Shown: positions 1 to 64,000 of the stretch, piece by piece
Layout of the letters: every line of letters starts with the position of its first letter
How positions within the stretch are numbered: the first letter of the stretch is position 1
DNA from: an uncultured Bacteroidota bacterium
Lineage (GTDB): Bacteria; Bacteroidota; Bacteroidia; Bacteroidales; UBA12077
DNA: 64,000 bases
Assembly (NCBI GenBank): GCA_913055635.1
Contig: CAJXLK010000009.1
Span: 1-64,000, forward strand
Direction of reading: 5' to 3'
Program-made: the position numbers and the translations under genes
The notes under the pieces: generated by a model
Told to the model about the DNA's origin: nothing
Seen by the model: the letters and a program-made list of their open reading frames with translations, nothing else
Databases searched by the model: none

Positions 1-1
1 C

Positions 2-586
2 ATCCTGCCTTTTTTGATTTCCGGCTTGTATTACCTGGGCAAGGATCGCCGGAATACCCTGCTGCGGTTGGCGGTGCCCGGGTTGATGATTGTGCTTATA
101 TTTACCAACCTGGGCCGTACTTTCCAAAAGGTGGAAGCTCACCAGGACACCTTCGTCCACCATTTGCGCGGAGATGACCTCTACGGGCTATCCCCCGATT
201 GGGTCAATTATGTGAAAATGACCCGTTTTGCCGCCAAAAACATTCCCGATTCGGTCAATGTGGCCTGCCGCAAACCCAATATCGCCTTCATTAAAACCAA
301 AAGAGAATTTGAGGGCATTTTCCGGGTACCCACCAAAGACCCTGACCAACTGCTTGAAAACCTGCGCAAAGACAATGTTCAATATGTCATCATGGCCAGT
401 CTGCGTAAATACCCCAACCGTAAAACCAAGTATACCATCAATACGGTGAAACGCTATTTGTATTACATCCAGCAGAAATATCCCAATGTGATTCAACCCG
501 TTCACCGGATCGGACAGGATGAGCAGGCTTATTTGTTCCGGATTAATTATCAAGCAAAGGCGAAAAGTGATGGCCAAGAACAGTAA
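2..586 (+). CDS. Membrane glycosyltransferase-like protein, C-terminal part (partial)
   Basis: The reading frame is open from the window edge, so the N-terminus lies outside. The visible ~195 residues begin with a hydrophobic segment (about the first 35 residues) followed by a soluble domain rich in Lys, Arg and Asn. A short membrane end followed by a periplasmic-looking tail resembles the C-terminus of GT-C/ArnT-like multi-membrane glycosyltransferases, but no catalytic motif is visible. It overlaps the next gene by 17 bases, so the two are probably cotranscribed in a glycan or lipid modification cluster. The assignment to GT-C is inference from shape and neighbours. Confidence 0.5.
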   Translation: MLPFLISGLYYLGKDRRNTLLRLAVPGLMIVLIFTNLGRTFQKVEAHQDTFVHHLRGDDLYGLSPDWVNYVKMTRFAAKNIPDSVNVACRKPNIAFIKTKREFEGIFRVPTKDPDQLLENLRKDNVQYVIMASLRKYPNRKTKYTINTVKRYLYYIQQKYPNVIQPVHRIGQDEQAYLFRINYQAKAKSDGQEQ

Positions 587-1619
587 GTTGAAGGGTTCCG
601 GTTTGCGTAAATGGCTTTTTATCTTTTTCAGCATCCTGAAGAGTGGAAAATATGCAGCTTATTATGTGATATGGGTGAAGTTCCTGCAGTGGCTTTTATG
701 GCCTTTGGATGTGGTTTTTGCCCTTACTGAACGTTTTTGTTGCCGGGGCCAACCCACCAAAGACCTGCCGGTTGTTTTTGTGGTGGGCATTCAGCGGACC
801 GGTTCCACCATCGTTTCGCAGTTTTTGGCCGAAACCTTCCCTTTATTTCCCATCGGCAATTTTTCCACCCTCTTCCATCGGGCCAGCTATTTGCCCTATC
901 GGCTATTCAGCAGGTTTCGCCAAAGGGGCAGGAAAAAGTGTTACCGCAATTACTATGGCATTTCCCCCGGCATGTTTGCCATTGGAGATGCCTATGAATA
1001 TTGGGATCCCTGGTTGGGCAGGGATCATTACCGGCTGCCGGATCTTCCCGATGAGCAGCAGGCTCATCGGCTTGCCCGGCATTTATCCAACATCCACCGG
1101 GCCTGTGGCCAACCCCTGATTACCAAGAACAACCGCAATTCGCTGATGATCCGTTTCTTTTACCGCTTATTTCCCCATGCCTTTTTTGTGGTGGTCGAGC
1201 GAACCCCGCTGCATGTGATCCGTTCAACCGTAAAGGCCAGCCAGGATTTTTTTGGTAAAGGCCGCTATCTGTGGGGCTTAATGCCTCAGGCTGATTTTGA
1301 CCCCGGCCGCTATGAAAACCTTCAGGAAGCGGCCACTGTACAATACCTGGAGCTGGAGAAAATGATCCACCGTCAACTCGATGATTTACCCCATGATGCG
1401 TATATCCGGATCGATTATGATGATTTTTGCAGGAATCCACGCCGGGTTCAACAGGATATTTTTAAAAGGCTCAAAGACAAATACAACCTCTCCCAGGAAC
1501 AGGTGAGCTTCAGGGATACCCCTTTTGCTGTGTCCAAACGCCTGGACAACACCCCCCTGGATAACCAGATCCGCTCATGCCTGCGCAAATGGAACGATAG
1601 AAGCCATAAGCCGATATGA
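570..1619 (+). CDS. Sulfotransferase family protein
   Basis: This probably transfers a sulfuryl group from PAPS to a surface glycan or lipid. A P-loop-like 5'-phosphosulfate-binding motif, GIQRTGST, is visible at residues 73-80. A later stretch around VERTPLHVIRSTVKAS resembles the 3'-phosphate-binding Arg/Ser region of the family. The 349-residue length fits bacterial sulfotransferases. I chose the ATG at 570; the frame is open further upstream, but that part overlaps the previous gene deeply. The stop overlaps the next start as ATGA, indicating translational coupling. Residues 30-55 are hydrophobic and may attach the enzyme to the membrane. The acceptor is unknown. Confidence 0.8.
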   Translation: MAKNSKLKGSGLRKWLFIFFSILKSGKYAAYYVIWVKFLQWLLWPLDVVFALTERFCCRGQPTKDLPVVFVVGIQRTGSTIVSQFLAETFPLFPIGNFSTLFHRASYLPYRLFSRFRQRGRKKCYRNYYGISPGMFAIGDAYEYWDPWLGRDHYRLPDLPDEQQAHRLARHLSNIHRACGQPLITKNNRNSLMIRFFYRLFPHAFFVVVERTPLHVIRSTVKASQDFFGKGRYLWGLMPQADFDPGRYENLQEAATVQYLELEKMIHRQLDDLPHDAYIRIDYDDFCRNPRRVQQDIFKRLKDKYNLSQEQVSFRDTPFAVSKRLDNTPLDNQIRSCLRKWNDRSHKPI

Positions 1620-2524
1620 ACCGACAAGGCCTGAAAAATATTGCCCAAAACCTGCTGAAAGTGATCGTTACATTGGCCGCCATTTATATCGTGGTCAATA
1701 AAATCGATCTGCAGGAATTGTGGAATCATATCAGCCAGATCAACCTGTTTTGGCTCCTGTTGGCTGTGGTCGTTTTTGCAGTGGCCAAAATGTTCGAGGC
1801 CCTGCGCATCAACAATTATTACCGGACCATCGGCATTGAACTGACCGAATGGCAGAATATCCGGCTCTACTGGCTTGGATTGTTCTACAATTTATTTCTG
1901 CCCGGAGGCATTAGCGGGGATGGCTATAAGGTATACTGGTTGAACCGCAAACAGCAGGCTAATGTGAAACGCACCATTTGGGCCACCCTCATCAACCGCC
2001 TGAATGGTTTTTTGGGGATATTGATTTTGCTGGTGATCACCGCCGGGATGATTACCCTGGATTATCCCCTCAAACCCTATGTTTATGCCCTGATCCCCGT
2101 TTTATACCTGTTGTTTTACCTGGGGCTGAAGCTTTTCTTTTCCCATTTTATCCCCATCCTTCCCAAAACCACCTTACAGTCTGTGCTCATCCAGGTCTTT
2201 CAGGTGCTCTGTATTCAACTCCTCTTGCTGGGTTTGGACGCCGAGGGCAGCTATATCAATTACTGGTTTATTTTCCTGGCTTCCAGCATTGCCTTCGTGA
2301 TCCCGGTGACCCTGGGAGGTTTTGGTTCCAGGGAAGTGGTGTTTGTTTTTGCCGCTGATTATTTACAAATTGATGTGACCACGGCCATTGCCATGAGTCT
2401 GATCCTCTACTTTATCCGGGCCCTGGTTTCATTTGCCGGGGTTTATTATCTGATGAAACCCGGACGGATCCTTAAAGGTGAATGGCCCCGGTTCCTGGAA
2501 AAAATCAGATCCGGAGTCAAATGA
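1616..2524 (+). CDS. Flippase-like membrane protein, LPG-synthase TM / UPF0104 family
   Basis: This integral membrane protein of 302 residues has about seven or eight hydrophobic helices. The LPG_synthase_TM fold is suggested by the pattern AKMFEALRINNYYR near residue 60, LPGGISGDGYKVYWL near 100, and PVTLGGFGSREVVFV near 230. Relatives include the flippase domain of MprF and YbhN-type proteins, often encoded near glycosyltransferases and thought to move lipids across the inner membrane. It starts with ATGA overlap on the sulfotransferase gene. It may handle the lipid product of the neighbouring enzymes, which is inference. Confidence 0.8.
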   Translation: MNRQGLKNIAQNLLKVIVTLAAIYIVVNKIDLQELWNHISQINLFWLLLAVVVFAVAKMFEALRINNYYRTIGIELTEWQNIRLYWLGLFYNLFLPGGISGDGYKVYWLNRKQQANVKRTIWATLINRLNGFLGILILLVITAGMITLDYPLKPYVYALIPVLYLLFYLGLKLFFSHFIPILPKTTLQSVLIQVFQVLCIQLLLLGLDAEGSYINYWFIFLASSIAFVIPVTLGGFGSREVVFVFAADYLQIDVTTAIAMSLILYFIRALVSFAGVYYLMKPGRILKGEWPRFLEKIRSGVK

Positions 2525-2528
2525 ATGA

Positions 2529-2640
2529 ATCCCGCTTTGAATGAACCCCGCTTAGCGGGGTAACCTAAAATACTACCCCCGCTTAGCGGGGTGATCCAAA
2601 ATACTACCCCCGCTAAGCGGGGTTGATCAAAGCGGGGTAA
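2529..2640. repeat. Palindromic repeat cluster, CCCCGCTWAGCGGGG family
   Basis: Three full copies of the 15-bp palindrome CCCCGCT(T/A)AGCGGGG lie at about 2545-2561, 2576-2592 and 2606-2623, with partial copies at both ends. Spacing is about 31 bp. The cluster fills the gap between two same-strand genes. The same palindrome recurs at 24.5, 48.2 and 56.1 kb. Confidence 0.9.
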
Positions 2641-2658
2641 TCAAAAAATCATAATCCA

Positions 2659-4062
2659 ATGAACAAAGAAGACATCAAAGCTTTTTACCAGGACCACTTA
2701 GAGCAGAGGCTGAAGAAGAAAAAGCGAAACCGTTTTTATCACCGTCAGGTCGAAAAGAATATGGCTTTCATCATTCCCGAAGGCAGCAAGGTACTGGAGC
2801 TGGGATGCGGTGATGGCGATTTGCTCAAATCAGTGGCTCCCTCCTACGGGGTAGGGATCGATTTTGTAGGCGGGATGGTACAACGGGCCAGGGAAAGACA
2901 TCCGGAGCTGACCTTTTATCAGATGGATGCTGAAGCCCTTGAGTTGGATGAAAAGTTTGATTACATCATTATTTCTGATTTGGTGGGGGTCTTATGGGAT
3001 GTCCAGAAGATGTTCAGACAATTGAATAAAGTGGTGCATCCGCGAACCCGGCTGGTAATGACCTATTACAACAACATTTGGGAGCCGGTGATTAAACTGG
3101 GCGAGTTTTTGGGACTAAAACGCAAGCAGCCCGTGCACAATTGGCTGACCTTAAAAGATCTGGAGAATCTCCTTTACCTGGAAAATTTTCAGTTGATCAA
3201 ACATTATAATAAACTGCTTTTTCCCAAATACATACCTCTTATTCATTTTATTGTCAATGTTTTTTTGGGGAACCTTCCCCTGTTGAATCGCCTGGGCATT
3301 ACCCGCTATATGATTGCCCGGCCCGAGGTAGAACCCGGCCGCGATTATTCGGTCTCGATTGTCGTGCCCGCCCGCAACGAAAAGGGCAACATTGAAAATG
3401 CCATACGGCGAACCCCTTCTTTTGGTTGGCATCAGGAGTTCATTTTTATGGAAGGCAATTCGTCGGATGGAACATACCGGGAAATGCTTCGGGTGCAGGA
3501 TCAATATCCCGATGTGGACATCAAGGTCTCCCGGCAGTCTGGCAAAGGCAAGGGCAATGCCGTACGTGAAGCCTTTGAGCAGGCCGGCGGGGATGTTTTG
3601 ATGATCCTCGATGCCGATCTGACTACGCCCCCCGAAGATATGGGCAAGTTCTATGAAGCCCTGAAGCAGAATAAGGGGGAGTTCATTAATGGTTGCCGGC
3701 TGGTTTATCCGATGGAAAAGCAGGCCATGCGGCTGTTGAATCGCCTGGGCAACAAATTTTTCAGCTTTTTCTTTACCCATGTACTGGATCAACGCATCAA
3801 GGATACCCTGTGCGGAACCAAGGTGCTGTTTAAAAAGGATTATGAAAAGATCAGGGACAACCGCAGTTACTTTGGCAACTTTGACCCTTTTGGCGATTTT
3901 GACCTGCTTTTCGGTGCTGCCAAACTGAATCTGAAGATTACCGAGATCATTGTGCGTTATCGCAGCCGCGAGTACGGGGCCACTCAGATTAGCCGCTTCA
4001 GGCATGGGCTTTTGCTTCTGCGCATGAGCGCTTTTGCCGCCCGTAAACTGAAATTTAAATGA
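2659..4062 (+). CDS. Fused SAM-methyltransferase / family 2 glycosyltransferase
   Basis: Two enzyme domains lie in one 467-residue chain. Residues about 1-200 are a class I methyltransferase with the SAM-binding motif LELGCGDGD (46-55). Residues about 230-440 are a GT2 domain opening with SIVVPARNE (232-240) and carrying DAD (318-320), the nucleotide-sugar and metal site, as in dolichol-phosphate mannosyltransferase-like enzymes. The C-terminus has a basic, hydrophobic end that may touch the membrane. The chain follows a palindromic repeat cluster, so it may have its own transcript. With the upstream sulfotransferase and flippase-like genes it suggests synthesis and decoration of a polyprenyl-linked or surface glycan. 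Substrates cannot be read from sequence. Confidence 0.85.
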   Translation: MNKEDIKAFYQDHLEQRLKKKKRNRFYHRQVEKNMAFIIPEGSKVLELGCGDGDLLKSVAPSYGVGIDFVGGMVQRARERHPELTFYQMDAEALELDEKFDYIIISDLVGVLWDVQKMFRQLNKVVHPRTRLVMTYYNNIWEPVIKLGEFLGLKRKQPVHNWLTLKDLENLLYLENFQLIKHYNKLLFPKYIPLIHFIVNVFLGNLPLLNRLGITRYMIARPEVEPGRDYSVSIVVPARNEKGNIENAIRRTPSFGWHQEFIFMEGNSSDGTYREMLRVQDQYPDVDIKVSRQSGKGKGNAVREAFEQAGGDVLMILDADLTTPPEDMGKFYEALKQNKGEFINGCRLVYPMEKQAMRLLNRLGNKFFSFFFTHVLDQRIKDTLCGTKVLFKKDYEKIRDNRSYFGNFDPFGDFDLLFGAAKLNLKITEIIVRYRSREYGATQISRFRHGLLLLRMSAFAARKLKFK

Positions 4063-4307
4063 CCATCCCCTTCCCGGCAGCAACCGGAAGATGTGACCAT
4101 TATAATTGTATGCTGATTATCAATAACAATTCATATAATGATCCCCATTCGTCATTGTTGATTTGACCGATTCGCTTCATTCAAATCAACCCACATTTAG
4201 AACTTAATCGATTTTTTTTGCCTTTTCTCTGGTATATTTTTATCCTTTCTGTTGAATTTCAGCGGGGTATTCCGTAACTTGAAGGGTTGTATTTACTTGT
4301 ATAAATC

Positions 4308-5213
4308 ATGAAAGGGCTTGTTAGTTTTATAGTTGGGGTGTTTATTCTCTTTTTATCAATCAATCTTCGGGGGCAGGACTTTGAAGATTTTATGGAGAAA
4401 TACACCGATGTCAATGGTCAATCCTACATGCAGCCATTGGCGGATGCTTTTGGGGCGAACCTGAACAGCGGGCTATACCACAATGCTTATATTCAAAACA
4501 ATGGTTTTCAGCTTTATCTTGGCATTGCGGTCATGAATGCTGTTATCCCCAGTCGCAGCAAGACGTTTATGGGAACCACGCAGGGATTTTTCCGGCCCGA
4601 GACGCGGGTTAAGGCCCCCACGATTTTTGGGAAATCAGAGGTGGTGGCCATTCAGGGAGAAGGCCAGACGTATTATACTTTTCCCGGCGGGCTGGATATA
4701 AGCAATTTGCCCCTGGCCGTTCCTCATCTTACCGTTGGTGCCCTATACGGGACTGATTTAACCCTCAGGTGGATGGCTTATGATCTGGGAAAGGAGGTCG
4801 GGCGCATTCAGTTGTTTGGTTGGGGCCTGCGCCACAGCCTCGATCAGTACTTACCCCTTCAACCGGTGCATGTGGCCGCCGGATTTTACAACCAGCAATT
4901 CAGTGTGGGAGATGCAGTAGATGCCTCTGCCTGGGTGGCCAATATTCAGGCCAGTTATCAATGGCGGTTCATCACTTTTTACGGAGGCCTGGGATATGAG
5001 CGCTCCACACTGGATATTGCATATACCTATGAGGGGGATGATTCGAAAATTGCCTTTGACCTGACCGGTGACAATACCATCCGGGGCACTTTGGGGCTGA
5101 CTTTGAACCTGGGGCCCATGAAGCTTCATAGCGATTACACCCTGGCCCGTCAGAGCCTTTTGACCCTTGGCCTGGGGGTGGGCATTGGGGAAATCCAAAA
5201 AATGGGAGAATAG
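4308..5213 (+). CDS. Putative outer-membrane beta-barrel protein (DUF6588-like)
   Basis: This 301-residue exported protein has a signal peptide of about 22 residues ending near RGQ. The rest alternates short amphipathic strands with Gly-rich turns, for example GLGYERSTLDIAYTY and GTLGLTLNLGPMKLHSDY, and it ends in Gly-rich strands, as barrel proteins do. The sequence resembles DUF6588 proteins of Bacteroidota, recalled from memory and not searched. A weak promoter-like TAACTTG lies at 4275-4281. The lipoprotein gene starts 4 bases after its stop, so the two are likely cotranscribed and may work at the same membrane. The function is unknown. Confidence 0.6.
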   Translation: MKGLVSFIVGVFILFLSINLRGQDFEDFMEKYTDVNGQSYMQPLADAFGANLNSGLYHNAYIQNNGFQLYLGIAVMNAVIPSRSKTFMGTTQGFFRPETRVKAPTIFGKSEVVAIQGEGQTYYTFPGGLDISNLPLAVPHLTVGALYGTDLTLRWMAYDLGKEVGRIQLFGWGLRHSLDQYLPLQPVHVAAGFYNQQFSVGDAVDASAWVANIQASYQWRFITFYGGLGYERSTLDIAYTYEGDDSKIAFDLTGDNTIRGTLGLTLNLGPMKLHSDYTLARQSLLTLGLGVGIGEIQKMGE

Positions 5214-5217
5214 TGCC

Positions 5218-5775
5218 ATGAAAACCATGCTTTTTTCGGTGATGCTTCTGGCCCTGTTGATGTTGGGAGCATGTGAGACACGCACTTTTGAGTATGTCAC
5301 CACCTTGTCCAGGACACTGGATTATACGGTAGATCATGAGGGTGCTTTTAATCAGACCAGTGTGGTTACCACCAGTGATTTGAACGATGAAATGGACTTA
5401 CCCGAGGATGCCATCATCGGCGAGATCTACGTTGAAGCCCTGGCCGTGGCCGTGGAAAACCTGAGCAATAACCAGGCCACAGCCGTGATCATGGATGGGT
5501 ATGCCAACGACCGCATGTTTGTCAATGATTTGGTTAGCCCGATCGACCCGGCAACATATGAGTTTACCGCCATGGCCAATTTGGTGTCGGCCGGGGTGAA
5601 AGCCATCAGTGATGATCTGGCCGCTTACTTTATGACTGGTTCACCCCCGACCATTGCATTTCGACTGGAGGGAGACTCTCATCCCACCCCGGGCGAGACC
5701 ATTCATATCCGAATCACCATCGAGGTGACCCTGACCGTTCAATATGCCCTTGAAACGGAGTTCCCGGATATTTAA
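5218..5775 (+). CDS. Hypothetical lipoprotein
   Basis: This 185-residue protein begins with a lipoprotein signal peptide whose lipobox LGAC puts the modified Cys at residue 19. The ATG at 5218 is chosen because it gives this signal peptide; the open frame extends upstream only inside the barrel gene. The mature part is acidic and strand-rich, with no catalytic motif I recognise. It starts 4 bases after the barrel gene and faces the next gene convergently. It may be a surface or periplasmic partner of the barrel. Confidence 0.7.
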   Translation: MKTMLFSVMLLALLMLGACETRTFEYVTTLSRTLDYTVDHEGAFNQTSVVTTSDLNDEMDLPEDAIIGEIYVEALAVAVENLSNNQATAVIMDGYANDRMFVNDLVSPIDPATYEFTAMANLVSAGVKAISDDLAAYFMTGSPPTIAFRLEGDSHPTPGETIHIRITIEVTLTVQYALETEFPDI

Positions 5776-5814
5776 GCCGGTTTTTACAGACAGCCGTGTT
5801 TATGCACAAAATCT

Positions 5815-6933
5815 TCAGGTGTGGGTAGGGCGATAGCTTATCCGCCTTTTTTCCAGATAATCCATAATATAATGGAAGCAGCCTTCCTGCGGGCCAATAT
5901 ATTCGGGCGGAAACATTCCTTTTTCCTGGAATATACCTTGTAGGATCATGTTGGCGGCGGCTGTAGCTGTAAAGCCTGTTGTACGGGCCATAGAGGACAG
6001 GCCGGTTTCGTTGTCATATTGGTCGAACAAGTCGTAGGTGATCTTTTTTGTCACTCCTTCCAGATTGATGCGCATGATGGTGAATTCGGGTTCCCCTGGC
6101 TTCAGGTGCCAATCCTTCATCAGGATCTGGTTGGTCACATCCATGGGCCGAACCTTTTGGCTGCCGGTATCCACTTCTTCCGGTGCAAAGAAACCCGAGG
6201 CTTTGAGGGCCTGAATGAGGCGTATGTGACCCGGGTAACGCAGGGTCTTTTCCTTCATGAAAGGGATGTGATCCATGGTTTGAAGCAATGATCGCAGTCC
6301 GTCGGTATTGAAGGCTTCCAGGTGGCCCAGCCCCTCAAAGAAGACCATCTCCGGCTCGCTCATGGCCCCTCGGGTGATGAGATGGCCGTTCTCCATTACC
6401 CGTGCCGGGCGGGTATATTCCTCCAGCACATCAATGGGGGAGAAAGGCGCCTTGTATTCAAAAGGGAATTTCCTTTCCCGGGGAAGCCCCCCTACCATGT
6501 AGTCAAACCGTTTGATGTCCATCTCCCGGCTGTGATGGCCCAGTATCAGGTTGGGCATGCCCGGTGCTACGCCACAGTCGGCTATGGCCGTCACCTTGTG
6601 CTTGACGGCCAGCGATTGCAGCTCCATAAAGTCCTCGGGCATAAAAGAGATGTCCACCACAGGCTTGCCATTGGTGATGACCGTTTCCACTGTTTTATAT
6701 CCCATAAACCCCGGAACAGCACAAATCACAAGGTCTGCCTCCTTGATGATCCGGCTGATCGCTTGCTGATCCCTCAGGTCGGCGTGATGGGTGGATACCC
6801 CCTCTGTATTGCGGCAAAGCTCCAGGGCCCGGCGATCATTGTCGGCCGCAGTGACCTTGTGATCACCGGCCAGGTCATACACGATGGCCCGGCCTACCAT
6901 ACCCGTGCCCAGTACTGCAATGTGGTGCTTCAT
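5815..6933 (-). CDS. Saccharopine dehydrogenase-family / lysine 6-dehydrogenase-like enzyme
   Basis: This NAD(P)-dependent oxidoreductase of 372 residues has a Rossmann motif GxGxxG at residues 9-14 (GTGMVG). Middle segments ADCGVAPGMPN, VGGLPRE and LEEYTRPARV match the order of motifs in bacterial lysine 6-dehydrogenase and saccharopine dehydrogenase-like proteins, as does LEAFNTDGLRSL. The likely substrate is lysine or a related amino acid, with either oxidative deamination or saccharopine chemistry possible. It is transcribed away from the AlaX-type gene; the 82-bp gap holds both starts. No other lysine-degradation gene is nearby. Confidence 0.8.
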   Translation of the reverse strand: MKHHIAVLGTGMVGRAIVYDLAGDHKVTAADNDRRALELCRNTEGVSTHHADLRDQQAISRIIKEADLVICAVPGFMGYKTVETVITNGKPVVDISFMPEDFMELQSLAVKHKVTAIADCGVAPGMPNLILGHHSREMDIKRFDYMVGGLPRERKFPFEYKAPFSPIDVLEEYTRPARVMENGHLITRGAMSEPEMVFFEGLGHLEAFNTDGLRSLLQTMDHIPFMKEKTLRYPGHIRLIQALKASGFFAPEEVDTGSQKVRPMDVTNQILMKDWHLKPGEPEFTIMRINLEGVTKKITYDLFDQYDNETGLSSMARTTGFTATAAANMILQGIFQEKGMFPPEYIGPQEGCFHYIMDYLEKRRISYRPTHT

Positions 6934-7015
6934 GGCGATTGGTTTTTGAAGGACAAGATAATCAATTTAACGAGAACTTTTTTTTCCTATACTTGTTCCC
7001 ATAAAAAATTCTTCT

Positions 7016-7456
7016 ATGAAGCAATATGATCCTCAAATGCACACCGCCGAGCATATACTGAATCAGACGATGATTCGTATGTTTGGCACGGACCGGTCTT
7101 TTTCTATGCACCTGGAGCGAAAGAAGAGCAAGTGCGATTACCATTTCCACCGCTCGCTTACCACCGAAGAAGAACAAATCCTCCAGGATAAGGTCAACCG
7201 GGTGATTTCACTGGGCATGCCCGTTACCGAAAAGTATTTGGATCTCTCAGAAGCGGGCCATCTTTACGACATTTCGAAACTACCCGAACAGGACGCCCGT
7301 TCAGTGCGTATTGTCAGTGTAGGAGATTATGATGCCTGTCCCTGCATCGGGGCCCATGTGAACAATACCGCTGAGCTCGGCCATTTCCGCATTACCACCA
7401 CCAGCTTTGAAAATGGGGTCTTGCGCATTCGGTTTAAAATTGATCGGGATGGGTGA
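7016..7456 (+). CDS. AlaX-type alanyl-tRNA editing protein (SAD domain)
   Basis: This free-standing editing domain of 146 residues belongs to the threonyl/alanyl-tRNA synthetase second additional domain family, which hydrolyses mischarged tRNA such as Ser-tRNA(Ala). The zinc-binding signature is complete: HTAEH (His9, His13) and, near the C-terminus, CIGAH (Cys110, His114). The short length matches compact AlaX forms with no N-terminal extension. It is divergent from the dehydrogenase and its stop lies one base from the MBOAT gene's stop on the other strand, so it is probably monocistronic. The tRNA specificity is not certain. Confidence 0.8.
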   Translation: MKQYDPQMHTAEHILNQTMIRMFGTDRSFSMHLERKKSKCDYHFHRSLTTEEEQILQDKVNRVISLGMPVTEKYLDLSEAGHLYDISKLPEQDARSVRIVSVGDYDACPCIGAHVNNTAELGHFRITTTSFENGVLRIRFKIDRDG

Positions 7457-7457
7457 G

Positions 7458-8993
7458 TTAAAATTTGAAGTAAATGAAAGGTTGAATGGCTGCTGATTTG
7501 ACCTGATAAATCACCAAAACCACCAGGATAACGGCAATGATCTTAACGACCAATGGGGTTTGGATAAACCACCCGCGGTATTTTTCTTTGAAATTGGCCG
7601 GTAACCAGTGCAAAATGAACCCGATCAGGATGATGGCAAAGACCTCTTTATAAGAGGCGATCATGGTGGGTATCAGCTCTGCCTCGAAATGATGGAGGAT
7701 TTGACCGATCATCTGTTTCGCCTTCCGCATGCTTTGGGCCCTGAAGAATATCCAGGCGGCCGTTACCACGTGAAAGGTAAAGAATACGGAGAGAAACCGT
7801 CCCAGGACTTTCTTTTCCCTTAAAGGCCGGGGAGGCTGTTTCATTTTCTTTTTAACCCGGCCCCATACTTTATGGACCACCAGGGCTAAGCCATGGATGC
7901 CGCCCCAGATGATAAAGCGCAGGTGGGCCCCGTGCCACAGGCCGCCCAGCAACATGGTGATCATGATGTTGATGTTGCGCCTGAGCTCCCCTTTCCGGTT
8001 GCCCCCCAGGGGGATGTACAGATAATCGCGCAACCAGGTGGACAGGGAGATGTGCCACCTGCGCCAGAAGTCAGTGACATGGATGGCCTTGTAAGGCGAA
8101 TTGAAGTTTACCGGCAAGCGGAAGCCCATCATCAGGGCCACCCCGATGGCTATATCGGTGTAGCCCGAAAAGTCACAGTATATTTGTAAGGCATATCCAT
8201 AAACCGCCATCATGTTTTCAAACCCTGAGTAGGAAAGGGGGGCTTCGAAAACCCGGTCCACATAATTGATCGAAATGTAGTCCGAGATGAGCATCTTTTT
8301 CATCAGACCGGTCAAAATCAGAAACAAAGCGTGCCCAAATTCCCGGCGGGTCAGGCGAAATTTTTGATAAAGCTGTGGAACAAATTCTGCTGCCCGTACA
8401 ATGGGTCCTGCAACCAGCTGTGGAAAAAAGGATACATAAAAGCCAAAATCGATGATGTTGTTCACCGGCTTGACCTTGCCCCGGTAGATATCCACCGTAT
8501 AACTTATGGTTTGAAATGTGTAGAACGAAATGCCCACCGGCAGGATGATGGTGGCCACATCAAATCCGGTATTGGCCAGCTGGTTGGACCATCGCGCCAG
8601 GATATTCACCACTTCCAGGTCCGTCCCAAGCAACCGGTTGGTGGTCCTGATAAAAAAATAACTGTATTTAAAATACGACAGCACCCCAAGGTTGATCAAC
8701 ACACTGGTGGCCACAAACAGTTTTTTCTTTATCCGGGTTTCACTTTGATAGATTAAATGCCCCAGGGTGTAGTCGGCAATGGTGCTGAATATCAACAGTG
8801 TAAAAAAATATCCACCGGAAAGATAGTAAAACAAGAGGCTCATTAAGAACAGGTAAGCGTTGCGTATGGCTCTTTGTCGGTAGATAAGGCTGTAGAGGGC
8901 AAGCAGAATGGTGAAGAATACCCAGAAATGGAGCCTGGTAAAAAGCATGGGCTTGCCTTCCGAGTAAGTCAGTATTTCTTTCAGGTACTCCAC
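7458..8993 (-). CDS. MBOAT family O-acyltransferase
   Basis: This 511-residue polytopic membrane enzyme resembles AlgI/DltB. WRRWH (310-314) and the conserved GLWHGA with His354 are the expected catalytic-region motifs. The family moves an acyl, usually acetyl, group across the inner membrane to a glycan or peptidoglycan acceptor. The start is a GTG at 8993; an ATG at 8948 is an alternative, but the first residues resemble those of Bacteroidota homologues as I recall them. It lies 113 bp downstream of the SGNH-type gene on the same strand. The pair probably forms an O-acylation cassette, with the acceptor unknown. Confidence 0.88.
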   Translation of the reverse strand: MEYLKEILTYSEGKPMLFTRLHFWVFFTILLALYSLIYRQRAIRNAYLFLMSLLFYYLSGGYFFTLLIFSTIADYTLGHLIYQSETRIKKKLFVATSVLINLGVLSYFKYSYFFIRTTNRLLGTDLEVVNILARWSNQLANTGFDVATIILPVGISFYTFQTISYTVDIYRGKVKPVNNIIDFGFYVSFFPQLVAGPIVRAAEFVPQLYQKFRLTRREFGHALFLILTGLMKKMLISDYISINYVDRVFEAPLSYSGFENMMAVYGYALQIYCDFSGYTDIAIGVALMMGFRLPVNFNSPYKAIHVTDFWRRWHISLSTWLRDYLYIPLGGNRKGELRRNINIMITMLLGGLWHGAHLRFIIWGGIHGLALVVHKVWGRVKKKMKQPPRPLREKKVLGRFLSVFFTFHVVTAAWIFFRAQSMRKAKQMIGQILHHFEAELIPTMIASYKEVFAIILIGFILHWLPANFKEKYRGWFIQTPLVVKIIAVILVVLVIYQVKSAAIQPFIYFKF

Positions 8994-9106
8994 ACGCAGG
9001 TTTTACAAGTTCACCACTGCCGTAAAGCAGAAAAAACACCTAAAAATAACAAAATAAAACGGACTTGCCTAGTAAGGCTGGCTTTACCCAGAGCAAGGGG
9101 AGACAT

Positions 9107-10645
9107 TCAGGGGGTTGAACCCGATGCCTCGGCCGGGCCATGGGCCTGTCGGTAACTGCGGTAATCGCGCATCAAAGCTTTATAGAACAGCTTGGCAATG
9201 ACCACCGAGCCTTTGTAGGTAAAGTGGGTAAAATCTTTTCGGGCCAGGGGAGGCTCGGCAAAGACCCAGCTTGGCATCGAATTTTTGCCGCCCATGGCCT
9301 GGTAGGTGTCCCAGAAGGCGCAGTCGGCCCTGAATGCTGCTTCTTTTTGGGCATCCCGGATTTTTTCTATATTGGGGTAGCTTTGGTAATCACCCCCTAC
9401 TTTTCGCGACATATCGGTGACCCCCATTACAATGATGCTCAGGTTCGGGTCGATCGATTGAAGCATTTTAAGTTGGCGGTAGAACGCACGGGCATAGAAG
9501 TCATAGCTTTCGCGGAGGGTGGGGACCAGGTTGACCCCAAAATGGAGGATAATGAGTTTGACGTTGAGGGTTTTCAACATGGATTTGAGGAAGGCCGTGT
9601 CGTTTTCGGTAAAGTCGGTGCCCCTGCTGCCCCGCAGCGGAATATTGTCCAGGGCAATCCCTGTTTTTCCGTCCAGCGCCATGCCATAGATATCGGGGCT
9701 GTGATTTCCCTGGAAGGTAATTTGTAACTCATCCTGACTTGCCGGTACCCGCCAGTTGATCTCCGTGAGGGTGTCGCTGGGGGGTACCATCTCAGCATCA
9801 GTGGTTTTGCCCCTGTAATTCATTTTTACGATGAAGGGTTTCTCATTGTGGCTGAAAAAGATCCTGCATTGGGTGAACTGGCTGGATCTTTCGAAATTTA
9901 TTGGCGAATCGTTTATGCTAATGCTGGCTTCATAGACTTCATCCTGGTAGTAACTGTAGTAAGGAGAAAAGCGCGAAAAGGACATCAAAACCCCAAAGCG
10001 GCGGTGGTTGAAATTGGCCTCATCCAGATGGCGGGGGGTGAAACGTCGCCATTCCTTGCTTACCCTATGGTCCATAGAGATATTGGTGTTGTGGGGCAAT
10101 ACCACCGGGAAAAGTCCTATCCCGGCCCCCCCGAATTGCGCTTGCAGCTGATTCCTGAGGTAAGAGGAAATGCGGTCTCCCTCAATCTGTGAATCCCCGT
10201 AATGAAGAATGCGTATAAGCCGGTTGTTCTGGTTTAACTGATGCAGGGAGCGAAAGAAAGGCTCAAGAACGGTGGCCCCTTCTTCAGGGTATTGCAGGGC
10301 ATTTTCGCGTTCTTTATCTTTGTAGGCTGGCTCTTGCGCAGGAGCTTTTTCCTTTGGGGTGGTCGAAGTCTCTGGCTGAGGTGGCACTGTATCCCCCCTG
10401 GTTGCTGAAACTTCTGAACTATCGCGAATGACCGGCGCAATCGTGTCAATGGGCTTATTTTGCCTCACGATCCTGGAAATGTCTTTGTATTGGACTTCCT
10501 CCCGATCCATCATATCCCGCAGCGAGGGGAAATTGATTTCTACCCCCGGGAAAACCGAAATTCCACCCTTCGGGAAAAAATAAGCAAGCAAAGCAATAAG
10601 GACCAGGATGGAGAAAAAGGTAAGAAAAATTTTATAGGGTTTCAT
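9107..10645 (-). CDS. SGNH/GDSL-type hydrolase-like protein, partner of the MBOAT enzyme
   Basis: One N-terminal membrane anchor (residues about 7-25) is followed by a Pro/Lys/Glu-rich linker and an extracytoplasmic SGNH fold. Block I is GDSQIEGD from residue 150, a GVN-type block III occurs in HFGVN, and block V has the Asp-x-x-His pair at about residues 471-474 (DFTH). This order matches AlgJ/AlgX- and PatB-like partners that take an acyl group from an MBOAT protein to the glycan. The length is 512 residues. It lies upstream of the MBOAT gene in the same direction. Esterase activity rather than transferase activity is possible. Confidence 0.75.
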   Translation of the reverse strand: MKPYKIFLTFFSILVLIALLAYFFPKGGISVFPGVEINFPSLRDMMDREEVQYKDISRIVRQNKPIDTIAPVIRDSSEVSATRGDTVPPQPETSTTPKEKAPAQEPAYKDKERENALQYPEEGATVLEPFFRSLHQLNQNNRLIRILHYGDSQIEGDRISSYLRNQLQAQFGGAGIGLFPVVLPHNTNISMDHRVSKEWRRFTPRHLDEANFNHRRFGVLMSFSRFSPYYSYYQDEVYEASISINDSPINFERSSQFTQCRIFFSHNEKPFIVKMNYRGKTTDAEMVPPSDTLTEINWRVPASQDELQITFQGNHSPDIYGMALDGKTGIALDNIPLRGSRGTDFTENDTAFLKSMLKTLNVKLIILHFGVNLVPTLRESYDFYARAFYRQLKMLQSIDPNLSIIVMGVTDMSRKVGGDYQSYPNIEKIRDAQKEAAFRADCAFWDTYQAMGGKNSMPSWVFAEPPLARKDFTHFTYKGSVVIAKLFYKALMRDYRSYRQAHGPAEASGSTP

Positions 10646-11000
10646 CCCAATTGATTTTGATTGCTGTCTGTCCCCTAAAGATATGATTTTTCAATCATGT
10701 GGGTGAAAATATTCCGTAAAATTCAATAATCATTGACGGAATAGCTTCTCAGGCTGATGAGGTTCGGTGTTTTTGTGGGGTCCGGAGCACTTTGTTGGTC
10801 CTTAAAACTGATCCATGAAAACAACCGGTGAGATGATCCAGGGTACTTGTTTATCGGCAAATGGGTCCTGCCAATATGGATTGCAATTACCCCCCGCCAC
10901 CTGTCGGAATATCTTTGGCAGCAGCCATATTCACCCGGAGGTTCAGGGCCTTTTTATTGGCGGGCCTGGGCTTTGCTATCTGCAAGAGGGGGCTGGTGCA
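10646..11000. other. Intergenic region without a recognised gene
   Basis: This 355-bp stretch lies between the starts of the SGNH gene and the end of the transglycosylase gene. I found no conserved protein, RNA fold or repeat in it. A short open frame on the plus strand crosses into the transglycosylase 3' end but is out of frame with any recognisable product. Confidence 0.4.
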
Positions 11001-12536
11001 TCAGGTTTTCTTTTTAATTTTCAGGTATTGGCCCACCTGAATTTCACGGGCATTGGAAAGGTCGTTCAGGCGCATCAGATCACGCTGGCTGACCCCATTG
11101 TATTGGCGGGCGATTTCCCATAGGGTATCTCCATATTTGACTTTGTGGTAGATGTATCCCTCTTCGCGTTTTTGTTTTTCCTCGGCTTTATTTCTGGAAA
11201 CAGGCCGGCCGATGCGTTTTTGTTTTTCTGCAAAGCTCATGGAGTTGACCTTCTTGTAGTAGCTGACTTTATCCTGTGGCACGTAAACGACAAGTGTTTC
11301 GCCGGTTCGGATGAGGTTGCCGCGGATGTTGTTCCAGTACCTCAGGTCAGAAGCCCGCACATTGTACCATTCAGCAATATATCCGAGGTTATCGCCGGGT
11401 TTTACTGTATAATGTAGTTTTGCCTTGCCACTGGGGGTTTGTGGCACGAAATGGGATTCTCCCGGATCCCGGACTATTTTCTGGCGGAAAAAGATGGAAT
11501 CTTTATAGGCATAGATCGAGTCCTGCAGGTTGATGAATTGGCCGGTTTTATTCATGGGCAGTCTCAGGGTAAAGTCCGAGGAAGTGGCCGGAATGATGTT
11601 TTCGCGGTATTGGGGATTCAGTTGTTGGATTTGTTTTAATGGGATATTCAGAACCTGGGCAATTTGTTTGAGGTGGAGCTTCCGCTTAATCTGGAGGGTA
11701 TCGGTGGCAAAAGGGGTGTCGATGGGGCGGGCCCTCAGGTTATGGTCCTGATGGTAATGCATCACGTAGGTGGCGGCAATAAAAGCCGGGTAATAACCGC
11801 GCGTTTCGTAAGGCAGGTGGTAATAAATGTCCCAGAAGTTCCTCCGGCCGCCGGCCCGGTAAATGGCTTTGCTGACGTTTCGGGGTCCGCAGTTGTAAGC
11901 GGCGATGGCCAGATCCCATTCGCCAAAGATATTATACAGGTCGCGCAGGTATCTTGCCGCAGCATAGGTCGATTTGAGTGGATCCCTGCGCTGATCAACA
12001 AAAGAGTTGATGGTTAACCCATAGACTTTCCCCGTGTTGTACATGAACTGCCACATGCCCGTAGCCCCGGCACGCGAGACAGCCCGCGGGTTCAATGCCG
12101 ATTCGATGATGGCCATATATTTAAGTTCCAGGGGCAGTTCATACTGGTCGAAAACCCGCTCAAAGATGGGAAAATAATACTTGGCCAGCCCCAGCATCTT
12201 CTCCACTTTTTCCCTTCTCTGGCGGGTATAAACATGGATGAAGTTGCGTACAATGCTGTTGTATGTCAGTGGAATGGCTGAGTGAATGTCTTGAAGCCGC
12301 CGTATATATACCGAATCGGGAAATACCGGAACGCTGGTATCGGCGGGCGCCTGAAAGGTGTCGGGCATGGAAGAGAAAAACTTCTTGGTGTACCACTGCT
12401 CAACGAGGTTATCCAGGTTCTTTGCAAAATGCTTTTCAATGGATTGTACCGCTTTTGAGCTGTCTGTTTGGCCCAGCCCCTGATGAACCATCCCTGTCAG
12501 GGCCAGAGTCACCATTAATGTTATGATTCGTTGCAT
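11001..12536 (-). CDS. mltD: Membrane-bound lytic murein transglycosylase D-like protein with LysM repeats
   Basis: This cleaves the glycan strands of peptidoglycan. A signal peptide (residues 1-23) leads to a family-23 transglycosylase domain with the catalytic Glu145 in AIIESALNP, followed by GATGMWQFM and IAAYNCGP, all diagnostic. C-terminal LysM domains, one probable around residue 290-330 and two clear ones opening with HYTVKPGDNL and HKVKYGDTL, bind peptidoglycan. The 511-residue length fits MltD. It is the last gene of the leftward parA-parB-DUF5683 run, with 38 bp between it and the DUF5683 gene, a gene order common in Bacteroidota. Confidence 0.92.
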   Translation of the reverse strand: MQRIITLMVTLALTGMVHQGLGQTDSSKAVQSIEKHFAKNLDNLVEQWYTKKFFSSMPDTFQAPADTSVPVFPDSVYIRRLQDIHSAIPLTYNSIVRNFIHVYTRQRREKVEKMLGLAKYYFPIFERVFDQYELPLELKYMAIIESALNPRAVSRAGATGMWQFMYNTGKVYGLTINSFVDQRRDPLKSTYAAARYLRDLYNIFGEWDLAIAAYNCGPRNVSKAIYRAGGRRNFWDIYYHLPYETRGYYPAFIAATYVMHYHQDHNLRARPIDTPFATDTLQIKRKLHLKQIAQVLNIPLKQIQQLNPQYRENIIPATSSDFTLRLPMNKTGQFINLQDSIYAYKDSIFFRQKIVRDPGESHFVPQTPSGKAKLHYTVKPGDNLGYIAEWYNVRASDLRYWNNIRGNLIRTGETLVVYVPQDKVSYYKKVNSMSFAEKQKRIGRPVSRNKAEEKQKREEGYIYHKVKYGDTLWEIARQYNGVSQRDLMRLNDLSNAREIQVGQYLKIKKKT

Positions 12537-12574
12537 GAATGTGGCTTTAGTTGATGCCGCTAAAATAAAAAATA

Positions 12575-13120
12575 TTAGAAACGAACGGTTATGCTTACGG
12601 CCGGAACCCGTTGAAATTTTTTGGCCGGAAGGGTGGTGGGCTGCAGGGAAAGGTTCCGGCTGACATCAAAATTGAATAAATAGGCGTCGACCGTGGCATC
12701 AATGATATTGGCCAGGTAAACCCCCGCCATAATAATGATGTTCAAATCCCGGTATCGACGGTAAAAGTCTTTGGCCCTTTTTAGGCCTTCCTCGGAGGTG
12801 ATCCCGTTGTATTCGTCGATTTTGTTGTTGAGAAAAGCCGCGTAGGCGTTGTTGTATTCGTTGTAATGCCCGTTGTAAAAATCCACCAGGTAGTAGACAA
12901 AGGCCCCTCCGGCATAGAGGATGGGTATCTTCCAGTATTTTTTGTTGTAGACCTGTCCCAGACCGGGCAGGGCGGCAGAAAGTAAAGCCGCCTTGGTGGG
13001 GGAGTGCTCCTCGGTAAGGCTATGGGTGCTTTGAGCCTGGCGGGATGTATCCCGCTTCTGGCTGTAACCTGGGTCGGCACTCAGCAGGAGGATGATCACC
13101 ACAAACCCTATCCATCCCAT
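12575..13120 (-). CDS. DUF5683 domain membrane protein
   Basis: The 181-residue protein has a signal peptide or first helix of about 20 residues, then the DUF5683 hallmark ALPGLGQVYNKKYWKIP near residue 50, followed by a hydrophobic segment. The ATG at 13120 is preferred to a TTG at 13147. It lies between parB and the transglycosylase gene, and this neighbourhood is typical of the family. It ends in a strand-rich segment. Its biochemical role is not established; a link to envelope growth near the chromosome-partition operon is inference only. Confidence 0.85.
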   Translation of the reverse strand: MGWIGFVVIILLLSADPGYSQKRDTSRQAQSTHSLTEEHSPTKAALLSAALPGLGQVYNKKYWKIPILYAGGAFVYYLVDFYNGHYNEYNNAYAAFLNNKIDEYNGITSEEGLKRAKDFYRRYRDLNIIIMAGVYLANIIDATVDAYLFNFDVSRNLSLQPTTLPAKKFQRVPAVSITVRF

Positions 13121-13159
13121 TGGCTTTTGTATGTGTTGTAGGCCCAATGCTTGGCTTTT

Positions 13160-14047
13160 TTATTCTGCCTTTCCCTGGTTAATGATCGACATGATCCTTT
13201 CCAGATCTTTGTCGGATTTGAAAGGGATCACGATTTTACCTTTGCCGTTGTCGTTTCTTTTAACGTCGATATTGGTGTTAAAATGGCTGGCCAGCGAGTC
13301 TTTAAGTTTTATGTATTCTTCGGGCAGCGATTTTGGCGATTTTCGGGGGCCATTGTTTTTGGCCGCCTGTTTTTGTCCCAGGCTTCGGATCATTTCCTCG
13401 GTTTTACGCACCGATAAACCCTCATCAAGGATGTGGTAATAAGCTTCGAGTTGGGTTTCGGGATCTTCAATGTTGATCAGTGCCCGGGCGTGGCCCATCG
13501 ATATTTTCCGGTCTCGGATGCCCAACTGGATTTCAGCGGGCAGTTTAAGCAGCCGCAGGTAGTTGGTGATCGTGGCCCGTTTCTTGCCCACCCGGCCGGA
13601 GAGGTTTTCCTGGGTCAATTCACACTCTTCGATCAGCCGCTGGTAAGAGATGGCCACTTCAATGGCGTCAAGATCTTCGCGCTGGATGTTTTCCACCAGG
13701 GCCATCTCCAGCATCGCCTGATCGTCGGCGGTTCGGATAAAAGCCGGAATGGTTTTGACCCCGGCGATTTTGGCTGCCCGAAACCGCCTTTCTCCGGTGA
13801 TCAGCTGAAATTTATCCTCATTGATCTGGCGGACGGTGATGGGCTGGATGACCCCGATTTCCCGGATGGAACTGGCCAGCTCATTGAGGGCCCCCTCATC
13901 AAAGTTGGTCCGCGGCTGATAGGGATTGACCTCGATGGCTTCCAGGCGGATCTCATTGACCGCATCCTTCTGATATTGCTGTTCTTCATTGCCGGCGTCT
14001 TCGATCAGAGCCCCCAGTCCTCTTCCTAATGCATTTCTTTTGGCCAT
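13160..14047 (-). CDS. parB: Chromosome partitioning protein ParB
   Basis: ParB binds parS sites, slides on DNA as a CTP-dependent clamp and stimulates ParA. The 295-residue sequence has the N-terminal LGRGLGALIE motif that engages ParA, then NPYQPRT, and the CTP-binding GERRFR at residues 85-90. ENIQREDLDAIE and a helix-turn-helix around TQENLSGRVGKKRATI follow. It lies 32 bp downstream of parA. No perfect parS was found in the window by eye. The length and motif order are normal, so it should be functional. Confidence 0.95.
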   Translation of the reverse strand: MAKRNALGRGLGALIEDAGNEEQQYQKDAVNEIRLEAIEVNPYQPRTNFDEGALNELASSIREIGVIQPITVRQINEDKFQLITGERRFRAAKIAGVKTIPAFIRTADDQAMLEMALVENIQREDLDAIEVAISYQRLIEECELTQENLSGRVGKKRATITNYLRLLKLPAEIQLGIRDRKISMGHARALINIEDPETQLEAYYHILDEGLSVRKTEEMIRSLGQKQAAKNNGPRKSPKSLPEEYIKLKDSLASHFNTNIDVKRNDNGKGKIVIPFKSDKDLERIMSIINQGKAE

Positions 14048-14079
14048 TGGTGTTTCATTGAAAAGATTTAACGCTTAAA

Positions 14080-14880
14080 TTAATTGGCTACTTTGTCTTC
14101 ATTTTTGATGCGGGTGGCATTGTTCTTCTGCAGCAATTCGCGGGCCAGGTTCAGGTAATTGACCGCCCCTTTGCTGTTGGCATCGTACATGACCACCGGC
14201 TTGCCATAACTGGGTGATTCGCCCAGCTTGATGTTCCGCTGTACGATCGTTTCGAAGACCATCGATTGGAAATGCTTGCGCACTTCATCTACCACCTGAT
14301 TGGATAACCTTAAGCGGGCATCGTACATGGTCAGTAAAAAGCCCTCGATCTCCAGACTCGTGTTGAGCCGATTCTGAATGATCTTAACGGTGTTCAGCAG
14401 TTTGCCCAAACCTTCCAGGGCAAAATATTCACATTGTACCGGAATGATTACCGAATCAGCCGCAGTCAAGGCATTGACAGTGATCAGACCCAAAGAGGGG
14501 GAACAATCAATCAGGACAAAATCGTAATCCTCTTTGACCTGTTCGGTGACTTTCTTTAGCATATACTCCCGATTGGGCTGATCCAGCATTTCAATTTCCG
14601 AGCCAACCAGATCAATGTGCGAGGGAATGATATCGAGGCCTTCGGTATCGCTGTTTAAAATGATGCTTTTGGGATCGATATCTTGGGTTAAACATTCATA
14701 AATACTGGTTTTAACGGCTCTGATGTCAAAACCCGTGCCAGAAGTGGCATTGGCCTGAGGATCCGCATCGATGATTAATACTTTGTATTCAAGAACCGCT
14801 AAACTGGCAGCCAGGTTGATGGCTGATGTGGTTTTTCCCACGCCTCCTTTTTGGTTGGCTAACGCTATTACTTTTCCCAT
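14080..14880 (-). CDS. parA: Chromosome partitioning ATPase ParA (Soj-like)
   Basis: This deviant Walker ATPase acts with ParB in chromosome segregation. The signature KGGVGKTT (residues 11-18) starts near the N-terminus, as expected for the short chromosomal Soj type. Walker-like IDADPQANAT and IDCSPSLGLITVNAL are also visible. The length is 266 residues with no N-terminal DNA-binding domain. A match to the -7 consensus on the minus strand at 14939-14932 would give a leader of about 45 bases. It is probably the first gene of the leftward operon parA-parB-DUF5683-mltD. Confidence 0.95.
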   Translation of the reverse strand: MGKVIALANQKGGVGKTTSAINLAASLAVLEYKVLIIDADPQANATSGTGFDIRAVKTSIYECLTQDIDPKSIILNSDTEGLDIIPSHIDLVGSEIEMLDQPNREYMLKKVTEQVKEDYDFVLIDCSPSLGLITVNALTAADSVIIPVQCEYFALEGLGKLLNTVKIIQNRLNTSLEIEGFLLTMYDARLRLSNQVVDEVRKHFQSMVFETIVQRNIKLGESPSYGKPVVMYDANSKGAVNYLNLARELLQKNNATRIKNEDKVAN

Positions 14881-14931
14881 ATATTTGATTTTGTGATTAA
14901 TTCATCAATCCTGGTTTCCCAATTGTATTTT

Positions 14932-14939
14932 CAAAAATA
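14932..14939 (-). promoter_or_regulatory. Bacteroidota-type -7 box upstream of parA
   Basis: On the minus strand the sequence reads TATTTTTG, matching TAnnTTTG. It lies 52 bases upstream of the parA start codon. No clear -33 TTG is at the expected distance, so confidence is moderate. Confidence 0.4.
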
Positions 14940-15073
14940 CAATTTTATGCCTGATTGGGGAGATCTCCCTTGAATAATTGTGAACAATCCATTTTGAATT
15001 GTCAACATTTTTTCAACAGGATTTTGTTAATCTCCCCTTCCGGTTTTTTATGCTCAGGGGGTTGACCAGTGGA

Positions 15074-16096
15074 TTATGACTGAGAGAGGGAGGGGATGTG
15101 GTGCATGGATTCTTCCAGCAGCCTGGCTTTGTTCACGGGCACAACCCCGGATTTTTCGCAGACCTGTCCTCCGCCGATGTTTGCGATCTCAGAAATGATC
15201 CAGGGGGAAAGCCCGGCAGCCATAGCCACGGCCGTGATGCCGATGATGGTGTCGCCGGCACCCGAAACATCGGAGATGTCTCGTATTTGAGCCGGCATGT
15301 GCTGGTATTTCTGGCCGTTGCTGATGAGCACCCCGTTTTCTGAGAGGGTCACCATAATCCATTCAATGTGCTGCTCCTGATGCATGACCCGCAAGGCGGA
15401 AAAGATCTGTTCATAATCTTTCGGGGTCAGGTGGTCCATTTTGATGCCTTCCTTCAGTTCTTTGAAGTTGGGCTTGAAAAGGGTTACGTTTTTGTAGTTA
15501 AGGTAATTGCGCTTTTTGGGATCGACCAACACCGGCAGATTCATCGCCCGGGCTTTATCGGTTACCCGGTTGATGATGTTCGGGGTGATCGTGCCCTTGT
15601 CGTAGTCTTCGAAAACCACTGCATCCAATTTCTCCTGTTTCATCACATAGAGCAGATGATTAAGAAAGGCCTCCTCGGTAGGGGGGTCCAATTCATCACT
15701 GTTCTCTTCGTCAATGCGCATCAATTGCTGTTTGTGGCTTATAATTCGCGTCTTGATGGTGGTCGAACGCGAATTGCTCTCGAAAATACCGTTCTTGGTC
15801 ATGTGTTGGTCCTTCAGCAACTTTTTAAACAGGTGGCCGTTGGCATCATTGCCAATCACCGAGGCCAGTACCGGTTCAGCACCCAGGGCTTTGATGTTGA
15901 TCGCCACATTGGCCGCTCCACCCAGACGGCTTTCCCGGTTTGTTTTGGATATGACCGGAACCGGTGCTTCAGGCGATATGCGGTTGACATCGCCCCACAA
16001 ATAGGAATCGATCATGGCATCTCCGATCACCAGAATCCTTAACTCATTGAACGCATCAAAGGCTTCTTCCAGATCTTTGTAAGATATCTGTTTCAT
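15074..16096 (-). CDS. rfaE1: PfkB-family kinase, D-glycero-beta-D-manno-heptose-7-phosphate kinase-like (RfaE domain I)
   Basis: This kinase-like protein of 340 residues resembles the first domain of HldE/RfaE, which phosphorylates heptose-7-phosphate for LPS core synthesis. ILVIGDAMIDSYLWGDVNRISPEAP matches the N-terminal substrate region and is shown here only in outline: the key parts are GDAMIDSY and RISPEAPVPV. The GGAANVA motif follows, and the C-terminal anion hole is DVSGAGDT. I use the ATG at 16096, which starts MKQISYKD; longer frames begin upstream but lack conservation. The adenylyltransferase domain II is absent here and may be a separate gene elsewhere. Confidence 0.82.
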   Translation of the reverse strand: MKQISYKDLEEAFDAFNELRILVIGDAMIDSYLWGDVNRISPEAPVPVISKTNRESRLGGAANVAINIKALGAEPVLASVIGNDANGHLFKKLLKDQHMTKNGIFESNSRSTTIKTRIISHKQQLMRIDEENSDELDPPTEEAFLNHLLYVMKQEKLDAVVFEDYDKGTITPNIINRVTDKARAMNLPVLVDPKKRNYLNYKNVTLFKPNFKELKEGIKMDHLTPKDYEQIFSALRVMHQEQHIEWIMVTLSENGVLISNGQKYQHMPAQIRDISDVSGAGDTIIGITAVAMAAGLSPWIISEIANIGGGQVCEKSGVVPVNKARLLEESMHHIPSLSQS

Positions 16097-16260
16097 TGCT
16101 GATGTTGGTATTGGTGTAATTAAAACGTAAGGAAAAAAAATCATCTTCCCGTCAAATGCCTTGTAACATTGAATATAAATGCATTATTCAGGCGTGTAAA
16201 TATAAACTTTTTGCCGGGTCAACTCAATGAGAGATGTCATATTTGTGTGATTTACAGCAA

Positions 16261-16268
16261 TAATTTTG
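16261..16268 (+). promoter_or_regulatory. Bacteroidota-type -7 box upstream of the PorQ-like gene
   Basis: TAATTTTG at 16261-16268 matches TAnnTTTG. A TTTG 15 bases upstream (16242-16245) could be the -33 element, though this spacing is shorter than usual. The gene's ATG is 59 bases downstream. Confidence 0.45.
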
Positions 16269-16327
16269 CATTTATGCCAGAATATCTGTAATTTCAATCA
16301 TAGAATCCTAATAATTCTCAGAACAGC

Positions 16328-17137
16328 ATGCGTTGTGCCGGTCTGTTTATACTGCTGGTATGGGCCGGGGGTCTGCCTTGTTCGACAAGGGGGGCTGATT
16401 ATCCGGTGGGGGCACGTTCCTGGGCATTGGCCCGGGCCAGTGTGATGCTGGTTGATTTTTGGTGCATTACCCACAATCAGGGAGGTCTGGGGTGGCTGGA
16501 AAGACCTGTTGTTGGTTTTACCCATCAATCGGGGTATATACCGGAAACGGATCATCAAATCCTGGGTGTGGCTTTGCCCTGTTTTGCCGGATGCATCGGC
16601 GGATCTTTGTCCTTATATGGATACGAGCATTACCAGCAGTATAAGGCCGCCATTGCTTACGGGCGTTATCTTTCCCCCAAACTGGCCGGGGGGATCCAGA
16701 TCGATTATTATCATACCCGGATATCCGGGGTATATGGCCAGGATCACCGGGTTACTTTTGAGGCCGGCTTGCTGCTGAGAGCAAATGATCAACTGGTTTT
16801 GGGGGCCCATCTGTTCAACCCGGTCAGCCAAACCTGGGGCCGTTACCAGGAACCCCTGCCGGTGATTATCCGCCTGGGAGCAGGGATTCATTTCTCCCGG
16901 CCTCTGCAACTGCTGGTGGAAGTTGAAAAGCAGCCAGGCCAGGTGGCGATCCCCAAAATGGGATTCGAATATGCTTTTTCCCGGTTCTTTTTTTTGCGAA
17001 CCGGCGTTTCTTTAAATCCTACCCTCCATTGTTTTGGCATCGGATATCATACCCGGCACCTGCAGGCCGATATGGCCTATGCCTTTCATCCTGTACTTGG
17101 GGGGATGCCCCATTTATCGATGGCTTATGCTTTCTAG
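16328..17137 (+). CDS. PorV/PorQ-like outer-membrane beta-barrel protein
   Basis: A signal peptide of about 23 residues precedes a 245-residue mature protein made of regular short strands. The opening GARSWALARASVMLVDFWCITHNQGGLGW resembles the start of PorV/PorQ/FadL-type barrels, where the mature N-terminus carries a similar GAR..A(L/M)G.A pattern; I describe it in pieces: GARSWALARAS and NQGGLGWLERP. Proteins of this kind act with the type IX secretion system in Bacteroidota. The gene overlaps the next one by 11 bases, so the two are translated together. No other T9SS gene is in the window. Confidence 0.55.
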   Translation: MRCAGLFILLVWAGGLPCSTRGADYPVGARSWALARASVMLVDFWCITHNQGGLGWLERPVVGFTHQSGYIPETDHQILGVALPCFAGCIGGSLSLYGYEHYQQYKAAIAYGRYLSPKLAGGIQIDYYHTRISGVYGQDHRVTFEAGLLLRANDQLVLGAHLFNPVSQTWGRYQEPLPVIIRLGAGIHFSRPLQLLVEVEKQPGQVAIPKMGFEYAFSRFFFLRTGVSLNPTLHCFGIGYHTRHLQADMAYAFHPVLGGMPHLSMAYAF

Positions 17138-19211
17138 GAACCTGATTGTGACCTGTCTTTTGCTGCAGGTGCTTTGCATCCCCTGTTTACAGGCCCAAAC
17201 CGATCGAGAGCTTCCCCGGGCCCTGAAGGATGTGATTGAACAAGCCTCCCGGCAGAGTCAGTCCCCTTGTTTTGAGGGGCAAATCGCACAAGAGCTTTTT
17301 CATTACCTTCAATACCCGCTGAACCTCAACCAGGCAACCCCCGAACAACTGGGCCGACTCCACCTGCTGACCCCTTTTCAGATCAATAGTTTCATCGCCT
17401 ATCGCAACCAATATGGACCTTTATATTCAGTCTATGAATTGCCCCTGATCTATGGGTTTAATGAACAGCTGGCCCGCAAACTGGAGCCTTTTGTTTATAC
17501 AGGCAGCCACCGGCCTCAAAACAACCGACAACTGCCCGGGCCCGGCCAGCTCCTGGACCAGGCCCGCAAACAACTCATGCTGCGAACCGGCCGGATCCTC
17601 GAACAACAAGACGGCTATCGCAGCCGTCCCGATTCTGTGGCTGAAGCCCATCCCAATCGATGCTTTTTGGGCAGCCCCATGCGGGTTTATACCAAATTAT
17701 CCCTGAATTATTACGATCAGTTGCGCGCAGGGGTGACCCTCGACAAAGATCCCGGCGAAACACTCTTTGGCCATGACAACGCCCACGGATTTGATTTCCA
17801 TTCATTTCACCTTTTCCTCCAAAACAACCGGTGGTTTGACAAACTGGCCATCGGTGACTTTGACGTGCGCTACGGTCAGGGATTGATCACCTGGTCCGGT
17901 TTTTCACTGTCCAAATCTTCCATGGTCCTGAATCAGGTTAAAAACCAGGCCTGTCTCGATCCTTATACCTCGTCCAATGAAAACAAATTTTTTCGGGGCA
18001 TTGGGCTGGAGAAAAGTTTTAGCTCCTGGAAACTGAGTTGTTTTTATTCCGGCAAGAAAGTTGATGCCAATCTTGCCGATACGCTGATAAACGGGCGGAA
18101 AGTGTTCACTTCGCTTTTAGAGAGCGGGTATCACCGGATACCCCGGGAGATAGAGAATGAAAGGGTGATAAGGGAGCGAATCATGGGAGGGAGGTTGTCT
18201 TATAACCGCTCGCGGTTGAAGGTTGGTTTCAATGGGCTATGGTATCGCTTTGGCGGCATTTATCGTCGGGCGCCCCGGCCGGAGAATGCCTTTCGTTTTT
18301 CAGGGCGCAGCAATTCCAATATTAGCCTGGATTACCAGGCGGTTATGGGGCCTTTTTATTTGTTTGGCGAAGAGGCTTTAACCCCGGGCAGGGGGATGGC
18401 CTTTTTGAACGGATTGTCGGGACAGTTGACCGACCGGGTGGCCATGTTGATATTGCATCGCTGGTATGAGCGGGATTATCAGGGGCTTTATTCGGGGGGC
18501 TTTTCTGAGGGGCCGCGGGTTCAAAATGAGCGGGGCATTTATTGGGGGCTTCAGCTGGATCTGTCGGCGGGGCTCACCTTCAAGGGCTATTTGGATACCT
18601 GGTGCTTCCCATGGCTCTCCTATCGCTGCCCGGCACCCTCCAGGGGCAGGGGCGGATTGTTGGAACTGCATTATACCCCCCGGAAAAACCTGCAGATGTA
18701 CCTCCGCTACCAGGGGGAAACACGCATGGTTGACGGACAAGATCCCCTCAGCGGGCCTGCCCCTGTGCAACCATACCCTAAAACAAAGCTACGCTATCAC
18801 CTACGCTATCCCATTACCCCTGCCATAACCGGAGATAACCGGATTGAATGGGTCAGCAGCGGGCCGGGCCGAAAAAGTAGCGGATGGATGATCTATCAGG
18901 ATCTGGGCTATCGCTCATCTAATAACCCTTTTGGCGCAGATATCAGATGCGCCCTGTTCCATACTGATGATTACCACGCCCGCATATACGCCTATGAGGA
19001 TGACTTGCTGTACGCCTTTTCCATACCTGCTTATTATGCCAAAGGCTACCGAACGTATCTCAATATGAAATATTCATGGAATGAAGTGGACTTTTGGCTG
19101 AAATGGGCCCGGACCCATTATTTCAATAAACAAACCATCGGTTCAGGATTGAACCAAATCAGGGGCCCCCATAAATCCAGCTTGTATTTTCAAATTCGGG
19201 TGAATTTTTAA
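17127..19211 (+). CDS. Helix-hairpin-helix outer-membrane protein
   Basis: This 694-residue exported protein has a signal peptide (MLSRNLIVTCLLLQVLC...), then a helix-hairpin-helix region (about residues 64-122), where LNLNQATPEQLGRLHLLTP resembles the ComEA-type fold. The remaining 570 residues are strand-rich with many aromatic residues, fitting a large porin-like barrel. I chose the ATG at 17127 because it gives the signal peptide; the frame is open earlier only inside the upstream gene. Bacteroidota have many such HHH-barrel proteins of unknown function. A role in surface assembly or DNA binding is speculative. Confidence 0.65.
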   Translation: MLSRNLIVTCLLLQVLCIPCLQAQTDRELPRALKDVIEQASRQSQSPCFEGQIAQELFHYLQYPLNLNQATPEQLGRLHLLTPFQINSFIAYRNQYGPLYSVYELPLIYGFNEQLARKLEPFVYTGSHRPQNNRQLPGPGQLLDQARKQLMLRTGRILEQQDGYRSRPDSVAEAHPNRCFLGSPMRVYTKLSLNYYDQLRAGVTLDKDPGETLFGHDNAHGFDFHSFHLFLQNNRWFDKLAIGDFDVRYGQGLITWSGFSLSKSSMVLNQVKNQACLDPYTSSNENKFFRGIGLEKSFSSWKLSCFYSGKKVDANLADTLINGRKVFTSLLESGYHRIPREIENERVIRERIMGGRLSYNRSRLKVGFNGLWYRFGGIYRRAPRPENAFRFSGRSNSNISLDYQAVMGPFYLFGEEALTPGRGMAFLNGLSGQLTDRVAMLILHRWYERDYQGLYSGGFSEGPRVQNERGIYWGLQLDLSAGLTFKGYLDTWCFPWLSYRCPAPSRGRGGLLELHYTPRKNLQMYLRYQGETRMVDGQDPLSGPAPVQPYPKTKLRYHLRYPITPAITGDNRIEWVSSGPGRKSSGWMIYQDLGYRSSNNPFGADIRCALFHTDDYHARIYAYEDDLLYAFSIPAYYAKGYRTYLNMKYSWNEVDFWLKWARTHYFNKQTIGSGLNQIRGPHKSSLYFQIRVNF

Positions 19212-19216
19212 GCCAC

Positions 19217-19460
19217 TTTATTCAATTACCGGGAGGTCTTTTAATGGCAGGCTCTATTGAGTAACTGGATGGTTTTTAACTACAATATTTATTCAATGCC
19301 ATGGATATATTTAATCTACAGGCTTTATTCAGTGACCTGGATGTCTTTTAAGCTGCACATTTATTCTGAGGAGGTCTTCTGCAATCTTTATTCATTGCCC
19401 TGGATGTCTTTTAATTTCAAGCGCCTATCCAGTGATCTTGATGTCTTTGATGTTCAGCTG
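19217..19460. repeat. Degenerate ~36-bp tandem array running from the recJ 3' end
   Basis: Seven diverged units begin, on the plus strand, at about 19217, 19253, 19288, 19324, 19360, 19387 and 19424, with spacings 36, 35, 36, 36, 27 and 37. The consensus, read on the minus strand, is TTAAAAGACATCCAGG followed by NCANTGAATAAA. The last unit is the end of recJ itself (LNIKDIKITG-stop). Several others would encode similar tails such as LKLKDIQGNE-stop. One unit carries a 9-bp deletion. Confidence 0.75.
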
Positions 19461-21149
19461 AAGGTTTCTTTTTCCCCGGAAAATGTTTTCTTCCACGGAG
19501 AAACAAATGTCAAACGGTTTGCCCCGGTGAATATCGCTGAAATGATTGGCCTGTTGAAAGGCAATGGCCGGAAAAAGGGAGGTGGTATCGCCATCCTGGG
19601 TAAGGGAAAGCTTAATGTGCTCTTTGCTGGAGCCTACCAGCTTGGCTGTGCCATCATCGCGTACCTGGCGGGCAACAAAAACCGGCGCCAGGTTCCCCGG
19701 TCCAAAAGGCTGAAATTGTTTGAGGATGCGGAAAAATTTCTCGGTAATTTCCCGGAACTGGATTTCTGAATCGATTTCAATGTGGGGGACCAGCTGTTCT
19801 TCGGTGATCGATTGCTCGACGATGTCCTCAAAGCGCCGTTTGAAGGTCGGAATGTTCTGGGTGGCCAGGGTCAGGCCGGCAGCATAGGTGTGCCCCCCAA
19901 AATTTTCCAGCAGGTCATTGCAGGCCTCCAGTGCATTGTATATATCAAACCCCGGTATGGAACGGGCCGAGCCGGTTGCTACCCCGTTGGAGGCGGTCAA
20001 AATAATGGTGGGGCGGTAATAAATCTCGATCATACGTGAGGCCACGATTCCAACCACCCCTTTGTGCCAGTTGGGATTATAAAGGACGGTCGATTTTTTT
20101 TCCCGAAACCCACTGTCCTGGGCGATCATTTTTAAAGCTTCCTGGGTGATGTGGCGGTCAATGTTTTTGCGGGTGTCGTTGCAGGAATTGACCTTCTGGG
20201 CCATTTTTTCCGCCTTGCGCTGGTTATCGGTGATCAGAAGGTCCACCGCGCTCTTGCCCGATTCAATCCTTCCGGCTGCATTGATCCTGGGGCCAATGCG
20301 GAAGACGATATCCCCGACTTCGATGCGGTTTTGTTTGTCGGCCAACCCCGACATTTTAATGATGGCTTTCAACCCGTTACCAGGATTTTCGTTGAGCTGT
20401 TTCAACCCAAAATGGGTCATCACCCGGTTTTCATCCACCAGGGGAACAATGTCAGAGGCAACGCTAACGGCCACCAGATCGAGCAGTGGGTATAGTTCGT
20501 TAACGTCAATGTCGTTGGTCAGACAAAAAGCCTGCAGCATTTTGAATCCAACCCCGCATCCGCTTAGTGCTTTGAACGGATAATTGCAGTCCTGTCTTTT
20601 GGGGTCAAGCACCGCTACTGCATTGGGAAGGCGCTGTTCGGGGGTGTGATGATCGCAAATGATGAAATCCACCTGGTGGCGGTTGGCATAGTCTATTTTT
20701 TCGGCCGCCTTGATGCCGCAATCCAGGGCAATGATCAGCGAAACATTATGGCTGGCGGCATAATCAATGCCCTGGAAGGATATGCCATAGCCTTCGGCAT
20801 AGCGGTCGGGAATGTAATATTCCAGGTTAGAATGATATCGGCTTAGAAAAGAATAAACCAACGCCACCGATGTCGTCCCGTCCACATCGTAGTCCCCGTA
20901 TATCATAATGCGCTGGTTGGTCTGAATGGCTTGTTCGATGCGCTCAATGGCCCTGTTCATGTCTTTGATGCTGAACGGATCATATAGCCGGTCGAGCGTG
21001 GGCCTGAAAAACGTCTCAGCCTCTTGGTAAGTCCTGATGCCCCTTTGAGCCAGTAAATTGGCCAGGAGCGGCTCTATCCCAAGCTCTTGCCGAAGACGCT
21101 CAATGTCTTGCTGTTTTGCTTTCGGTTTTATGACCCACCTTTTTCCCAT
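19425..21149 (-). CDS. recJ: Single-stranded-DNA-specific exonuclease RecJ
   Basis: RecJ degrades single-stranded DNA 5' to 3' in recombination and mismatch repair. The 574-residue chain has the phosphoesterase motifs DYDVDG (residues 86-91) and DHH (166-168), and DHHA1-type segments in its second half. The start ATG at 21149 gives MGKRWVIKPK. The length is normal for the family. A -7-like box at 21324-21331 on the minus strand is about 180 bases upstream. The 3' end abuts a degenerate tandem repeat that looks derived from its own last codons. Confidence 0.93.
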   Translation of the reverse strand: MGKRWVIKPKAKQQDIERLRQELGIEPLLANLLAQRGIRTYQEAETFFRPTLDRLYDPFSIKDMNRAIERIEQAIQTNQRIMIYGDYDVDGTTSVALVYSFLSRYHSNLEYYIPDRYAEGYGISFQGIDYAASHNVSLIIALDCGIKAAEKIDYANRHQVDFIICDHHTPEQRLPNAVAVLDPKRQDCNYPFKALSGCGVGFKMLQAFCLTNDIDVNELYPLLDLVAVSVASDIVPLVDENRVMTHFGLKQLNENPGNGLKAIIKMSGLADKQNRIEVGDIVFRIGPRINAAGRIESGKSAVDLLITDNQRKAEKMAQKVNSCNDTRKNIDRHITQEALKMIAQDSGFREKKSTVLYNPNWHKGVVGIVASRMIEIYYRPTIILTASNGVATGSARSIPGFDIYNALEACNDLLENFGGHTYAAGLTLATQNIPTFKRRFEDIVEQSITEEQLVPHIEIDSEIQFREITEKFFRILKQFQPFGPGNLAPVFVARQVRDDGTAKLVGSSKEHIKLSLTQDGDTTSLFPAIAFQQANHFSDIHRGKPFDICFSVEENIFRGKRNLQLNIKDIKITG

Positions 21150-21323
21150 TCAAAGCAATTTTCTATTCTAGACTTTTCATTTGAGTTGTTAGATTGTGGC
21201 GAGCGACTATCATTTTGATTGGTTCCTGTTTTTTTAAACTGTATTCTTTTGACTGCCAGAATTTTTGATTGGCGGTCTTGTCGCCCCATTTTTAGATTTC
21301 TCAACAAAATCTTAATTTTCACA

Positions 21324-21331
21324 CAAATTTA
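21324..21331 (-). promoter_or_regulatory. Possible -7 box upstream of recJ
   Basis: The minus strand reads TAAATTTG, a match to TAnnTTTG. It would give a leader of about 165 bases before recJ, which is long, so this is a weak call. Confidence 0.25.
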
Positions 21332-21378
21332 CAATTTAAATGGCATTCTATGCCATCAATCATTAATATCTTCTAAAA

Positions 21379-22773
21379 ATGAAACAAATTGCTTTTATCT
21401 TACTGATTTTCATTGTTTTTATGGGTGAAGGAATCCATGCCCAGCAGGAGGACAACCGGCTGGGGAGCAGAGATGATGAAACGGTTCAGACCCTTGTCCA
21501 ACGAACTCTTCAAGCCTTGAATCAACGAACTCTTCAAGCCTTGAATCAACCAACTCTTCAAGCATCGAACATACCAACCGTTCAGGCATCGAAGTATCCA
21601 ACTATTCAGGCATCGAAGTCATCAGGCAATCAGATATCGGCGCAGGCAGGCAAACAGGCCATCGCCCGGACCTTCAATCAACCAGTTGCTCAGGCAGCGG
21701 GGCAACAGGGGAGGATAAAACCCGTTCGGCGGGCTGATCAGCTCAAAGAGGGGGAGGCGAAAAATTTGCTTTTGGCCCATCCCATTGTTCACAACCTGAA
21801 AGTGATGGTTAATCTAATCCGGCGGGATATGGTTGATTTGTCGGGGTTTCAAATGGTAGGAGTATACCACACAGGGGAGCGTTACGATTATGCCCGCTCC
21901 CGCCGATATTTGGATACGGTAGAGTATGAGGGGCCTGAGATTCACCTTCGGGCGATCAGGGATTCCATTTCACCCGGGGAAATATATCAAAACAATCGGC
22001 TCACCGATGATTACCGCAAGATGTTCCGCCAATCATGTGGGGTGATTTTTTTTGGCGGGCCGGATTTGCCTCCGCGGGTATATGGAGAAAAGACCAATCT
22101 GCATACCGGTATTTATGATCCCTACCGACATTATTTTGAACTCTCGTATGTATATCATTTGCTTGGAGGCAGGCGTGGAGAGACCCACGAAGGATGGATT
22201 GCCAGCAATCCGGATTATTTGATATACGGTTTTTGCCTGGGGATGCAGACCATGAATGTGGGCACCGGCGGTACAATGGTTCAGGATATTCCCAGCGAGC
22301 TTTATGATTTGCATTATGTGGAGGATATTGTTGAGCTTAACCGGGATAAGACCCACCGCAATTATTACGGGCGCATCAGCATGCGGGATGATTTGCTGAG
22401 CGGGGCCTTTCACCGCGTTGATTTTAAATCAGGGGATTTTGCCGAGCGCCTTGGTATGAGCGGGTTGACCCCCCTTGTTTATAGCAACCATCATCAGGCC
22501 GTTGATGACATTGGCAAGGGTTTCCGGGTGATGGCCACCTCTATGGATGGCAAGGTAGTAGAAGGGGTAAAGCATACTAAATACAAGAATGTGCGGGGAT
22601 TTCAGTTTCATCCCGAGGCCCCGTTCCTTTACGATACCACCCGTCATTACCGGATGGGCCCTGATGAGGCTGTGTTTACCGGCCCCCAAAAGTTGAAACA
22701 GCATCAAGGCTGGAGATTCCATCAGGCATTCTGGCAGGACTTCTCCGAACGCCTTCAGGCAGGCAATGAATAA
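21379..22773 (+). CDS. Secreted class I glutamine-amidotransferase-like protein with repeat linker
   Basis: A signal peptide (residues 1-22, ending IHAQ) is followed by a low-complexity repeat region and then a GATase1-like domain. The nucleophile Cys286 is in GFCLGMQ, and His411 and Glu413 (FHPEA) complete a Cys-His-Glu triad of the peptidase C26/PuuD type. Substrates in that family include gamma-glutamyl amides, and the export suggests an extracytoplasmic amide or peptide, perhaps peptidoglycan-derived. Residues about 41-80 comprise five copies of an 8-residue unit such as QRTLQALN. The 464-residue length is larger than cytosolic C26 proteins because of the signal and linker. Confidence 0.65.
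   Translation: MKQIAFILLIFIVFMGEGIHAQQEDNRLGSRDDETVQTLVQRTLQALNQRTLQALNQPTLQASNIPTVQASKYPTIQASKSSGNQISAQAGKQAIARTFNQPVAQAAGQQGRIKPVRRADQLKEGEAKNLLLAHPIVHNLKVMVNLIRRDMVDLSGFQMVGVYHTGERYDYARSRRYLDTVEYEGPEIHLRAIRDSISPGEIYQNNRLTDDYRKMFRQSCGVIFFGGPDLPPRVYGEKTNLHTGIYDPYRHYFELSYVYHLLGGRRGETHEGWIASNPDYLIYGFCLGMQTMNVGTGGTMVQDIPSELYDLHYVEDIVELNRDKTHRNYYGRISMRDDLLSGAFHRVDFKSGDFAERLGMSGLTPLVYSNHHQAVDDIGKGFRVMATSMDGKVVEGVKHTKYKNVRGFQFHPEAPFLYDTTRHYRMGPDEAVFTGPQKLKQHQGWRFHQAFWQDFSERLQAGNE
21499..21618 (+). repeat. Five in-frame 24-bp tandem repeats inside the amidotransferase-like gene
   Basis: The units start at 21499, 21523, 21547, 21571 and 21595. The first two are identical over 24 of 24 bases, and the later ones diverge. 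Each encodes an 8-residue unit of the type (Q/Y)xTLQAxx. The reading frame is kept, so copy number changes would alter linker length only. Confidence 0.9.
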
Positions 22774-22847
22774 GGGATCATTTATGTTGCAACCCCCCGC
22801 TTGAAGCCTTTCTTACCCCCCCCGCAGTTTTCCCCTCGACCAATCCA

Positions 22848-22885
22848 TTGCATGGAGCAGGCCCGATTTTACCTGCTCTATGCAA
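22848..22885. terminator. Probable bidirectional terminator between convergent genes
   Basis: The arms TTGCATGGAGCAGG (22848-22861) and CCTGCTCTATGCAA (22872-22885) pair in 13 of 14 positions around a 10-base loop. It lies between the stop codons of two convergent genes. An AT-rich stretch follows on the plus side, but the U-run is not strong. Confidence 0.5.
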
Positions 22886-22940
22886 ATTTTGAATTGGGCG
22901 TGGAATCAATTCAGGCCCTTGGGGACTTTATGGGGCTGAC

Positions 22941-24422
22941 TTATCGTTTAAAATCGAGCACTGCATTGTAGTTAAGTCCGGAATTATGAGGCCTTATGGC
23001 AGCCCCCATCTCAGAGTAATCCCCCAGCAGGGTTTTTCGATGCCCCAGAGAAGGCACAAATTTGTCAATTAAAAGGTTTAAAACCACATCCAGCCCGTTT
23101 TTATTCCCGTAGTCACAGGCCTCTGAATGGTAGTCAGCCTGGCAGTTGATGCGATCATGGCCCTTCAATCCCCGTTTGCCAGCTTCTATAGCCCAACATT
23201 CAGCGGTTTTGAAAAGTTGCTTGTCGGGATAAATCAAATTTTGAGGTTTCATATTGTTCAACTTCTTGAAAAGGCTCTGGTAATAATGATTGCCTTTGGT
23301 TTCCTCTGTATAGGTACGCCTGTAATAGGTGAACTTTTTATCGTAAAGTTTGAAATGAATTTCCCCTTTTCCCTGTTCAGACAATTCGAATTTTTTGAGG
23401 TTTTTGAGCTTGAGAAGTTTGGGATGATTTTCCTTGAGATGGTTATAAAGCCCTGAATACTTGATGTCGTATTGGTATTTTTTACCCCGTTGGGTCTCGG
23501 CGATCAATTTTTTCTGTATATACTGTTTAATTTCCTTTTGAGGTATTTCGTCAATGTAGATTTTGTGGACGGGCAGGTCAAAAAAGGCTTTTTGAGACAG
23601 GGTTTGGCTGTAATTGCTAACGGCAAGGGTATCATATATGGGTATTTTGATTATAATTTCCCCATGATATCTTACCCTCAATCTTGCATCAAGAAATGTT
23701 CTGCGGAATAATTCCGGATTCATGCGTGCCAGGTTCAAATAAGAATAGATGTTTTTTTCTTCCTTTTTAAGGTAATCCTCAGAAGCAGCAGTATTGGCAA
23801 GGCGGTATTTGGGATTATCCCATTGTTTAAATGCTTCGTTGTTTCGATAATACTTGTCAATGCGCTTTTCAATTTTCCTGCTGTAATATTCCTGGTTGAT
23901 CTTTTTTTCCTTTAAAATATTGGTATGTAAAGTACTTAGAAAGTGTGCCCCGTCAAAGCCATAAAAATTTTTAAACAACATCGAAGTGTTGTCAAAGGTA
24001 TGGTACATGGTATTAAAATAGGTTTCAGCTTGTTCCTTTCTACCCTTCCGGTAAAGCGGGCCTGCAAGATTAAACAGGCTTTCCTGAAAGTTTTTGATTT
24101 CGGGTAAAAGGAACGCCGTATCTTTTTGGACTTTCAGGGGCAGATTCCCTTTTGCTTTTCCAATCCTTTGAAGGGCCTGAAGCATTGGTTTGTCCAGGTT
24201 TTTTTTCAGCTTGTGGTCTTTGGGCAACTGCCATAAGGCAAGCCCCTGGAAGAGCTTCCCCTGAGATCCGTTTCCTTGAGCCTCCTGATAGCAGGCCTCA
24301 AAATCCTGCTTCTGGTAAAGCTTTTTAAGTTTCTGATAAGTTGTCTTCTGCGACTGGACCTGCTGTAAACCAATGAAAAGAATGGTTAAAATCGTGGTGA
24401 GGGAAAAAATAATTTTTTTCAT
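22941..24422 (-). CDS. Exported protein with C-terminal CAP (SCP-like) domain
   Basis: A signal peptide (about 24 residues) leads to a Lys-rich, mostly helical region of about 350 residues, then a C-terminal CAP domain. The CAP motifs are visible in AIEAGKRGLKGHDR, in SLGHRKTLLGDYSEMGAAI, where the His and aromatic pattern fits, and in the closing NAVLDFKR. CAP proteins have various roles, and bacterial ones are usually secreted and of unknown biochemical activity. The 493-residue length is much larger than the domain, so the N-terminal part may hold a binding function. It faces the amidotransferase-like gene. Confidence 0.6.
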   Translation of the reverse strand: MKKIIFSLTTILTILFIGLQQVQSQKTTYQKLKKLYQKQDFEACYQEAQGNGSQGKLFQGLALWQLPKDHKLKKNLDKPMLQALQRIGKAKGNLPLKVQKDTAFLLPEIKNFQESLFNLAGPLYRKGRKEQAETYFNTMYHTFDNTSMLFKNFYGFDGAHFLSTLHTNILKEKKINQEYYSRKIEKRIDKYYRNNEAFKQWDNPKYRLANTAASEDYLKKEEKNIYSYLNLARMNPELFRRTFLDARLRVRYHGEIIIKIPIYDTLAVSNYSQTLSQKAFFDLPVHKIYIDEIPQKEIKQYIQKKLIAETQRGKKYQYDIKYSGLYNHLKENHPKLLKLKNLKKFELSEQGKGEIHFKLYDKKFTYYRRTYTEETKGNHYYQSLFKKLNNMKPQNLIYPDKQLFKTAECWAIEAGKRGLKGHDRINCQADYHSEACDYGNKNGLDVVLNLLIDKFVPSLGHRKTLLGDYSEMGAAIRPHNSGLNYNAVLDFKR

Positions 24423-24454
24423 ATGGTTCTTTATTTTTAATTAATGGGCCATAT

Positions 24455-24512
24455 GGAACCTGCATGAAATAATCATGTCCTTGTTGTATAAGTCCGTGCA
24501 TGCGGGTTGACC
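24455..24512. repeat. Intergenic stem-loop repeat, copy 1 of a second family
   Basis: The arms AACCTGCATG (24457-24466) and CATGCGGGTT (24499-24508) pair over ten positions with one G-U pair. The loop includes CCTTGTTGT. Related copies lie near 32 kb. It lies upstream of the CAP-domain gene start. Confidence 0.6.
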
Positions 24513-24546
24513 TGATCTTTTTATCTTTTGGTCATAAATAATGACC

Positions 24547-24580
24547 TACCCCCGCTAAGCGGGGTAATTTTAAGCGGGGT
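24547..24580. repeat. Palindromic repeat, CCCCGCTWAGCGGGG family
   Basis: One full copy with central A (24548-24565) is followed by the half-copy TAAGCGGGGT at 24571-24580. It sits in the 272-bp gap before the SLC12-like gene end. Confidence 0.85.
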
Positions 24581-24694
24581 AATTTTACATAAGCATCATT
24601 CCATCTATCCTAACGATAATCCGGCCTTATTGTTTTAATCCTTTGGGTTTGGGCCGGCACAATGGGGGGAGGGAGCCGGGGAAGGTTCACAGGG

Positions 24695-26911
24695 TCAGAT
24701 GCTTTTTTCCTGTCGGGCGTTGACAAAAAGCACATCCCCAAGCTTGTCATAGCCCAGGAAAGTCTTTTCGCCTTCGTGTTTGAGTTGTTCGTTTAAGAAA
24801 CCAACCATGGTCAGTCCGGCCCGGGATGATTTGGAATTGATGATATCGCGCGGGCTGCTGTCTTCATCGAGCTGGATGAACTCGATGTTTTTCAGTGATA
24901 TGGGCAGGCGCCCGTTGCGCACCACATTGATCAATTGTTTTTTGGATTCATCCCCGTTTTCCTTATATAGGTTAAATATCCGGATTTGACTTTGTTTCCA
25001 ATGGGGGTGGCCTATGATGATATAGCTCAAAAGGATCATCAGGTTGATGTTCTGCAGGTCGAAATTGCGGATCCAAATGTGAATGCCTTCGCGGTAATAA
25101 GTGGTGCGGTTGGTTCCGGCCAGCACACAGACATCGTATTGAGCGGCTCTTACCAGGGAAATGTTTTCGACAATTTGATGGAGGTTTTCGGGATTTTTCT
25201 TTTCAAATTCAAACAGGATCATGTTGTTTTCCAGTCCCGATATGCCGGGCAATTGGATGATCTGGGCGATGGCTGAGGTGTAGGAAGGCGATATGATCGT
25301 ATCGACATAGATGTGGCTGGATCCGTAATAGGATTTTTCAATCAGATCCTGCAGGGCGTCTTTGCTCTGCTGGTAGGTTTCCGATGAAAGATATCCCGGG
25401 ATGTATTTGATGTAGGTACCGAAGCCATACTTGTGGGATATCCATGAGAGCAATTGAAATGCGTTTTCACGGTCGGAAGCTATATCGGAGACACACACCA
25501 CTGAAGGATGCCAGCTTATTTTTTCTTTCAGGCGCTGGCTTTTCTGGAGATATATTTGGAGGTTCCGGTTGATTTGGAACAGGGTACTTCGGAAAATGGC
25601 TTCCAGGCCTTTGCGTTCTTTGTGGTAATAAGTGATGAAGGCGTAGATCAGGATCATCACCGCGATGGCCAAAAAGGCGTAGAGGGCATCTATTTTAAAC
25701 ATCAGGTAGACCGAGAAGATGAATCCGATCAGAGACAGGAACCATTTGGAGCGGAAACTGGGGCGGTAGGAAGGGGGAGCGCCAAAGTGGTTAAGGAAGG
25801 AGATCAGGCAAAGTGAGCCATAGGTTACCATAAAGAACATGGAGATGATGCTGGCCACGGCATTGACGCTGCCCAGGGCAACAAAGACAAAAGCAATGGC
25901 GATGGTTACCAGGGAGGCATTGAAGGGTTCATTGTTTTGTTCGGTGCCGCGGGCCAAAAAACGGTTCAATTTTTTGGCCGGGAAGGCATCGTCCCCCCCC
26001 AGGGCCTGGAGGGTTCGCGGGGCCACCATGATCGAGCCGATGGCCGATGAGAGGGTCGAGGCAGCCAGGCCCAGGGGGATGACAATGTCACCCCCCCAGG
26101 CAATTTCACTCATGATCAGCTGGATGTTCACCAGGTCCTGCGGGCGGGCCGAATGAACCAGCTTGAGGGCAATCAATACATATATGATCACCCCGGTGAA
26201 GGTGGCTACAAGGGTGCCGCGTGGGATGGACCTGCCGGGATTTTTCAGGTCGCCCGACAAACCTACCCCTGCAGTCATGCCGGTGAAAGCCGGGAAGATA
26301 ATGGCAAAGATCGTGAAAAATTCATTGAAGTTGCGCACCGGGTTCTCTGTGATACCGGCCCGGGCCGTCTCACTGTATTCGGTGTGCCCAAAAAAGAAAA
26401 GCAACAGAGAGACCGCCAGAATGGCTACCACCACATAAAGGGTTTTTACCCCTATGTTGGCCCCCCTTTTCAGGATGACTAGCGAGAGGAGCCCCATGGC
26501 CGGTAAACTGATGGCCTGGCGGGGCAATACGATATCGTAGTGCTCCTTCAAATGCACAAAAAGGAACTCAAAGGCCTCGGTGAAAGCAATGACATAAAAA
26601 GCAACGCTGATGGCCTGAGAGAGAAAAAGGGCTATGCCAATGGTTGCCCCGATGTTCAAACCAAAAGAGCGGGAAATGATGTAGTATTCGCCCCCGCCTT
26701 TGACACGCTGGTTGGTGGATATCTCACTGATGGCAAAGGCCGTGGGAATGGTCACCAGGTGCCCCAGCAGGATGATCACCAATACCCCAAAAAAGCCGAG
26801 TTTGCCCACTGCAAAGCCAAACCTCAAAAACAAAATGGCCCCGAGGATGGTCGAGATGGCCGTGAAAAAAACCGGGGCCGTTCCGAATTTGTTGCTTCGT
26901 GTTGCACCCAT
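24695..26911 (-). CDS. SLC12/cation-chloride cotransporter-like APC-superfamily permease
   Basis: The 738-residue protein has about 12 membrane helices in its first ~450 residues, beginning with FFTAISTILGAILFLRFGFAVG, the family's helix-1 pattern, here cited in its core GAILFLRFGFAVG. This is followed by a ~290-residue soluble C-terminal domain, an arrangement like the SLC12 cation-chloride cotransporters and their archaeal relative. The ATG at 26911 (MGATRSNK) is preceded by AAGGGATCC, a usable ribosome site; upstream start codons are less likely. It is probably a transporter of ions or amino acids; the substrate is not determined by the visible motifs. Confidence 0.75.
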   Translation of the reverse strand: MGATRSNKFGTAPVFFTAISTILGAILFLRFGFAVGKLGFFGVLVIILLGHLVTIPTAFAISEISTNQRVKGGGEYYIISRSFGLNIGATIGIALFLSQAISVAFYVIAFTEAFEFLFVHLKEHYDIVLPRQAISLPAMGLLSLVILKRGANIGVKTLYVVVAILAVSLLLFFFGHTEYSETARAGITENPVRNFNEFFTIFAIIFPAFTGMTAGVGLSGDLKNPGRSIPRGTLVATFTGVIIYVLIALKLVHSARPQDLVNIQLIMSEIAWGGDIVIPLGLAASTLSSAIGSIMVAPRTLQALGGDDAFPAKKLNRFLARGTEQNNEPFNASLVTIAIAFVFVALGSVNAVASIISMFFMVTYGSLCLISFLNHFGAPPSYRPSFRSKWFLSLIGFIFSVYLMFKIDALYAFLAIAVMILIYAFITYYHKERKGLEAIFRSTLFQINRNLQIYLQKSQRLKEKISWHPSVVCVSDIASDRENAFQLLSWISHKYGFGTYIKYIPGYLSSETYQQSKDALQDLIEKSYYGSSHIYVDTIISPSYTSAIAQIIQLPGISGLENNMILFEFEKKNPENLHQIVENISLVRAAQYDVCVLAGTNRTTYYREGIHIWIRNFDLQNINLMILLSYIIIGHPHWKQSQIRIFNLYKENGDESKKQLINVVRNGRLPISLKNIEFIQLDEDSSPRDIINSKSSRAGLTMVGFLNEQLKHEGEKTFLGYDKLGDVLFVNARQEKSI

Positions 26912-27071
26912 GATGGATCCCTTTTTCTCATATAAAGATATAATTTTTACACGAGCTGAACCATCGCTCCCGGAAAGGAACTCATAGGGAAGGGATCCCT
27001 TCAATCGGCACAAGCCATTTTGCCGTTCATCATCCCGTTCAGTCTAAGTTATAGCTGGCTGAAGAGAGATT

Positions 27072-27605
27072 TTATTGAAGGGGGCGGACTTTGAATTCTC
27101 CAAAGACCACATGGGCCTCCACATCAATATAGGGGCGGGAGGCTTCAAAGGCTTCGCTCTGATAGGTCAGTTCCCCAAAGGCCGTTTCCCTGTCCGGTAC
27201 CATTGCACCGGCAAAGGCCGCATCCACCTTGATGCGGAAGGGTTGGTTTGTGCGTAAGATTAACTCGGTGGACCCGAAGATGGTGTTGATCCGCAATTCC
27301 TGAATTTCTTCCGGGGATGGCTCGCCACTCAGATCAATCACGGCCTGTCCAAAAACCACTGAATATTCCTGGTCCGAGGGCAAACCTTTGAAGTGCGCCT
27401 GGCCGAATACAATGGCTTTTTCTCCGGCTTTAAAAGCCTCCCCTGAAAAACCTCCTGTAAGAAGCCGAATGCCAATATAAAGAAAAACCAGCGCCAACAG
27501 GATTTTGAAAACAGGGATATCCAGGTTGAACACCGTGCGCAATATGATGGCGATACCGGCTAAAACCAGCAAAATTCCCAAAAAAATACCTATTCCCATT
27601 TTCAT
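27072..27605 (-). CDS. LiaF-like membrane protein
   Basis: This 177-residue protein has two or three N-terminal membrane helices (about residues 1-55). Its C-terminal strand-rich domain resembles the cell-wall-active-antibiotics response / LiaF_C domain, with repeated (V/T)(V/I)FG segments such as YSVVFGQA, INTIFGSTEL and HVVFGEF. The ATG at 27605 gives MKMGIGIF. Members are linked to envelope stress sensing in other phyla; here no LiaRS pair is adjacent. A terminator from lon lies just upstream on the same strand. Confidence 0.65.
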   Translation of the reverse strand: MKMGIGIFLGILLVLAGIAIILRTVFNLDIPVFKILLALVFLYIGIRLLTGGFSGEAFKAGEKAIVFGQAHFKGLPSDQEYSVVFGQAVIDLSGEPSPEEIQELRINTIFGSTELILRTNQPFRIKVDAAFAGAMVPDRETAFGELTYQSEAFEASRPYIDVEAHVVFGEFKVRPLQ

Positions 27606-27647
27606 AATGGTTGGTTTTCTAAGGTAAAGATAGGGAAAATGGGCCAT

Positions 27648-27685
27648 AAAAAAAATGCCCGAAGCAAAAACTTCCTTCGGGCATT
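27648..27685 (-). terminator. Intrinsic terminator of lon
   Basis: On the minus strand the 11-bp arms AATGCCCGAAG and CTTCGGGCATT flank a 10-base loop, and the hairpin is followed by a run of eight T. It lies 49 bases after the lon stop. This is the clearest terminator in the window. Confidence 0.85.
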
Positions 27686-27733
27686 CTGGCAGGTCCTTTT
27701 AGAATAAGCTGGGGGCAAACGAATGTGCCATCA

Positions 27734-30205
27734 TCAACCGGGCTCATCCAGTTTCACCGGATTTTTGACTTTTTGTTTGAGAAGGGCTATTTCCAGGACT
27801 TCCATAATGGTGTTGACAAAATGGAAATTGAGCCCGCGGATATAAATGTCCTTTATTTTTTCCAGGTCTTTGCGGTTTTCTTCTGAGAGGATGATATCGT
27901 TGATTCCGGCCCGTTTGGCCGCCAGGATTTTTTCTTTGATGCCGCCCACCGGCAGGATTTTGCCCCTAAGGGTAATTTCACCGGTCATGGCCAGGTTTTT
28001 CTTTATCTTACGCTGGGTAAAGCTTGAGGCCAGGGAGGTAACCATGGAAATGCCGGCTGAAGGGCCGTCTTTGGGGATGGCTCCTTCCGGGACGTGGATG
28101 TGCACGTTCCATTTGTCGAAGATGGCCTGGTCAATGCCGAATTCCCAGGCATGAGCCTTGATGTATTCGAGGGCAATGGTGGCCGATTCTTTCATCACCT
28201 CGCCGAGGTTACCGGTCAGGGTGAGTTTGCCGTTGCCTTTGCTCAGGCTGCTTTCAATGAACATGATTTCACCCCCGGCAGCGGTCCAGGCCAGGCCGGT
28301 GACCACCCCGGCAAATTCGTTGCCCTGGTATTTTTCTTTGAAAAATTCGGGCGGTCCCAGGATCTTACGGATGTCGTCGGTGCGCAGGTTCTTTTTATTG
28401 TTTTGATCCATGGCGATTTCCTTGGCCAGGCTGCGGATGATCTTGGCAATTTTTTTGTCCAGGCTTCGCACACCGGACTCGCGGGTATGATTTTCAACGA
28501 TGTATTCGAGCACCTTTTTGGGGAAGGTGATCTGGTTTTTCTTAATGCCGTGGCCTTCGAGTTGTTTAGGGACGAGGTGGCGGCGGGCGATCTCGACTTT
28601 TTCCTCGACGATGTAACCGCTCACATCGATCATTTCCATGCGGTCGCGCAGGGTCGGGCTGATGTCTTCAGTAGTATTGGCCGTGGCGATGAACATGACG
28701 TTGGACAGGTCATATTCGACTTCCAGATAATTGTCGTAGAAGGTAGCGTTTTGTTCAGGGTCGAGCACCTCAAGGAGGGCCGAGGAGGGATCGCCGTGGA
28801 AATCGCGGCCCACTTTATCCACTTCATCGAGGATAAAGACGGGGTTGGATGATTTGGCCTTGCGGATGTTTTGGATGATGCGCCCGGGCATGGCACCCAC
28901 GTAGGTTTTGCGGTGGCCCCGTATTTCGGCTTCATCCCTTAATCCGCCCAGCGACATGCGCACGTACTGGCGGTCCAGGGCCCGGGCAATGGATTTGCCC
29001 AGCGATGTTTTGCCCACCCCCGGCGGGCCGTAAAGGCAGAGAATGGGTGATTTCAGATCGCCTTTAAGCTTGAGTACGGCCAGATACTCCAGTATCCGCT
29101 CCTTTACCTGCTCCAGGCCGAAGTGGTCCTCTTCCAGTATCCGCTCGGCCCGCTGCAGATCGTAGTTGTCTTCAGTGAATTCATTCCAGGGAAGCTCCAG
29201 CAGGGTGTTCAGGTAATTCAACTGGACCGAATATTCCCCCGCGGCCGGATTTAAGCGCTGAAGCTTGTCCAGCTCCTTGTCAAAGACCTCCTGCACCTGC
29301 TCACCCCATTGCTTTTCTTTGGCCTTTTCCTTGAGCGTTTCAACTTCCTGCTCCAACGGACTCCCCCCCAGCTCATCCTGGATGGTCTTCATCTGCTGTT
29401 GAAGCAGATACTCCCGCTGCTGCCGGTCCATGTCGTTTTTGACCTTCGACTGGATGTCGTTCTTTAATTCCAGCATCTGGACCTCCTTGGTCAGATGCTC
29501 TAAAAGTTTTACCCCACGCTCCTTTATATCGTCATTTTCCAGCAGTTTCTGCTTGTCTTCCAGGTCAATGTCGCTGTTCGAGCAGATGAAGTTGATCAAA
29601 AAAGTGCTGTTTTCAATGTTTTTTACCGCAAAAGAAGCTTCTTGAGGGATGTTGCTCGATAGCTTGATGATCTTCAGGGAGAGGTCTTTCAGCGAGCTGA
29701 CGATCGCTTCAAATTCCTTGCCGGTGGCTTCCCGTTTCTTTTCTTTGAGCTCACTGATCCTGGCCTGCAGGTAAGGCTCACTGTCGGTGAGCTGGTCCAG
29801 ATGGAAGCGCTTTTTGCCCTGAATGATCACTGAAGTGCTTCCATCGGGCATTTCCAGTATTTTGATGATTTGGGCAATCGTTCCCGTCCGGTAAAGGTCC
29901 TCTTCACCAGGGTCTTCATTGTTGGGATCCACCTGAGATACCGCCCCCAGAAGCTCTTCGTTGTTGTAGGCCTTGTTGATCAACTTCAGCGATTTGTCCC
30001 GGCCTACGGTGATCGGTAAAATCACCCCCGGAAAAAGAACCGTGTTGCGCAACGGCAAAATTGGCACCGTCTCGGGCACTTTTACATTCTTCAGCGACTC
30101 CTCCTCCTCATCGGTGATCAGGGGAATGAATTCTGACTTCTGGTTTTCTTCTTCAAAGTATATCAAATCGTCCAGTCCTGAGTTCTGATGCTTATTCCAA
30201 TTCAT
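27734..30205 (-). CDS. lon: ATP-dependent protease Lon
   Basis: Lon degrades misfolded and regulatory proteins using ATP. The 823-residue chain has an N-terminal substrate domain, opening with VPILPLRNTVLFPGVILPITV (described in part: PLRNTVLFPG), coiled-coil helices, an AAA+ module with Walker A GPPGVGKT (393-400), and the proteolytic domain with Ser716 in PKDGPSAG and Lys759 as the dyad. I use the ATG at 30205, with AAGGAAG just upstream; frames extending further lack support. A strong terminator lies downstream. No neighbour suggests a special partner. Confidence 0.96.
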   Translation of the reverse strand: MNWNKHQNSGLDDLIYFEEENQKSEFIPLITDEEEESLKNVKVPETVPILPLRNTVLFPGVILPITVGRDKSLKLINKAYNNEELLGAVSQVDPNNEDPGEEDLYRTGTIAQIIKILEMPDGSTSVIIQGKKRFHLDQLTDSEPYLQARISELKEKKREATGKEFEAIVSSLKDLSLKIIKLSSNIPQEASFAVKNIENSTFLINFICSNSDIDLEDKQKLLENDDIKERGVKLLEHLTKEVQMLELKNDIQSKVKNDMDRQQREYLLQQQMKTIQDELGGSPLEQEVETLKEKAKEKQWGEQVQEVFDKELDKLQRLNPAAGEYSVQLNYLNTLLELPWNEFTEDNYDLQRAERILEEDHFGLEQVKERILEYLAVLKLKGDLKSPILCLYGPPGVGKTSLGKSIARALDRQYVRMSLGGLRDEAEIRGHRKTYVGAMPGRIIQNIRKAKSSNPVFILDEVDKVGRDFHGDPSSALLEVLDPEQNATFYDNYLEVEYDLSNVMFIATANTTEDISPTLRDRMEMIDVSGYIVEEKVEIARRHLVPKQLEGHGIKKNQITFPKKVLEYIVENHTRESGVRSLDKKIAKIIRSLAKEIAMDQNNKKNLRTDDIRKILGPPEFFKEKYQGNEFAGVVTGLAWTAAGGEIMFIESSLSKGNGKLTLTGNLGEVMKESATIALEYIKAHAWEFGIDQAIFDKWNVHIHVPEGAIPKDGPSAGISMVTSLASSFTQRKIKKNLAMTGEITLRGKILPVGGIKEKILAAKRAGINDIILSEENRKDLEKIKDIYIRGLNFHFVNTIMEVLEIALLKQKVKNPVKLDEPG

Positions 30206-30378
30206 AATTTGCTGTCTTCCTTGTAATTTAATCATTCCATGCCAAGATGACATCTCTCCGGTAATCATGCCCGCAATACCCAACCGGGTCAATCGTTGTG
30301 CCAAAGTATCCGGTGCAGAAGATGAATTTTGGGAAAGCCTGGTGAACGGAAGGCATGTTCTGTCTGGTATCCGGGGTG

Positions 30379-31566
30379 TTACTTTTGGCGGTATTTTTTG
30401 GTGCGCTCAAATATTTGCCGAAGGATGCGTTTATCGGTTTCCTCCAGGGCAATGCTCCTTCTGCTCATGACCCGTTCTGCCACGGTTAAGGCGGTATCGA
30501 GGCGGTATTCCTTCATTCCGTGGGCGCCGCCCCAGGAAAAGGAAGGGATGAAATTTCTGGGGAAACCACTGCCGAAAATATTGGCATTGACCCCGACCAC
30601 CGTTCCGGTATTGAACATGGTGTTGATGGCGCATTTGGAATGATCGCCCATGATCATTCCGACGAATTGCTGGCCGGTATCAATGAATCGCTCTTGCTGG
30701 TAGTTCCAGAGTTTGACCGGGGCATAGTTGTTTTTGAGATTGGAATTGTTGGTATCGGCCCCGATGTTGCACCACTCCCCCAATACGGCATTGCCCAGGA
30801 AGCCGTCGTGGGCTTTGTTGGTATAGCCGATCAGCACGGAGTTGTTGACTTCTCCTCCTGCTTTGCAGTATGGCCCAAGGGTGGTGGGGCCGTAAATTTT
30901 GGCCGAAAGCTTCAATACAGCATGTTCGCACATGGCCAGAGGCCCCCTTACTACCGATCCTTCCATGATTTCCGCATCCCGGCCTATATAAATGGGCCCG
31001 TTGGTGGTGTTGAGCGTGGCAAACTCAACGCTCGCCCCGGGTTCAATGAAGATGGGATACGCTCCCCGCCGCCGGTTGGTTTCACTCAGGGGTTGGGATT
31101 CCCTGTTTTCGGTCAACTTGTTGAAATCCAATTCGATGGCATAGCCGTTTTGTTGGAAAATCTGCCAGGGATGGTTGATCTTAACCAATTCCGGCTGGTA
31201 TTCGATGATTTCAATGTCGCGGATCTGCTTGTTGCGGAATTCTTCTACCTGCTCTTTGCTGACCAGGGCCGCAATGATTTCGTCCTGCTTGACCAGCGCC
31301 TGGCCCGGCTTCAGTTGCAGGACCTGTTCAACCAGATCCTTATCGGGAATCACCGAACCATTGATCAGCACATTTTGGTCCTGCATTTTAAGCGGAAATT
31401 TGTCCGACAGGTAATCCCGGGTGAGATGGTAGCATTGGGTGGCCAGGAACAGTTCCCACTTTTCTCTGATTTTTAAAATACCAATCCGGATTTCTGAAGC
31501 AGGACGGGTGAAAGTGAGGGGAAGCAGTTGATCCCAACTGTAGTCATCGAAAAGAATGTAATTCAT
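30379..31566 (-). CDS. GlmU-like putative sugar nucleotidyltransferase
   Basis: A 395-residue protein has an N-terminal Rossmann-like nucleotidyltransferase-like half and a C-terminal left-handed beta-helix made of hexapeptide repeats (for example KIYGPTTLGPYCKAGGEVNNSV in outline, and INTMFNTGTVVGVNANIFG). The N-terminal half lacks the usual strong GxGTRL-type motif, so enzymatic activity is uncertain. Bacteroidota carry similar proteins annotated as GlmU family. It has a -7 box at 31596-31589 on the minus strand, giving a leader of about 16 bases. A role in UDP-sugar supply for LPS or murein is possible. Confidence 0.65.
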   Translation of the reverse strand: MNYILFDDYSWDQLLPLTFTRPASEIRIGILKIREKWELFLATQCYHLTRDYLSDKFPLKMQDQNVLINGSVIPDKDLVEQVLQLKPGQALVKQDEIIAALVSKEQVEEFRNKQIRDIEIIEYQPELVKINHPWQIFQQNGYAIELDFNKLTENRESQPLSETNRRRGAYPIFIEPGASVEFATLNTTNGPIYIGRDAEIMEGSVVRGPLAMCEHAVLKLSAKIYGPTTLGPYCKAGGEVNNSVLIGYTNKAHDGFLGNAVLGEWCNIGADTNNSNLKNNYAPVKLWNYQQERFIDTGQQFVGMIMGDHSKCAINTMFNTGTVVGVNANIFGSGFPRNFIPSFSWGGAHGMKEYRLDTALTVAERVMSRRSIALEETDKRILRQIFERTKKYRQK

Positions 31567-31588
31567 AATTAACCCCTTAATTATGAAA

Positions 31589-31596
31589 CAAATTTA
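31589..31596 (-). promoter_or_regulatory. -7 box for the GlmU-like gene
   Basis: The minus strand reads TAAATTTG, matching TAnnTTTG, 23 bases upstream of the start codon. A clear -33 element was not seen at the expected position. Confidence 0.5.
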
Positions 31597-31599
31597 AGT

Positions 31600-31631
31600 A
31601 AAAAAAAGCTCCGATGAGCCCCGGAGCTTTT
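31600..31631 (-). terminator. Intrinsic terminator of rpmE2
   Basis: On the minus strand the arms AAAGCTCCG and CGGAGCTTT enclose an 8-base loop and are followed by a run of T. It lies just after the rpmE2 stop at 31642. Confidence 0.8.
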
Positions 31632-31641
31632 AATCGGACCG

Positions 31642-31917
31642 TTATTGCTGTTGCTTCTTACGTTTTTCGTAATGCTTTTTATACTTGTTCATGAATTTAT
31701 CCACCCTTCCGGTGCTGTCAACCAGCTTGCGCTTGCCGGTGTAAAAAGGATGGGAAGTATTGGAGATCTCCAGCTTTACCAGCGGATACTCCTTCCCGTC
31801 TTCCATTTCGATGGTTTCTTTGGTGTTGACCGTCGAACGCGTTGTAAAAGTCGTCCCGTTTGACATGTCCTTGAATACCACCAGCCTGTAATTCTTGGGA
31901 TGTATGTCCTTCTTCAT
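31642..31917 (-). CDS. rpmE2: Ribosomal protein bL31 type B
   Basis: The 91-residue protein is a small-subunit-facing large-subunit protein. It begins [19 protein letters not shown] and has the conserved [26 protein letters not shown] pattern, both quoted in pieces only: HPKNYR, SHPFYTG and GRVDKF. The zinc-binding Cys pairs of the type A form are absent, so this is the zinc-independent paralogue, the normal form in Bacteroidota. An intrinsic terminator follows. Confidence 0.93.
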
Positions 31918-31986
31918 TTTTATGGATTTTTTTATTTCTGTTTGCGTTTGTTGATGGTTTATATGGATTGATTTTGGCCCCGCCTG

Positions 31987-32051
31987 ATTCGTATAGCTTT
32001 CATTACCTTTTGTGCTAGTCGGTGCATGCGGGTTTCATTCGTATAAAGCTT
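31987..32051. repeat. Stem-loop repeat, copy A
   Basis: This copy includes the shared core CATTACCTTTTGTG, then GTGCATGCGGGTTTC. It is flanked by ATTCGTATAGCTT and ATTCGTATAAAGCTT, an imperfect direct repeat. It lacks the clear left pairing arm seen in copy B. Confidence 0.45.
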
Positions 32052-32116
32052 AACTAACAGTTTGTATTTCAGTATAATAATAGTATGTAATTCGTTGGTC
32101 TCGGTAACCTCTGCCA

Positions 32117-32175
32117 TGGAACCCCCATGCTTTATTCATTGCCTTGTTGTGTAGGTCAGTGGATGGGGGTTTCAT
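32117..32175. repeat. Stem-loop repeat, copy B
   Basis: The arms AACCCCCAT (32120-32128) and ATGGGGGTT (32163-32171) are exact 9-bp complements. The loop includes GCCTTGTTGTGTAGG, shared in part with the other copies. Confidence 0.65.
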
Positions 32176-32250
32176 TGGTATAAAGACTTAAAAAGTTTTT
32201 TAATCCACATCCTAGGAGCATCAACTTTGTTATCGACTCTCTTAGCCATA

Positions 32251-32306
32251 TAAGCCACATGCTTTATACATAACCTTGTTTAGAAGGTTTCTGCTTGTGG
32301 GCTTCA
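32251..32306. repeat. Stem-loop repeat, copy C
   Basis: The arms are AAGCCACA and TGTGGGCTT, with one bulged base. The loop includes AACCTTGTTTAG. It is the most diverged copy. Confidence 0.5.
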
Positions 32307-32342
32307 TATACTAAAAGTATAAAAATAATCCCGAAAATGAAA

Positions 32343-32391
32343 GGGGGAAGCTGGCCCGGGGGGAGCAAGCCCGGGGGAAGCTGGCCCGGGG
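32343..32391. repeat. GC-rich direct repeat pair
   Basis: The 19-bp sequence GGGGGAAGCTGGCCCGGGG occurs at 32343-32361 and again at 32373-32391, 30 bp apart. A related partial copy lies between them. Confidence 0.8.
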
Positions 32392-32404
32392 CAAACCCAC
32401 CATA

Positions 32405-32452
32405 GAACAACCTCATGCCATGAGTAGCGCTTTTAAAAAGAACAACCTCATG
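32405..32452. repeat. Short direct repeat pair
   Basis: GAACAACCTCATG occurs at 32405-32417 and 32440-32452, 35 bp apart. It is not part of the other repeat families. Confidence 0.6.
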
Positions 32453-32481
32453 GCGTGTTGAGTCTCAGGGCAAGGATGGTG

Positions 32482-33561
32482 TTATACCGGATCAGGTCCA
32501 ACCGAAGAACCCACATTTATTGAGCTGGCCTTAAAGCTGACCCATACCTGTTGATCTTTTCGCACATTAAGCCGGGATAAACTCTCCCGGGTAACCAGGA
32601 CAGCCAGTGTCACCCCGACATCAACGACCACTTCCATACCCAGGCTGGCCGGAATGACTTGCTGAACCCTGCCTTTGAAATTATTCAAAGCGGATGTATC
32701 GGGGCGGGATCTGGAAAGGAGGATGTTTTTTGCCTCCAGGGTTATTGAAGCAACTGAATTGGGCACATGGGATGGAAGGATGAAAAAGAGGGACGAACCG
32801 CGGATGCGGAAAATTTTATGATCGCCGCCGGGAGGGTTTTCTACGTTGCCGCGGAAGAAATTCCTTATTCCCACAAATTCTGCCACAAAAGAGGAGGCCG
32901 GATTTCTAAAGACCTCCGGTAGCGGGCCTTGTTGTTGAATGCGACCATTTTCCATCACGGCCACTTTACTGGCCAGGGCCGAAGCTTCCTGGTAGTCATG
33001 GGTAACATGGATGATGGTTTGGCCCTGCTGGTTGAGGTGGCTCAGCAGGGTCTGCAACTCCCTTTTGTATTGGACATCCAGGGAGTTCAGGGGTTCATCG
33101 AGCAGCAGCAGGCGGGGTTCACTGGCCAGGGTACGGGCCAGCACGGCACGTTGCACTTCACCCCCGGAGAGGGTTGAGGGGAAACGATCCAGCAGGTGCT
33201 CCAGGCCTGTTGTTTGCGCCAGCTGGTGAATCCGCCGGCGGATGTAGCTTCGCCCCCAACCTTTTCTTTTCAGGGGGAAGGCCAGGTTGGCGGCGACACT
33301 CATGTGGGGGAACACGGCCTGATCCTGAAAAACCAGTCCAACCCCCCGGTTCTGTATGCGCAGGGAGGTGATATCGCGTTGATCCAGGATGAGGGCACCC
33401 GCATCGGGGCTCCGGATACCGGCCATTATCTCAAGCAGCAGGGTTTTACCGGCACCGGAGCGGCCCAGGATGACAAAATAATCCCCCGCGGCACACCGAA
33501 AGGAGACCTCATCCAGGCTGAAGGGGCCCAATGATTTACTGATGTTTTCGACCCTGAACAT
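32482..33561 (-). CDS. Oxyanion (tungstate/molybdate-like) ABC transporter ATPase
   Basis: This 359-residue ATPase has Walker A GRSGAGKT (33-40), the ABC signature LSGGE (131-135) and Walker B LLLDEP (152-157). A C-terminal TOBE-like region (after residue 230) senses or binds oxyanion in ModC/WtpC-type proteins. I chose the ATG at 33561; the upstream extension has no ABC features. It overlaps the end of the permease gene by 26 bases, a sign of coupled translation. The identity follows mainly from the WtpB-like permease. Confidence 0.85.
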   Translation of the reverse strand: MFRVENISKSLGPFSLDEVSFRCAAGDYFVILGRSGAGKTLLLEIMAGIRSPDAGALILDQRDITSLRIQNRGVGLVFQDQAVFPHMSVAANLAFPLKRKGWGRSYIRRRIHQLAQTTGLEHLLDRFPSTLSGGEVQRAVLARTLASEPRLLLLDEPLNSLDVQYKRELQTLLSHLNQQGQTIIHVTHDYQEASALASKVAVMENGRIQQQGPLPEVFRNPASSFVAEFVGIRNFFRGNVENPPGGDHKIFRIRGSSLFFILPSHVPNSVASITLEAKNILLSRSRPDTSALNNFKGRVQQVIPASLGMEVVVDVGVTLAVLVTRESLSRLNVRKDQQVWVSFKASSINVGSSVGPDPV

Positions 33562-34333
33562 AGGCAGATCTTGAAACCAAACGCAACAAAACAAAAAAGA
33601 CCAGGCTAACGAGAATGAACAAGACTGCCACCGGCCGGGCATGATCGAGGCCAAAAGCGCCAAATCGTTCATAAATGAGCACCGGGGCCACCATGGGATG
33701 GTAGGCCACAATCACCACGGCTCCAAACTCACTCATGCCCCGGGCAAACATCATGACCATGCCACCGACGATGCTGCGCCAGGCCAGTGGCAGGGAGACG
33801 GAGAAAAAAACGCGCATAGGGGAAGCCCCCAGGTTCATGGCAGCCTGTTCAAGGCGCACCGGCACATTTTCGAAGCCATCGCGGGCAGCATTGATTAAAA
33901 AGGGGATGCTGACAAAAGCCATGGCCAGGGCTATCCCGATTGGATGTCCCACCAGGTTCAATCCCACCGCAGAAGCCGCTTTTCCGGCAACCGTATCGCG
34001 GGATATAACTCCCAGAACAGCTATGCCTGCTGCGGTATGGGGGATAACCACCGGCACATCCACAATGGCCAATACCATCCGCTTAAGCGGAAAATCATAC
34101 CGCGCCAGCAAATAGGCAAATGGGATGGCCAATAAAGCAAATACAAGGGTCGCCCCGGCCGAAGTCCATAAAGTGAGGCGGATGCTGCTGATCACTTTTT
34201 GATCACCCACGGTATCTGCCAGTTCCGGCACAGCCGTATGCACAAACATACCCAAAAGCGGGGCCACAATGAACAGCAACAGCAGCCCTCCAAGCAGGAT
34301 AAATAACAAACGGATCGTGCTGAATGATCGCAT
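33536..34333 (-). CDS. WtpB/ModB-like ABC transporter permease
   Basis: This inner-membrane permease of 265 residues has six predicted membrane segments. Segments VPVVIPHTAAGIAVLG and SEFGAVVIVAYHPM match the order of WtpB tungstate/molybdate permeases, and LEQAAMNLGASPMRVF is the EAA loop that docks the ATPase. Three bases separate its start from the upstream frameshifted gene's end. The substrate is probably tungstate or molybdate; sulfate or another oxyanion is possible. No periplasmic binding protein is encoded in this operon. Confidence 0.85.
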   Translation of the reverse strand: MRSFSTIRLLFILLGGLLLLFIVAPLLGMFVHTAVPELADTVGDQKVISSIRLTLWTSAGATLVFALLAIPFAYLLARYDFPLKRMVLAIVDVPVVIPHTAAGIAVLGVISRDTVAGKAASAVGLNLVGHPIGIALAMAFVSIPFLINAARDGFENVPVRLEQAAMNLGASPMRVFFSVSLPLAWRSIVGGMVMMFARGMSEFGAVVIVAYHPMVAPVLIYERFGAFGLDHARPVAVLFILVSLVFFVLLRLVSRSAYVQGRKHQ

Positions 34334-34336
34334 AAA

Positions 34337-35211
34337 CTATAAATGAAATATTAACCGGCGAAAGCCCGCGTTGCGGATATTTGTCTGAAAGGGAATCGCA
34401 GCGGGAAGCATCTCCTTCAGTAGATATCCGCTTAACGAAGTAATGCCATGAATGCCCCGACCTCTTCCATAAAATGTGGTGGGATAATCCACCGGGGTCA
34501 GATCATCCGGTGCCTCTCTTAATACAGCAACCCGGCCGGCCCTGTGATATACATCAATGGCCGAAGCATACAGCTTATCCATGTCCTTTTCACCGGGTAA
34601 TCAGCATCCAGTGAATGCACACAGATTCGTTCCGGCTGTGCAATATTGCACTCGGAATAAAGATCCGTACCCTCCACCAATTTCGAGGAATCGGGCACGG
34701 GCCTCCTCTCACCTGATTTGCCGGGCAGAACAGGTGTTACCCGGGTGGCGATAAGAATCTGATGGCGGTTGACCGGATAGAATATTTCCCCCCAGCTCAG
34801 CACGGTCTTTTCCCCACCTTTGCCCGTGACGCACACATACAGGTCAATGATCGGAGAAAAAGATCCCTTATTGGCCTTATCCAGCGGAACATCCTTCAGC
34901 AAATCATACAGGGAATACCCCTGATAGCGATAGGCCCCAACAAAACTGTCCCGTTGATTTTTTATGCGGGTCTCCTTGACAATAACCGATCGCAGGGGTA
35001 AATGCTCAAGGGGTTGATTAACCGGAGCAGCCACTTCACCATCTATCCTGATTTTGTCCGGATGTGGCAGCTGGTGCGTGGGTGCATTGTCATAGAAATC
35101 ATGCACTGCATCCGCCTTATCAGCTAATGTTTGCTGCGGGGATGACTTTCCGGCCTTTTGACAGCCGGAAACCATTAACAAAGTCGCTGTCCAAAATAAA
35201 AGTGCTTTCAT
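34337..35211 (-). pseudogene. Frameshifted molybdopterin-oxidoreductase-like lipoprotein
   Basis: Two adjacent open frames on the minus strand fit one ~290-residue protein if one base is added at the TTTT run at 34587-34590. The first frame (ATG 35211) starts with a lipobox, MVSGC at residue 19 or so, followed by a domain with DGEVAAPVNQPLEHLPLRSV that resembles the sulfite oxidase-type molybdopterin-binding fold. The frame breaks after DADYPVK, and the second frame resumes at DMDKLYASAIDV and runs to 34337. A sequencing error in a homopolymer is as likely as real decay. The cofactor-binding Cys is not evident, so activity is uncertain. It lies just upstream of the ABC permease, where a substrate-binding protein would be expected. 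Confidence 0.7.
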
Positions 35212-35484
35212 AACCGGCTTATTTTGCATAAATTTGAGCGGGTTCAAACCCACGTCGGTATAAGGCCCTTATAAAAGTAATCATTTTGGATCATTTCTAA
35301 AAGGTGAATGTCAATCAGGTCAACGGGAATTTTTCTCTTAAGGAGGGAAATACGGGAAAGGAAGAACAATTAAAAATAAGCCTGCGGCGGTTCTCTATCC
35401 GGTTCTTCATCAAGTTTATCCCTTTCTTTCCAAACAAAGACCTGCCAAACGCGTATAGAGGTAAGAATACAAAAAATCTGCAGT

Positions 35485-35781
35485 ATGAAAAAATCGTTTT
35501 GGATCCTCGTTCTCATTGCCATAGCGGCGCTGATCACCAGGCCCAATGTTGAAGACCACAAACGAAAGATCAACCGGGAATTCAAGGGCAAAAATCCAAT
35601 AACCGGGGCTCTGGGAGCAGGCAAGCTCTTTTCAGAGCTGGTTACCTATCACAACGCCTATGTGGTTTCCTACACCACCTATGATGAAGAAACGATCTCG
35701 ATTGGGGCGTTCCAAACCGTTTTTGTTTTCAAGGATCTGGATATAAGCCAGGATCCCTCAAAGGCTAAAGATACCTTTTAA
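35485..35781 (+). CDS. Small exported/anchored protein, DUF4359-like
   Basis: The 98-residue product has an N-terminal hydrophobic segment (residues 4-18) and a short soluble domain with TYDEETISIGAFQTVFVF. The shape resembles DUF4359 proteins, which I recall only in outline. Its stop codon shares bases with the stop of the convergent glycosyltransferase gene (35778-35781). No function can be given. Confidence 0.5.
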   Translation: MKKSFWILVLIAIAALITRPNVEDHKRKINREFKGKNPITGALGAGKLFSELVTYHNAYVVSYTTYDEETISIGAFQTVFVFKDLDISQDPSKAKDTF

Positions 35782-36914
35782 GCCTGGTCAAACAGGGCGT
35801 GGCGGATTTTCTCTCCTCTTTTTTCCCAGGTATGTTCGCGGGCAAATCGGTAGACGCTGTTGCTTAAAATATTGTATTTCGGGGCATCAGCCATTAACCG
35901 GACAATTTCCCTGGCCACGGCATGCGGTTGATCCCAGTCAACAGTGATGCCCAGGTTGTTCTGCACAACAAGTTCATCCAGGGCCGGCAAAGAGGAGGCC
36001 ACGGCAGGCAGGGAATGGGCCAGATAATCAAAAAACTTGGAGGGAGCCGTCAAATAACGGTTAAAGAAATTGTCGCGCAGGGGCAACAAACCCAGATGCA
36101 TGTTGGACAATCGTTTCTGTAGTTCCCGCTGCGAGAGCCAACCGGTGACCTCCACGGTGTTTTCCAGGTGGTTTTTGGCAATGAGTTGATTGAGGTGTTC
36201 TATTTCACGATCCTTTTTGCCACCAAACAAATACACCTTATAATTATCGGGCAGCTGGGCGGCCATCTCCAGGATCTGATAGATGCCCCGGCCCTGATCC
36301 AATGACCCGGTATAGGCCAGGTTGATGGTTTGATGATCCCGCTTGGGCTGCCGGGGCGGCAACAAACCCGGATAGATGACATGTACCGGAAGGGTCACAT
36401 ACTCCTGCCAGAGCTGCTTCAGGGTGTTGGTCAGGCATATCAGCCCGTCGATCTTCTTCAGGGTCATCTTCTCCTGCAAGGCCGTTTTCCGCAGAGAAAA
36501 ATTTTTCCGTGACAGATCATCCCGGCGGTCCAGGTCGTGAAAAAAGTTATGGGTTTCATAAAAAATCCTGTATTTCCTGTTTTTCGAGCGCAACAGGAAA
36601 GGAAAAATTTTGGGAGTACGTGAAATCACCACGGTATTTTCATCGCTGAGGGCGCCCACCAGTTTGGAAGCCTTCCAGTAATATTCAAAATTGGCCTTTT
36701 TCAGGCGCTTTTCAATGCGATGGATGGTAAGATTTTCAGGAACATCGAGTCCGAAGTAAGTTTCCATCAGCGAAGAGGTATCCCCCTTTGAGACATTGCG
36801 CACGATCAGGTGGGTTTCCATGTGGTTGCGGGCCATGCCCCAAACATTATAGGTGGCGTAGATGGCCGACGAACCGTCATCAATCCAGTTGTTGGCGATA
36901 TAAATGATCTTCAT
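35778..36914 (-). CDS. Family 4-type glycosyltransferase
   Basis: The 378-residue protein has the two-domain GT-B look of GT4 enzymes. The C-terminal half carries NLAYTGSLDQGRGIYQILE, YKVYLFGGKK and LPLRDNFFNRYLTAPSKFFDYLAHSLP, described here in part (GSLDQGRGI; PSKFFDYLAHSLP), matching donor-binding segments with the usual E/D region altered. I chose the ATG at 36914 because a -7 box at 36947-36954 lies inside the longer frame. It may transfer a sugar to a lipid or glycan intermediate. It is convergent with the small DUF4359-like gene. Confidence 0.75.
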   Translation of the reverse strand: MKIIYIANNWIDDGSSAIYATYNVWGMARNHMETHLIVRNVSKGDTSSLMETYFGLDVPENLTIHRIEKRLKKANFEYYWKASKLVGALSDENTVVISRTPKIFPFLLRSKNRKYRIFYETHNFFHDLDRRDDLSRKNFSLRKTALQEKMTLKKIDGLICLTNTLKQLWQEYVTLPVHVIYPGLLPPRQPKRDHQTINLAYTGSLDQGRGIYQILEMAAQLPDNYKVYLFGGKKDREIEHLNQLIAKNHLENTVEVTGWLSQRELQKRLSNMHLGLLPLRDNFFNRYLTAPSKFFDYLAHSLPAVASSLPALDELVVQNNLGITVDWDQPHAVAREIVRLMADAPKYNILSNSVYRFAREHTWEKRGEKIRHALFDQA

Positions 36915-36946
36915 AGGCAGCTGACAGACAACAAATGATACAGCCA

Positions 36947-36954
36947 CAAAATTA
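36947..36954 (-). promoter_or_regulatory. -7 box for the glycosyltransferase gene
   Basis: The minus strand reads TAATTTTG, matching TAnnTTTG. It supports the start at 36914 over the more distal one at 36959, which would lie upstream of the box. Confidence 0.5.
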
Positions 36955-37039
36955 GACAATTTTAATCATGAACCACCATCATCCCATCCCAAAAAGCATA
37001 AAAGGGTTGTAAATCAGGGCCGGGTGTGACAACTTCCTT

Positions 37040-37795
37040 TTAGCGGGAAGGGTTGTAGGTTTTAAGGTAAAAATCCTCGCCGTCAAACACGCCATAGGTA
37101 TTGTGATAGATCCAGTCGCCCAGGTTGATGTAACGGGAAACCTCATTGAGGGGATAATCGATGGCCACATGCCGGTGGCCGAAGATCAGGTAATCAAAAG
37201 GTTTTTTTTCCAGCATATTCCGGGCGTGTTGCACCAGCACTTCCTGATCTTCCCCCCGGAATTCATCGGGTATTTCATGGACATTACGGCTACTCAGAGA
37301 CCAGGAATGAGCCAGGGCAATGCCCAGGTTTGGGTGCAAACGTCCAAAGAGCCATTGGGCGATGGGGTTGGTAAATATTTTCTTCAGCAGCTTAAAGCGC
37401 CCGTCTCCCTGGCCCAGGCCATCACCATGGGCCATATAAAAGCGCTTCCCATTGAGTTCGAGCCGGTAGGGTTCGCGATGAATGATGAAGCCGACCTCAT
37501 GGGGCAAATAATCAAAAATCCAGAGGTCATGGTTGCCGGTAAAAAAGTGCACGGGGATGCCCTGGTCGTAAAACTCGGCCATCTTCCCCAAAAAGCGGAC
37601 AAAGCCCTTGGGAACGGCTTTTTTGTACTCAAACCAAAAATCAAACACATCCCCCAGCAGGTAAAGCGCATCGGCGTGAGGCTGTATCTCATTAAGCCAC
37701 TGCACAATCAAACGCTCCCGCTTCAGGCTTTCCCCGGTGGTAGGGGCCCCCAGATGAAAATCCGAGGCAAAATATATTTTCCGCCCTGCTTGCAC
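37040..37795 (-). CDS. lpxH: UDP-2,3-diacylglucosamine diphosphatase LpxH
   Basis: LpxH makes lipid X from UDP-diacylglucosamine in lipid A synthesis. The 251-residue metallophosphoesterase has all five metal motifs: DFHLG (12-16), GDVFD, GNHD, AHGD and GHRH. The start is a GTG at 37795; there is no better ATG nearby. The membrane-facing, Leu-rich insertion around residues 120-160 fits the family. No other lipid A gene is adjacent, so it is probably transcribed alone or with the upstream glycosyltransferase direction's neighbours. Confidence 0.93.
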   Translation of the reverse strand: MQAGRKIYFASDFHLGAPTTGESLKRERLIVQWLNEIQPHADALYLLGDVFDFWFEYKKAVPKGFVRFLGKMAEFYDQGIPVHFFTGNHDLWIFDYLPHEVGFIIHREPYRLELNGKRFYMAHGDGLGQGDGRFKLLKKIFTNPIAQWLFGRLHPNLGIALAHSWSLSSRNVHEIPDEFRGEDQEVLVQHARNMLEKKPFDYLIFGHRHVAIDYPLNEVSRYINLGDWIYHNTYGVFDGEDFYLKTYNPSR

Positions 37796-37824
37796 GTTTC
37801 TTAGGCCTTATCGTGAGTAGTGTG

Positions 37825-38979
37825 TCAGTCTAAAGCAACAGAAAGTTTCCTTCTCAATTCCTGTTTGCTTGGATTTTTAGCGACAATGCCCTTTTGCTGA
37901 TCAATCAAATAGTCGGTGGGCAAATTCTGAACATTATAGACTTTGGCCGGATAGGATTCAAAGCCATTGAGACTGCTGACGTTAATCCAGGGTAACTGAT
38001 CAAAGCGTACGGCTTTTCGCCACTGTTCGGCCGACTTGTCGAGGGAAACCTGGTAGATCTCAAAGCCTTTATCGTGATACCTTCGGTAAAGGCTTTTCAG
38101 CTCCAGGCTTCTTTGAATACTGGGTTTGCTGTAGGAAGCCCAAAAATTCAACAGAATCATCTTATTGTTAAGGCCATGCAGCGACACCGTATCCCCCTGC
38201 AGGTTGGGAAGGGCTACTTCCGGATAATTGCTGACCTTTCCCATCTCATTCACCATCTTCTGAACACCCAGGTTCCTGTAACGGGTCATCAAATCCTCTT
38301 TATTGGCCAAAAGGGCTTTCACATGACGTGAACGGGGGTATTTATCTTTCAGCGAATCGGCAACCAGCCGAATGTATTGCAAATCGGTGTTCTTGTAAAG
38401 GACAAAAAGATCGGGGTTCACTTTTTGATAAAGGGCTACAATGGAGGCCAAAGAGCCTAAATGATTAACAATAAAAGCCACTGATGAATCCCTTTGCTCG
38501 TTGAGGATCCCCCGGTATTGCCGGTTGATCTGTTCAATTTCCGCTTCACTGAGCTGGTCCTGTTGCTGCTGGTAGAGGTTTTCCAGCGAATCAAGCTTGC
38601 TTTTGGTCTGGCGCAGCCGCTGATCAAGGGTCCTGACATACCGCGATCCGGGAGAGCCCTGAACGGTATAGTCATGCAATGCATCGGCACGGGCCCGAAA
38701 TTGGACCTCTTCTCCGGGTTTGATCAACAGGGTGGCAAATTGCCCGTTGGTGGAGAGATTAAAAAACTTTGGATACTCAATCTGATGCTCAAACGCAAAA
38801 TCCCCCTGTTGGCCCAACCGGGCAGAATCCAATACCGTATTGGTATTGACCCCTTTGCGCTTTAAATAAATCCATTGATCCGGTGATGCCCCCTCTACAT
38901 TTCCCTCCAGGGAAAACTCATTGTCGCTGGTACATCCAAATAACAACACAGCCACAATCGCTATGGCAATCTTTCTCAT
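37825..38979 (-). CDS. TlpA/DUF4369-type lipoprotein with CxxC replaced by SKPS
   Basis: A lipobox (LLFGCTS) is followed by a DUF4369-like N-terminal domain, a long helical linker, and a C-terminal thioredoxin fold. In the fold the WASxCxxC motif reads WASYSKPS, with Ser284 and Ser287 in place of both redox cysteines. The neighbour at 39055 keeps an intact pair. The protein therefore cannot do disulfide exchange by the normal route and may bind or sense instead. The 384-residue length is normal, so this is not simple truncation. A -7 box at 39006-39013 supports its expression. Confidence 0.8.
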   Translation of the reverse strand: MRKIAIAIVAVLLFGCTSDNEFSLEGNVEGASPDQWIYLKRKGVNTNTVLDSARLGQQGDFAFEHQIEYPKFFNLSTNGQFATLLIKPGEEVQFRARADALHDYTVQGSPGSRYVRTLDQRLRQTKSKLDSLENLYQQQQDQLSEAEIEQINRQYRGILNEQRDSSVAFIVNHLGSLASIVALYQKVNPDLFVLYKNTDLQYIRLVADSLKDKYPRSRHVKALLANKEDLMTRYRNLGVQKMVNEMGKVSNYPEVALPNLQGDTVSLHGLNNKMILLNFWASYSKPSIQRSLELKSLYRRYHDKGFEIYQVSLDKSAEQWRKAVRFDQLPWINVSSLNGFESYPAKVYNVQNLPTDYLIDQQKGIVAKNPSKQELRRKLSVALD

Positions 38980-39005
38980 TGCTTGATCTTGTTTTGATGG
39001 GACAT

Positions 39006-39013
39006 CAAATATA
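39006..39013 (-). promoter_or_regulatory. -7 box for the SKPS lipoprotein
   Basis: The minus strand reads TATATTTG, matching TAnnTTTG, about 27 bases upstream of the ATG at 38979. Confidence 0.5.
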
Positions 39014-39054
39014 ATAAAAGAGATTCATCAATGGCTTTTCTCATAAAATAATTC

Positions 39055-40218
39055 TCAGTTGGAGAAAATTTCGTTGAGCTTGGCTTGCAAGTCATCCCCC
39101 CTGAGGTCTTTCGCAATAATCACCCCTTTCTTATTCAACAGAAAATTAGCCGGGATGCTCTTGATGTTATAGGTTTGGGCGGCTTCGGAATTCCAGAATT
39201 CCAGATCGCTTGCATGGTACCAGTCCAGGTTATCCTTTTCGATGGCATTGAGCCAGGCCTGGCGTTTTTTATCGAGGGAGACCTGAAAAATCTCAAAATC
39301 TTTGTTGCCAAAACGTTGATAGGCCTTCACCAGGTTAGGATTCTCCACCCGGCAGGGTTTACACCATGAAGCCCAAAAATCGAGCAACACATAATTGCCC
39401 CTCAGGTCGGATAGTTGAAGGGTATCGCCCTGGGGTGTGGGAAGGGATATCTCGGGAGCCTTTTTGCCGATGGCCACCCGGGCATTTTTCGCCTCATTGT
39501 CTTTGTTTTGTTGGCGCATTTTTTCGATTTGCGAATGGAGCGATTTAACAGGCTCCGAATTGGGATAATTCGCCATTAGCGCCGAATCAACCTTTTCAAA
39601 ATACCGGAAATTGTCGCGGGGATTAAGCACATAGCTTCGGGGGCCGATTTGCTGGTAAAGGGCCATCAAACTGGACAGCGAATTGAGGTTGCGGTCAATA
39701 AAATCTTTGGTGTATTGCTTTTGTTGGTCAACAATTTTGCGCGATTCCTTATTGAGCCGGTTTCTTAAATCCTCCATTCCCTGCTTGCCCTGATTTTCCC
39801 GGTATATTTTACCCAGGGAATCGAGGCTGGAGATGGTTCGTTCGAGTCTTTTTCGCAATTTCATGATCTGGCGGGATCCTTCAGAGCCCTCAACCTTATA
39901 ATTTTTGCCCAGGTTGGTGATGTCGCCGGTAAGGGCAATGTCATCGCCCGGCTCCACCACCAGGGTCAATGAGTTGCGCGGCTCGGTCTGAACCAGTAAA
40001 AATTTGGCCACCTTGGTATAACCGGAAAAGGTGAATTGTCCGTCCTGCCCCACCTTCACTGAATCAAGCTTATTGGTCCCGTTGGTGGTTAATTCCATCA
40101 AATACAAGGTTTCCCCACTGGCATTTTTCAATTCACCCTCTATGTTGAACTGATTGGAATTGCTGCCGCATGCCTGCACAATAAGCAGCACAAGCGCTGT
40201 GAGCCACAAATGTTTCAT
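39055..40218 (-). CDS. TlpA/DUF4369-type thiol-disulfide oxidoreductase lipoprotein
   Basis: A lipobox (VQACGS, Cys at about residue 17) leads to a DUF4369-like domain, a helical linker, and a thioredoxin fold with an intact redox motif in WASWCKPC. Such periplasmic oxidoreductases handle disulfides of exported proteins or cytochrome maturation. I use the ATG at 40218 for the signal peptide. It is a close paralogue of the downstream gene, in tandem, so a duplication is likely. The 387-residue length is normal. Confidence 0.88.
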   Translation of the reverse strand: MKHLWLTALVLLIVQACGSNSNQFNIEGELKNASGETLYLMELTTNGTNKLDSVKVGQDGQFTFSGYTKVAKFLLVQTEPRNSLTLVVEPGDDIALTGDITNLGKNYKVEGSEGSRQIMKLRKRLERTISSLDSLGKIYRENQGKQGMEDLRNRLNKESRKIVDQQKQYTKDFIDRNLNSLSSLMALYQQIGPRSYVLNPRDNFRYFEKVDSALMANYPNSEPVKSLHSQIEKMRQQNKDNEAKNARVAIGKKAPEISLPTPQGDTLQLSDLRGNYVLLDFWASWCKPCRVENPNLVKAYQRFGNKDFEIFQVSLDKKRQAWLNAIEKDNLDWYHASDLEFWNSEAAQTYNIKSIPANFLLNKKGVIIAKDLRGDDLQAKLNEIFSN

Positions 40219-40602
40219 GATTGTTCGTTTTAAAGAATGGTACAATATAATAAAGCTTTTATTTCCTATGGAAATCGGTGAATGGCACCGAACATGAACT
40301 GCTTCACCCTGAAAATAAATTCAGCAAAAGGTATCAGCCTATACCAACCTGGTAAATCCATTTGACTTTTCAACAGGGAAAACAATTTGCTGGAGCTATT
40401 TGTTCCCATGGCCCAACTTTAAAGAAGGCCTTCACCGGAAGCCCAAAGATTTGCAGTCGGGTTCAGGAAACGAAGATAAAAACTTTTATGGGCCTGATGA
40501 CAAACAGCGGCCAAAAAAGGATAAAAAACTCGCCTTCTCCAGTAGCACCAACAAAGAGGTATTTTTATAACTTTGAGGCCGAATCCACAACCCAAAGCGA
40601 CT
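40219..40602. other. Intergenic region with the ribF promoter
   Basis: The 384-bp gap between divergent genes holds a -7 box for ribF and no recognised gene. One short open frame on the plus strand has no conserved features. Confidence 0.45.
40568..40575 (+). promoter_or_regulatory. -7 box for ribF
   Basis: TAACTTTG at 40568-40575 matches TAnnTTTG. It lies in front of the GTG at 40603 and overlaps the TTG at 40573, so it argues for the GTG start. No clear -33 TTG was seen. Confidence 0.55.
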
Positions 40603-41547
40603 GTGAAGGTAAATAACGAATTAAATGCATTTTATGCCGAGACGCCGGTGGTTACCATCGGGGTTTTTGACGGGGTCCACCGCGGACACGACTGCATCCT
40701 GTCGCGGTTGGTGGAAAAAGCGCGAATAGTGAATGGGGAGTCGGTGGTTGTCACGCTTTGGCCCCATCCCCGGCTGGTTTTGAAAAAAGACGCCGATCAG
40801 CTCAGGTTGCTCAACACCCTGGAAGAAAAAAAAATGCTGCTGGAAAAAAGACAGATTGATCACCTGGTGGTTTTGCCCTTTGATGAACACATCAGCAGCA
40901 TGTCGGCCTGTGACTTCATTGAAAAAATCCTGGTCGGACAGATCGGGGTTGCGCATTTGCTGATTGGCCATGACCACCATTTCGGAAAAGGCCGGGAGGG
41001 GGGCTTCCAGGACCTCAAATCATGCTCACGGCAATACCATTTCGAGGTGGAACGCCTGGGAGCCGAAAAGGAAAGCGGCACCAAAATCAGCTCCACGATC
41101 ATCCGCAATGCCCTTCTGGATGGGCATATTCAGGAAGCCAACGAATACCTGGGCTATCATTATTTCTTAAAAGGTCATGTGACCGGGGGCCACCGCATCG
41201 GCCAAAAAATAGGCTTCCCCACAGCCAACATGGAAGTGACCGATGCCTACAAACTCATCCCCCGCGATGGGGTTTATGCCATCCGAACCGAACTCAACGG
41301 CAAAAGGTACAATGGCATGCTCAACATCGGCTACCGCCCAACCATCGACAGCCACGGCCACAAAAAATCCATCGAGGCCCACCTGTTTGATTTTGACCAG
41401 AACATTTATGACCACCACCTGATGATCCACTTCATCGGACGAATAAGGGACGAAAAAAAATTTGCCAACGTCGATGAATTGGTCGGTCAATTGAGAAAAG
41501 ACAAATCGCAGGCGCAAAAAATCCTGGCGCAACCATCCCGTGGATAA
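40603..41547 (+). CDS. ribF: Bifunctional riboflavin kinase / FAD synthetase RibF
   Basis: RibF makes FMN and FAD from riboflavin. The N-terminal FAD synthetase domain opens with VVTIGVFDGVHRGH near residue 15-30, and the riboflavin kinase domain has the RIGQKIGFPTAN motif near residue 200 and later NIGYRPT. The chosen GTG at 40603 gives a sequence that lines up with typical N-termini in Bacteroidota and lies downstream of a -7 box. The 314-residue length is normal. It is divergent from the TlpA pair. Confidence 0.92.
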   Translation: MKVNNELNAFYAETPVVTIGVFDGVHRGHDCILSRLVEKARIVNGESVVVTLWPHPRLVLKKDADQLRLLNTLEEKKMLLEKRQIDHLVVLPFDEHISSMSACDFIEKILVGQIGVAHLLIGHDHHFGKGREGGFQDLKSCSRQYHFEVERLGAEKESGTKISSTIIRNALLDGHIQEANEYLGYHYFLKGHVTGGHRIGQKIGFPTANMEVTDAYKLIPRDGVYAIRTELNGKRYNGMLNIGYRPTIDSHGHKKSIEAHLFDFDQNIYDHHLMIHFIGRIRDEKKFANVDELVGQLRKDKSQAQKILAQPSRG

Positions 41548-41639
41548 CACGTCCATCATCCCCGGGAACATCAAAGGCACAGGCTAAACAATTCAAACTT
41601 TAAAGCGGAGGATTTTGTTTGACTGAGCGGGGCTATTCC

Positions 41640-42077
41640 TTACTGATTGGTCACCCTTAATTCATTCGGGGGAATATAAATGGCTTCATACTGCTTGAGG
41701 GGCACTGTGGAAGGCCCATTGAAAACCATTCCTTCCTGGGAAAGCTGATAGCTCGACCCGCAACAGGGGCACTCCATCAACCCAAATTTATTGTCTTCAC
41801 TGACCAAACATTTTTTATTGGGCCGGTAAGTACAGGCCCGGTCAAAAACATAAAACGAACTCCGCTGGGCACGATAAATGATCAAACCCCCGTAACCATA
41901 CCCCTCCTTTATTACGTATTCTCCTACGGGCAAATCGTTTAACTGGGTGCTGACATTAAAGGTTACATCCACATACACATAAGGGAAGGGTTTTCGTTCA
42001 TCATCACAACCCTGGAAAGGAATTAAAAACAGGGGCAGTAGAAAAAAAAATATTATCTTTGATGATTGATAGGACAT
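41640..42077 (-). CDS. Lipoprotein with Rieske-like fold lacking the His ligands
   Basis: The 145-residue protein has a lipoprotein signal peptide with Cys24 (FQGC). It carries a Rieske-like pattern in which the first CxH is CTY (82-84) and the second CxxH region is CPCC (103-106), with another Cys at 90. The two His ligands of a classical [2Fe-2S] Rieske centre are missing, so it may bind another metal through cysteines or be a structural fold only. Similar Cys-rich variants occur in Bacteroidota as I recall. Its start is divergent from and overlaps the neighbouring promoter region. Confidence 0.6.
   Translation of the reverse strand: MSYQSSKIIFFFLLPLFLIPFQGCDDERKPFPYVYVDVTFNVSTQLNDLPVGEYVIKEGYGYGGLIIYRAQRSSFYVFDRACTYRPNKKCLVSEDNKFGLMECPCCGSSYQLSQEGMVFNGPSTVPLKQYEAIYIPPNELRVTNQ
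42054..42061 (+). promoter_or_regulatory. -7 box for the 42.1-kb lipoprotein gene
   Basis: TATCTTTG at 42054-42061 matches TAnnTTTG. It overlaps the ATGs at 42059 and 42062, which makes the TTG at 42098 a better start for the gene. Confidence 0.5.
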
Positions 42078-42097
42078 TTCGCAAACAAAAAGGTGCT

Positions 42098-42550
42098 TTG
42101 AGTGTTCGTTATTTTAGAATAGCCGGTTTCATCCTGCTGATTGCATTAAGCCTGCTGTCTTTTACACGTTGCAGCATTTTTACACCTGATCAGGCTGATA
42201 CCCGGTCGGCCAAAGTTAAAAAAAGAATCGATAAAAAGCACCAGAAAAAATACGAGAAAGCCCGGGAAAAATTTGTGGAAAACCATTACGAGCGGCAACC
42301 TGAGAATGCCAAAAAATGGATGGACTATAACGCCAGCCAAAACAAACAATGGCGCGAAGAATACTATGATCACGGACCCGGGGTTTTCGAGAGAATCGGG
42401 GATTGGTTCGAGCGCATCATAGAGTGGTTCAATCAACCGGAAGAGGGTCTGTACGGGCAGGGCCTTAAAGATCATGAAAAGCCTGGCCACCTCCGGGGCA
42501 GGCCATTCTGTAATAACTATCCTTTAACAAAACAGGCATGGAAAATCTGA
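42098..42550 (+). CDS. Hypothetical lipoprotein
   Basis: The 150-residue product begins with a lipoprotein signal (FTRC, Cys at residue 25) if translation starts at the TTG at 42098, with AAAGGTG just upstream. ATGs at 42059 and 42062 lie on or next to the promoter box, so they are less likely. The mature part is highly charged (Lys/Glu-rich helices), then a Trp-rich segment with WFERIIEWFNQPEE. No family is recognised. It overlaps the next gene's start by 13 bases and is likely cotranscribed with it. Confidence 0.6.
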   Translation: MSVRYFRIAGFILLIALSLLSFTRCSIFTPDQADTRSAKVKKRIDKKHQKKYEKAREKFVENHYERQPENAKKWMDYNASQNKQWREEYYDHGPGVFERIGDWFERIIEWFNQPEEGLYGQGLKDHEKPGHLRGRPFCNNYPLTKQAWKI

Positions 42551-43098
42551 TTCCTTTATTCTTTGTGATCATTACAGCAATCATCTCTCTGTTCGCAACA
42601 GCAAGAAAACAGCAAAGCGGCCAGCAAAAAGACAGATCAACCCAAGAAACTGAAGGACAAAGAGATGAATGGCAAAGCCATGAACATCAAAACGGGGAAA
42701 AGTTCAGCGAAAGACAGCCAAGCAGCCGGACAGCCCAGAACAATAATCAAGGCACTGGATCTTTCCAGCAGCAAGCCCCCCAGGGGTACAGGCAGGCTCC
42801 AAGCCCCCAAAAACCTGAACAGGAAATCGGGGCCACCCCAAAGCGGATGGAAGAACCTTTTGCAGAGCCTTCCCTGGAAGAAAAAAAACAACAGATATCA
42901 GAAAAAACCGTTTCCTTTACAAAGGATCAGCAGGAACAGGATGAAGCGCCTTCGCGCGAAAAAAAATCCAAGCCCAAACGAACAACCAAAACCCGTAAAC
43001 GAACCCGGCAAAAGAGCAAACTGCAAACCATCCGGGAGGATTTTGATGTGGAAGAGGCCATCATTTATTCAGAAATCATCCAAAGAAAATACTTCTAA
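42538..43098 (+). CDS. Membrane-anchored charged protein with conserved C-terminal end
   Basis: One N-terminal membrane segment (residues about 5-20) is followed by a long Gln/Glu/Lys-rich, presumably disordered stretch, and a short C-terminal motif, EEAIIYSEIIQRKYF, that resembles the tails of other small Bacteroidota membrane proteins. It overlaps the upstream lipoprotein gene by 13 bases. The function is not known; the conserved tail suggests a protein-binding role, which is inference. Confidence 0.6.
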   Translation: MENLIPLFFVIITAIISLFATARKQQSGQQKDRSTQETEGQRDEWQSHEHQNGEKFSERQPSSRTAQNNNQGTGSFQQQAPQGYRQAPSPQKPEQEIGATPKRMEEPFAEPSLEEKKQQISEKTVSFTKDQQEQDEAPSREKKSKPKRTTKTRKRTRQKSKLQTIREDFDVEEAIIYSEIIQRKYF

Positions 43099-43136
43099 AT
43101 TATGGCCGCTAATAGACATTCATTTCGACTAACCTA

Positions 43137-43168
43137 TTGGTATTGATCTAATTTTTTATGTATCTTTG
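43137..43168 (+). promoter_or_regulatory. greA promoter (-33 and -7 elements)
   Basis: TTG at 43137-43139 is followed after 21 bases by TATCTTTG (43161-43168), matching the Bacteroidota -33/-7 pattern. The greA ATG is 82 bases downstream. This is the best-formed promoter in the window. Confidence 0.65.
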
Positions 43169-43249
43169 AAACTGAAAAAGATTTCCGCTGTTCATGCGGA
43201 TTTCTTTTTCGTTCTTTTTGTGTAGAATTATGATAAAGAGGAGAGCAAC

Positions 43250-43723
43250 ATGGCGAAAGTTTCATATGTAACCGAAGAAGGCCTGAACAAGCTCCGCGAA
43301 GAGCTCAAGCATTTAGAGACAGTGGAAAGGCCGAGGATAAAAAAACAAATCGCCGATGCCCGTGATAAGGGAGACTTGTCAGAAAATGCTGAATATGATG
43401 CGGCAAAGGAAGAACAGGGTTATCTGGAGATGCGCATTCAAAAGCTTAAAAGCACCATTGCCAACTCCAGGGTGATTGATGAATCCAGAATTGACACTTC
43501 TACGGTACAAATTTTGAATACCGTAAAGATCAAGAACAAGAAAAACAATGCCGTCATGGAATATACCATTGTTTCTGAGAGCGAGGCGGATTTGAAACAA
43601 GGCAAAATATCCGTCAATTCACCCATTGCCAAAGGCTTACTGGGCAAAGAAGTAGGCGATGTAGTAGACATTGAGGTGCCCAACGGCATCATACCCTTTG
43701 AAATCATGGACATATCCGTATAA
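43250..43723 (+). CDS. greA: Transcription elongation factor GreA
   Basis: GreA rescues backtracked RNA polymerase by stimulating transcript cleavage. The 157-residue protein has an N-terminal coiled coil with the acidic tip DARDKGDLSENAEYDAAKEEQ in outline (key acidic residues near 40-45) and a C-terminal FKBP-like domain with SPIAKGLLGKEVGDVV. A GAGGAGAG ribosome site precedes the ATG. The HIT gene follows 12 bases after the stop. Confidence 0.95.
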   Translation: MAKVSYVTEEGLNKLREELKHLETVERPRIKKQIADARDKGDLSENAEYDAAKEEQGYLEMRIQKLKSTIANSRVIDESRIDTSTVQILNTVKIKNKKNNAVMEYTIVSESEADLKQGKISVNSPIAKGLLGKEVGDVVDIEVPNGIIPFEIMDISV

Positions 43724-43735
43724 AAAAGCAAACTT

Positions 43736-44131
43736 ATGGCGTCTATTTTCACCCGGATCATCTCTGGAGAAATACCTTCTTATAAGATTGCCGAAGATGA
43801 TCATTACTATGCCTTTCTGGACATCAATCCCCTAAAAAAGGGGCATACCCTGGTGGTTCCCAAACAAGAAACGGATTATTTTTTTGACCTGGACGACCAG
43901 ACCCTATCGGGGATGATGGTATTTGCCAAAAAAGTGGCCCGGGCCATTGACCGTGCAATGGACTGCAAGCGGGTAGGCGTGGTGGTGTTGGGGATGGAAG
44001 TACCCCACGCCCATGTTCACCTGATCCCGCTGAATAAAGAGACGGATGCCAGTTTCACCCAGCCCAAGCTGAAACTCTCGGAGGAACAATTTCAGGAGAT
44101 AGCCCAAAGCATTCGCAACGCAATGGAATAA
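43736..44131 (+). CDS. HIT family (histidine triad) nucleotide-binding protein
   Basis: This 131-residue nucleotide hydrolase/transferase-like protein has the histidine triad HAHVH at residues 91-95 and an N-terminal FxRIISGEIPSYKIAED segment typical of the HINT branch (described as IISGEIPS). It likely hydrolyses AMP-linked substrates. It follows greA closely and is probably in the same transcript. The DUF1684 gene starts 29 bases later. Confidence 0.92.
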   Translation: MASIFTRIISGEIPSYKIAEDDHYYAFLDINPLKKGHTLVVPKQETDYFFDLDDQTLSGMMVFAKKVARAIDRAMDCKRVGVVVLGMEVPHAHVHLIPLNKETDASFTQPKLKLSEEQFQEIAQSIRNAME

Positions 44132-44160
44132 CCGGCAATATCCCGAAGAATATTGATCAT

Positions 44161-45099
44161 ATGGCCCGAGCGCGACCCGCCCAACCCATTATCGCTACTG
44201 CTTTTGTGGGCATTTTATGTCTTTCCCTCAGCCTTGCGGGCTGCAACCAGTCCAATTCCCCGGATGGAAAGGATTACAAGCAGTCGATCAGACAATGGCG
44301 CAACGAACGGTTAAAAAACCTGAAAGCTCCGGATGGCTGGCTCAATCTGGCCGGTTTGTACTGGCTGGAGGAAGGCAAAAACACCATAGGGAGTGATTCT
44401 TCCCGGGATGTGGTCTTTCCAAGAAAAGCCCCCAGCCGGGTGGGCACCCTTTGGCTGCAGGAAGACAGCCTCCGGTTTACACCAAACCAGCAGGTTAAAA
44501 TCCAATACAACGGCCAGCCCATTCATCAAACTCAAATCCTCACCAGCGATGCCCGGGGTGAGCCGACCATCATGGAGCACGGCTCATTGCGCTGGTTCAT
44601 CATCAAAAGGGGTGATCAGTACGGACTTCGACTGAGGGACCTGAACAGCCCCCTGCTCAAAGAACTGGACAGCATCCCGGCTTACCCGCCCCGTAAAAAA
44701 TGGCGCATACAGGCCCGCTTTAAAGCCTACGACCAACCCAAAACAGTGGAGGTGCCCAATGTGTTGGGAGGTACCTATCAACAAAAATCCCCGGGTTTGC
44801 TTCGGTTTACCTTCAAAGGCCAAACCTATGAGCTTCATCCTACCGGCACAGTCAAAAACATGTTTGTGGTTTTCGGCGATGACACCAATGCGGAAACCAC
44901 CTATGGCGGCGGCCGTTTCCTGGTGGTTAAAAATCCCGACCAAGATCAAACCGTGCAGTTGGATTTTAATAAAGCCTATAATCCCCCCTGCGCCTTTACC
45001 CCTTATGCTACCTGCCCCCTGCCCCCTCACTCCAACATCCTGACCCTAAAAATTGAGGCGGGTGAAAAAAGCCCTGACCTTGATGTTCCCCATCATTGA
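44161..45099 (+). CDS. DUF1684 lipoprotein
   Basis: The 312-residue protein has a lipobox (SLAGC, Cys28) and the DUF1684 pattern: WRNERLKNLKAPDGWLNLAGLYWL near residue 45, cited by its core GWLNLAGLYWLEEG, and FNKAYNPPCAFTPYATCPLPP near the end, cited by its core YNPPCAFTPYATCPLP. The family is widespread and unassigned in function. It closes a greA-HIT run with short spacing. Confidence 0.85.
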   Translation: MARARPAQPIIATAFVGILCLSLSLAGCNQSNSPDGKDYKQSIRQWRNERLKNLKAPDGWLNLAGLYWLEEGKNTIGSDSSRDVVFPRKAPSRVGTLWLQEDSLRFTPNQQVKIQYNGQPIHQTQILTSDARGEPTIMEHGSLRWFIIKRGDQYGLRLRDLNSPLLKELDSIPAYPPRKKWRIQARFKAYDQPKTVEVPNVLGGTYQQKSPGLLRFTFKGQTYELHPTGTVKNMFVVFGDDTNAETTYGGGRFLVVKNPDQDQTVQLDFNKAYNPPCAFTPYATCPLPPHSNILTLKIEAGEKSPDLDVPHH

Positions 45100-45189
45100 T
45101 AATAATGACCTTGAAAGGAAACCTGATTTCATGGCTTTTTTTGTAATTTATGGCGGCAAAAATGCTACCTATATCTTAAATGATTCACT

Positions 45190-48100
45190 ATGAAAGCCAG
45201 GATCACCGTTTCAATCCTGCTGTTTTTTCTTACTGGACCGGCACTGATGGGTCAGGAATATTTTCAGCAGGAAGTCAACTACAACATACAGGTCACCCTG
45301 AATGACCAGGACCATTATCTAAGGGGTTTTGAAAAAATCCAATACACCAACCATGCCCCGGAAGCCCTGGAGGTCATCCATTTCCACCTTTGGCCCAATG
45401 CTTATAAAAACAATCAAACCACCCTGGCCAGGGAACTGTTCCGGCAGAAGGGGCGGCACTATCTTTTCAAGATGAGCCGGCAAAAAGGATTCATCGATTC
45501 ATTAAACTTCAAAGTCAACGGGGATGAAGTAAACTGGCATCATCATCCCGACCACATCGACATCTGCACCGTTGAATTGAATGAGCCGCTGGAAAGCGGA
45601 GAGACCATCGAGATCACCACCCCTTTCCGGGTAAAAATTCCCCTGGGGGTCACCTCCCGCCTGGGTCACATGGGTCAGTCCTACAAGATCACCCAATGGC
45701 ATCCCAAACCAGCTGTTTATGACCACCGGGGATGGCATGCCATGCCTTACCGGAATATGGGGGAATTTTATTCGGAGTACGGCGATTATGAGGTCTCAAT
45801 CACCCTCCCGGATAATTATGTGGTGGCCGCTACCGGCGATTTAAAAACACGGGAAGAACAGAGGTGGCTGGCAGAAAAGGCCGTCCAAACCAAGGGCCAG
45901 TTTTCATTTGACAAAACCGACATGGACATCCCGGCTTCATCGCAACAGGATAAAACCATTCGCTACACCATTGAAAACACCCATGATTTTGCCTGGTTTG
46001 CCGATAAGCGCTACCATGTGATGCGGGATTCGGTGAAGCTTCCCGGTTCAGGGCGCCAGGTCACCACCTGGGCTTTTTTCACCAACGACCAGGCTGAACT
46101 GTGGCGAAATGCCACCGGCTACATCAATGATGCGATTACCCGTTACTCAAGGTGGTACGGGGATTACGCCTACGACAACTGCACCGCCATACTGGGGGCA
46201 GCTGGTTCCCGGGGCAACGGGATGGAATATCCCACCATCACAGCCATAGGCCATCAACAAAGTCCCAAAATGCTCGAGCAGGTAATCATGCATGAAGTAG
46301 GCCACAACTGGTTCTATGGCATGCTGGGATTCAACGAACGCCGGTACCCCTTTCTGGATGAAGGAATCAACACATTCAGCGAAATCCGCTACATGGAAAA
46401 CAAATACCCCGACCTTAAACTGTATCAAATGTTCGGAATGCCGGAAGGCCTGGCGAAACTCTCCGGCATTGAACACATGCATCACCTCCAGCAACACGAA
46501 TTGATGTACCTCTTAAAAGCCCGAACCAACAGCGACCAACCCACCAACACCTCATCCAGCAAATTCTCCATGGTCAACTATGCCGCCATTTCCTACAGCA
46601 AAGCCGGCCTGGCTTTCCGCCACCTGAAGGGCTCGCTGGGCGAGACCACCTTCAACCAAACCATGCAGGATTTCTTCCAACAGTGGAAATTCAAACACCC
46701 CTACCCCCTCGACCTGGCCGCAAGCTTCCGCGAACATACCGACAACAACCTCGAGTGGTTTTTTGATTCGATGTTGAAATCTTCCCAAAAGATGGATTAC
46801 AAAATCAAAAAATATCAGCAACAAAAAATCCTGGTCAAAAACAAGGGGCAAATTGCTGCCCCCCTGGTCATAGAAGGAAGGAACAACGGTGAAAAATCAT
46901 TCACTAAGTGGTACCCGGGATTCAACGGCACAAAATGGCTGGAAGTGCCCGACAAGAAGGTTGACCAGTTCGTGATTGATCCGGATCATCAAATGCTCGA
47001 ACTCTATCGCCACAACAACCGGCTGCGGACTTCCGGGCTGTTCAAAAAAACAGAACCCCTGAAACTGGAATTCATGGGTGTGGTCAACAATCCACGTTAT
47101 ACCCAAATCCACCTGCTCCCGGCCATAGGCTGGAACTATTATGACAAGGCCATGCTGGGGCTTTTCGCCTACGATGCCTTACTGCCACCCGACCGCTTTG
47201 ATTATTACCTGGCCCCGATGTACAGCACTTCCCGCAAGAACTTTTCCGGACTGGGCGAGGTAGGAATTAACCTATACCCCGATCGGACATTTCGCAAAAT
47301 CAACCTGAAGGTCTCTGGCAAACAGTTTGGCATCCGAGAGAAGCACGACGGGGCTTTTAACCAGCTGCAGGGAGAGGCCACTTTTACCCTGGATCGAAAC
47401 GCCCCCCAATCAAGGGTGAAGAATAAGATCTCCTATGCCCTGACCTATGCCAGCAAAATGCAAAATATGGGCGAAACCCCTCAGACCAACGGGCACAAGA
47501 TGTATCACCAGCTCAGCTTCCTGCATGATCAAAGAGCCAAATCGATCAACCCCTATCATGTTCGGGCCAGCATTGAATACGGCGGCAACTTCCTGAAAGG
47601 AGCCCTCGAGGCCAGCTACAAAATTTCCTATTACCATGATCAGGGTCTGACCATGCGGTTATTCGGCGGTTCATTCATTCACCGCCAGGATGAGCTGCCC
47701 TGGTTCTATGGCTTCCACCTGAGCGGAAGCACTGGTTTGAATGATTATACCTTTGACCGGACCTACCTGGGAAGGTATGAGGACCCGACGGTTGAAACTT
47801 CCAATCAGTTGTTGAGTCAGCAATTCTACCCCCGGCAAGGGGCCTTTGCCCTTTATTCGCCACTGGGAATCACCCGTGACTGGCTAATGACCTTAAACAT
47901 CAATTCATCCCTGCCCTTGATCCAGGATATACCGATTGAAGCCTATGCCAACGTGGGGGCCTTCGGAGCCATTCAACCCCTCGGGATGGATTTCACCAAC
48001 AAAGACTGGGCAATGGAAACAGGCATCAAGCTTTCTTTCCTCCAGTTTTTGGATATCTATTTTCCCATTGCTGCCAGCAACAACCTGGAAAGGGCCAGTG

Positions 48101-48195
48101 ACATCATCAATACCCGTTATGGGGAAAAGATCCGTTTTCATTTGAAATTCGACCTGCTTGATCCCTCCCGGATCACCGATCAGTTTGATTTCTGA
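45190..48195 (+). CDS. M1 family metallopeptidase fused to a barrel-like C-terminal region
   Basis: The 1001-residue protein has a signal peptide (about 22 residues) and an aminopeptidase-type domain with HEVGH at 368-372 and Glu391, the M1 zinc ligands at the usual spacing. From about residue 620 to the end the sequence is strand-rich, with alternating residues and aromatic ends such as YGEKIRFHLKFDLLD, which resembles an outer-membrane barrel. The arrangement suggests a peptidase held at the outer membrane. The barrel call is from pattern only. The gene is followed by palindromic repeats and a convergent serine hydrolase gene. Confidence 0.75.
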   Translation: MKARITVSILLFFLTGPALMGQEYFQQEVNYNIQVTLNDQDHYLRGFEKIQYTNHAPEALEVIHFHLWPNAYKNNQTTLARELFRQKGRHYLFKMSRQKGFIDSLNFKVNGDEVNWHHHPDHIDICTVELNEPLESGETIEITTPFRVKIPLGVTSRLGHMGQSYKITQWHPKPAVYDHRGWHAMPYRNMGEFYSEYGDYEVSITLPDNYVVAATGDLKTREEQRWLAEKAVQTKGQFSFDKTDMDIPASSQQDKTIRYTIENTHDFAWFADKRYHVMRDSVKLPGSGRQVTTWAFFTNDQAELWRNATGYINDAITRYSRWYGDYAYDNCTAILGAAGSRGNGMEYPTITAIGHQQSPKMLEQVIMHEVGHNWFYGMLGFNERRYPFLDEGINTFSEIRYMENKYPDLKLYQMFGMPEGLAKLSGIEHMHHLQQHELMYLLKARTNSDQPTNTSSSKFSMVNYAAISYSKAGLAFRHLKGSLGETTFNQTMQDFFQQWKFKHPYPLDLAASFREHTDNNLEWFFDSMLKSSQKMDYKIKKYQQQKILVKNKGQIAAPLVIEGRNNGEKSFTKWYPGFNGTKWLEVPDKKVDQFVIDPDHQMLELYRHNNRLRTSGLFKKTEPLKLEFMGVVNNPRYTQIHLLPAIGWNYYDKAMLGLFAYDALLPPDRFDYYLAPMYSTSRKNFSGLGEVGINLYPDRTFRKINLKVSGKQFGIREKHDGAFNQLQGEATFTLDRNAPQSRVKNKISYALTYASKMQNMGETPQTNGHKMYHQLSFLHDQRAKSINPYHVRASIEYGGNFLKGALEASYKISYYHDQGLTMRLFGGSFIHRQDELPWFYGFHLSGSTGLNDYTFDRTYLGRYEDPTVETSNQLLSQQFYPRQGAFALYSPLGITRDWLMTLNINSSLPLIQDIPIEAYANVGAFGAIQPLGMDFTNKDWAMETGIKLSFLQFLDIYFPIAASNNLERASDIINTRYGEKIRFHLKFDLLDPSRITDQFDF

Positions 48196-48213
48196 TAACC
48201 GGCCACTTAAAAA

Positions 48214-48356
48214 TAAACCCCGCTAGAAATACACCCCGCTTAGCGGGGTGTTAATCGACCCCGCTTAGCGGGGGTAGGAATGCACCCTTGGCAGGATGAC
48301 CCCGCTTAGCGGGGTGAAAATAACCCATTAGCAAAACGACCCCGCTAAGCGGGGTA
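48214..48356. repeat. Palindromic repeat cluster, CCCCGCTWAGCGGGG family
   Basis: Four full copies lie at about 48233-48249, 48257-48275, 48298-48315 and 48338-48356, with a degraded partial copy at the left end. It fills the gap between two convergent stop codons, so it may also act as a transcript end. Confidence 0.9.
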
Positions 48357-48362
48357 GGACCT

Positions 48363-50471
48363 CTATTGTTTCAGCTCCTTGAGCTCTTCGCGGGTTTCTT
48401 CAAGGGTAGGATTCAGTTCCAGGGCTTTCTGATAGGCCCGTTGGCTCCGTATGCGTAAGATATCACCCCGGGTATCCCACAGTTGGCCGTTTCCCGGAAA
48501 CATATCAGAGGCCACCTCCACCAGCATTTTGGCCTGGTCCAGTCGACCGCTTTCAAAAAGCCGGCGGGCATAGTGGTTCAATATACCGGCACTTGCCACA
48601 TGGCGATCGACCGAAGCATCCATTGCCTGACGATACCATTGCTTGGCTTTTCCAGGGGCACCGGCCAAAATGTTAAGATTTCCGCGGGTAAGATAAGGAA
48701 TGGCCGATTCCGGATAAAGTTCAATAAACTCACGGGCCAGGCTCATCAGTTGGGGGGCTTCCTGATTCAGCGCTTTTTCCTTTTCCAGGGCCCGCTCAAA
48801 AAGGGCATTGGCAAGGGAAGAGGTATAATCGGGGTAAATCTCCCTTTCACCGGCCAATGCCTGAAGCCGATCCAGGATGCCGGAAAGATCGCTCCAGGAA
48901 CCGATGTACAAACCCCGGGTATAGTCATTCCAGCTGTTCGACCAATCGCGGTAATACCGATTGATCTGCTCCTGCATGGCCTGGTTCATCGGCCACCGGT
49001 TGCCCTCTTCCTGGCTCAGGGCCAGGTAATCCCTGAAAAAGGCGGGAGCCCCCTGTCGGTGATATTGCTCCAGGTGGCTTACTCCGTATTTTTGAGCCAA
49101 CTGATGGGCCATATAAGAGCCAATGCGCACATATGCCGTGCGTGCTTTGGGATGCCGGCCCAATTCAATTTTCTGGCTCACCTCCTCAAAATTATTCCTT
49201 ATTTTTTCGGGGTGCAGGGTATTGTTGAGAAAATCAAACATCTTCGACATATCCTGCTGATCGGTATTCCTTGGCTTATCGCGGTAATCATAATAGGCCA
49301 TGCCATAATTGTAGATGTTCCACATACCTTCCACCAGGGCATCATCATAGCGGTTGCCGGTGTAGGGTTTCACATTCCAGCCCTCGTCCATAATGAGCTG
49401 GTACAAATGGCGGGCAATGCTGCGCAAGCTTCCACCCTCCAGGTTATAGGCCAGAGCAATGGCAAAATCCCGGGTAGGAAAACGCATCAGGATGGTCCGG
49501 GTTTCGGGTTGCCCGCCGGTATGATAGGCTTGGAAATGCCCGTTAACAGGCTGAATGTGCCAACCCATTCCATAATCGGTGCGCTTTCCATTGGCTGCAT
49601 TCATGGAAGTTTCCATCATCCGTGTACTTCGGGCCGAGAGTACCTTATGGCGGTTAAGACCCCGGGCATAACGCAGCATGTCAACCACAGTTGAACGCGT
49701 CCCCCCTGCAGCAAAACGGCTGCTGATGTTAACATATTCTGACGGCTGACGCTCACCAAAGACCAAACGATAACCCCTGACCCGGTTAGGAATGATGCGA
49801 TCCGGGGCATCCATCCAGGTATGATGCATATCCAACGGCTTCCAAATATTTTGCTTAAGAAATTGACCATAAGGCTGTTCTGCCGCTCCCTCGATAACCG
49901 CCCCCAACAAATTGTAACCATAACTGCTGTAATGATACTCGGTACCCGGTTTGGCCACCAAATCAAACTCATCAAAAATCTCAAGGGCTTCTCGCGTATC
50001 CTTCTCTTCCTTGATGTGCCCCTCTTTTTCATAATCCTTATAGTGGCTGATGCCTCCCAAATGCCCCATCAAATGACGAACAGATATATCCCAACGCTTG
50101 CGCGGGAAATAAGGTACATACTTTTTAACCGGATCATCGATATCCAATTTCCCCGATTCCTGTAACTGCAAAATGGCCACTGCCGTCATCGACTTGGTTA
50201 CTGAGGCAAGCCGGTAGGCTGAAAGCGGGGTGGCCTCAACCTCATTCTCCAGATCAGTCATACCGTAACCTTGCGTCCACATCGTATCACCCTTGTAAAA
50301 TCCAACCGATAACCCGGGTATCCGGTCAGCCTCCATCTGTTTTTGGACAAAATCACTGAAACGGTCAATATCCTGTGAATAAGGACCCCCGTTCTGGGTC
50401 ATCCCATTGAAAGGGATAACAAGAAAAAATATTATGCTTACTGTGAAAAACCTTACTACAAATCGCCTCAT
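48363..50471 (-). CDS. Serine hydrolase, beta-lactamase/class C family, with C-terminal repeats
   Basis: The 702-residue exported protein has a signal peptide ending near GMTQ. The beta-lactamase-like domain has SVTK at 90-93 and YSS at 181-183, where the usual Asn is Ser, followed by a HTGG element. The C-terminal 130 residues look like TPR-type helices. Family members include D-alanyl-peptide and ester hydrolases. I use the ATG at 50471, which gives the signal peptide. It is divergent from the PLP enzyme. Confidence 0.85.
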   Translation of the reverse strand: MRRFVVRFFTVSIIFFLVIPFNGMTQNGGPYSQDIDRFSDFVQKQMEADRIPGLSVGFYKGDTMWTQGYGMTDLENEVEATPLSAYRLASVTKSMTAVAILQLQESGKLDIDDPVKKYVPYFPRKRWDISVRHLMGHLGGISHYKDYEKEGHIKEEKDTREALEIFDEFDLVAKPGTEYHYSSYGYNLLGAVIEGAAEQPYGQFLKQNIWKPLDMHHTWMDAPDRIIPNRVRGYRLVFGERQPSEYVNISSRFAAGGTRSTVVDMLRYARGLNRHKVLSARSTRMMETSMNAANGKRTDYGMGWHIQPVNGHFQAYHTGGQPETRTILMRFPTRDFAIALAYNLEGGSLRSIARHLYQLIMDEGWNVKPYTGNRYDDALVEGMWNIYNYGMAYYDYRDKPRNTDQQDMSKMFDFLNNTLHPEKIRNNFEEVSQKIELGRHPKARTAYVRIGSYMAHQLAQKYGVSHLEQYHRQGAPAFFRDYLALSQEEGNRWPMNQAMQEQINRYYRDWSNSWNDYTRGLYIGSWSDLSGILDRLQALAGEREIYPDYTSSLANALFERALEKEKALNQEAPQLMSLAREFIELYPESAIPYLTRGNLNILAGAPGKAKQWYRQAMDASVDRHVASAGILNHYARRLFESGRLDQAKMLVEVASDMFPGNGQLWDTRGDILRIRSQRAYQKALELNPTLEETREELKELKQ

Positions 50472-50884
50472 GGTATATAAGTTTGTATCCATTGTTTTGT
50501 GCATCCAGCCGGTTTAGCAGATCATAAAAGCAAAAGGCCCTCTGCTTAAAGAAGCCTTCCAAAATATCATTCCTTTAAATTATAATTTTCGAGTTAAAAA
50601 ACAAATTCCCTCCTACTTCAAATCGACCTAAAAATCCGCCTACCTTAATTAGGCTAAATCAAAAAAGGGTGGTTGAGCCTCGACCACATCAGAGGGATAT
50701 CATCCATTTTTAAATCACAAATTTCCGGTTCAAGTCATCGGAGGGTTTTCCCGGCCCCGGGAGTATAACCCCACATCAATATAAAAAAACTCCTGAGACA
50801 CCCATCCCGGCATTTTAACTGATGAAAATCAGCCAAAAAAATGCCCGTGTGAGCAAATGTTTTTATAGTTTTGGGGCTTTTCAG
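50472..50884. other. Intergenic region between divergent genes
   Basis: The ~410-bp gap carries the likely promoter of the PLP gene. A weak hairpin near 50530-50560 (AAAGGC paired with GCCTT) is terminator-like but has no gene end next to it, so I do not call it. Nothing else is recognised. Confidence 0.4.
50866..50873 (+). promoter_or_regulatory. -7 box for the PLP-dependent enzyme gene
   Basis: TAGTTTTG at 50866-50873 matches TAnnTTTG. It lies inside the longest open frame, so the start at 50822 would be transcribed only from an upstream promoter. The ATGs at 50885, 50900 and 50909 lie after it. Confidence 0.5.
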
Positions 50885-52831
50885 ATGAACGCTAACAAGA
50901 TGAGCCAAATGAACTATTCGGTACTTCTGGTCGACAACCAGGCTGAATCGCTTCAGCAGAGCACCCGTGAACTCAAGGAGCGCGGGCTGAATATCATTGG
51001 TTGCCTGAATTATGAAAAGGCCTGTGAGCTTTTAAAGATCGACGGGAGCATTCACGTGGTGCTTTCCGAATGGAGCCTGCCTGTGCGGGAAGGATCAGAC
51101 CAAAAGATTGAAGGCCTGGAGATCTTCCGTAATTTCATGGCCCTGAGGCATGAGGTCACCCTGTTCCTTTATACCCACATCACCGACAGCCAGATGCTGA
51201 CCAGTGGGGGGATCATCAACGGATATTTTTTCAAGGGGGAAGATGTTTACGACGACATTGTTCGTAAGATCAAGGCTGAAATGCGCGACAAGCGCAGTGC
51301 ACCTTTTTATGAACGGTTGGTGGAATACGCCAAAAAGGCAAAAGATTCGTGGCATACCCCGGGGCATGCTTCCGGCAACTCGGTAAAAAATTCCCCGTAT
51401 GTTCGCAGTTTTTACGATTTTTTCGGAGAAAACCTCTTCACTGCGGATGTCTCGGTTTCGGTGCCCGAGCTGGATTCGCTGCTGCATCCGAATGGGGTAA
51501 TCAAGGAAGCCCAGGAGCAGGCAGCCCGTGCCTTCAACGCCCGGTATACTTTTTTCTCCACCAATGGCACTTCAACCTCCAATAAGGTATTGATCCAGAC
51601 CCTTTTAAAACCAGGGGATACCATTTTGCTCGACCGCAACTGCCACAAATCGGTGCATTATGGGATGATCATTTCCGGGGCCGAGCCCATCTATCTGATG
51701 CCTTCTGTCAACAACAAATACGGCATTTTCGGGCCGATCCCTAAAAAACGGATCATCGAAGCCATGGACGATGCCCTGGCCCGCAAAAAGAAGCTCAAAG
51801 CCATTATCCTGACCAACTGCACCTACGACGGGCTGATCTACGACATCGAGGACATTGTCAAAGAAGCCCACAGCCGCGGCATTAAAGTGATTGTGGACGA
51901 AGCCTGGTTTGGCTATGCCAATTTTCACCGTGAATTTTACCCTTCAGCCATGGCAGCCGGTGCCGATTATGCCACCCAATCCACCCACAAAACCATGAGT
52001 GCTTTTTCCCAGGCCTCGATGATCCATGTAAACGATTCGGACTTTGAGGACATCCAGGATTTCTTCATGGAGAATTTCAACATGCATGCCTCCACCTCAC
52101 CGCAGTATCCGATGATTGCCTCCCTGGATATTGCCCGCAAACAAATGGTGATGGAAGGTTACACCCTGTTGCAGCGGGTATTGGAATTATCCGATCTGCT
52201 GAGAAAATCGATCAATTCGCTGAAAAAATTCAGGGTACTTGACCTTCCCGACATGATTAGCCCGGAAATCAAACAAGACAACATCCGGCTGGACCACACC
52301 AAAATTACCATCGACATCAGCCAATCGGGGTATTCGAGCAAAGAAATCGAACACATCCTGCTGACCAAGCACAACATCCAGATTGAAAAATCAACTTTTA
52401 ACACCATCACCATCCTCCTAACGATTGGAGCCACATATTCGCGCATCAACCGCCTGTACCTGGCCCTGGAGAACATTGAAAAACGCACGGGTAACCGCAG
52501 GGCCAATGGCAGCGAAAAAATCCTGAAAAAATTCAACCTGGAAGTCTCGCCCATCCGTTTCCGACCACGTTTCAGCTTTTATGCCGACACCGAGGAACTG
52601 CCCCTTGAAGACACAGAAGAGCGGATTTCGGCCCGCATGGTAACTCCATATCCGCCTGGCATACCATTGCTGGTGCCCGGACAGATCGTCACCCAAAAGA
52701 TCATCAGCACCCTTCAGATGTACCGCAACTACGGAATTGAAATACATGGGCTGGAAAGCGGATTGATCAAGGTCTTAACAAAGCAGGAGGAAGAACGACT
52801 CAACAACCGGGGTTTCAACATTGATGATTAA
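50885..52831 (+). CDS. PLP-dependent fold type I enzyme of the Orn/Lys/Arg decarboxylase family
   Basis: This is likely an amino-acid decarboxylase or a related PLP enzyme. An N-terminal receiver-like wing (VLLVDNQAES, then the alternating strands) precedes the PLP domain, which begins at DSWHTPGHASGNS; the PLP lysine is in STHKTMSAFSQASMIH, at Lys369 from the 50885 start. A C-terminal domain ends the chain. The start at 50885 is the first ATG after a -7 box; 50900 and 50909 are alternatives, and the frame is open from 50822. The NhaC-like antiporter gene follows after 35 bases, a pairing that could serve pH homeostasis, which is inference. Confidence 0.78.
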   Translation: MNANKMSQMNYSVLLVDNQAESLQQSTRELKERGLNIIGCLNYEKACELLKIDGSIHVVLSEWSLPVREGSDQKIEGLEIFRNFMALRHEVTLFLYTHITDSQMLTSGGIINGYFFKGEDVYDDIVRKIKAEMRDKRSAPFYERLVEYAKKAKDSWHTPGHASGNSVKNSPYVRSFYDFFGENLFTADVSVSVPELDSLLHPNGVIKEAQEQAARAFNARYTFFSTNGTSTSNKVLIQTLLKPGDTILLDRNCHKSVHYGMIISGAEPIYLMPSVNNKYGIFGPIPKKRIIEAMDDALARKKKLKAIILTNCTYDGLIYDIEDIVKEAHSRGIKVIVDEAWFGYANFHREFYPSAMAAGADYATQSTHKTMSAFSQASMIHVNDSDFEDIQDFFMENFNMHASTSPQYPMIASLDIARKQMVMEGYTLLQRVLELSDLLRKSINSLKKFRVLDLPDMISPEIKQDNIRLDHTKITIDISQSGYSSKEIEHILLTKHNIQIEKSTFNTITILLTIGATYSRINRLYLALENIEKRTGNRRANGSEKILKKFNLEVSPIRFRPRFSFYADTEELPLEDTEERISARMVTPYPPGIPLLVPGQIVTQKIISTLQMYRNYGIEIHGLESGLIKVLTKQEEERLNNRGFNIDD

Positions 52832-52866
52832 CAGGCAGGCCTTCAAGCACCAACCCGACCATTGAC

Positions 52867-54366
52867 ATGGAATATGGCATTCTTTCGCTGATACCCGCTT
52901 TGATCACCATCTTGGTGGCCCTGGTCACGCACCGGGTTGCCCTGGCGCTTTTCCTTGGTGTATTGGGCGGTGCCCTGGTGGTATCGGGCTTTCAATTGGT
53001 GGGATGGGCCCGTGAAAGTTTTCATTATCTGGCAGAAGCATTCACCGAACCGGAGCGTCTTAAAATTGTTGCCTTTGTATTGTTAATCGGGGGGATGCTC
53101 GAAGTGATTTCCCGCAGCGGGGCCTATTCCACATTTGCCCATGCCCTGGGCAAAAAACTCAATTCTCCCCGCAAATCGCGGGTTTCAACCTGGGGGCTAA
53201 GCATGTGCCTGTTTTTCGACGATTACGCCAACGTACTGATTTCGGGGGCTTCCATGCGCCAGATCAACATGAAAAACGGGGTGACCCCTGCTATGCTGGC
53301 TTATATTGTAGACGTTGTGGCCATCATGGCCAGCATCATGATCGTCTCTACCTGGGCCTCCTTTGAAGGTTCGGTCATGGCCCAGGCCGGCCGAAGCATT
53401 GGCCTGGAGCGGAGCATCACAGCTTTTTTTATCGACTCCCTGCCCTACCATTTCTACACGTTTTTGGCCATCCTCATGGCTTTGGTCGTCGCCTACACCG
53501 GCCGTTGGTTTGGTTACAGGGCCGACCAGGCAACCTACCACCTCAATGAAAAAAATGAGGCCGCCAACCCCCACTCTAAAACAAGGCATTTACTGGTTCC
53601 CGTCGTCTCACTGATCGCTTTTGCCGTTAGCGGGCTGCTGATCAGCGGAACTTACGTGCTTCATCAGCAGGGAGCCCCCATCACCCTGATCAACATCCTG
53701 GGCTCGGCCCCTTCGGTTGAAATCCTGATCATCTCCACTTTGCTGGCCCTTCTTTTAACGGTGATCCTGCTGAGAAAAGACCGGGCACTCCGATACACAG
53801 ACATGGGCCGGGGCTTTATCAAAGGCTTGGGTGAGATGGGCGGGGTTAGCCTGGTCATCCTTCTGGCCGGGGCCCTCTCATCCACCTCCCTTGATTTGGG
53901 CACCGGCCACTATATCACCCGGGGCATCTCCTCCTTTCTGACTCCTTCAGTGGTCCCCCTGCTGATCTTTGTGGTCTCCATGCTGATCACCGTGGCCACC
54001 GGATTCAGCTGGAGCTCCATGGCCATCGTCATGCCCATCGCCTTCCAGATGACCACCGCTGCCGAGATGAGCCAGATGATACCGGTGGTCTCAGCAGCCG
54101 TCATCTCCGGGGCCGTATCCGGCGAACACATCATCCCCTTCAGCGAAAAAGCCGTTATGTCAGCCGCCGCCTGCAAAATACAACCGGTTTACCACATCAA
54201 AACCCAAATATTGCAGTCGGCCTCCGTCTTCCTGGCTGCCTGCCTGGGATACCTGTTAATAGGCCTTTACCACTCATGGCTTGCCGCTATCCTTGTCCCC
54301 CTTGCACTCCTTTTGCTTACCCACTTCATCTTTGCCAAGCCAAACACCCGGGCCGTGATAAAATAA
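52867..54366 (+). CDS. NhaC-like Na+/H+ antiporter family transporter
   Basis: The 499-residue protein has about 12 membrane helices. Motifs such as SMCLFFDDYANVLISGASMRQI and MLITVATGFSWSSMAIVMPIAF, named here by their cores FFDDYAN and TGFSWSSMA, fit the NhaC/ArgT-type Na+/H+ antiporter family, as does SGEHIIPFSEKAVMSA. It probably exchanges sodium for protons, although related members carry amino acids or organic ions. It follows the PLP decarboxylase-like gene closely and may share its transcript. Confidence 0.8.
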   Translation: MEYGILSLIPALITILVALVTHRVALALFLGVLGGALVVSGFQLVGWARESFHYLAEAFTEPERLKIVAFVLLIGGMLEVISRSGAYSTFAHALGKKLNSPRKSRVSTWGLSMCLFFDDYANVLISGASMRQINMKNGVTPAMLAYIVDVVAIMASIMIVSTWASFEGSVMAQAGRSIGLERSITAFFIDSLPYHFYTFLAILMALVVAYTGRWFGYRADQATYHLNEKNEAANPHSKTRHLLVPVVSLIAFAVSGLLISGTYVLHQQGAPITLINILGSAPSVEILIISTLLALLLTVILLRKDRALRYTDMGRGFIKGLGEMGGVSLVILLAGALSSTSLDLGTGHYITRGISSFLTPSVVPLLIFVVSMLITVATGFSWSSMAIVMPIAFQMTTAAEMSQMIPVVSAAVISGAVSGEHIIPFSEKAVMSAAACKIQPVYHIKTQILQSASVFLAACLGYLLIGLYHSWLAAILVPLALLLLTHFIFAKPNTRAVIK

Positions 54367-54644
54367 ACCCAATCATCCCCTAAAAACAGTCCTTTCAACC
54401 CGTAAATGCCAATGAACCAGTACCCTTAAACCGCCATGGCCATGATGTATAAGGCCCTTATAACCTCAATGCCTGCCTCCTTTGTTTAAAGGCAATCCTT
54501 AACTCATCCAACATTTAAAATTTAAGTGGACAAAGTGGAAGGCCGGTTGCACAAAACGAAGGATTATTTAGAATAAACAAATCAATCCCCCGGCTGTTTA
54601 CAACAAATAAACACCAGCTCTTCTCATACCAAAGTCCCTGAAGC

Positions 54645-55130
54645 ATGAAAACGATATGGATCACCCTGACAACCCTGCTCATTGGAGCCGCGCTGCAGGC
54701 TCAGGAAATCAAAGTTTACGAAAGCTTTGACAATTATCAGTTCCACCTGGAGAAGAACAACGACACCACCTATGTGATCAATTACTGGGCCACCTATTGT
54801 GCGCCATGTGTGAAGGAGATGCCGGTTTTCAACCGGCTTAGCCGCGCTTATCAGGACAGGCCGGTCAAGATTTTGCTCACCAGCCTGGATTTTGCCAGCA
54901 ACATGCGGCAACGGGTGCAAAAATTCATTCAAAAACACGAGGTTCGCCCGGAAGTGGTTATACTGGATGATCCCCGAAGCAATGCATGGATCAACCAGGT
55001 CAGTCCCGAATGGTCAGGAGCCCTGCCGGCCACACTGATCTATAACCGCAAATCAAGATCATTCTATGAAAAAACCTTCACCTATCCTGAACTCAAAAAT
55101 ATTATTGAATCCAAAATCTCTGAATTATGA
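54645..55130 (+). CDS. Exported TlpA-like thioredoxin-fold protein
   Basis: This 161-residue protein has a signal peptide (about 19 residues) and a thioredoxin fold with the redox motif CAPC in WATYCAPC. It is shorter than the DUF4369 pair upstream and has no N-terminal domain. It shares an ATGA stop-start overlap with the next gene, so the two proteins are made together. A role in periplasmic disulfide chemistry is likely. Confidence 0.85.
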   Translation: MKTIWITLTTLLIGAALQAQEIKVYESFDNYQFHLEKNNDTTYVINYWATYCAPCVKEMPVFNRLSRAYQDRPVKILLTSLDFASNMRQRVQKFIQKHEVRPEVVILDDPRSNAWINQVSPEWSGALPATLIYNRKSRSFYEKTFTYPELKNIIESKISEL

Positions 55131-55732
55131 AAAAAACAGCGTTGACCTTTCTATTTGGGTTGTTGCTCATCCCCTTTGCCATGGGCCAGGGGTATGACAT
55201 CGGCGATGAAGCCATGAACTTTAAGTTGAAAAATGTGGATGGCTCATATGTATCTCTGTCCGATTACCAGGATGAAAAGGGGGTAATTGTGATCTTTACC
55301 TGCAATCATTGTCCGTATGCACAGGCCTGGGAAGAACGGATCATTCAGATTGACCGTCAGTTCGACGACAAAGGCTATCCGGTGGTAGCCATTCAACCCA
55401 ATGATCCGGAGCTACAGCCCCAGGACTCCTATAAGAACATGCAAAAACGGGCCCGGGAAAAAAATTATCCATTCCCCTACCTGTTTGATGAAACCCAGGA
55501 GGTATACCGCACTTACGGGGCAGAACGTACTCCGCATGTATTCGTCCTGGAAAACCAGTCGGGCGATTTTATCGTTCAGTACATCGGGGCGGTTGACGAC
55601 AATTACAAAAATCCGGACCAGGTCAAAGAAAAATACCTGGCCAGTGCCGTTAAAGCCCTCCTGGGCGATTCCCGGCCTGACCCGCAGAAAACCAAGGCCA
55701 TCGGCTGCTCAATCAAGGATAAAAGCAAATAA
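55127..55732 (+). CDS. Exported AhpC/TSA-type redoxin with CxxC
   Basis: The 201-residue protein has a signal peptide and a peroxiredoxin/redoxin-like fold; the motif CNHCPYA gives a CxxC at the active position. Family members reduce peroxides or act as thiol reductants. It is translationally coupled to the preceding thioredoxin-like gene, suggesting a reductant-enzyme pair. A transcript terminator follows directly. Confidence 0.82.
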   Translation: MKKTALTFLFGLLLIPFAMGQGYDIGDEAMNFKLKNVDGSYVSLSDYQDEKGVIVIFTCNHCPYAQAWEERIIQIDRQFDDKGYPVVAIQPNDPELQPQDSYKNMQKRAREKNYPFPYLFDETQEVYRTYGAERTPHVFVLENQSGDFIVQYIGAVDDNYKNPDQVKEKYLASAVKALLGDSRPDPQKTKAIGCSIKDKSK

Positions 55733-55760
55733 AGGCTTCTCCAAACCCTTATCAAAAAAA

Positions 55761-55794
55761 GACCGGAAGTTGTTTACCTTCTTCCGGCTTTTTT
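55761..55794 (+). terminator. Intrinsic terminator after the redoxin pair
   Basis: CCGGAAG (55763-55769) pairs with CTTCCGG (55781-55787), followed by a run of T. It lies 29 bases after the redoxin stop. Confidence 0.75.
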
Positions 55795-55873
55795 ACCTAC
55801 AAGCATTCCGCCAGAATTTTCCTTCCAGTGCTTGTATTCGTATTTTAGTATAATGAACCGCATAAAGCCATAA

Positions 55874-56086
55874 CTGGTTTGCTTTGCTGTTTTTGACGAC
55901 TATTTCCTGCCCGGGGTACTCATCGTGATCATGTTTGGGATCGGCCTGCAGAACAGTGCATTAGCCATTTACGTAGCCACCTCACTGCTGGAATAGCATC
56001 AAATGGCCATGGTGGCCGTCATTTACAGTTCATTCACCTTCTTTTCCACCCTCTCGTTTGGATACCTGGCCAAAAGGTTCGGATAA
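55874..56086 (+). pseudogene. Relic of a bile acid:sodium symporter (BASS) family transporter
   Basis: One frame, with an internal TAG at 55994-55996, reads FDDYFLPGVLIVIMFGIGL then QNSALAIYVATSLLE, stop, then HQMAMVAVIYSSFTFFSTL. The first part resembles a BASS N-terminal helix, the rest the family's C-terminal helices, so the middle has been lost. The frame ends at 56084-56086. It is too short for a working symporter. It sits between a terminator and a palindrome array. Confidence 0.55.
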
Positions 56087-56100
56087 CACCAAGACACCAG

Positions 56101-56280
56101 GAAAATGACCCCGCTAAGCGGGGGTAAACAGAAAACGACCCCGCTTAGCGGGGGTGAACAGAAAACGACCCCGCTTAGCGGGGGTGAACAGAAAATGACC
56201 CCGCTAAGCGGGGGTGAATAGAAAATGACCCCGCTAAGCGGGGGTAAACAGAAAATGACCCCGCTAAGCGGGGTCAATAA
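56101..56280. repeat. Six-copy 30-bp tandem array of the CCCCGCTWAGCGGGG palindrome
   Basis: Six units of 30 bp run from 56101 to 56280. Each is built as GAAAA(T/C)GACCCCGCT, A or T, AGCGGGGGT, then AAACA or GAACA. The spacer between palindromes is nearly constant, unlike a CRISPR array. The array lies between a transporter relic and a lipoprotein gene. Confidence 0.95.
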
Positions 56281-56420
56281 AACACACAGCCTGAACCAAA
56301 ACATGTGCAAGAAACTACTATCCAAATGAAAAAAATCAAGCTATATTAGGGATTTTGATAAAAATACCTTAATTTGGAACCCTACTAGTTTAAACGTATA
56401 ACCCTTAAAAATCGTGATCG

Positions 56421-57269
56421 ATGAAAACCATGAAACGATATGCTTTCATTGCGACAATGGCTGTTTTGGTTATGGCCATTGGAATATCTTTCACCGGGTG
56501 TAAGAAGGCCCAGAAAGATGAAGAATCAGGGAAACAGAAGCAAAAGCAAGAGCAAATCACCAAATCCGATATAAAGGAAGATGTTAGTGAAGTGGTATAT
56601 CCATTGCCTTCTAACTTTGAGATTGCCCAGACCCTCAATGAAATTGGGGCCAGCTTCATCATCAGCCTGTCCAATGATGTGGAAAACGTAGGCAATTACG
56701 TAACCGAAGAAAAGCAGGCATTAAACCTGGGGGTATACAGTGCCGATCTGAGTTATGCCACCACTTACAACATGAAGCAGTATTCGATGGATTACATGGA
56801 TGCCAGCCGCAAACTGGTGGAGGAACTGGGCATCACCGGCGCCTATTCCCCGGAATTCATCGAAAAGATCAAGGACAATTTTGACAACAAGGACAAACTG
56901 GTTGACATGGTCACCAATTCTTTCTACAACACATACAAGTTCATGCGAAAGCAGGGCAAGGAAGAACTGGCCATGATGGTGGTAGCCGGCACCTGGATCG
57001 AAGCCATGTACATCACTACCCATGTCTCAGAAAACACTTACCACAATAAGAAGATCGTTGACCTGATCCGGGAACAGGAAAAGACCCTGAAAAAACTGAT
57101 CAATCTGCTCAAACCTCATCAGGGCAATGCCACCATTCAGAAGGTGATGAAGGACCTGCAGCCCATCTATGAAATCTATCAAAACCGGAAAGAGACCGGA
57201 TTCACCAAAAAGCAAGTTGAAAAAATTAAAACCCTCAGCGGTGAAGCCCGCAATCAAATTATTTCTTAA
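56421..57269 (+). CDS. Hypothetical lipoprotein
   Basis: The 282-residue protein has a lipobox (SFTGC, Cys27) followed by a Lys/Gln/Glu-rich linker and an all-helical domain, with GVYSADLSYATTYN and FIEKIKDNF among its visible blocks. No catalytic motif is recognised. It starts after the palindrome array and has a strong terminator of its own, so it is probably monocistronic. It may be a surface or periplasmic lipoprotein conserved in related bacteria. Confidence 0.7.
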   Translation: MKTMKRYAFIATMAVLVMAIGISFTGCKKAQKDEESGKQKQKQEQITKSDIKEDVSEVVYPLPSNFEIAQTLNEIGASFIISLSNDVENVGNYVTEEKQALNLGVYSADLSYATTYNMKQYSMDYMDASRKLVEELGITGAYSPEFIEKIKDNFDNKDKLVDMVTNSFYNTYKFMRKQGKEELAMMVVAGTWIEAMYITTHVSENTYHNKKIVDLIREQEKTLKKLINLLKPHQGNATIQKVMKDLQPIYEIYQNRKETGFTKKQVEKIKTLSGEARNQIIS

Positions 57270-57295
57270 TTTATTCCCGGTCATTTAAAGATCCC

Positions 57296-57327
57296 AAAGG
57301 TGCCTTTCCGGAAAGGCACCTTTTTTT
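57296..57327 (+). terminator. Intrinsic terminator after the helical lipoprotein gene
   Basis: Arms AAAGGTGCCTTTCC (57296-57309) and GGAAAGGCACCTTT (57310-57323) are perfect complements with no spacer, followed by T-run. Because the arms abut, the hairpin would open a small loop. Confidence 0.85.
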
Positions 57328-57389
57328 ATGGTTTCATCGAAATAAAAAATTCACTATTTTGGGAGGGCTAATCAAAAAGCAGATAATCG

Positions 57390-60300
57390 ATGAGTGAATC
57401 CATCCTTAACGCCCTAATTCATTTGTTTGCCATTGTGGCCAACATCCAGGCCAAAGACCTGACACAGGCGGAGAAAGACATTGTGCGGGATTATCTGGAG
57501 CGGTTCATCAACCAGGAATTGTTGGACGAATACCTGCGGGTATTTGACAATTACTTTGAGTTTTACCAGCGGGAACTGCGTGAAGATTCTGACACACCGG
57601 TCGAAAGCTATTCGCTGATATCCTTTCAGATCACCAATGTATGCCGGCAGATTAAGGGCGAGCTGCAGCGGGAAGAACGCATTGTGGTATTCATTCAGCT
57701 TTTGGAGTTCATATACAGCGATTTGGAGATCACCGACGGGGAGTTGCGTTTCATCAAGACTGTAGCCAACACTTTCAACATCAGCGAATCGGAATACAAC
57801 AATTGCAAAGCCTTCATCTTTGAAGGCAAGCCCGATAACATAGAAAAAGAGCGGGTGCTGCTCATTGACAATCAACGGCGGGAATGGTCGGAGAGTATGT
57901 ACTGGATGATGAAAAAGAAGACCCGCGACATCCACCACTCCCCCTACAAGCACATCTATAAGGAGAACCTTTACGGGCAGATCCTGTTTCTGCATCTGCA
58001 AAGCATCGACAGTTTTGTGTTCCGTTATTTCGGACAACTGAACCTTTATATAGAGGGGCATAAGATCATTCAGGGGCACTCTTACTTTTTCAAAAGCGGC
58101 TCGATCATTAAAGGCCCCAACATCACCCCCATTTACTTCCATGATGTGGTCTCGAAATTTCTGGAAGAACGAAGCCGCAGCAAGATCATCTTCAACACCT
58201 ACGACATCAAATTCACCTTCCGCAACAGTGAACATGGCATCAAGACTTTCAATGCCTCTGAGGAGTCGGGTCAGCTGATTGGGGTAATGGGAGGCAGTGG
58301 CGTGGGGAAGTCAACCCTTTTGAATGTACTTAATGGGAAGATTCCGCAGGACCAGGGGCGCATCACGGTCAATGGCTATGACATTCACAGCGACCGGGAA
58401 GAGCTGAAGGGGCTGATTGGGCATGTGCCCCAGGACGACCTTTTGATTGAAGAGCTGTCGGTTTATCAGAACCTGTATTACAACGCCAAATTGTGCTTCC
58501 GGGATTTCACCGAGCCGGAAATCCATCAAAAGGTGATGGATACCCTTGGTGTTTTGGATCTTGTAGAAATAAAAGATCTGAAAGTGGGCAATCCCATGAA
58601 GAAACTCATCAGCGGGGGGCAGCGCAAAAGGCTAAACATCGGGCTGGAGTTGATGCGTGAGCCCTATGTGATGTTTATTGACGAACCCACCACCGGCCTT
58701 TCCTCCATGGATTCAGAGAAGGTGATGTACCTGTTGAAAGAACAGGTCCTAAAAGGTAAATTATTGATTGTCAATATACATCAACCTTCCTCTGAAATAT
58801 ACAAGTTGTTCGACAAAATGTGGATCCTGGACCAGGGGGGATACCCCATTTACCAGGGCAATCCGATCGACGCGGTGGTTTACTTCAAAACCGTCGCCTC
58901 GCAGGTGAATGCCGCCGAAAGCGAATGCCCCCACTGTGGCAACGTCAACCCCGAACAGATCCTCAAGATCATAGAGGCCAGAAAGATAGACGATTACGGC
59001 AATCCCGCCAAAGAAAGAAAAACTTCGCCCGAAACCTGGTTCGACCGGTACCGGGAAAAGATCGAATCAACTTTCCAGCGGCAGGAAGCCCAGGGTGAGC
59101 TTCCCCGGATCAATTTCCACATCCCTTCCCCCTTTCAACAGTTCCGGGTATTCAGCATGCGCAACCTCCTGTCCAAACTGGCCAATCAACAATACATCAT
59201 CCTCAACCTGTTTGAAGCCCCGATTCTGGCGGTTATTCTCAGTTACTTCTCCAAATTCATGACCACCGAGGGCTACGTTTTCGCCCAAAACAAAAACCTG
59301 CCGGTATTCTTGTTCATGGCTGTAGTGGTGGCCCTTTTCATGGGCCTGACCGTAAGCGCGGAAGAAATCATCAAGGACCGAAAAATCCTGGAACGGGAAA
59401 GCTTTCTGAATCTGAGCTGGGTGAGCTACCTCAACTCCAAAATTTTCTACCTCTTCGGCCTCTCGGCCCTTCAAACCTTCACCTTTGTGCTGATCAGCAC
59501 CCAGATACTCGAAATCAGAGATATGCTGCTGCCCTACTGGCTCATCCTTTTCTCTACATCCTGTTTTGGCAACATGATTGGGTTAAACATCTCATCAGGC
59601 CTCAACTCGGTGATCACCATCTATATCCTGATCCCGCTTATCCTTGTGCCCCATCTGCTATTGGGCGGAGCCATGATCAACTTTGACGACCTGCACCAAA
59701 GCATTACCAATGAAAAACATGTACCCGTTATCGGCGATCTGATGGTTACCCGCTGGTCATATGAAGCCCTCAGTGTCTACCAGTTTAAGAACAACGAATT
59801 TGAAAAACGATTCTTCTCCTACGATAAAAAGATCAGTGAGGCCGACTACAAAACTTCCTTCCTTATCCCTGAACTGGAAGCCAAACTACAGGTGGTTCAA
59901 CGCAACATCAACAACAACGCCAACCTCGGCAAAACCCGCGAAGACCTTAGGATCATCAAAAACGAACTGGTTAAGCTTCAACAGGATGCCGGTAAACCGC
60001 CTTTTGAATACCTTTCCAGGCTGAATCTCCAGGAATTTGACCAGGAGGTGGTCACTTCCCTTCAGGATTACCTGACCTACATCCGCCTGTATTATTTGAA
60101 CGAAGGACGCGAGGCTTCCCGGCAACGCAGCGCCAAATACGACCAGCTGATCAATAAAAACGGAATTGAATGGGTGCGCCGCCTCAAAAAAAATCACCAC
60201 AATCAGCGGCTGGCCAATATCCTACAAAATACCAATGAGGTAAAGAAAATGCATGAAACCGACCAGGAGATCATCCAAAAAAAAGATCCGATCTTCATGG

Positions 60301-60521
60301 ATCCCCTCTCCGATATGGGGCGCGCTCATTTTTACGCCCCGGTGAAAATCATCAAAGGCTTCTCCATCGATACCTTTGCCTTTAACCTGATCATCATCTG
60401 GATCGGGGCAGCCATTTTATATTATACCCTTGTTTTTAGCATCCTCCGTAGGCTGCTCCAGTGGATTGACGGTTTCATCTCCAACCTGACCGCTTTCAAT
60501 CAACATGGAAGCAAACCTTAA
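57390..60521 (+). CDS. Giant ABC transporter with TerB-like N-terminus and ABC2-type membrane half
   Basis: The 1043-residue chain joins several parts. Residues about 1-150 are helical and acidic, resembling a TerB-like domain. A strand-rich region follows at 200-280. The ABC domain has Walker A GGSGVGKS (301-308) and an ISGGQ signature around 406, and a CPHC pair sits at 513-516. The C-terminal half (from about 580) has membrane helices of the ABC2/ABCG kind plus a long coiled stretch. It may export a lipid or polymer or act in stress, but the substrate is unknown. The next small gene follows 167 bases later. Confidence 0.78.
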   Translation: MSESILNALIHLFAIVANIQAKDLTQAEKDIVRDYLERFINQELLDEYLRVFDNYFEFYQRELREDSDTPVESYSLISFQITNVCRQIKGELQREERIVVFIQLLEFIYSDLEITDGELRFIKTVANTFNISESEYNNCKAFIFEGKPDNIEKERVLLIDNQRREWSESMYWMMKKKTRDIHHSPYKHIYKENLYGQILFLHLQSIDSFVFRYFGQLNLYIEGHKIIQGHSYFFKSGSIIKGPNITPIYFHDVVSKFLEERSRSKIIFNTYDIKFTFRNSEHGIKTFNASEESGQLIGVMGGSGVGKSTLLNVLNGKIPQDQGRITVNGYDIHSDREELKGLIGHVPQDDLLIEELSVYQNLYYNAKLCFRDFTEPEIHQKVMDTLGVLDLVEIKDLKVGNPMKKLISGGQRKRLNIGLELMREPYVMFIDEPTTGLSSMDSEKVMYLLKEQVLKGKLLIVNIHQPSSEIYKLFDKMWILDQGGYPIYQGNPIDAVVYFKTVASQVNAAESECPHCGNVNPEQILKIIEARKIDDYGNPAKERKTSPETWFDRYREKIESTFQRQEAQGELPRINFHIPSPFQQFRVFSMRNLLSKLANQQYIILNLFEAPILAVILSYFSKFMTTEGYVFAQNKNLPVFLFMAVVVALFMGLTVSAEEIIKDRKILERESFLNLSWVSYLNSKIFYLFGLSALQTFTFVLISTQILEIRDMLLPYWLILFSTSCFGNMIGLNISSGLNSVITIYILIPLILVPHLLLGGAMINFDDLHQSITNEKHVPVIGDLMVTRWSYEALSVYQFKNNEFEKRFFSYDKKISEADYKTSFLIPELEAKLQVVQRNINNNANLGKTREDLRIIKNELVKLQQDAGKPPFEYLSRLNLQEFDQEVVTSLQDYLTYIRLYYLNEGREASRQRSAKYDQLINKNGIEWVRRLKKNHHNQRLANILQNTNEVKKMHETDQEIIQKKDPIFMDPLSDMGRAHFYAPVKIIKGFSIDTFAFNLIIIWIGAAILYYTLVFSILRRLLQWIDGFISNLTAFNQHGSKP

Positions 60522-60688
60522 CAGTGACTGCTCATATTCATTGGTCTTGGAACGTTGCTTTCAATCAACACGAAAGCACACCTTAAACCCTGGATATGAG
60601 CCAGCTTTCAGGTAGCGACAAAATCAACCCCATTGGCAAAACAAAACCAATAATCCGGTTGTTAATATTTTGATCAATGATGTGAAAG

Positions 60689-60943
60689 ATGGATATCACC
60701 AAATCAGACTTCAACAGACTCAGCGATGGGGAAAAAGCTGCTACCACCCTCAATGAGGGCAAGCAGATCAGCCGGCGGAGCATCAAAAATTATTACCTCA
60801 ATCTATACAGCCTGGGGGATTTTATGGTAGAAATCAAGTACAATACCGTGCGCAATCAAATTGAAAAAGTGGAGATCATAGAAGATCCCGCGGTCATTGA
60901 TCAATACATCGATGCAGAACTCAACCGAAAAAAAACGCCCTGA
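60689..60943 (+). CDS. Small hypothetical protein
   Basis: The 84-residue product begins MDITKSDFNRLSDGEKA and is charged throughout, without a signal peptide or membrane segment. A compact helix-strand fold is possible. It follows the giant ABC transporter gene on the same strand. No family is recognised and no function is suggested. Confidence 0.55.
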   Translation: MDITKSDFNRLSDGEKAATTLNEGKQISRRSIKNYYLNLYSLGDFMVEIKYNTVRNQIEKVEIIEDPAVIDQYIDAELNRKKTP

Positions 60944-61336
60944 TGTTACCCCAACATGGATTTTCCTTGCAACATCTTATCCTGGCAAATCTTTCCTGAC
61001 AGAACTTCACCCCCTTACAAAGTGGCCCCCTCAAAAGGAACGCTGTGAAGGTTTCCGCTCATGCCCCCGTCTAATATAGCTCCTTAAAAAGGAATCATCT
61101 ACAATGGACTCCTTTAAAAAGGAGGGTTGAAAATAGATTTCCTGCCAGGGACCGCTACCGCCCCTGTAAAGGGGAGGGCTGGAAAAAGGTTCCGCCAGCG
61201 CCAGTCCCCAGCATAACCACCAGGACGGTTGCACCAAACCGGTCCATTTTTCACAAACTTTATATTCTTTCCATTTATACTTTTCTAATCAGATCTGCTA
61301 TATTTGTAGGATTTTAAACACCAAAAATATAGGTCG
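60944..61336. other. Intergenic region with short palindromes and the ileS promoter
   Basis: The ~390-bp gap contains CTCCTTTAAAAAGGAG at 61109-61124, CCCCTGTAAAGGGG at 61161-61174, and a related CTCCTTAAAAAGGAA before them. These look like a distinct set of short inverted repeats rather than a gene. The ileS promoter box lies at 61299. Confidence 0.5.
61299..61306 (+). promoter_or_regulatory. -7 box for ileS
   Basis: TATATTTG at 61299-61306 matches TAnnTTTG, 31 bases before the ATG. No clear -33 TTG was seen upstream. A T-box leader is not evident. Confidence 0.5.
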
Positions 61337-64000
61337 ATGAGTGCAAAGTTCAATGAATATGATAACCTGAACTTATCGCAGGTCAACAAAGAGCAATTGA
61401 ATGAATGGGAAGCGAGCGACACCTTTCATAAAAGTGTGGAAAAGCGCAGAGGCAATGAATCCTTTGTCTTTTATGAAGGGCCGCCTTCGGCCAACGGGGT
61501 ACCAGGCATTCACCATGTCATGTCGCGGGCCATCAAAGACATCTTTTGCCGGTATAAGACCATGCAGGGGTATCTGGTGCGCAGGAAAGCCGGATGGGAC
61601 ACCCATGGTTTGCCGGTGGAGATTGGAGTAGAGAAGAAGCTGGGCATCACCAAGGAAGACATTGGAGAAAAGATCTCGGTGAAGCAATACAACGAAACCT
61701 GCCGGGAGGAAGTGATGAAGTATAAGGATGTGTGGGAGGATCTGACTAAGAGGATGGGCTACTGGATTGATATGGAGGATCCCTACATCACCTATGACAA
61801 CAAATACATCGAAACCCTTTGGTATCTGCTCAAACAGTTTTATGAAAAGGGATACCTCTACAAGGGCTACACGATACAACCCTATTCCCCGGCGGCAGGG
61901 ACGGGATTGAGCACCCATGAACTCAACATGCCGGGGTGCTATAAGATGGTCAAAGACACCTCGATGGTGGCCCAGTTCAAAGTAGTCAGGAACGAGCAAT
62001 CCGAGTTTCTTTTCCGCAACACCGATACCGAGGTTTATTTCCTGGCCTGGACCACCACGCCCTGGACGCTGCCTTCCAACACCGCTTTGGGGGTGGGCGA
62101 AAACATTGAATATGTATCGGTGCGCACGTTCAACCAGTATACGGGCCAACCCATCACCGTTGTGCTGGCCAAAGAACTGCTGAACAAATACTTCCCCGAA
62201 AAACATGCGGATCTCAAGCTGGAAGATTATCAAACGGGCGACAAGAAAGTGCCCTATCAGGTCATAGACGCATTCAAAGGGGTCAACCTGGCCGGGCTGC
62301 GATATGAACAGCTCATGCCGTATCATCAGCCGGAAGACGGCGATGCCTTCAAGGTGGTGACCGGCGATTTTGTCACCACCGAAGAGGGGACCGGCATTGT
62401 ACACCTGGCACCCAGCTTTGGTGCAGATGACTTTAAGGTTTCCTATGATTATGGCATCGGATCGCTTACCCTGGTTGACCTGCAGGGTAAATTCGTCGAC
62501 GGGATGGGCGAGTTCAGCGGACGTTATGTCAAAAACGACTATGATCCCAACCTTTCTGAGGATGATCCATCAGTGGATGTCGACATCGCCGTCAAGCTGA
62601 AGAAGGAAAACAAAGCCTTCAAAATTGAAAAATACGAACACGCCTATCCCCATTGCTGGCGCACAGACAAACCGGTACTTTACTATCCGCTGGATTCGTG
62701 GTTCATCAAAACCACCGCCGAGAAGGACAAACTCCTCGAGTACAACCGCACCATCAACTGGAAACCGGAGGCCACCGGCACCGGGCGTTTTGGCAAATGG
62801 CTGGAGAACCTGGTTGACTGGAACCTCTCACGGTCCCGTTATTGGGGAACCCCGCTGCCCATCTGGTCAACCCAGGACCGCAGCGAACGCATCTGCATCG
62901 GATCGGTCAAAGAACTCCAACAAGAAATCAACCGGTCTGTGGAAGCGGGTTTCATGGATGAAAACCCCCTGAAAGATTTCACCCCGGATGATTTCTCCAG
63001 GGAAAATTATGACTTGTTCGACCTCCACCGGCCTTTTGTGGATGAAATGGTGCTGGTATCGCCTTCCGGACAGAAAATGTACCGTGAGCCGGCCCTGATT
63101 GATGTGTGGTTTGACAGCGGGGCCATGCCCTATGCCCAGTATCACTACCCCTTTGAAAACAATCAACAGTTCGCCCACCTCTTCCCGGCCGATTACATTG
63201 CCGAGGGAGTTGATCAGACCCGCGGATGGTTCTTTACCCTGCACACCATTGCCGTGATGCTGTTTGACTCGGTGGCTTTCCGCAACATCATCTCCAACGG
63301 GCTTGTCCTCGATAAAGACGGCAACAAGATGTCCAAGCGCCTGGGCAACGTGATCGACCCCTTCGAGGCCATCGAAGACCATGGCTCGGATCCTTTGCGT
63401 TGGTACATGATTACCAATGCCCAGCCCTGGGACAACCTCAAATTTGATATGGCAGGCCTGGAAGAGGTCAAACGCAAATTCTTCGGAACCCTTTTCAATA
63501 CTTACTCTTTCTTCGCCCTTTATGCCAACATCGACGGGTTTAATTACCAGGAAGACGACATTCCCCTGGCCGAAAGGCCTGAAATCGATCAATGGATCAT
63601 CTCGGTGCTGAACTCCCTGATCAAGGAAGTAGAGGAACATTTTGAGCAATATGAGCCCACCAAGGCAGGACGGGCCATTCAAAACTTTGTTACCGAAAAC
63701 CTCAGCAACTGGTATGTCCGGCTGAACCGAAAACGCTTCTGGGGTGGAGACTACAATCAGGATAAGATATCGGCTTATCAAACCCTCTATAAATGCCTGG
63801 AAACAGTTGCCCAACTGATGGCACCCATTGCTCCCTTCTTCTCCGATAAGCTTTTCAAAGACCTGAACAAAGCAACCAAACACCACCAGGACGAATCGGT
63901 TCACCTTTCCCTTTTCCCCGGATACAATCAACAACTGATCAATCCCGAACTGGAAAAAAGGATGGACATTGCCCAGCGCATCACATCGATGATCCTGTCG
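61337..64000 (+). CDS. ileS: Isoleucyl-tRNA synthetase (partial, runs off the window)
   Basis: IleS attaches isoleucine to its tRNA. The frame is open from the ATG at 61337 to the window end, about 888 residues, and the C-terminus lies outside. The class I HIGH motif appears as GIHHV in PSANGVPGIHHVMSR, followed by WDTHGLPVE, and the KMSKS loop appears as KMSKR in DGNKMSKRLGN (about 63318-63350). The editing domain region is present between them. The gene is preceded by a -7 box and short palindromes. Confidence 0.95.
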   Translation, partial: MSAKFNEYDNLNLSQVNKEQLNEWEASDTFHKSVEKRRGNESFVFYEGPPSANGVPGIHHVMSRAIKDIFCRYKTMQGYLVRRKAGWDTHGLPVEIGVEKKLGITKEDIGEKISVKQYNETCREEVMKYKDVWEDLTKRMGYWIDMEDPYITYDNKYIETLWYLLKQFYEKGYLYKGYTIQPYSPAAGTGLSTHELNMPGCYKMVKDTSMVAQFKVVRNEQSEFLFRNTDTEVYFLAWTTTPWTLPSNTALGVGENIEYVSVRTFNQYTGQPITVVLAKELLNKYFPEKHADLKLEDYQTGDKKVPYQVIDAFKGVNLAGLRYEQLMPYHQPEDGDAFKVVTGDFVTTEEGTGIVHLAPSFGADDFKVSYDYGIGSLTLVDLQGKFVDGMGEFSGRYVKNDYDPNLSEDDPSVDVDIAVKLKKENKAFKIEKYEHAYPHCWRTDKPVLYYPLDSWFIKTTAEKDKLLEYNRTINWKPEATGTGRFGKWLENLVDWNLSRSRYWGTPLPIWSTQDRSERICIGSVKELQQEINRSVEAGFMDENPLKDFTPDDFSRENYDLFDLHRPFVDEMVLVSPSGQKMYREPALIDVWFDSGAMPYAQYHYPFENNQQFAHLFPADYIAEGVDQTRGWFFTLHTIAVMLFDSVAFRNIISNGLVLDKDGNKMSKRLGNVIDPFEAIEDHGSDPLRWYMITNAQPWDNLKFDMAGLEEVKRKFFGTLFNTYSFFALYANIDGFNYQEDDIPLAERPEIDQWIISVLNSLIKEVEEHFEQYEPTKAGRAIQNFVTENLSNWYVRLNRKRFWGGDYNQDKISAYQTLYKCLETVAQLMAPIAPFFSDKLFKDLNKATKHHQDESVHLSLFPGYNQQLINPELEKRMDIAQRITSMILS

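Follow-up and report, generated by a model that had tools for sequence, protein, structure and literature searches.

In the window, a stretch of 64,000 nucleotides from an uncultured member of the Bacteroidales, three genes follow one another closely on the minus strand: a broken lipoprotein gene (34337-35211), an uninterrupted gene for a WtpB-like tungstate/molybdate permease of 265 aa (33536-34333) and an uninterrupted gene for a WtpC-like ATPase with a TOBE domain (32482-33561). As the earlier note on this DNA had described, their linkage is tight, wtpB beginning 3 bases after the lipoprotein ORF and overlapping wtpC by 26 bases. The naming of the two neighbours was also sound: the permease was best matched by the NCBIfam model NF040839 (WtpB, 276.3 bits) and the ATPase by NF040840 (WtpC, 334.5 bits), besides PF00005 and PF03459, although both scores lie under the respective equivalog cut-offs of 340 and 440. 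The ATPase gene is taken to start with the Met codon at 33561, whereas the ORF as delimited mechanically begins at 33711. The locus holds no gene for a binding protein, in agreement with the first reading of the sequence. A promoter scan of the operon returned 0 sites; such sites may not apply in the phylum of the host.

The lipoprotein gene is distributed over two overlapping ORFs in different frames, delimited by the ORF list and by profile matches. The 5′ ORF (34519-35211, minus strand) was listed as 34519-35253; from the start at 35211 it encodes the signal peptide MKALLFWTATLLMVSGC with a lipobox (VSGC), that is the signal peptide and lipobox Cys of a bacterial lipoprotein, then a complete first domain of the SUOX/PruR type and finally about 20 out-of-frame residues. 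The 3′ ORF (34337-34582, minus strand) encodes the first half of a second domain of the same type. A family profile of 353 positions was built from 68 intact relatives, and the domain limits were read off an AlphaFold model that represents one intact relative. Positions 1-212 of this profile matched the window genome at G000:C9:34582-35211 in one frame (E 2.6e-67), and positions 210-282 matched 34376-34591 in another (E 1.1e-13). Since the profile is split over two frames, the two ORFs belong to one gene with a frame break at about 34582-34591 (minus strand), where one match ends and the other starts. The break falls in the inter-domain linker and coincides with the run of T (34587-34590) that the earlier note had named.

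The earlier note had attributed the break to a single missing base in a gene of about 290 residues. The position of the frame break stood; on the other hand, the gene is also truncated at its C-terminus and decaying, and the length was too short, the uninterrupted copies found in relatives, as the note had advised to look for, measuring about 357 aa. About 70 C-terminal family positions (283-353), which include 15 conserved columns, are absent from the window copy, and no single-base error can account for this loss. Both the frame break and the C-terminal loss are real in this assembly. That the gene is intact and was merely misread in sequencing or assembly is very unlikely: the break does lie at a short homopolymer and the source is a 77-contig assembly, but a base error removes no stretch of this length and explains neither the divergence of the remaining sequence nor the state of the gene in the congeners, both reported below, and as a full account it was rejected on these grounds. 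Barely conceivable is a programmed frameshift that joins the two ORFs into a full protein, as the overlap of the ORFs and the short single-base run at the break might suggest; no canonical slippery heptamer was seen by eye, the relatives are read in one frame, and the C-terminal part would be missing regardless. At E 1 the window pieces matched none of the Pfam or NCBIfam models, the binding-protein models PF13531 and TIGR03730 included, and nothing was found for the 5′ ORF in a plasmid collection or in a PHROGs search.

To describe the state of the gene we considered 60 columns conserved to at least 97% in 76 intact relatives. The window copy kept 40 of them, changed 5 (W175R and R193C included) and lacked 15. 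Among intact relatives the number of departing columns has a median of 1 and goes up to 4, except for the outlier L041, which departs at 16 and is nevertheless uninterrupted, so that substitutions alone do not prove decay. In the tree, the end branch of the 5′ piece of the window measures 1.65, compared with 0.19 for the median, the other long end branches being those of L041 (the outgroup, 3.34) and L038 (0.85). The identity of the window domain 1 to 31 relatives averaged 0.471, versus about 0.637 predicted from the WtpB/WtpC identity; this residual of −0.166 is to be compared with −0.084 for the lowest of 31 intact relatives. Among the congeners, G002 has only a remnant, consisting of two short pieces in two frames adjoining wtpB, and no lipoprotein match was obtained at E 0.01 in G001 and G003, nor in G004, a genome that is 57% complete. 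The WtpB-like protein of the window, by comparison, is 75-79% identical in G001, G002 and G003. With its disabling lesions, as they stand in this assembly, and its relaxed constraint, the window copy has the features of a pseudogene. It is unlikely that the 5′ ORF, interrupted in the inter-domain linker, makes a shortened, working one-domain lipoprotein. It does hold the full signal peptide and domain 1 (model residues 57-204), and single-domain PruR proteins of the same fold exist and bind pterins, according to the available text of PMC13259868; however, the long end branch, the divergence in excess of that of its own transporter, the loss of W175 and R193, which are invariant in 68 relatives, and the near-complete congeners with a remnant or nothing all speak against such a product.

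The intact relatives had no significant Pfam or NCBIfam match, and the fold was approached by structure prediction. The AlphaFold model of an intact relative, computed on the 68-row alignment, reached a pLDDT of 87.3 and a pTM of 0.84. Foldseek returned five PDB matches at E ≤0.001, all belonging to the sulfite-oxidase family (2blf, 1xdy three times and 1sox); their whole-model TM-scores were low (0.27-0.29 on the query, the top row extending over 376 columns with an rmsd of 16.9), which is what matches to a single half of the model would give. By VIA-align, residues 57-204 of the model were superposed on PruR 7kos_D (Z 10.5, rmsd 2.4, 113 aligned) and residues 222-353 on PruR 7kom (Z 11.4, rmsd 2.5, 117 aligned), while SUOX enzymes scored Z 7.9-11.5, a YlaL model 7.7, and the rows below fell to Z 4. 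In this listing no fold other than those of SUOX, PruR and the YlaL model stood well over background, other folds being still possible. Because of the model and of the two separate structural matches, an intact family member is predicted to consist of two SUOX/PruR-type domains in tandem, and the sulfite-oxidase-like fold recognised from the letters alone was borne out. The internal duplication as seen by profile comparison (hhalign, E 0.038) is only suggestive.

At the level of sequence, a PDB search with the family profile gave 0 matches at E 10. Against PF00174, the first member scored 12.4 bits versus a cut-off of 24, and 2 of 14 members were listed, with a best E of 0.12; a PF00174 search of the window genome gave no match. 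For domain 1, the hhalign score against PF00174 proteins was 26.6, the best of 20 column shuffles reaching 15.4. The same comparison for domain 2 was discarded, as its 19.7 against up to 18.7 in 20 shuffles left no useful margin. With sulfite oxidase and MsrP (YedY) (PF00174) the family has in common the fold, as predicted for an intact relative, and a weak profile similarity in domain 1, but it lies under the curated score and conserves no Cys where the Mo ligand is likely to be. In the 68 rows, columns 86-88 near the equivalent of this ligand, an equivalence that comes from a weak alignment, are mostly T/A, L/V and L, and the commonest Cys column is 336 (36/68 rows).

With the periplasmic pterin-binding protein PruR (7kos, 7kom, 7rkb) the family has in common the fold of each half, a signal peptide and the lack of a Mo-ligating Cys. 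As far as the available text of PMC13259868 goes, PruR is a single SUOX-type domain of about 170 aa which has no Mo-ligating Cys and binds reduced pterins, with Trp160 and Tyr104 (A. tumefaciens numbering) as pterin-binding residues and a pocket probably too small to hold Moco. The family differs in its two tandem domains and length of about 357 aa, in being often a lipoprotein and in finding no sequence match in the PDB at the threshold given above; moreover, it often lies beside metal transporters, whereas according to the same text the neighbours of PruR are c-di-GMP or kinase regulators. The Trp of the SUOX KW motif, which we infer to correspond to PruR Trp160, aligns to S/A/G in domain 2 (68/68 rows, in a weak alignment) and to N/S in domain 1 (50/68 rows, in an alignment read by eye). 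Y101, Y104, W145, W175 and Y253 are invariant in the 68 family rows. A strict lipobox pattern was present in 35/68 members; in the rest the Cys fits the pattern more loosely or the signal peptide lacks one, as in L090, L094, L114 and further rows of the 68, which indicates that not every family member carries a lipid anchor.

The main proposal of the earlier note was a lipoprotein standing in for the importer's substrate-binding protein, the alternative being that the operon relies on a binding protein encoded elsewhere. The search for a WtpA/ModA-type protein in the window genome, which had been suggested as a check, decided for the alternative. The genome has a single PF13531 protein, on contig C7; it is a WtpA encoded at G000:C7:66653-67630 that scores over the cut-offs of both WtpA models (373.7 versus 355 bits and 327.4 versus 242.75). 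This wtpA lies directly after the gene for the alpha subunit of a formate dehydrogenase (TIGR01591, 773.6 versus 666.25 bits), behind two genes that we take to encode its electron-transfer subunits. In all four near-complete genus members (G000-G003) wtpA adjoins FdhA and wtpB-wtpC is found on another contig, and formate dehydrogenase is present in each of them (G001-G003 by 80-82% identity). In the sister genus, 15 genomes were read at one of the loci, and in 13 (G005-G010, G012, G013, G015, G017 and G022-G024) wtpA is within the wtpB-wtpC cluster, either adjacent or separated by further genes; in G014 and G020 it was not observed at that place. WtpA adjoining formate dehydrogenase in the genus and belonging to the wtpB-wtpC cluster in the sister genus implies that the lipoprotein did not replace WtpA. 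Relatives with WtpA beside WtpB-WtpC and no lipoprotein, named in the note as evidence against its own proposal, were encountered in part: G006, G008, G009 and G013 have this arrangement at the locus, as has G005, but in the latter a lipoprotein copy is encoded on another contig.

The occurrence of the two proteins in the order leads to the same result. Among 98 genomes searched, 27 had a lipoprotein match, counting the window genome and the G002 remnant. A wider sample of the order, comprising 295 genomes, included 55 with the lipoprotein family (the broken copy of the window counted), 95 with WtpA and 113 with aldehyde ferredoxin oxidoreductase (AOR). WtpA was present in 53/55 genomes with the lipoprotein and in 42/240 without it (Fisher p 1.4e-29, a value that ignores descent), and the lipoprotein occurred in the absence of a WtpA match in two genomes, G070 and G407 (81% complete). 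When both proteins could be placed (52 genomes), they were on the same contig in 30, always within 10 kb, and on different contigs in 22. The gene orders in relatives include WtpA-lipoprotein-WtpB-WtpC, WtpA-partner-TonB receptor-lipoprotein-WtpB-WtpC and lipoprotein-WtpA-WtpB-WtpC. A replacement of WtpA by the lipoprotein is ruled out by the WtpA of the same genome, by the co-occurrence in 53 of the 55 genomes and by these shared gene orders, and the interpretation offered in the earlier note is only partly supported. The family thus shares gene clusters with the WtpABC importer in relatives, yet it stands outside the binding-protein family, WtpA being a separate gene that is also present. 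Since WtpA genomes without the lipoprotein are common (42/95), the lipoprotein is an accessory.

AOR, too, was more frequent with the lipoprotein, this enzyme being encoded in 51/55 genomes with the lipoprotein versus 62/240 without (Fisher p 8e-21, again ignoring descent). AOR was also found in 90/95 WtpA-bearing genomes. As a specific partner of the lipoprotein it found no support beyond the link to WtpA: within the WtpA genomes it occurred in 50/53 with and in 40/42 without the lipoprotein. No AOR was detected in any of the five genus members, the window genome and the 57% complete one included.

To examine the gene neighbourhoods we used the best 80 of 227 encoding places in a species-level genome collection, of which 79 were scored within five ORFs. 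Genes for WtpA or WtpB were found at 36/79 of these best-ranked loci, and 16 of the 36 also had a TonB receptor or partner lipoprotein; a further 11/79 had a TonB receptor or partner lipoprotein without Wtp, and such a gene was within five ORFs in 27/79 overall. Three of the 79 loci (L101, L108 and L130, all Elusimicrobiota records forming one clade, SH-aLRT 99) lie beside genes of a Tup-like tungstate importer, a system different from WtpABC. The order at L101 is lipoprotein-TupA-like-TupB-like-ATPase, followed by two genes that look like moeA and moaA, as we presume; the TupA-like protein scored 213.9 bits with NF041772 (cut-off 400) and the permease 180.1 with NF041773 (cut-off 320), while the ATPase is nearest to the WtpC model, under its cut-off. 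At 15/79 loci the gene is clustered with a GntP permease or a glycerate-kinase-type DUF4147/MOFRL protein, and 14/79 have none of the tested neighbours. Together with two loci whose context is unknown, the 15 GntP loci group in a single clade (17 rows, SH-aLRT 99). At the loci of this clade (L106 and 14 others) a GntP permease, a DUF4147/MOFRL protein, a Gfo/Idh protein and a Gate-domain membrane protein were observed.

We consider it probable that the window feature is a decaying pseudogene of a two-domain envelope protein of the SUOX/PruR fold, often a lipoprotein, which elsewhere in Bacteroidales accompanies WtpABC. The genus would have lost AOR and kept WtpABC to feed formate dehydrogenase, wtpA would have come to be carried in the formate dehydrogenase operon, and the outer-envelope accessory would have been left to decay. 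That the losses of AOR and of the accessory are causally linked is our inference from one genus; there is no extra AOR association within the WtpA genomes, and the tie between AOR loss and decay therefore rests on this genus. The search for the partner lipoprotein of the TonB receptor found nothing in G000, G001, G003 or the incomplete G004 and one marginal partial match (E 0.003) in G002.

As to the intact members, our best guess, held with modest odds, is a non-catalytic role in the passage of Mo or W through the envelope. They might act as binding proteins with two pockets derived from a pterin-binding fold, which would receive Mo or W, as oxyanion or as organic complex, after TonB-dependent or porin passage and would help to hand the metal on to WtpA. 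We favour this role over PruR-like sensing, in which the family would be a pterin sensor or redox-signal protein and its co-location would reflect the regulation of Mo/W enzymes. A sensing function is possible, if doubtful: PruR is among the structural matches of both halves and a separate GntP/glycerate-kinase context exists, but the recurrent neighbours, among those identified, are transporters and TonB receptors. The GntP/glycerate-kinase clade, with no visible Mo/W link, is the main fact that the uptake reading leaves unexplained. Somewhat more doubtful still is an extended form of the uptake role, in which the intact members would be the catch protein of a new TonB-dependent or porin-assisted outer-membrane route for Mo/W in Bacteroidales and Elusimicrobiota; a catalytically dead, duplicated SUOX fold would bind the metal as an organic complex, metallophore or pterin-bound, and pass it to WtpA or a TupA-like protein, and the window would represent this route dismantled after the loss of AOR.

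Passage of Mo and W oxyanions over the outer membrane is mostly put down to porins. A family that recurs near WtpABC, near a Tup-like importer and in many cases near a TonB receptor is a concrete candidate for the envelope step of Mo/W acquisition, and in it an enzyme fold has seemingly been turned into two non-catalytic domains. The window itself is a case of ordinary gene decay, yet it offers a natural contrast, as the inner-membrane importer and formate dehydrogenase were kept while AOR and the accessory were lost. A known parallel is the uptake of vitamin B12 by BtuB-BtuG in Bacteroides, where, in the portion of PMC10404256 available, envelope lipoproteins and a TonB-dependent receptor likewise serve a scarce metal compound; the ligand is different, and the TonB link of the family, present in about a third of the best-ranked loci, was not seen at the window locus. 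In the parts of the open-access literature available, no description of a tungstate system linked to TonB or to a SUOX-type lipoprotein was found.

Other genes were observed in the wtp clusters of relatives. A gene for an Alginate_exp-type barrel of about 413-430 aa lies between wtpA and wtpB at L048, L049, L050, L051, L055 and L057, clusters that belong to G013, G006, G008, G009, G091 and G071, genomes that lack the lipoprotein; the assignment comes from a Pfam match for one copy, the rest being BLAST homologues, and the barrel is a possible outer-membrane porin for the oxyanion. An AOR gene (PF01314) is found directly upstream of wtpA at L025:991-3147, L053:3593-5752 and L059:3078-5231. Upstream of the TonB receptor, a partner lipoprotein of about 300 aa is encoded at L063:5749-6651, with homologues elsewhere (the alignment comprised 23 copies). 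By Foldseek, the model of this lipoprotein is similar to 4ei0, a DUF4466 protein (E 7e-11), and is also matched by chicken sulfite oxidase and by many unrelated beta-sandwich chains. A NigD-like neighbour protein resembles the C-terminal half of this partner. Finally, genomes from two genera of one bacterial family, f90, encode small proteins (e.g., G266:C5:33421-33843) with open frames mostly of 183-219 aa and weak PF00174 matches, which are possibly PruR-like single-domain proteins.
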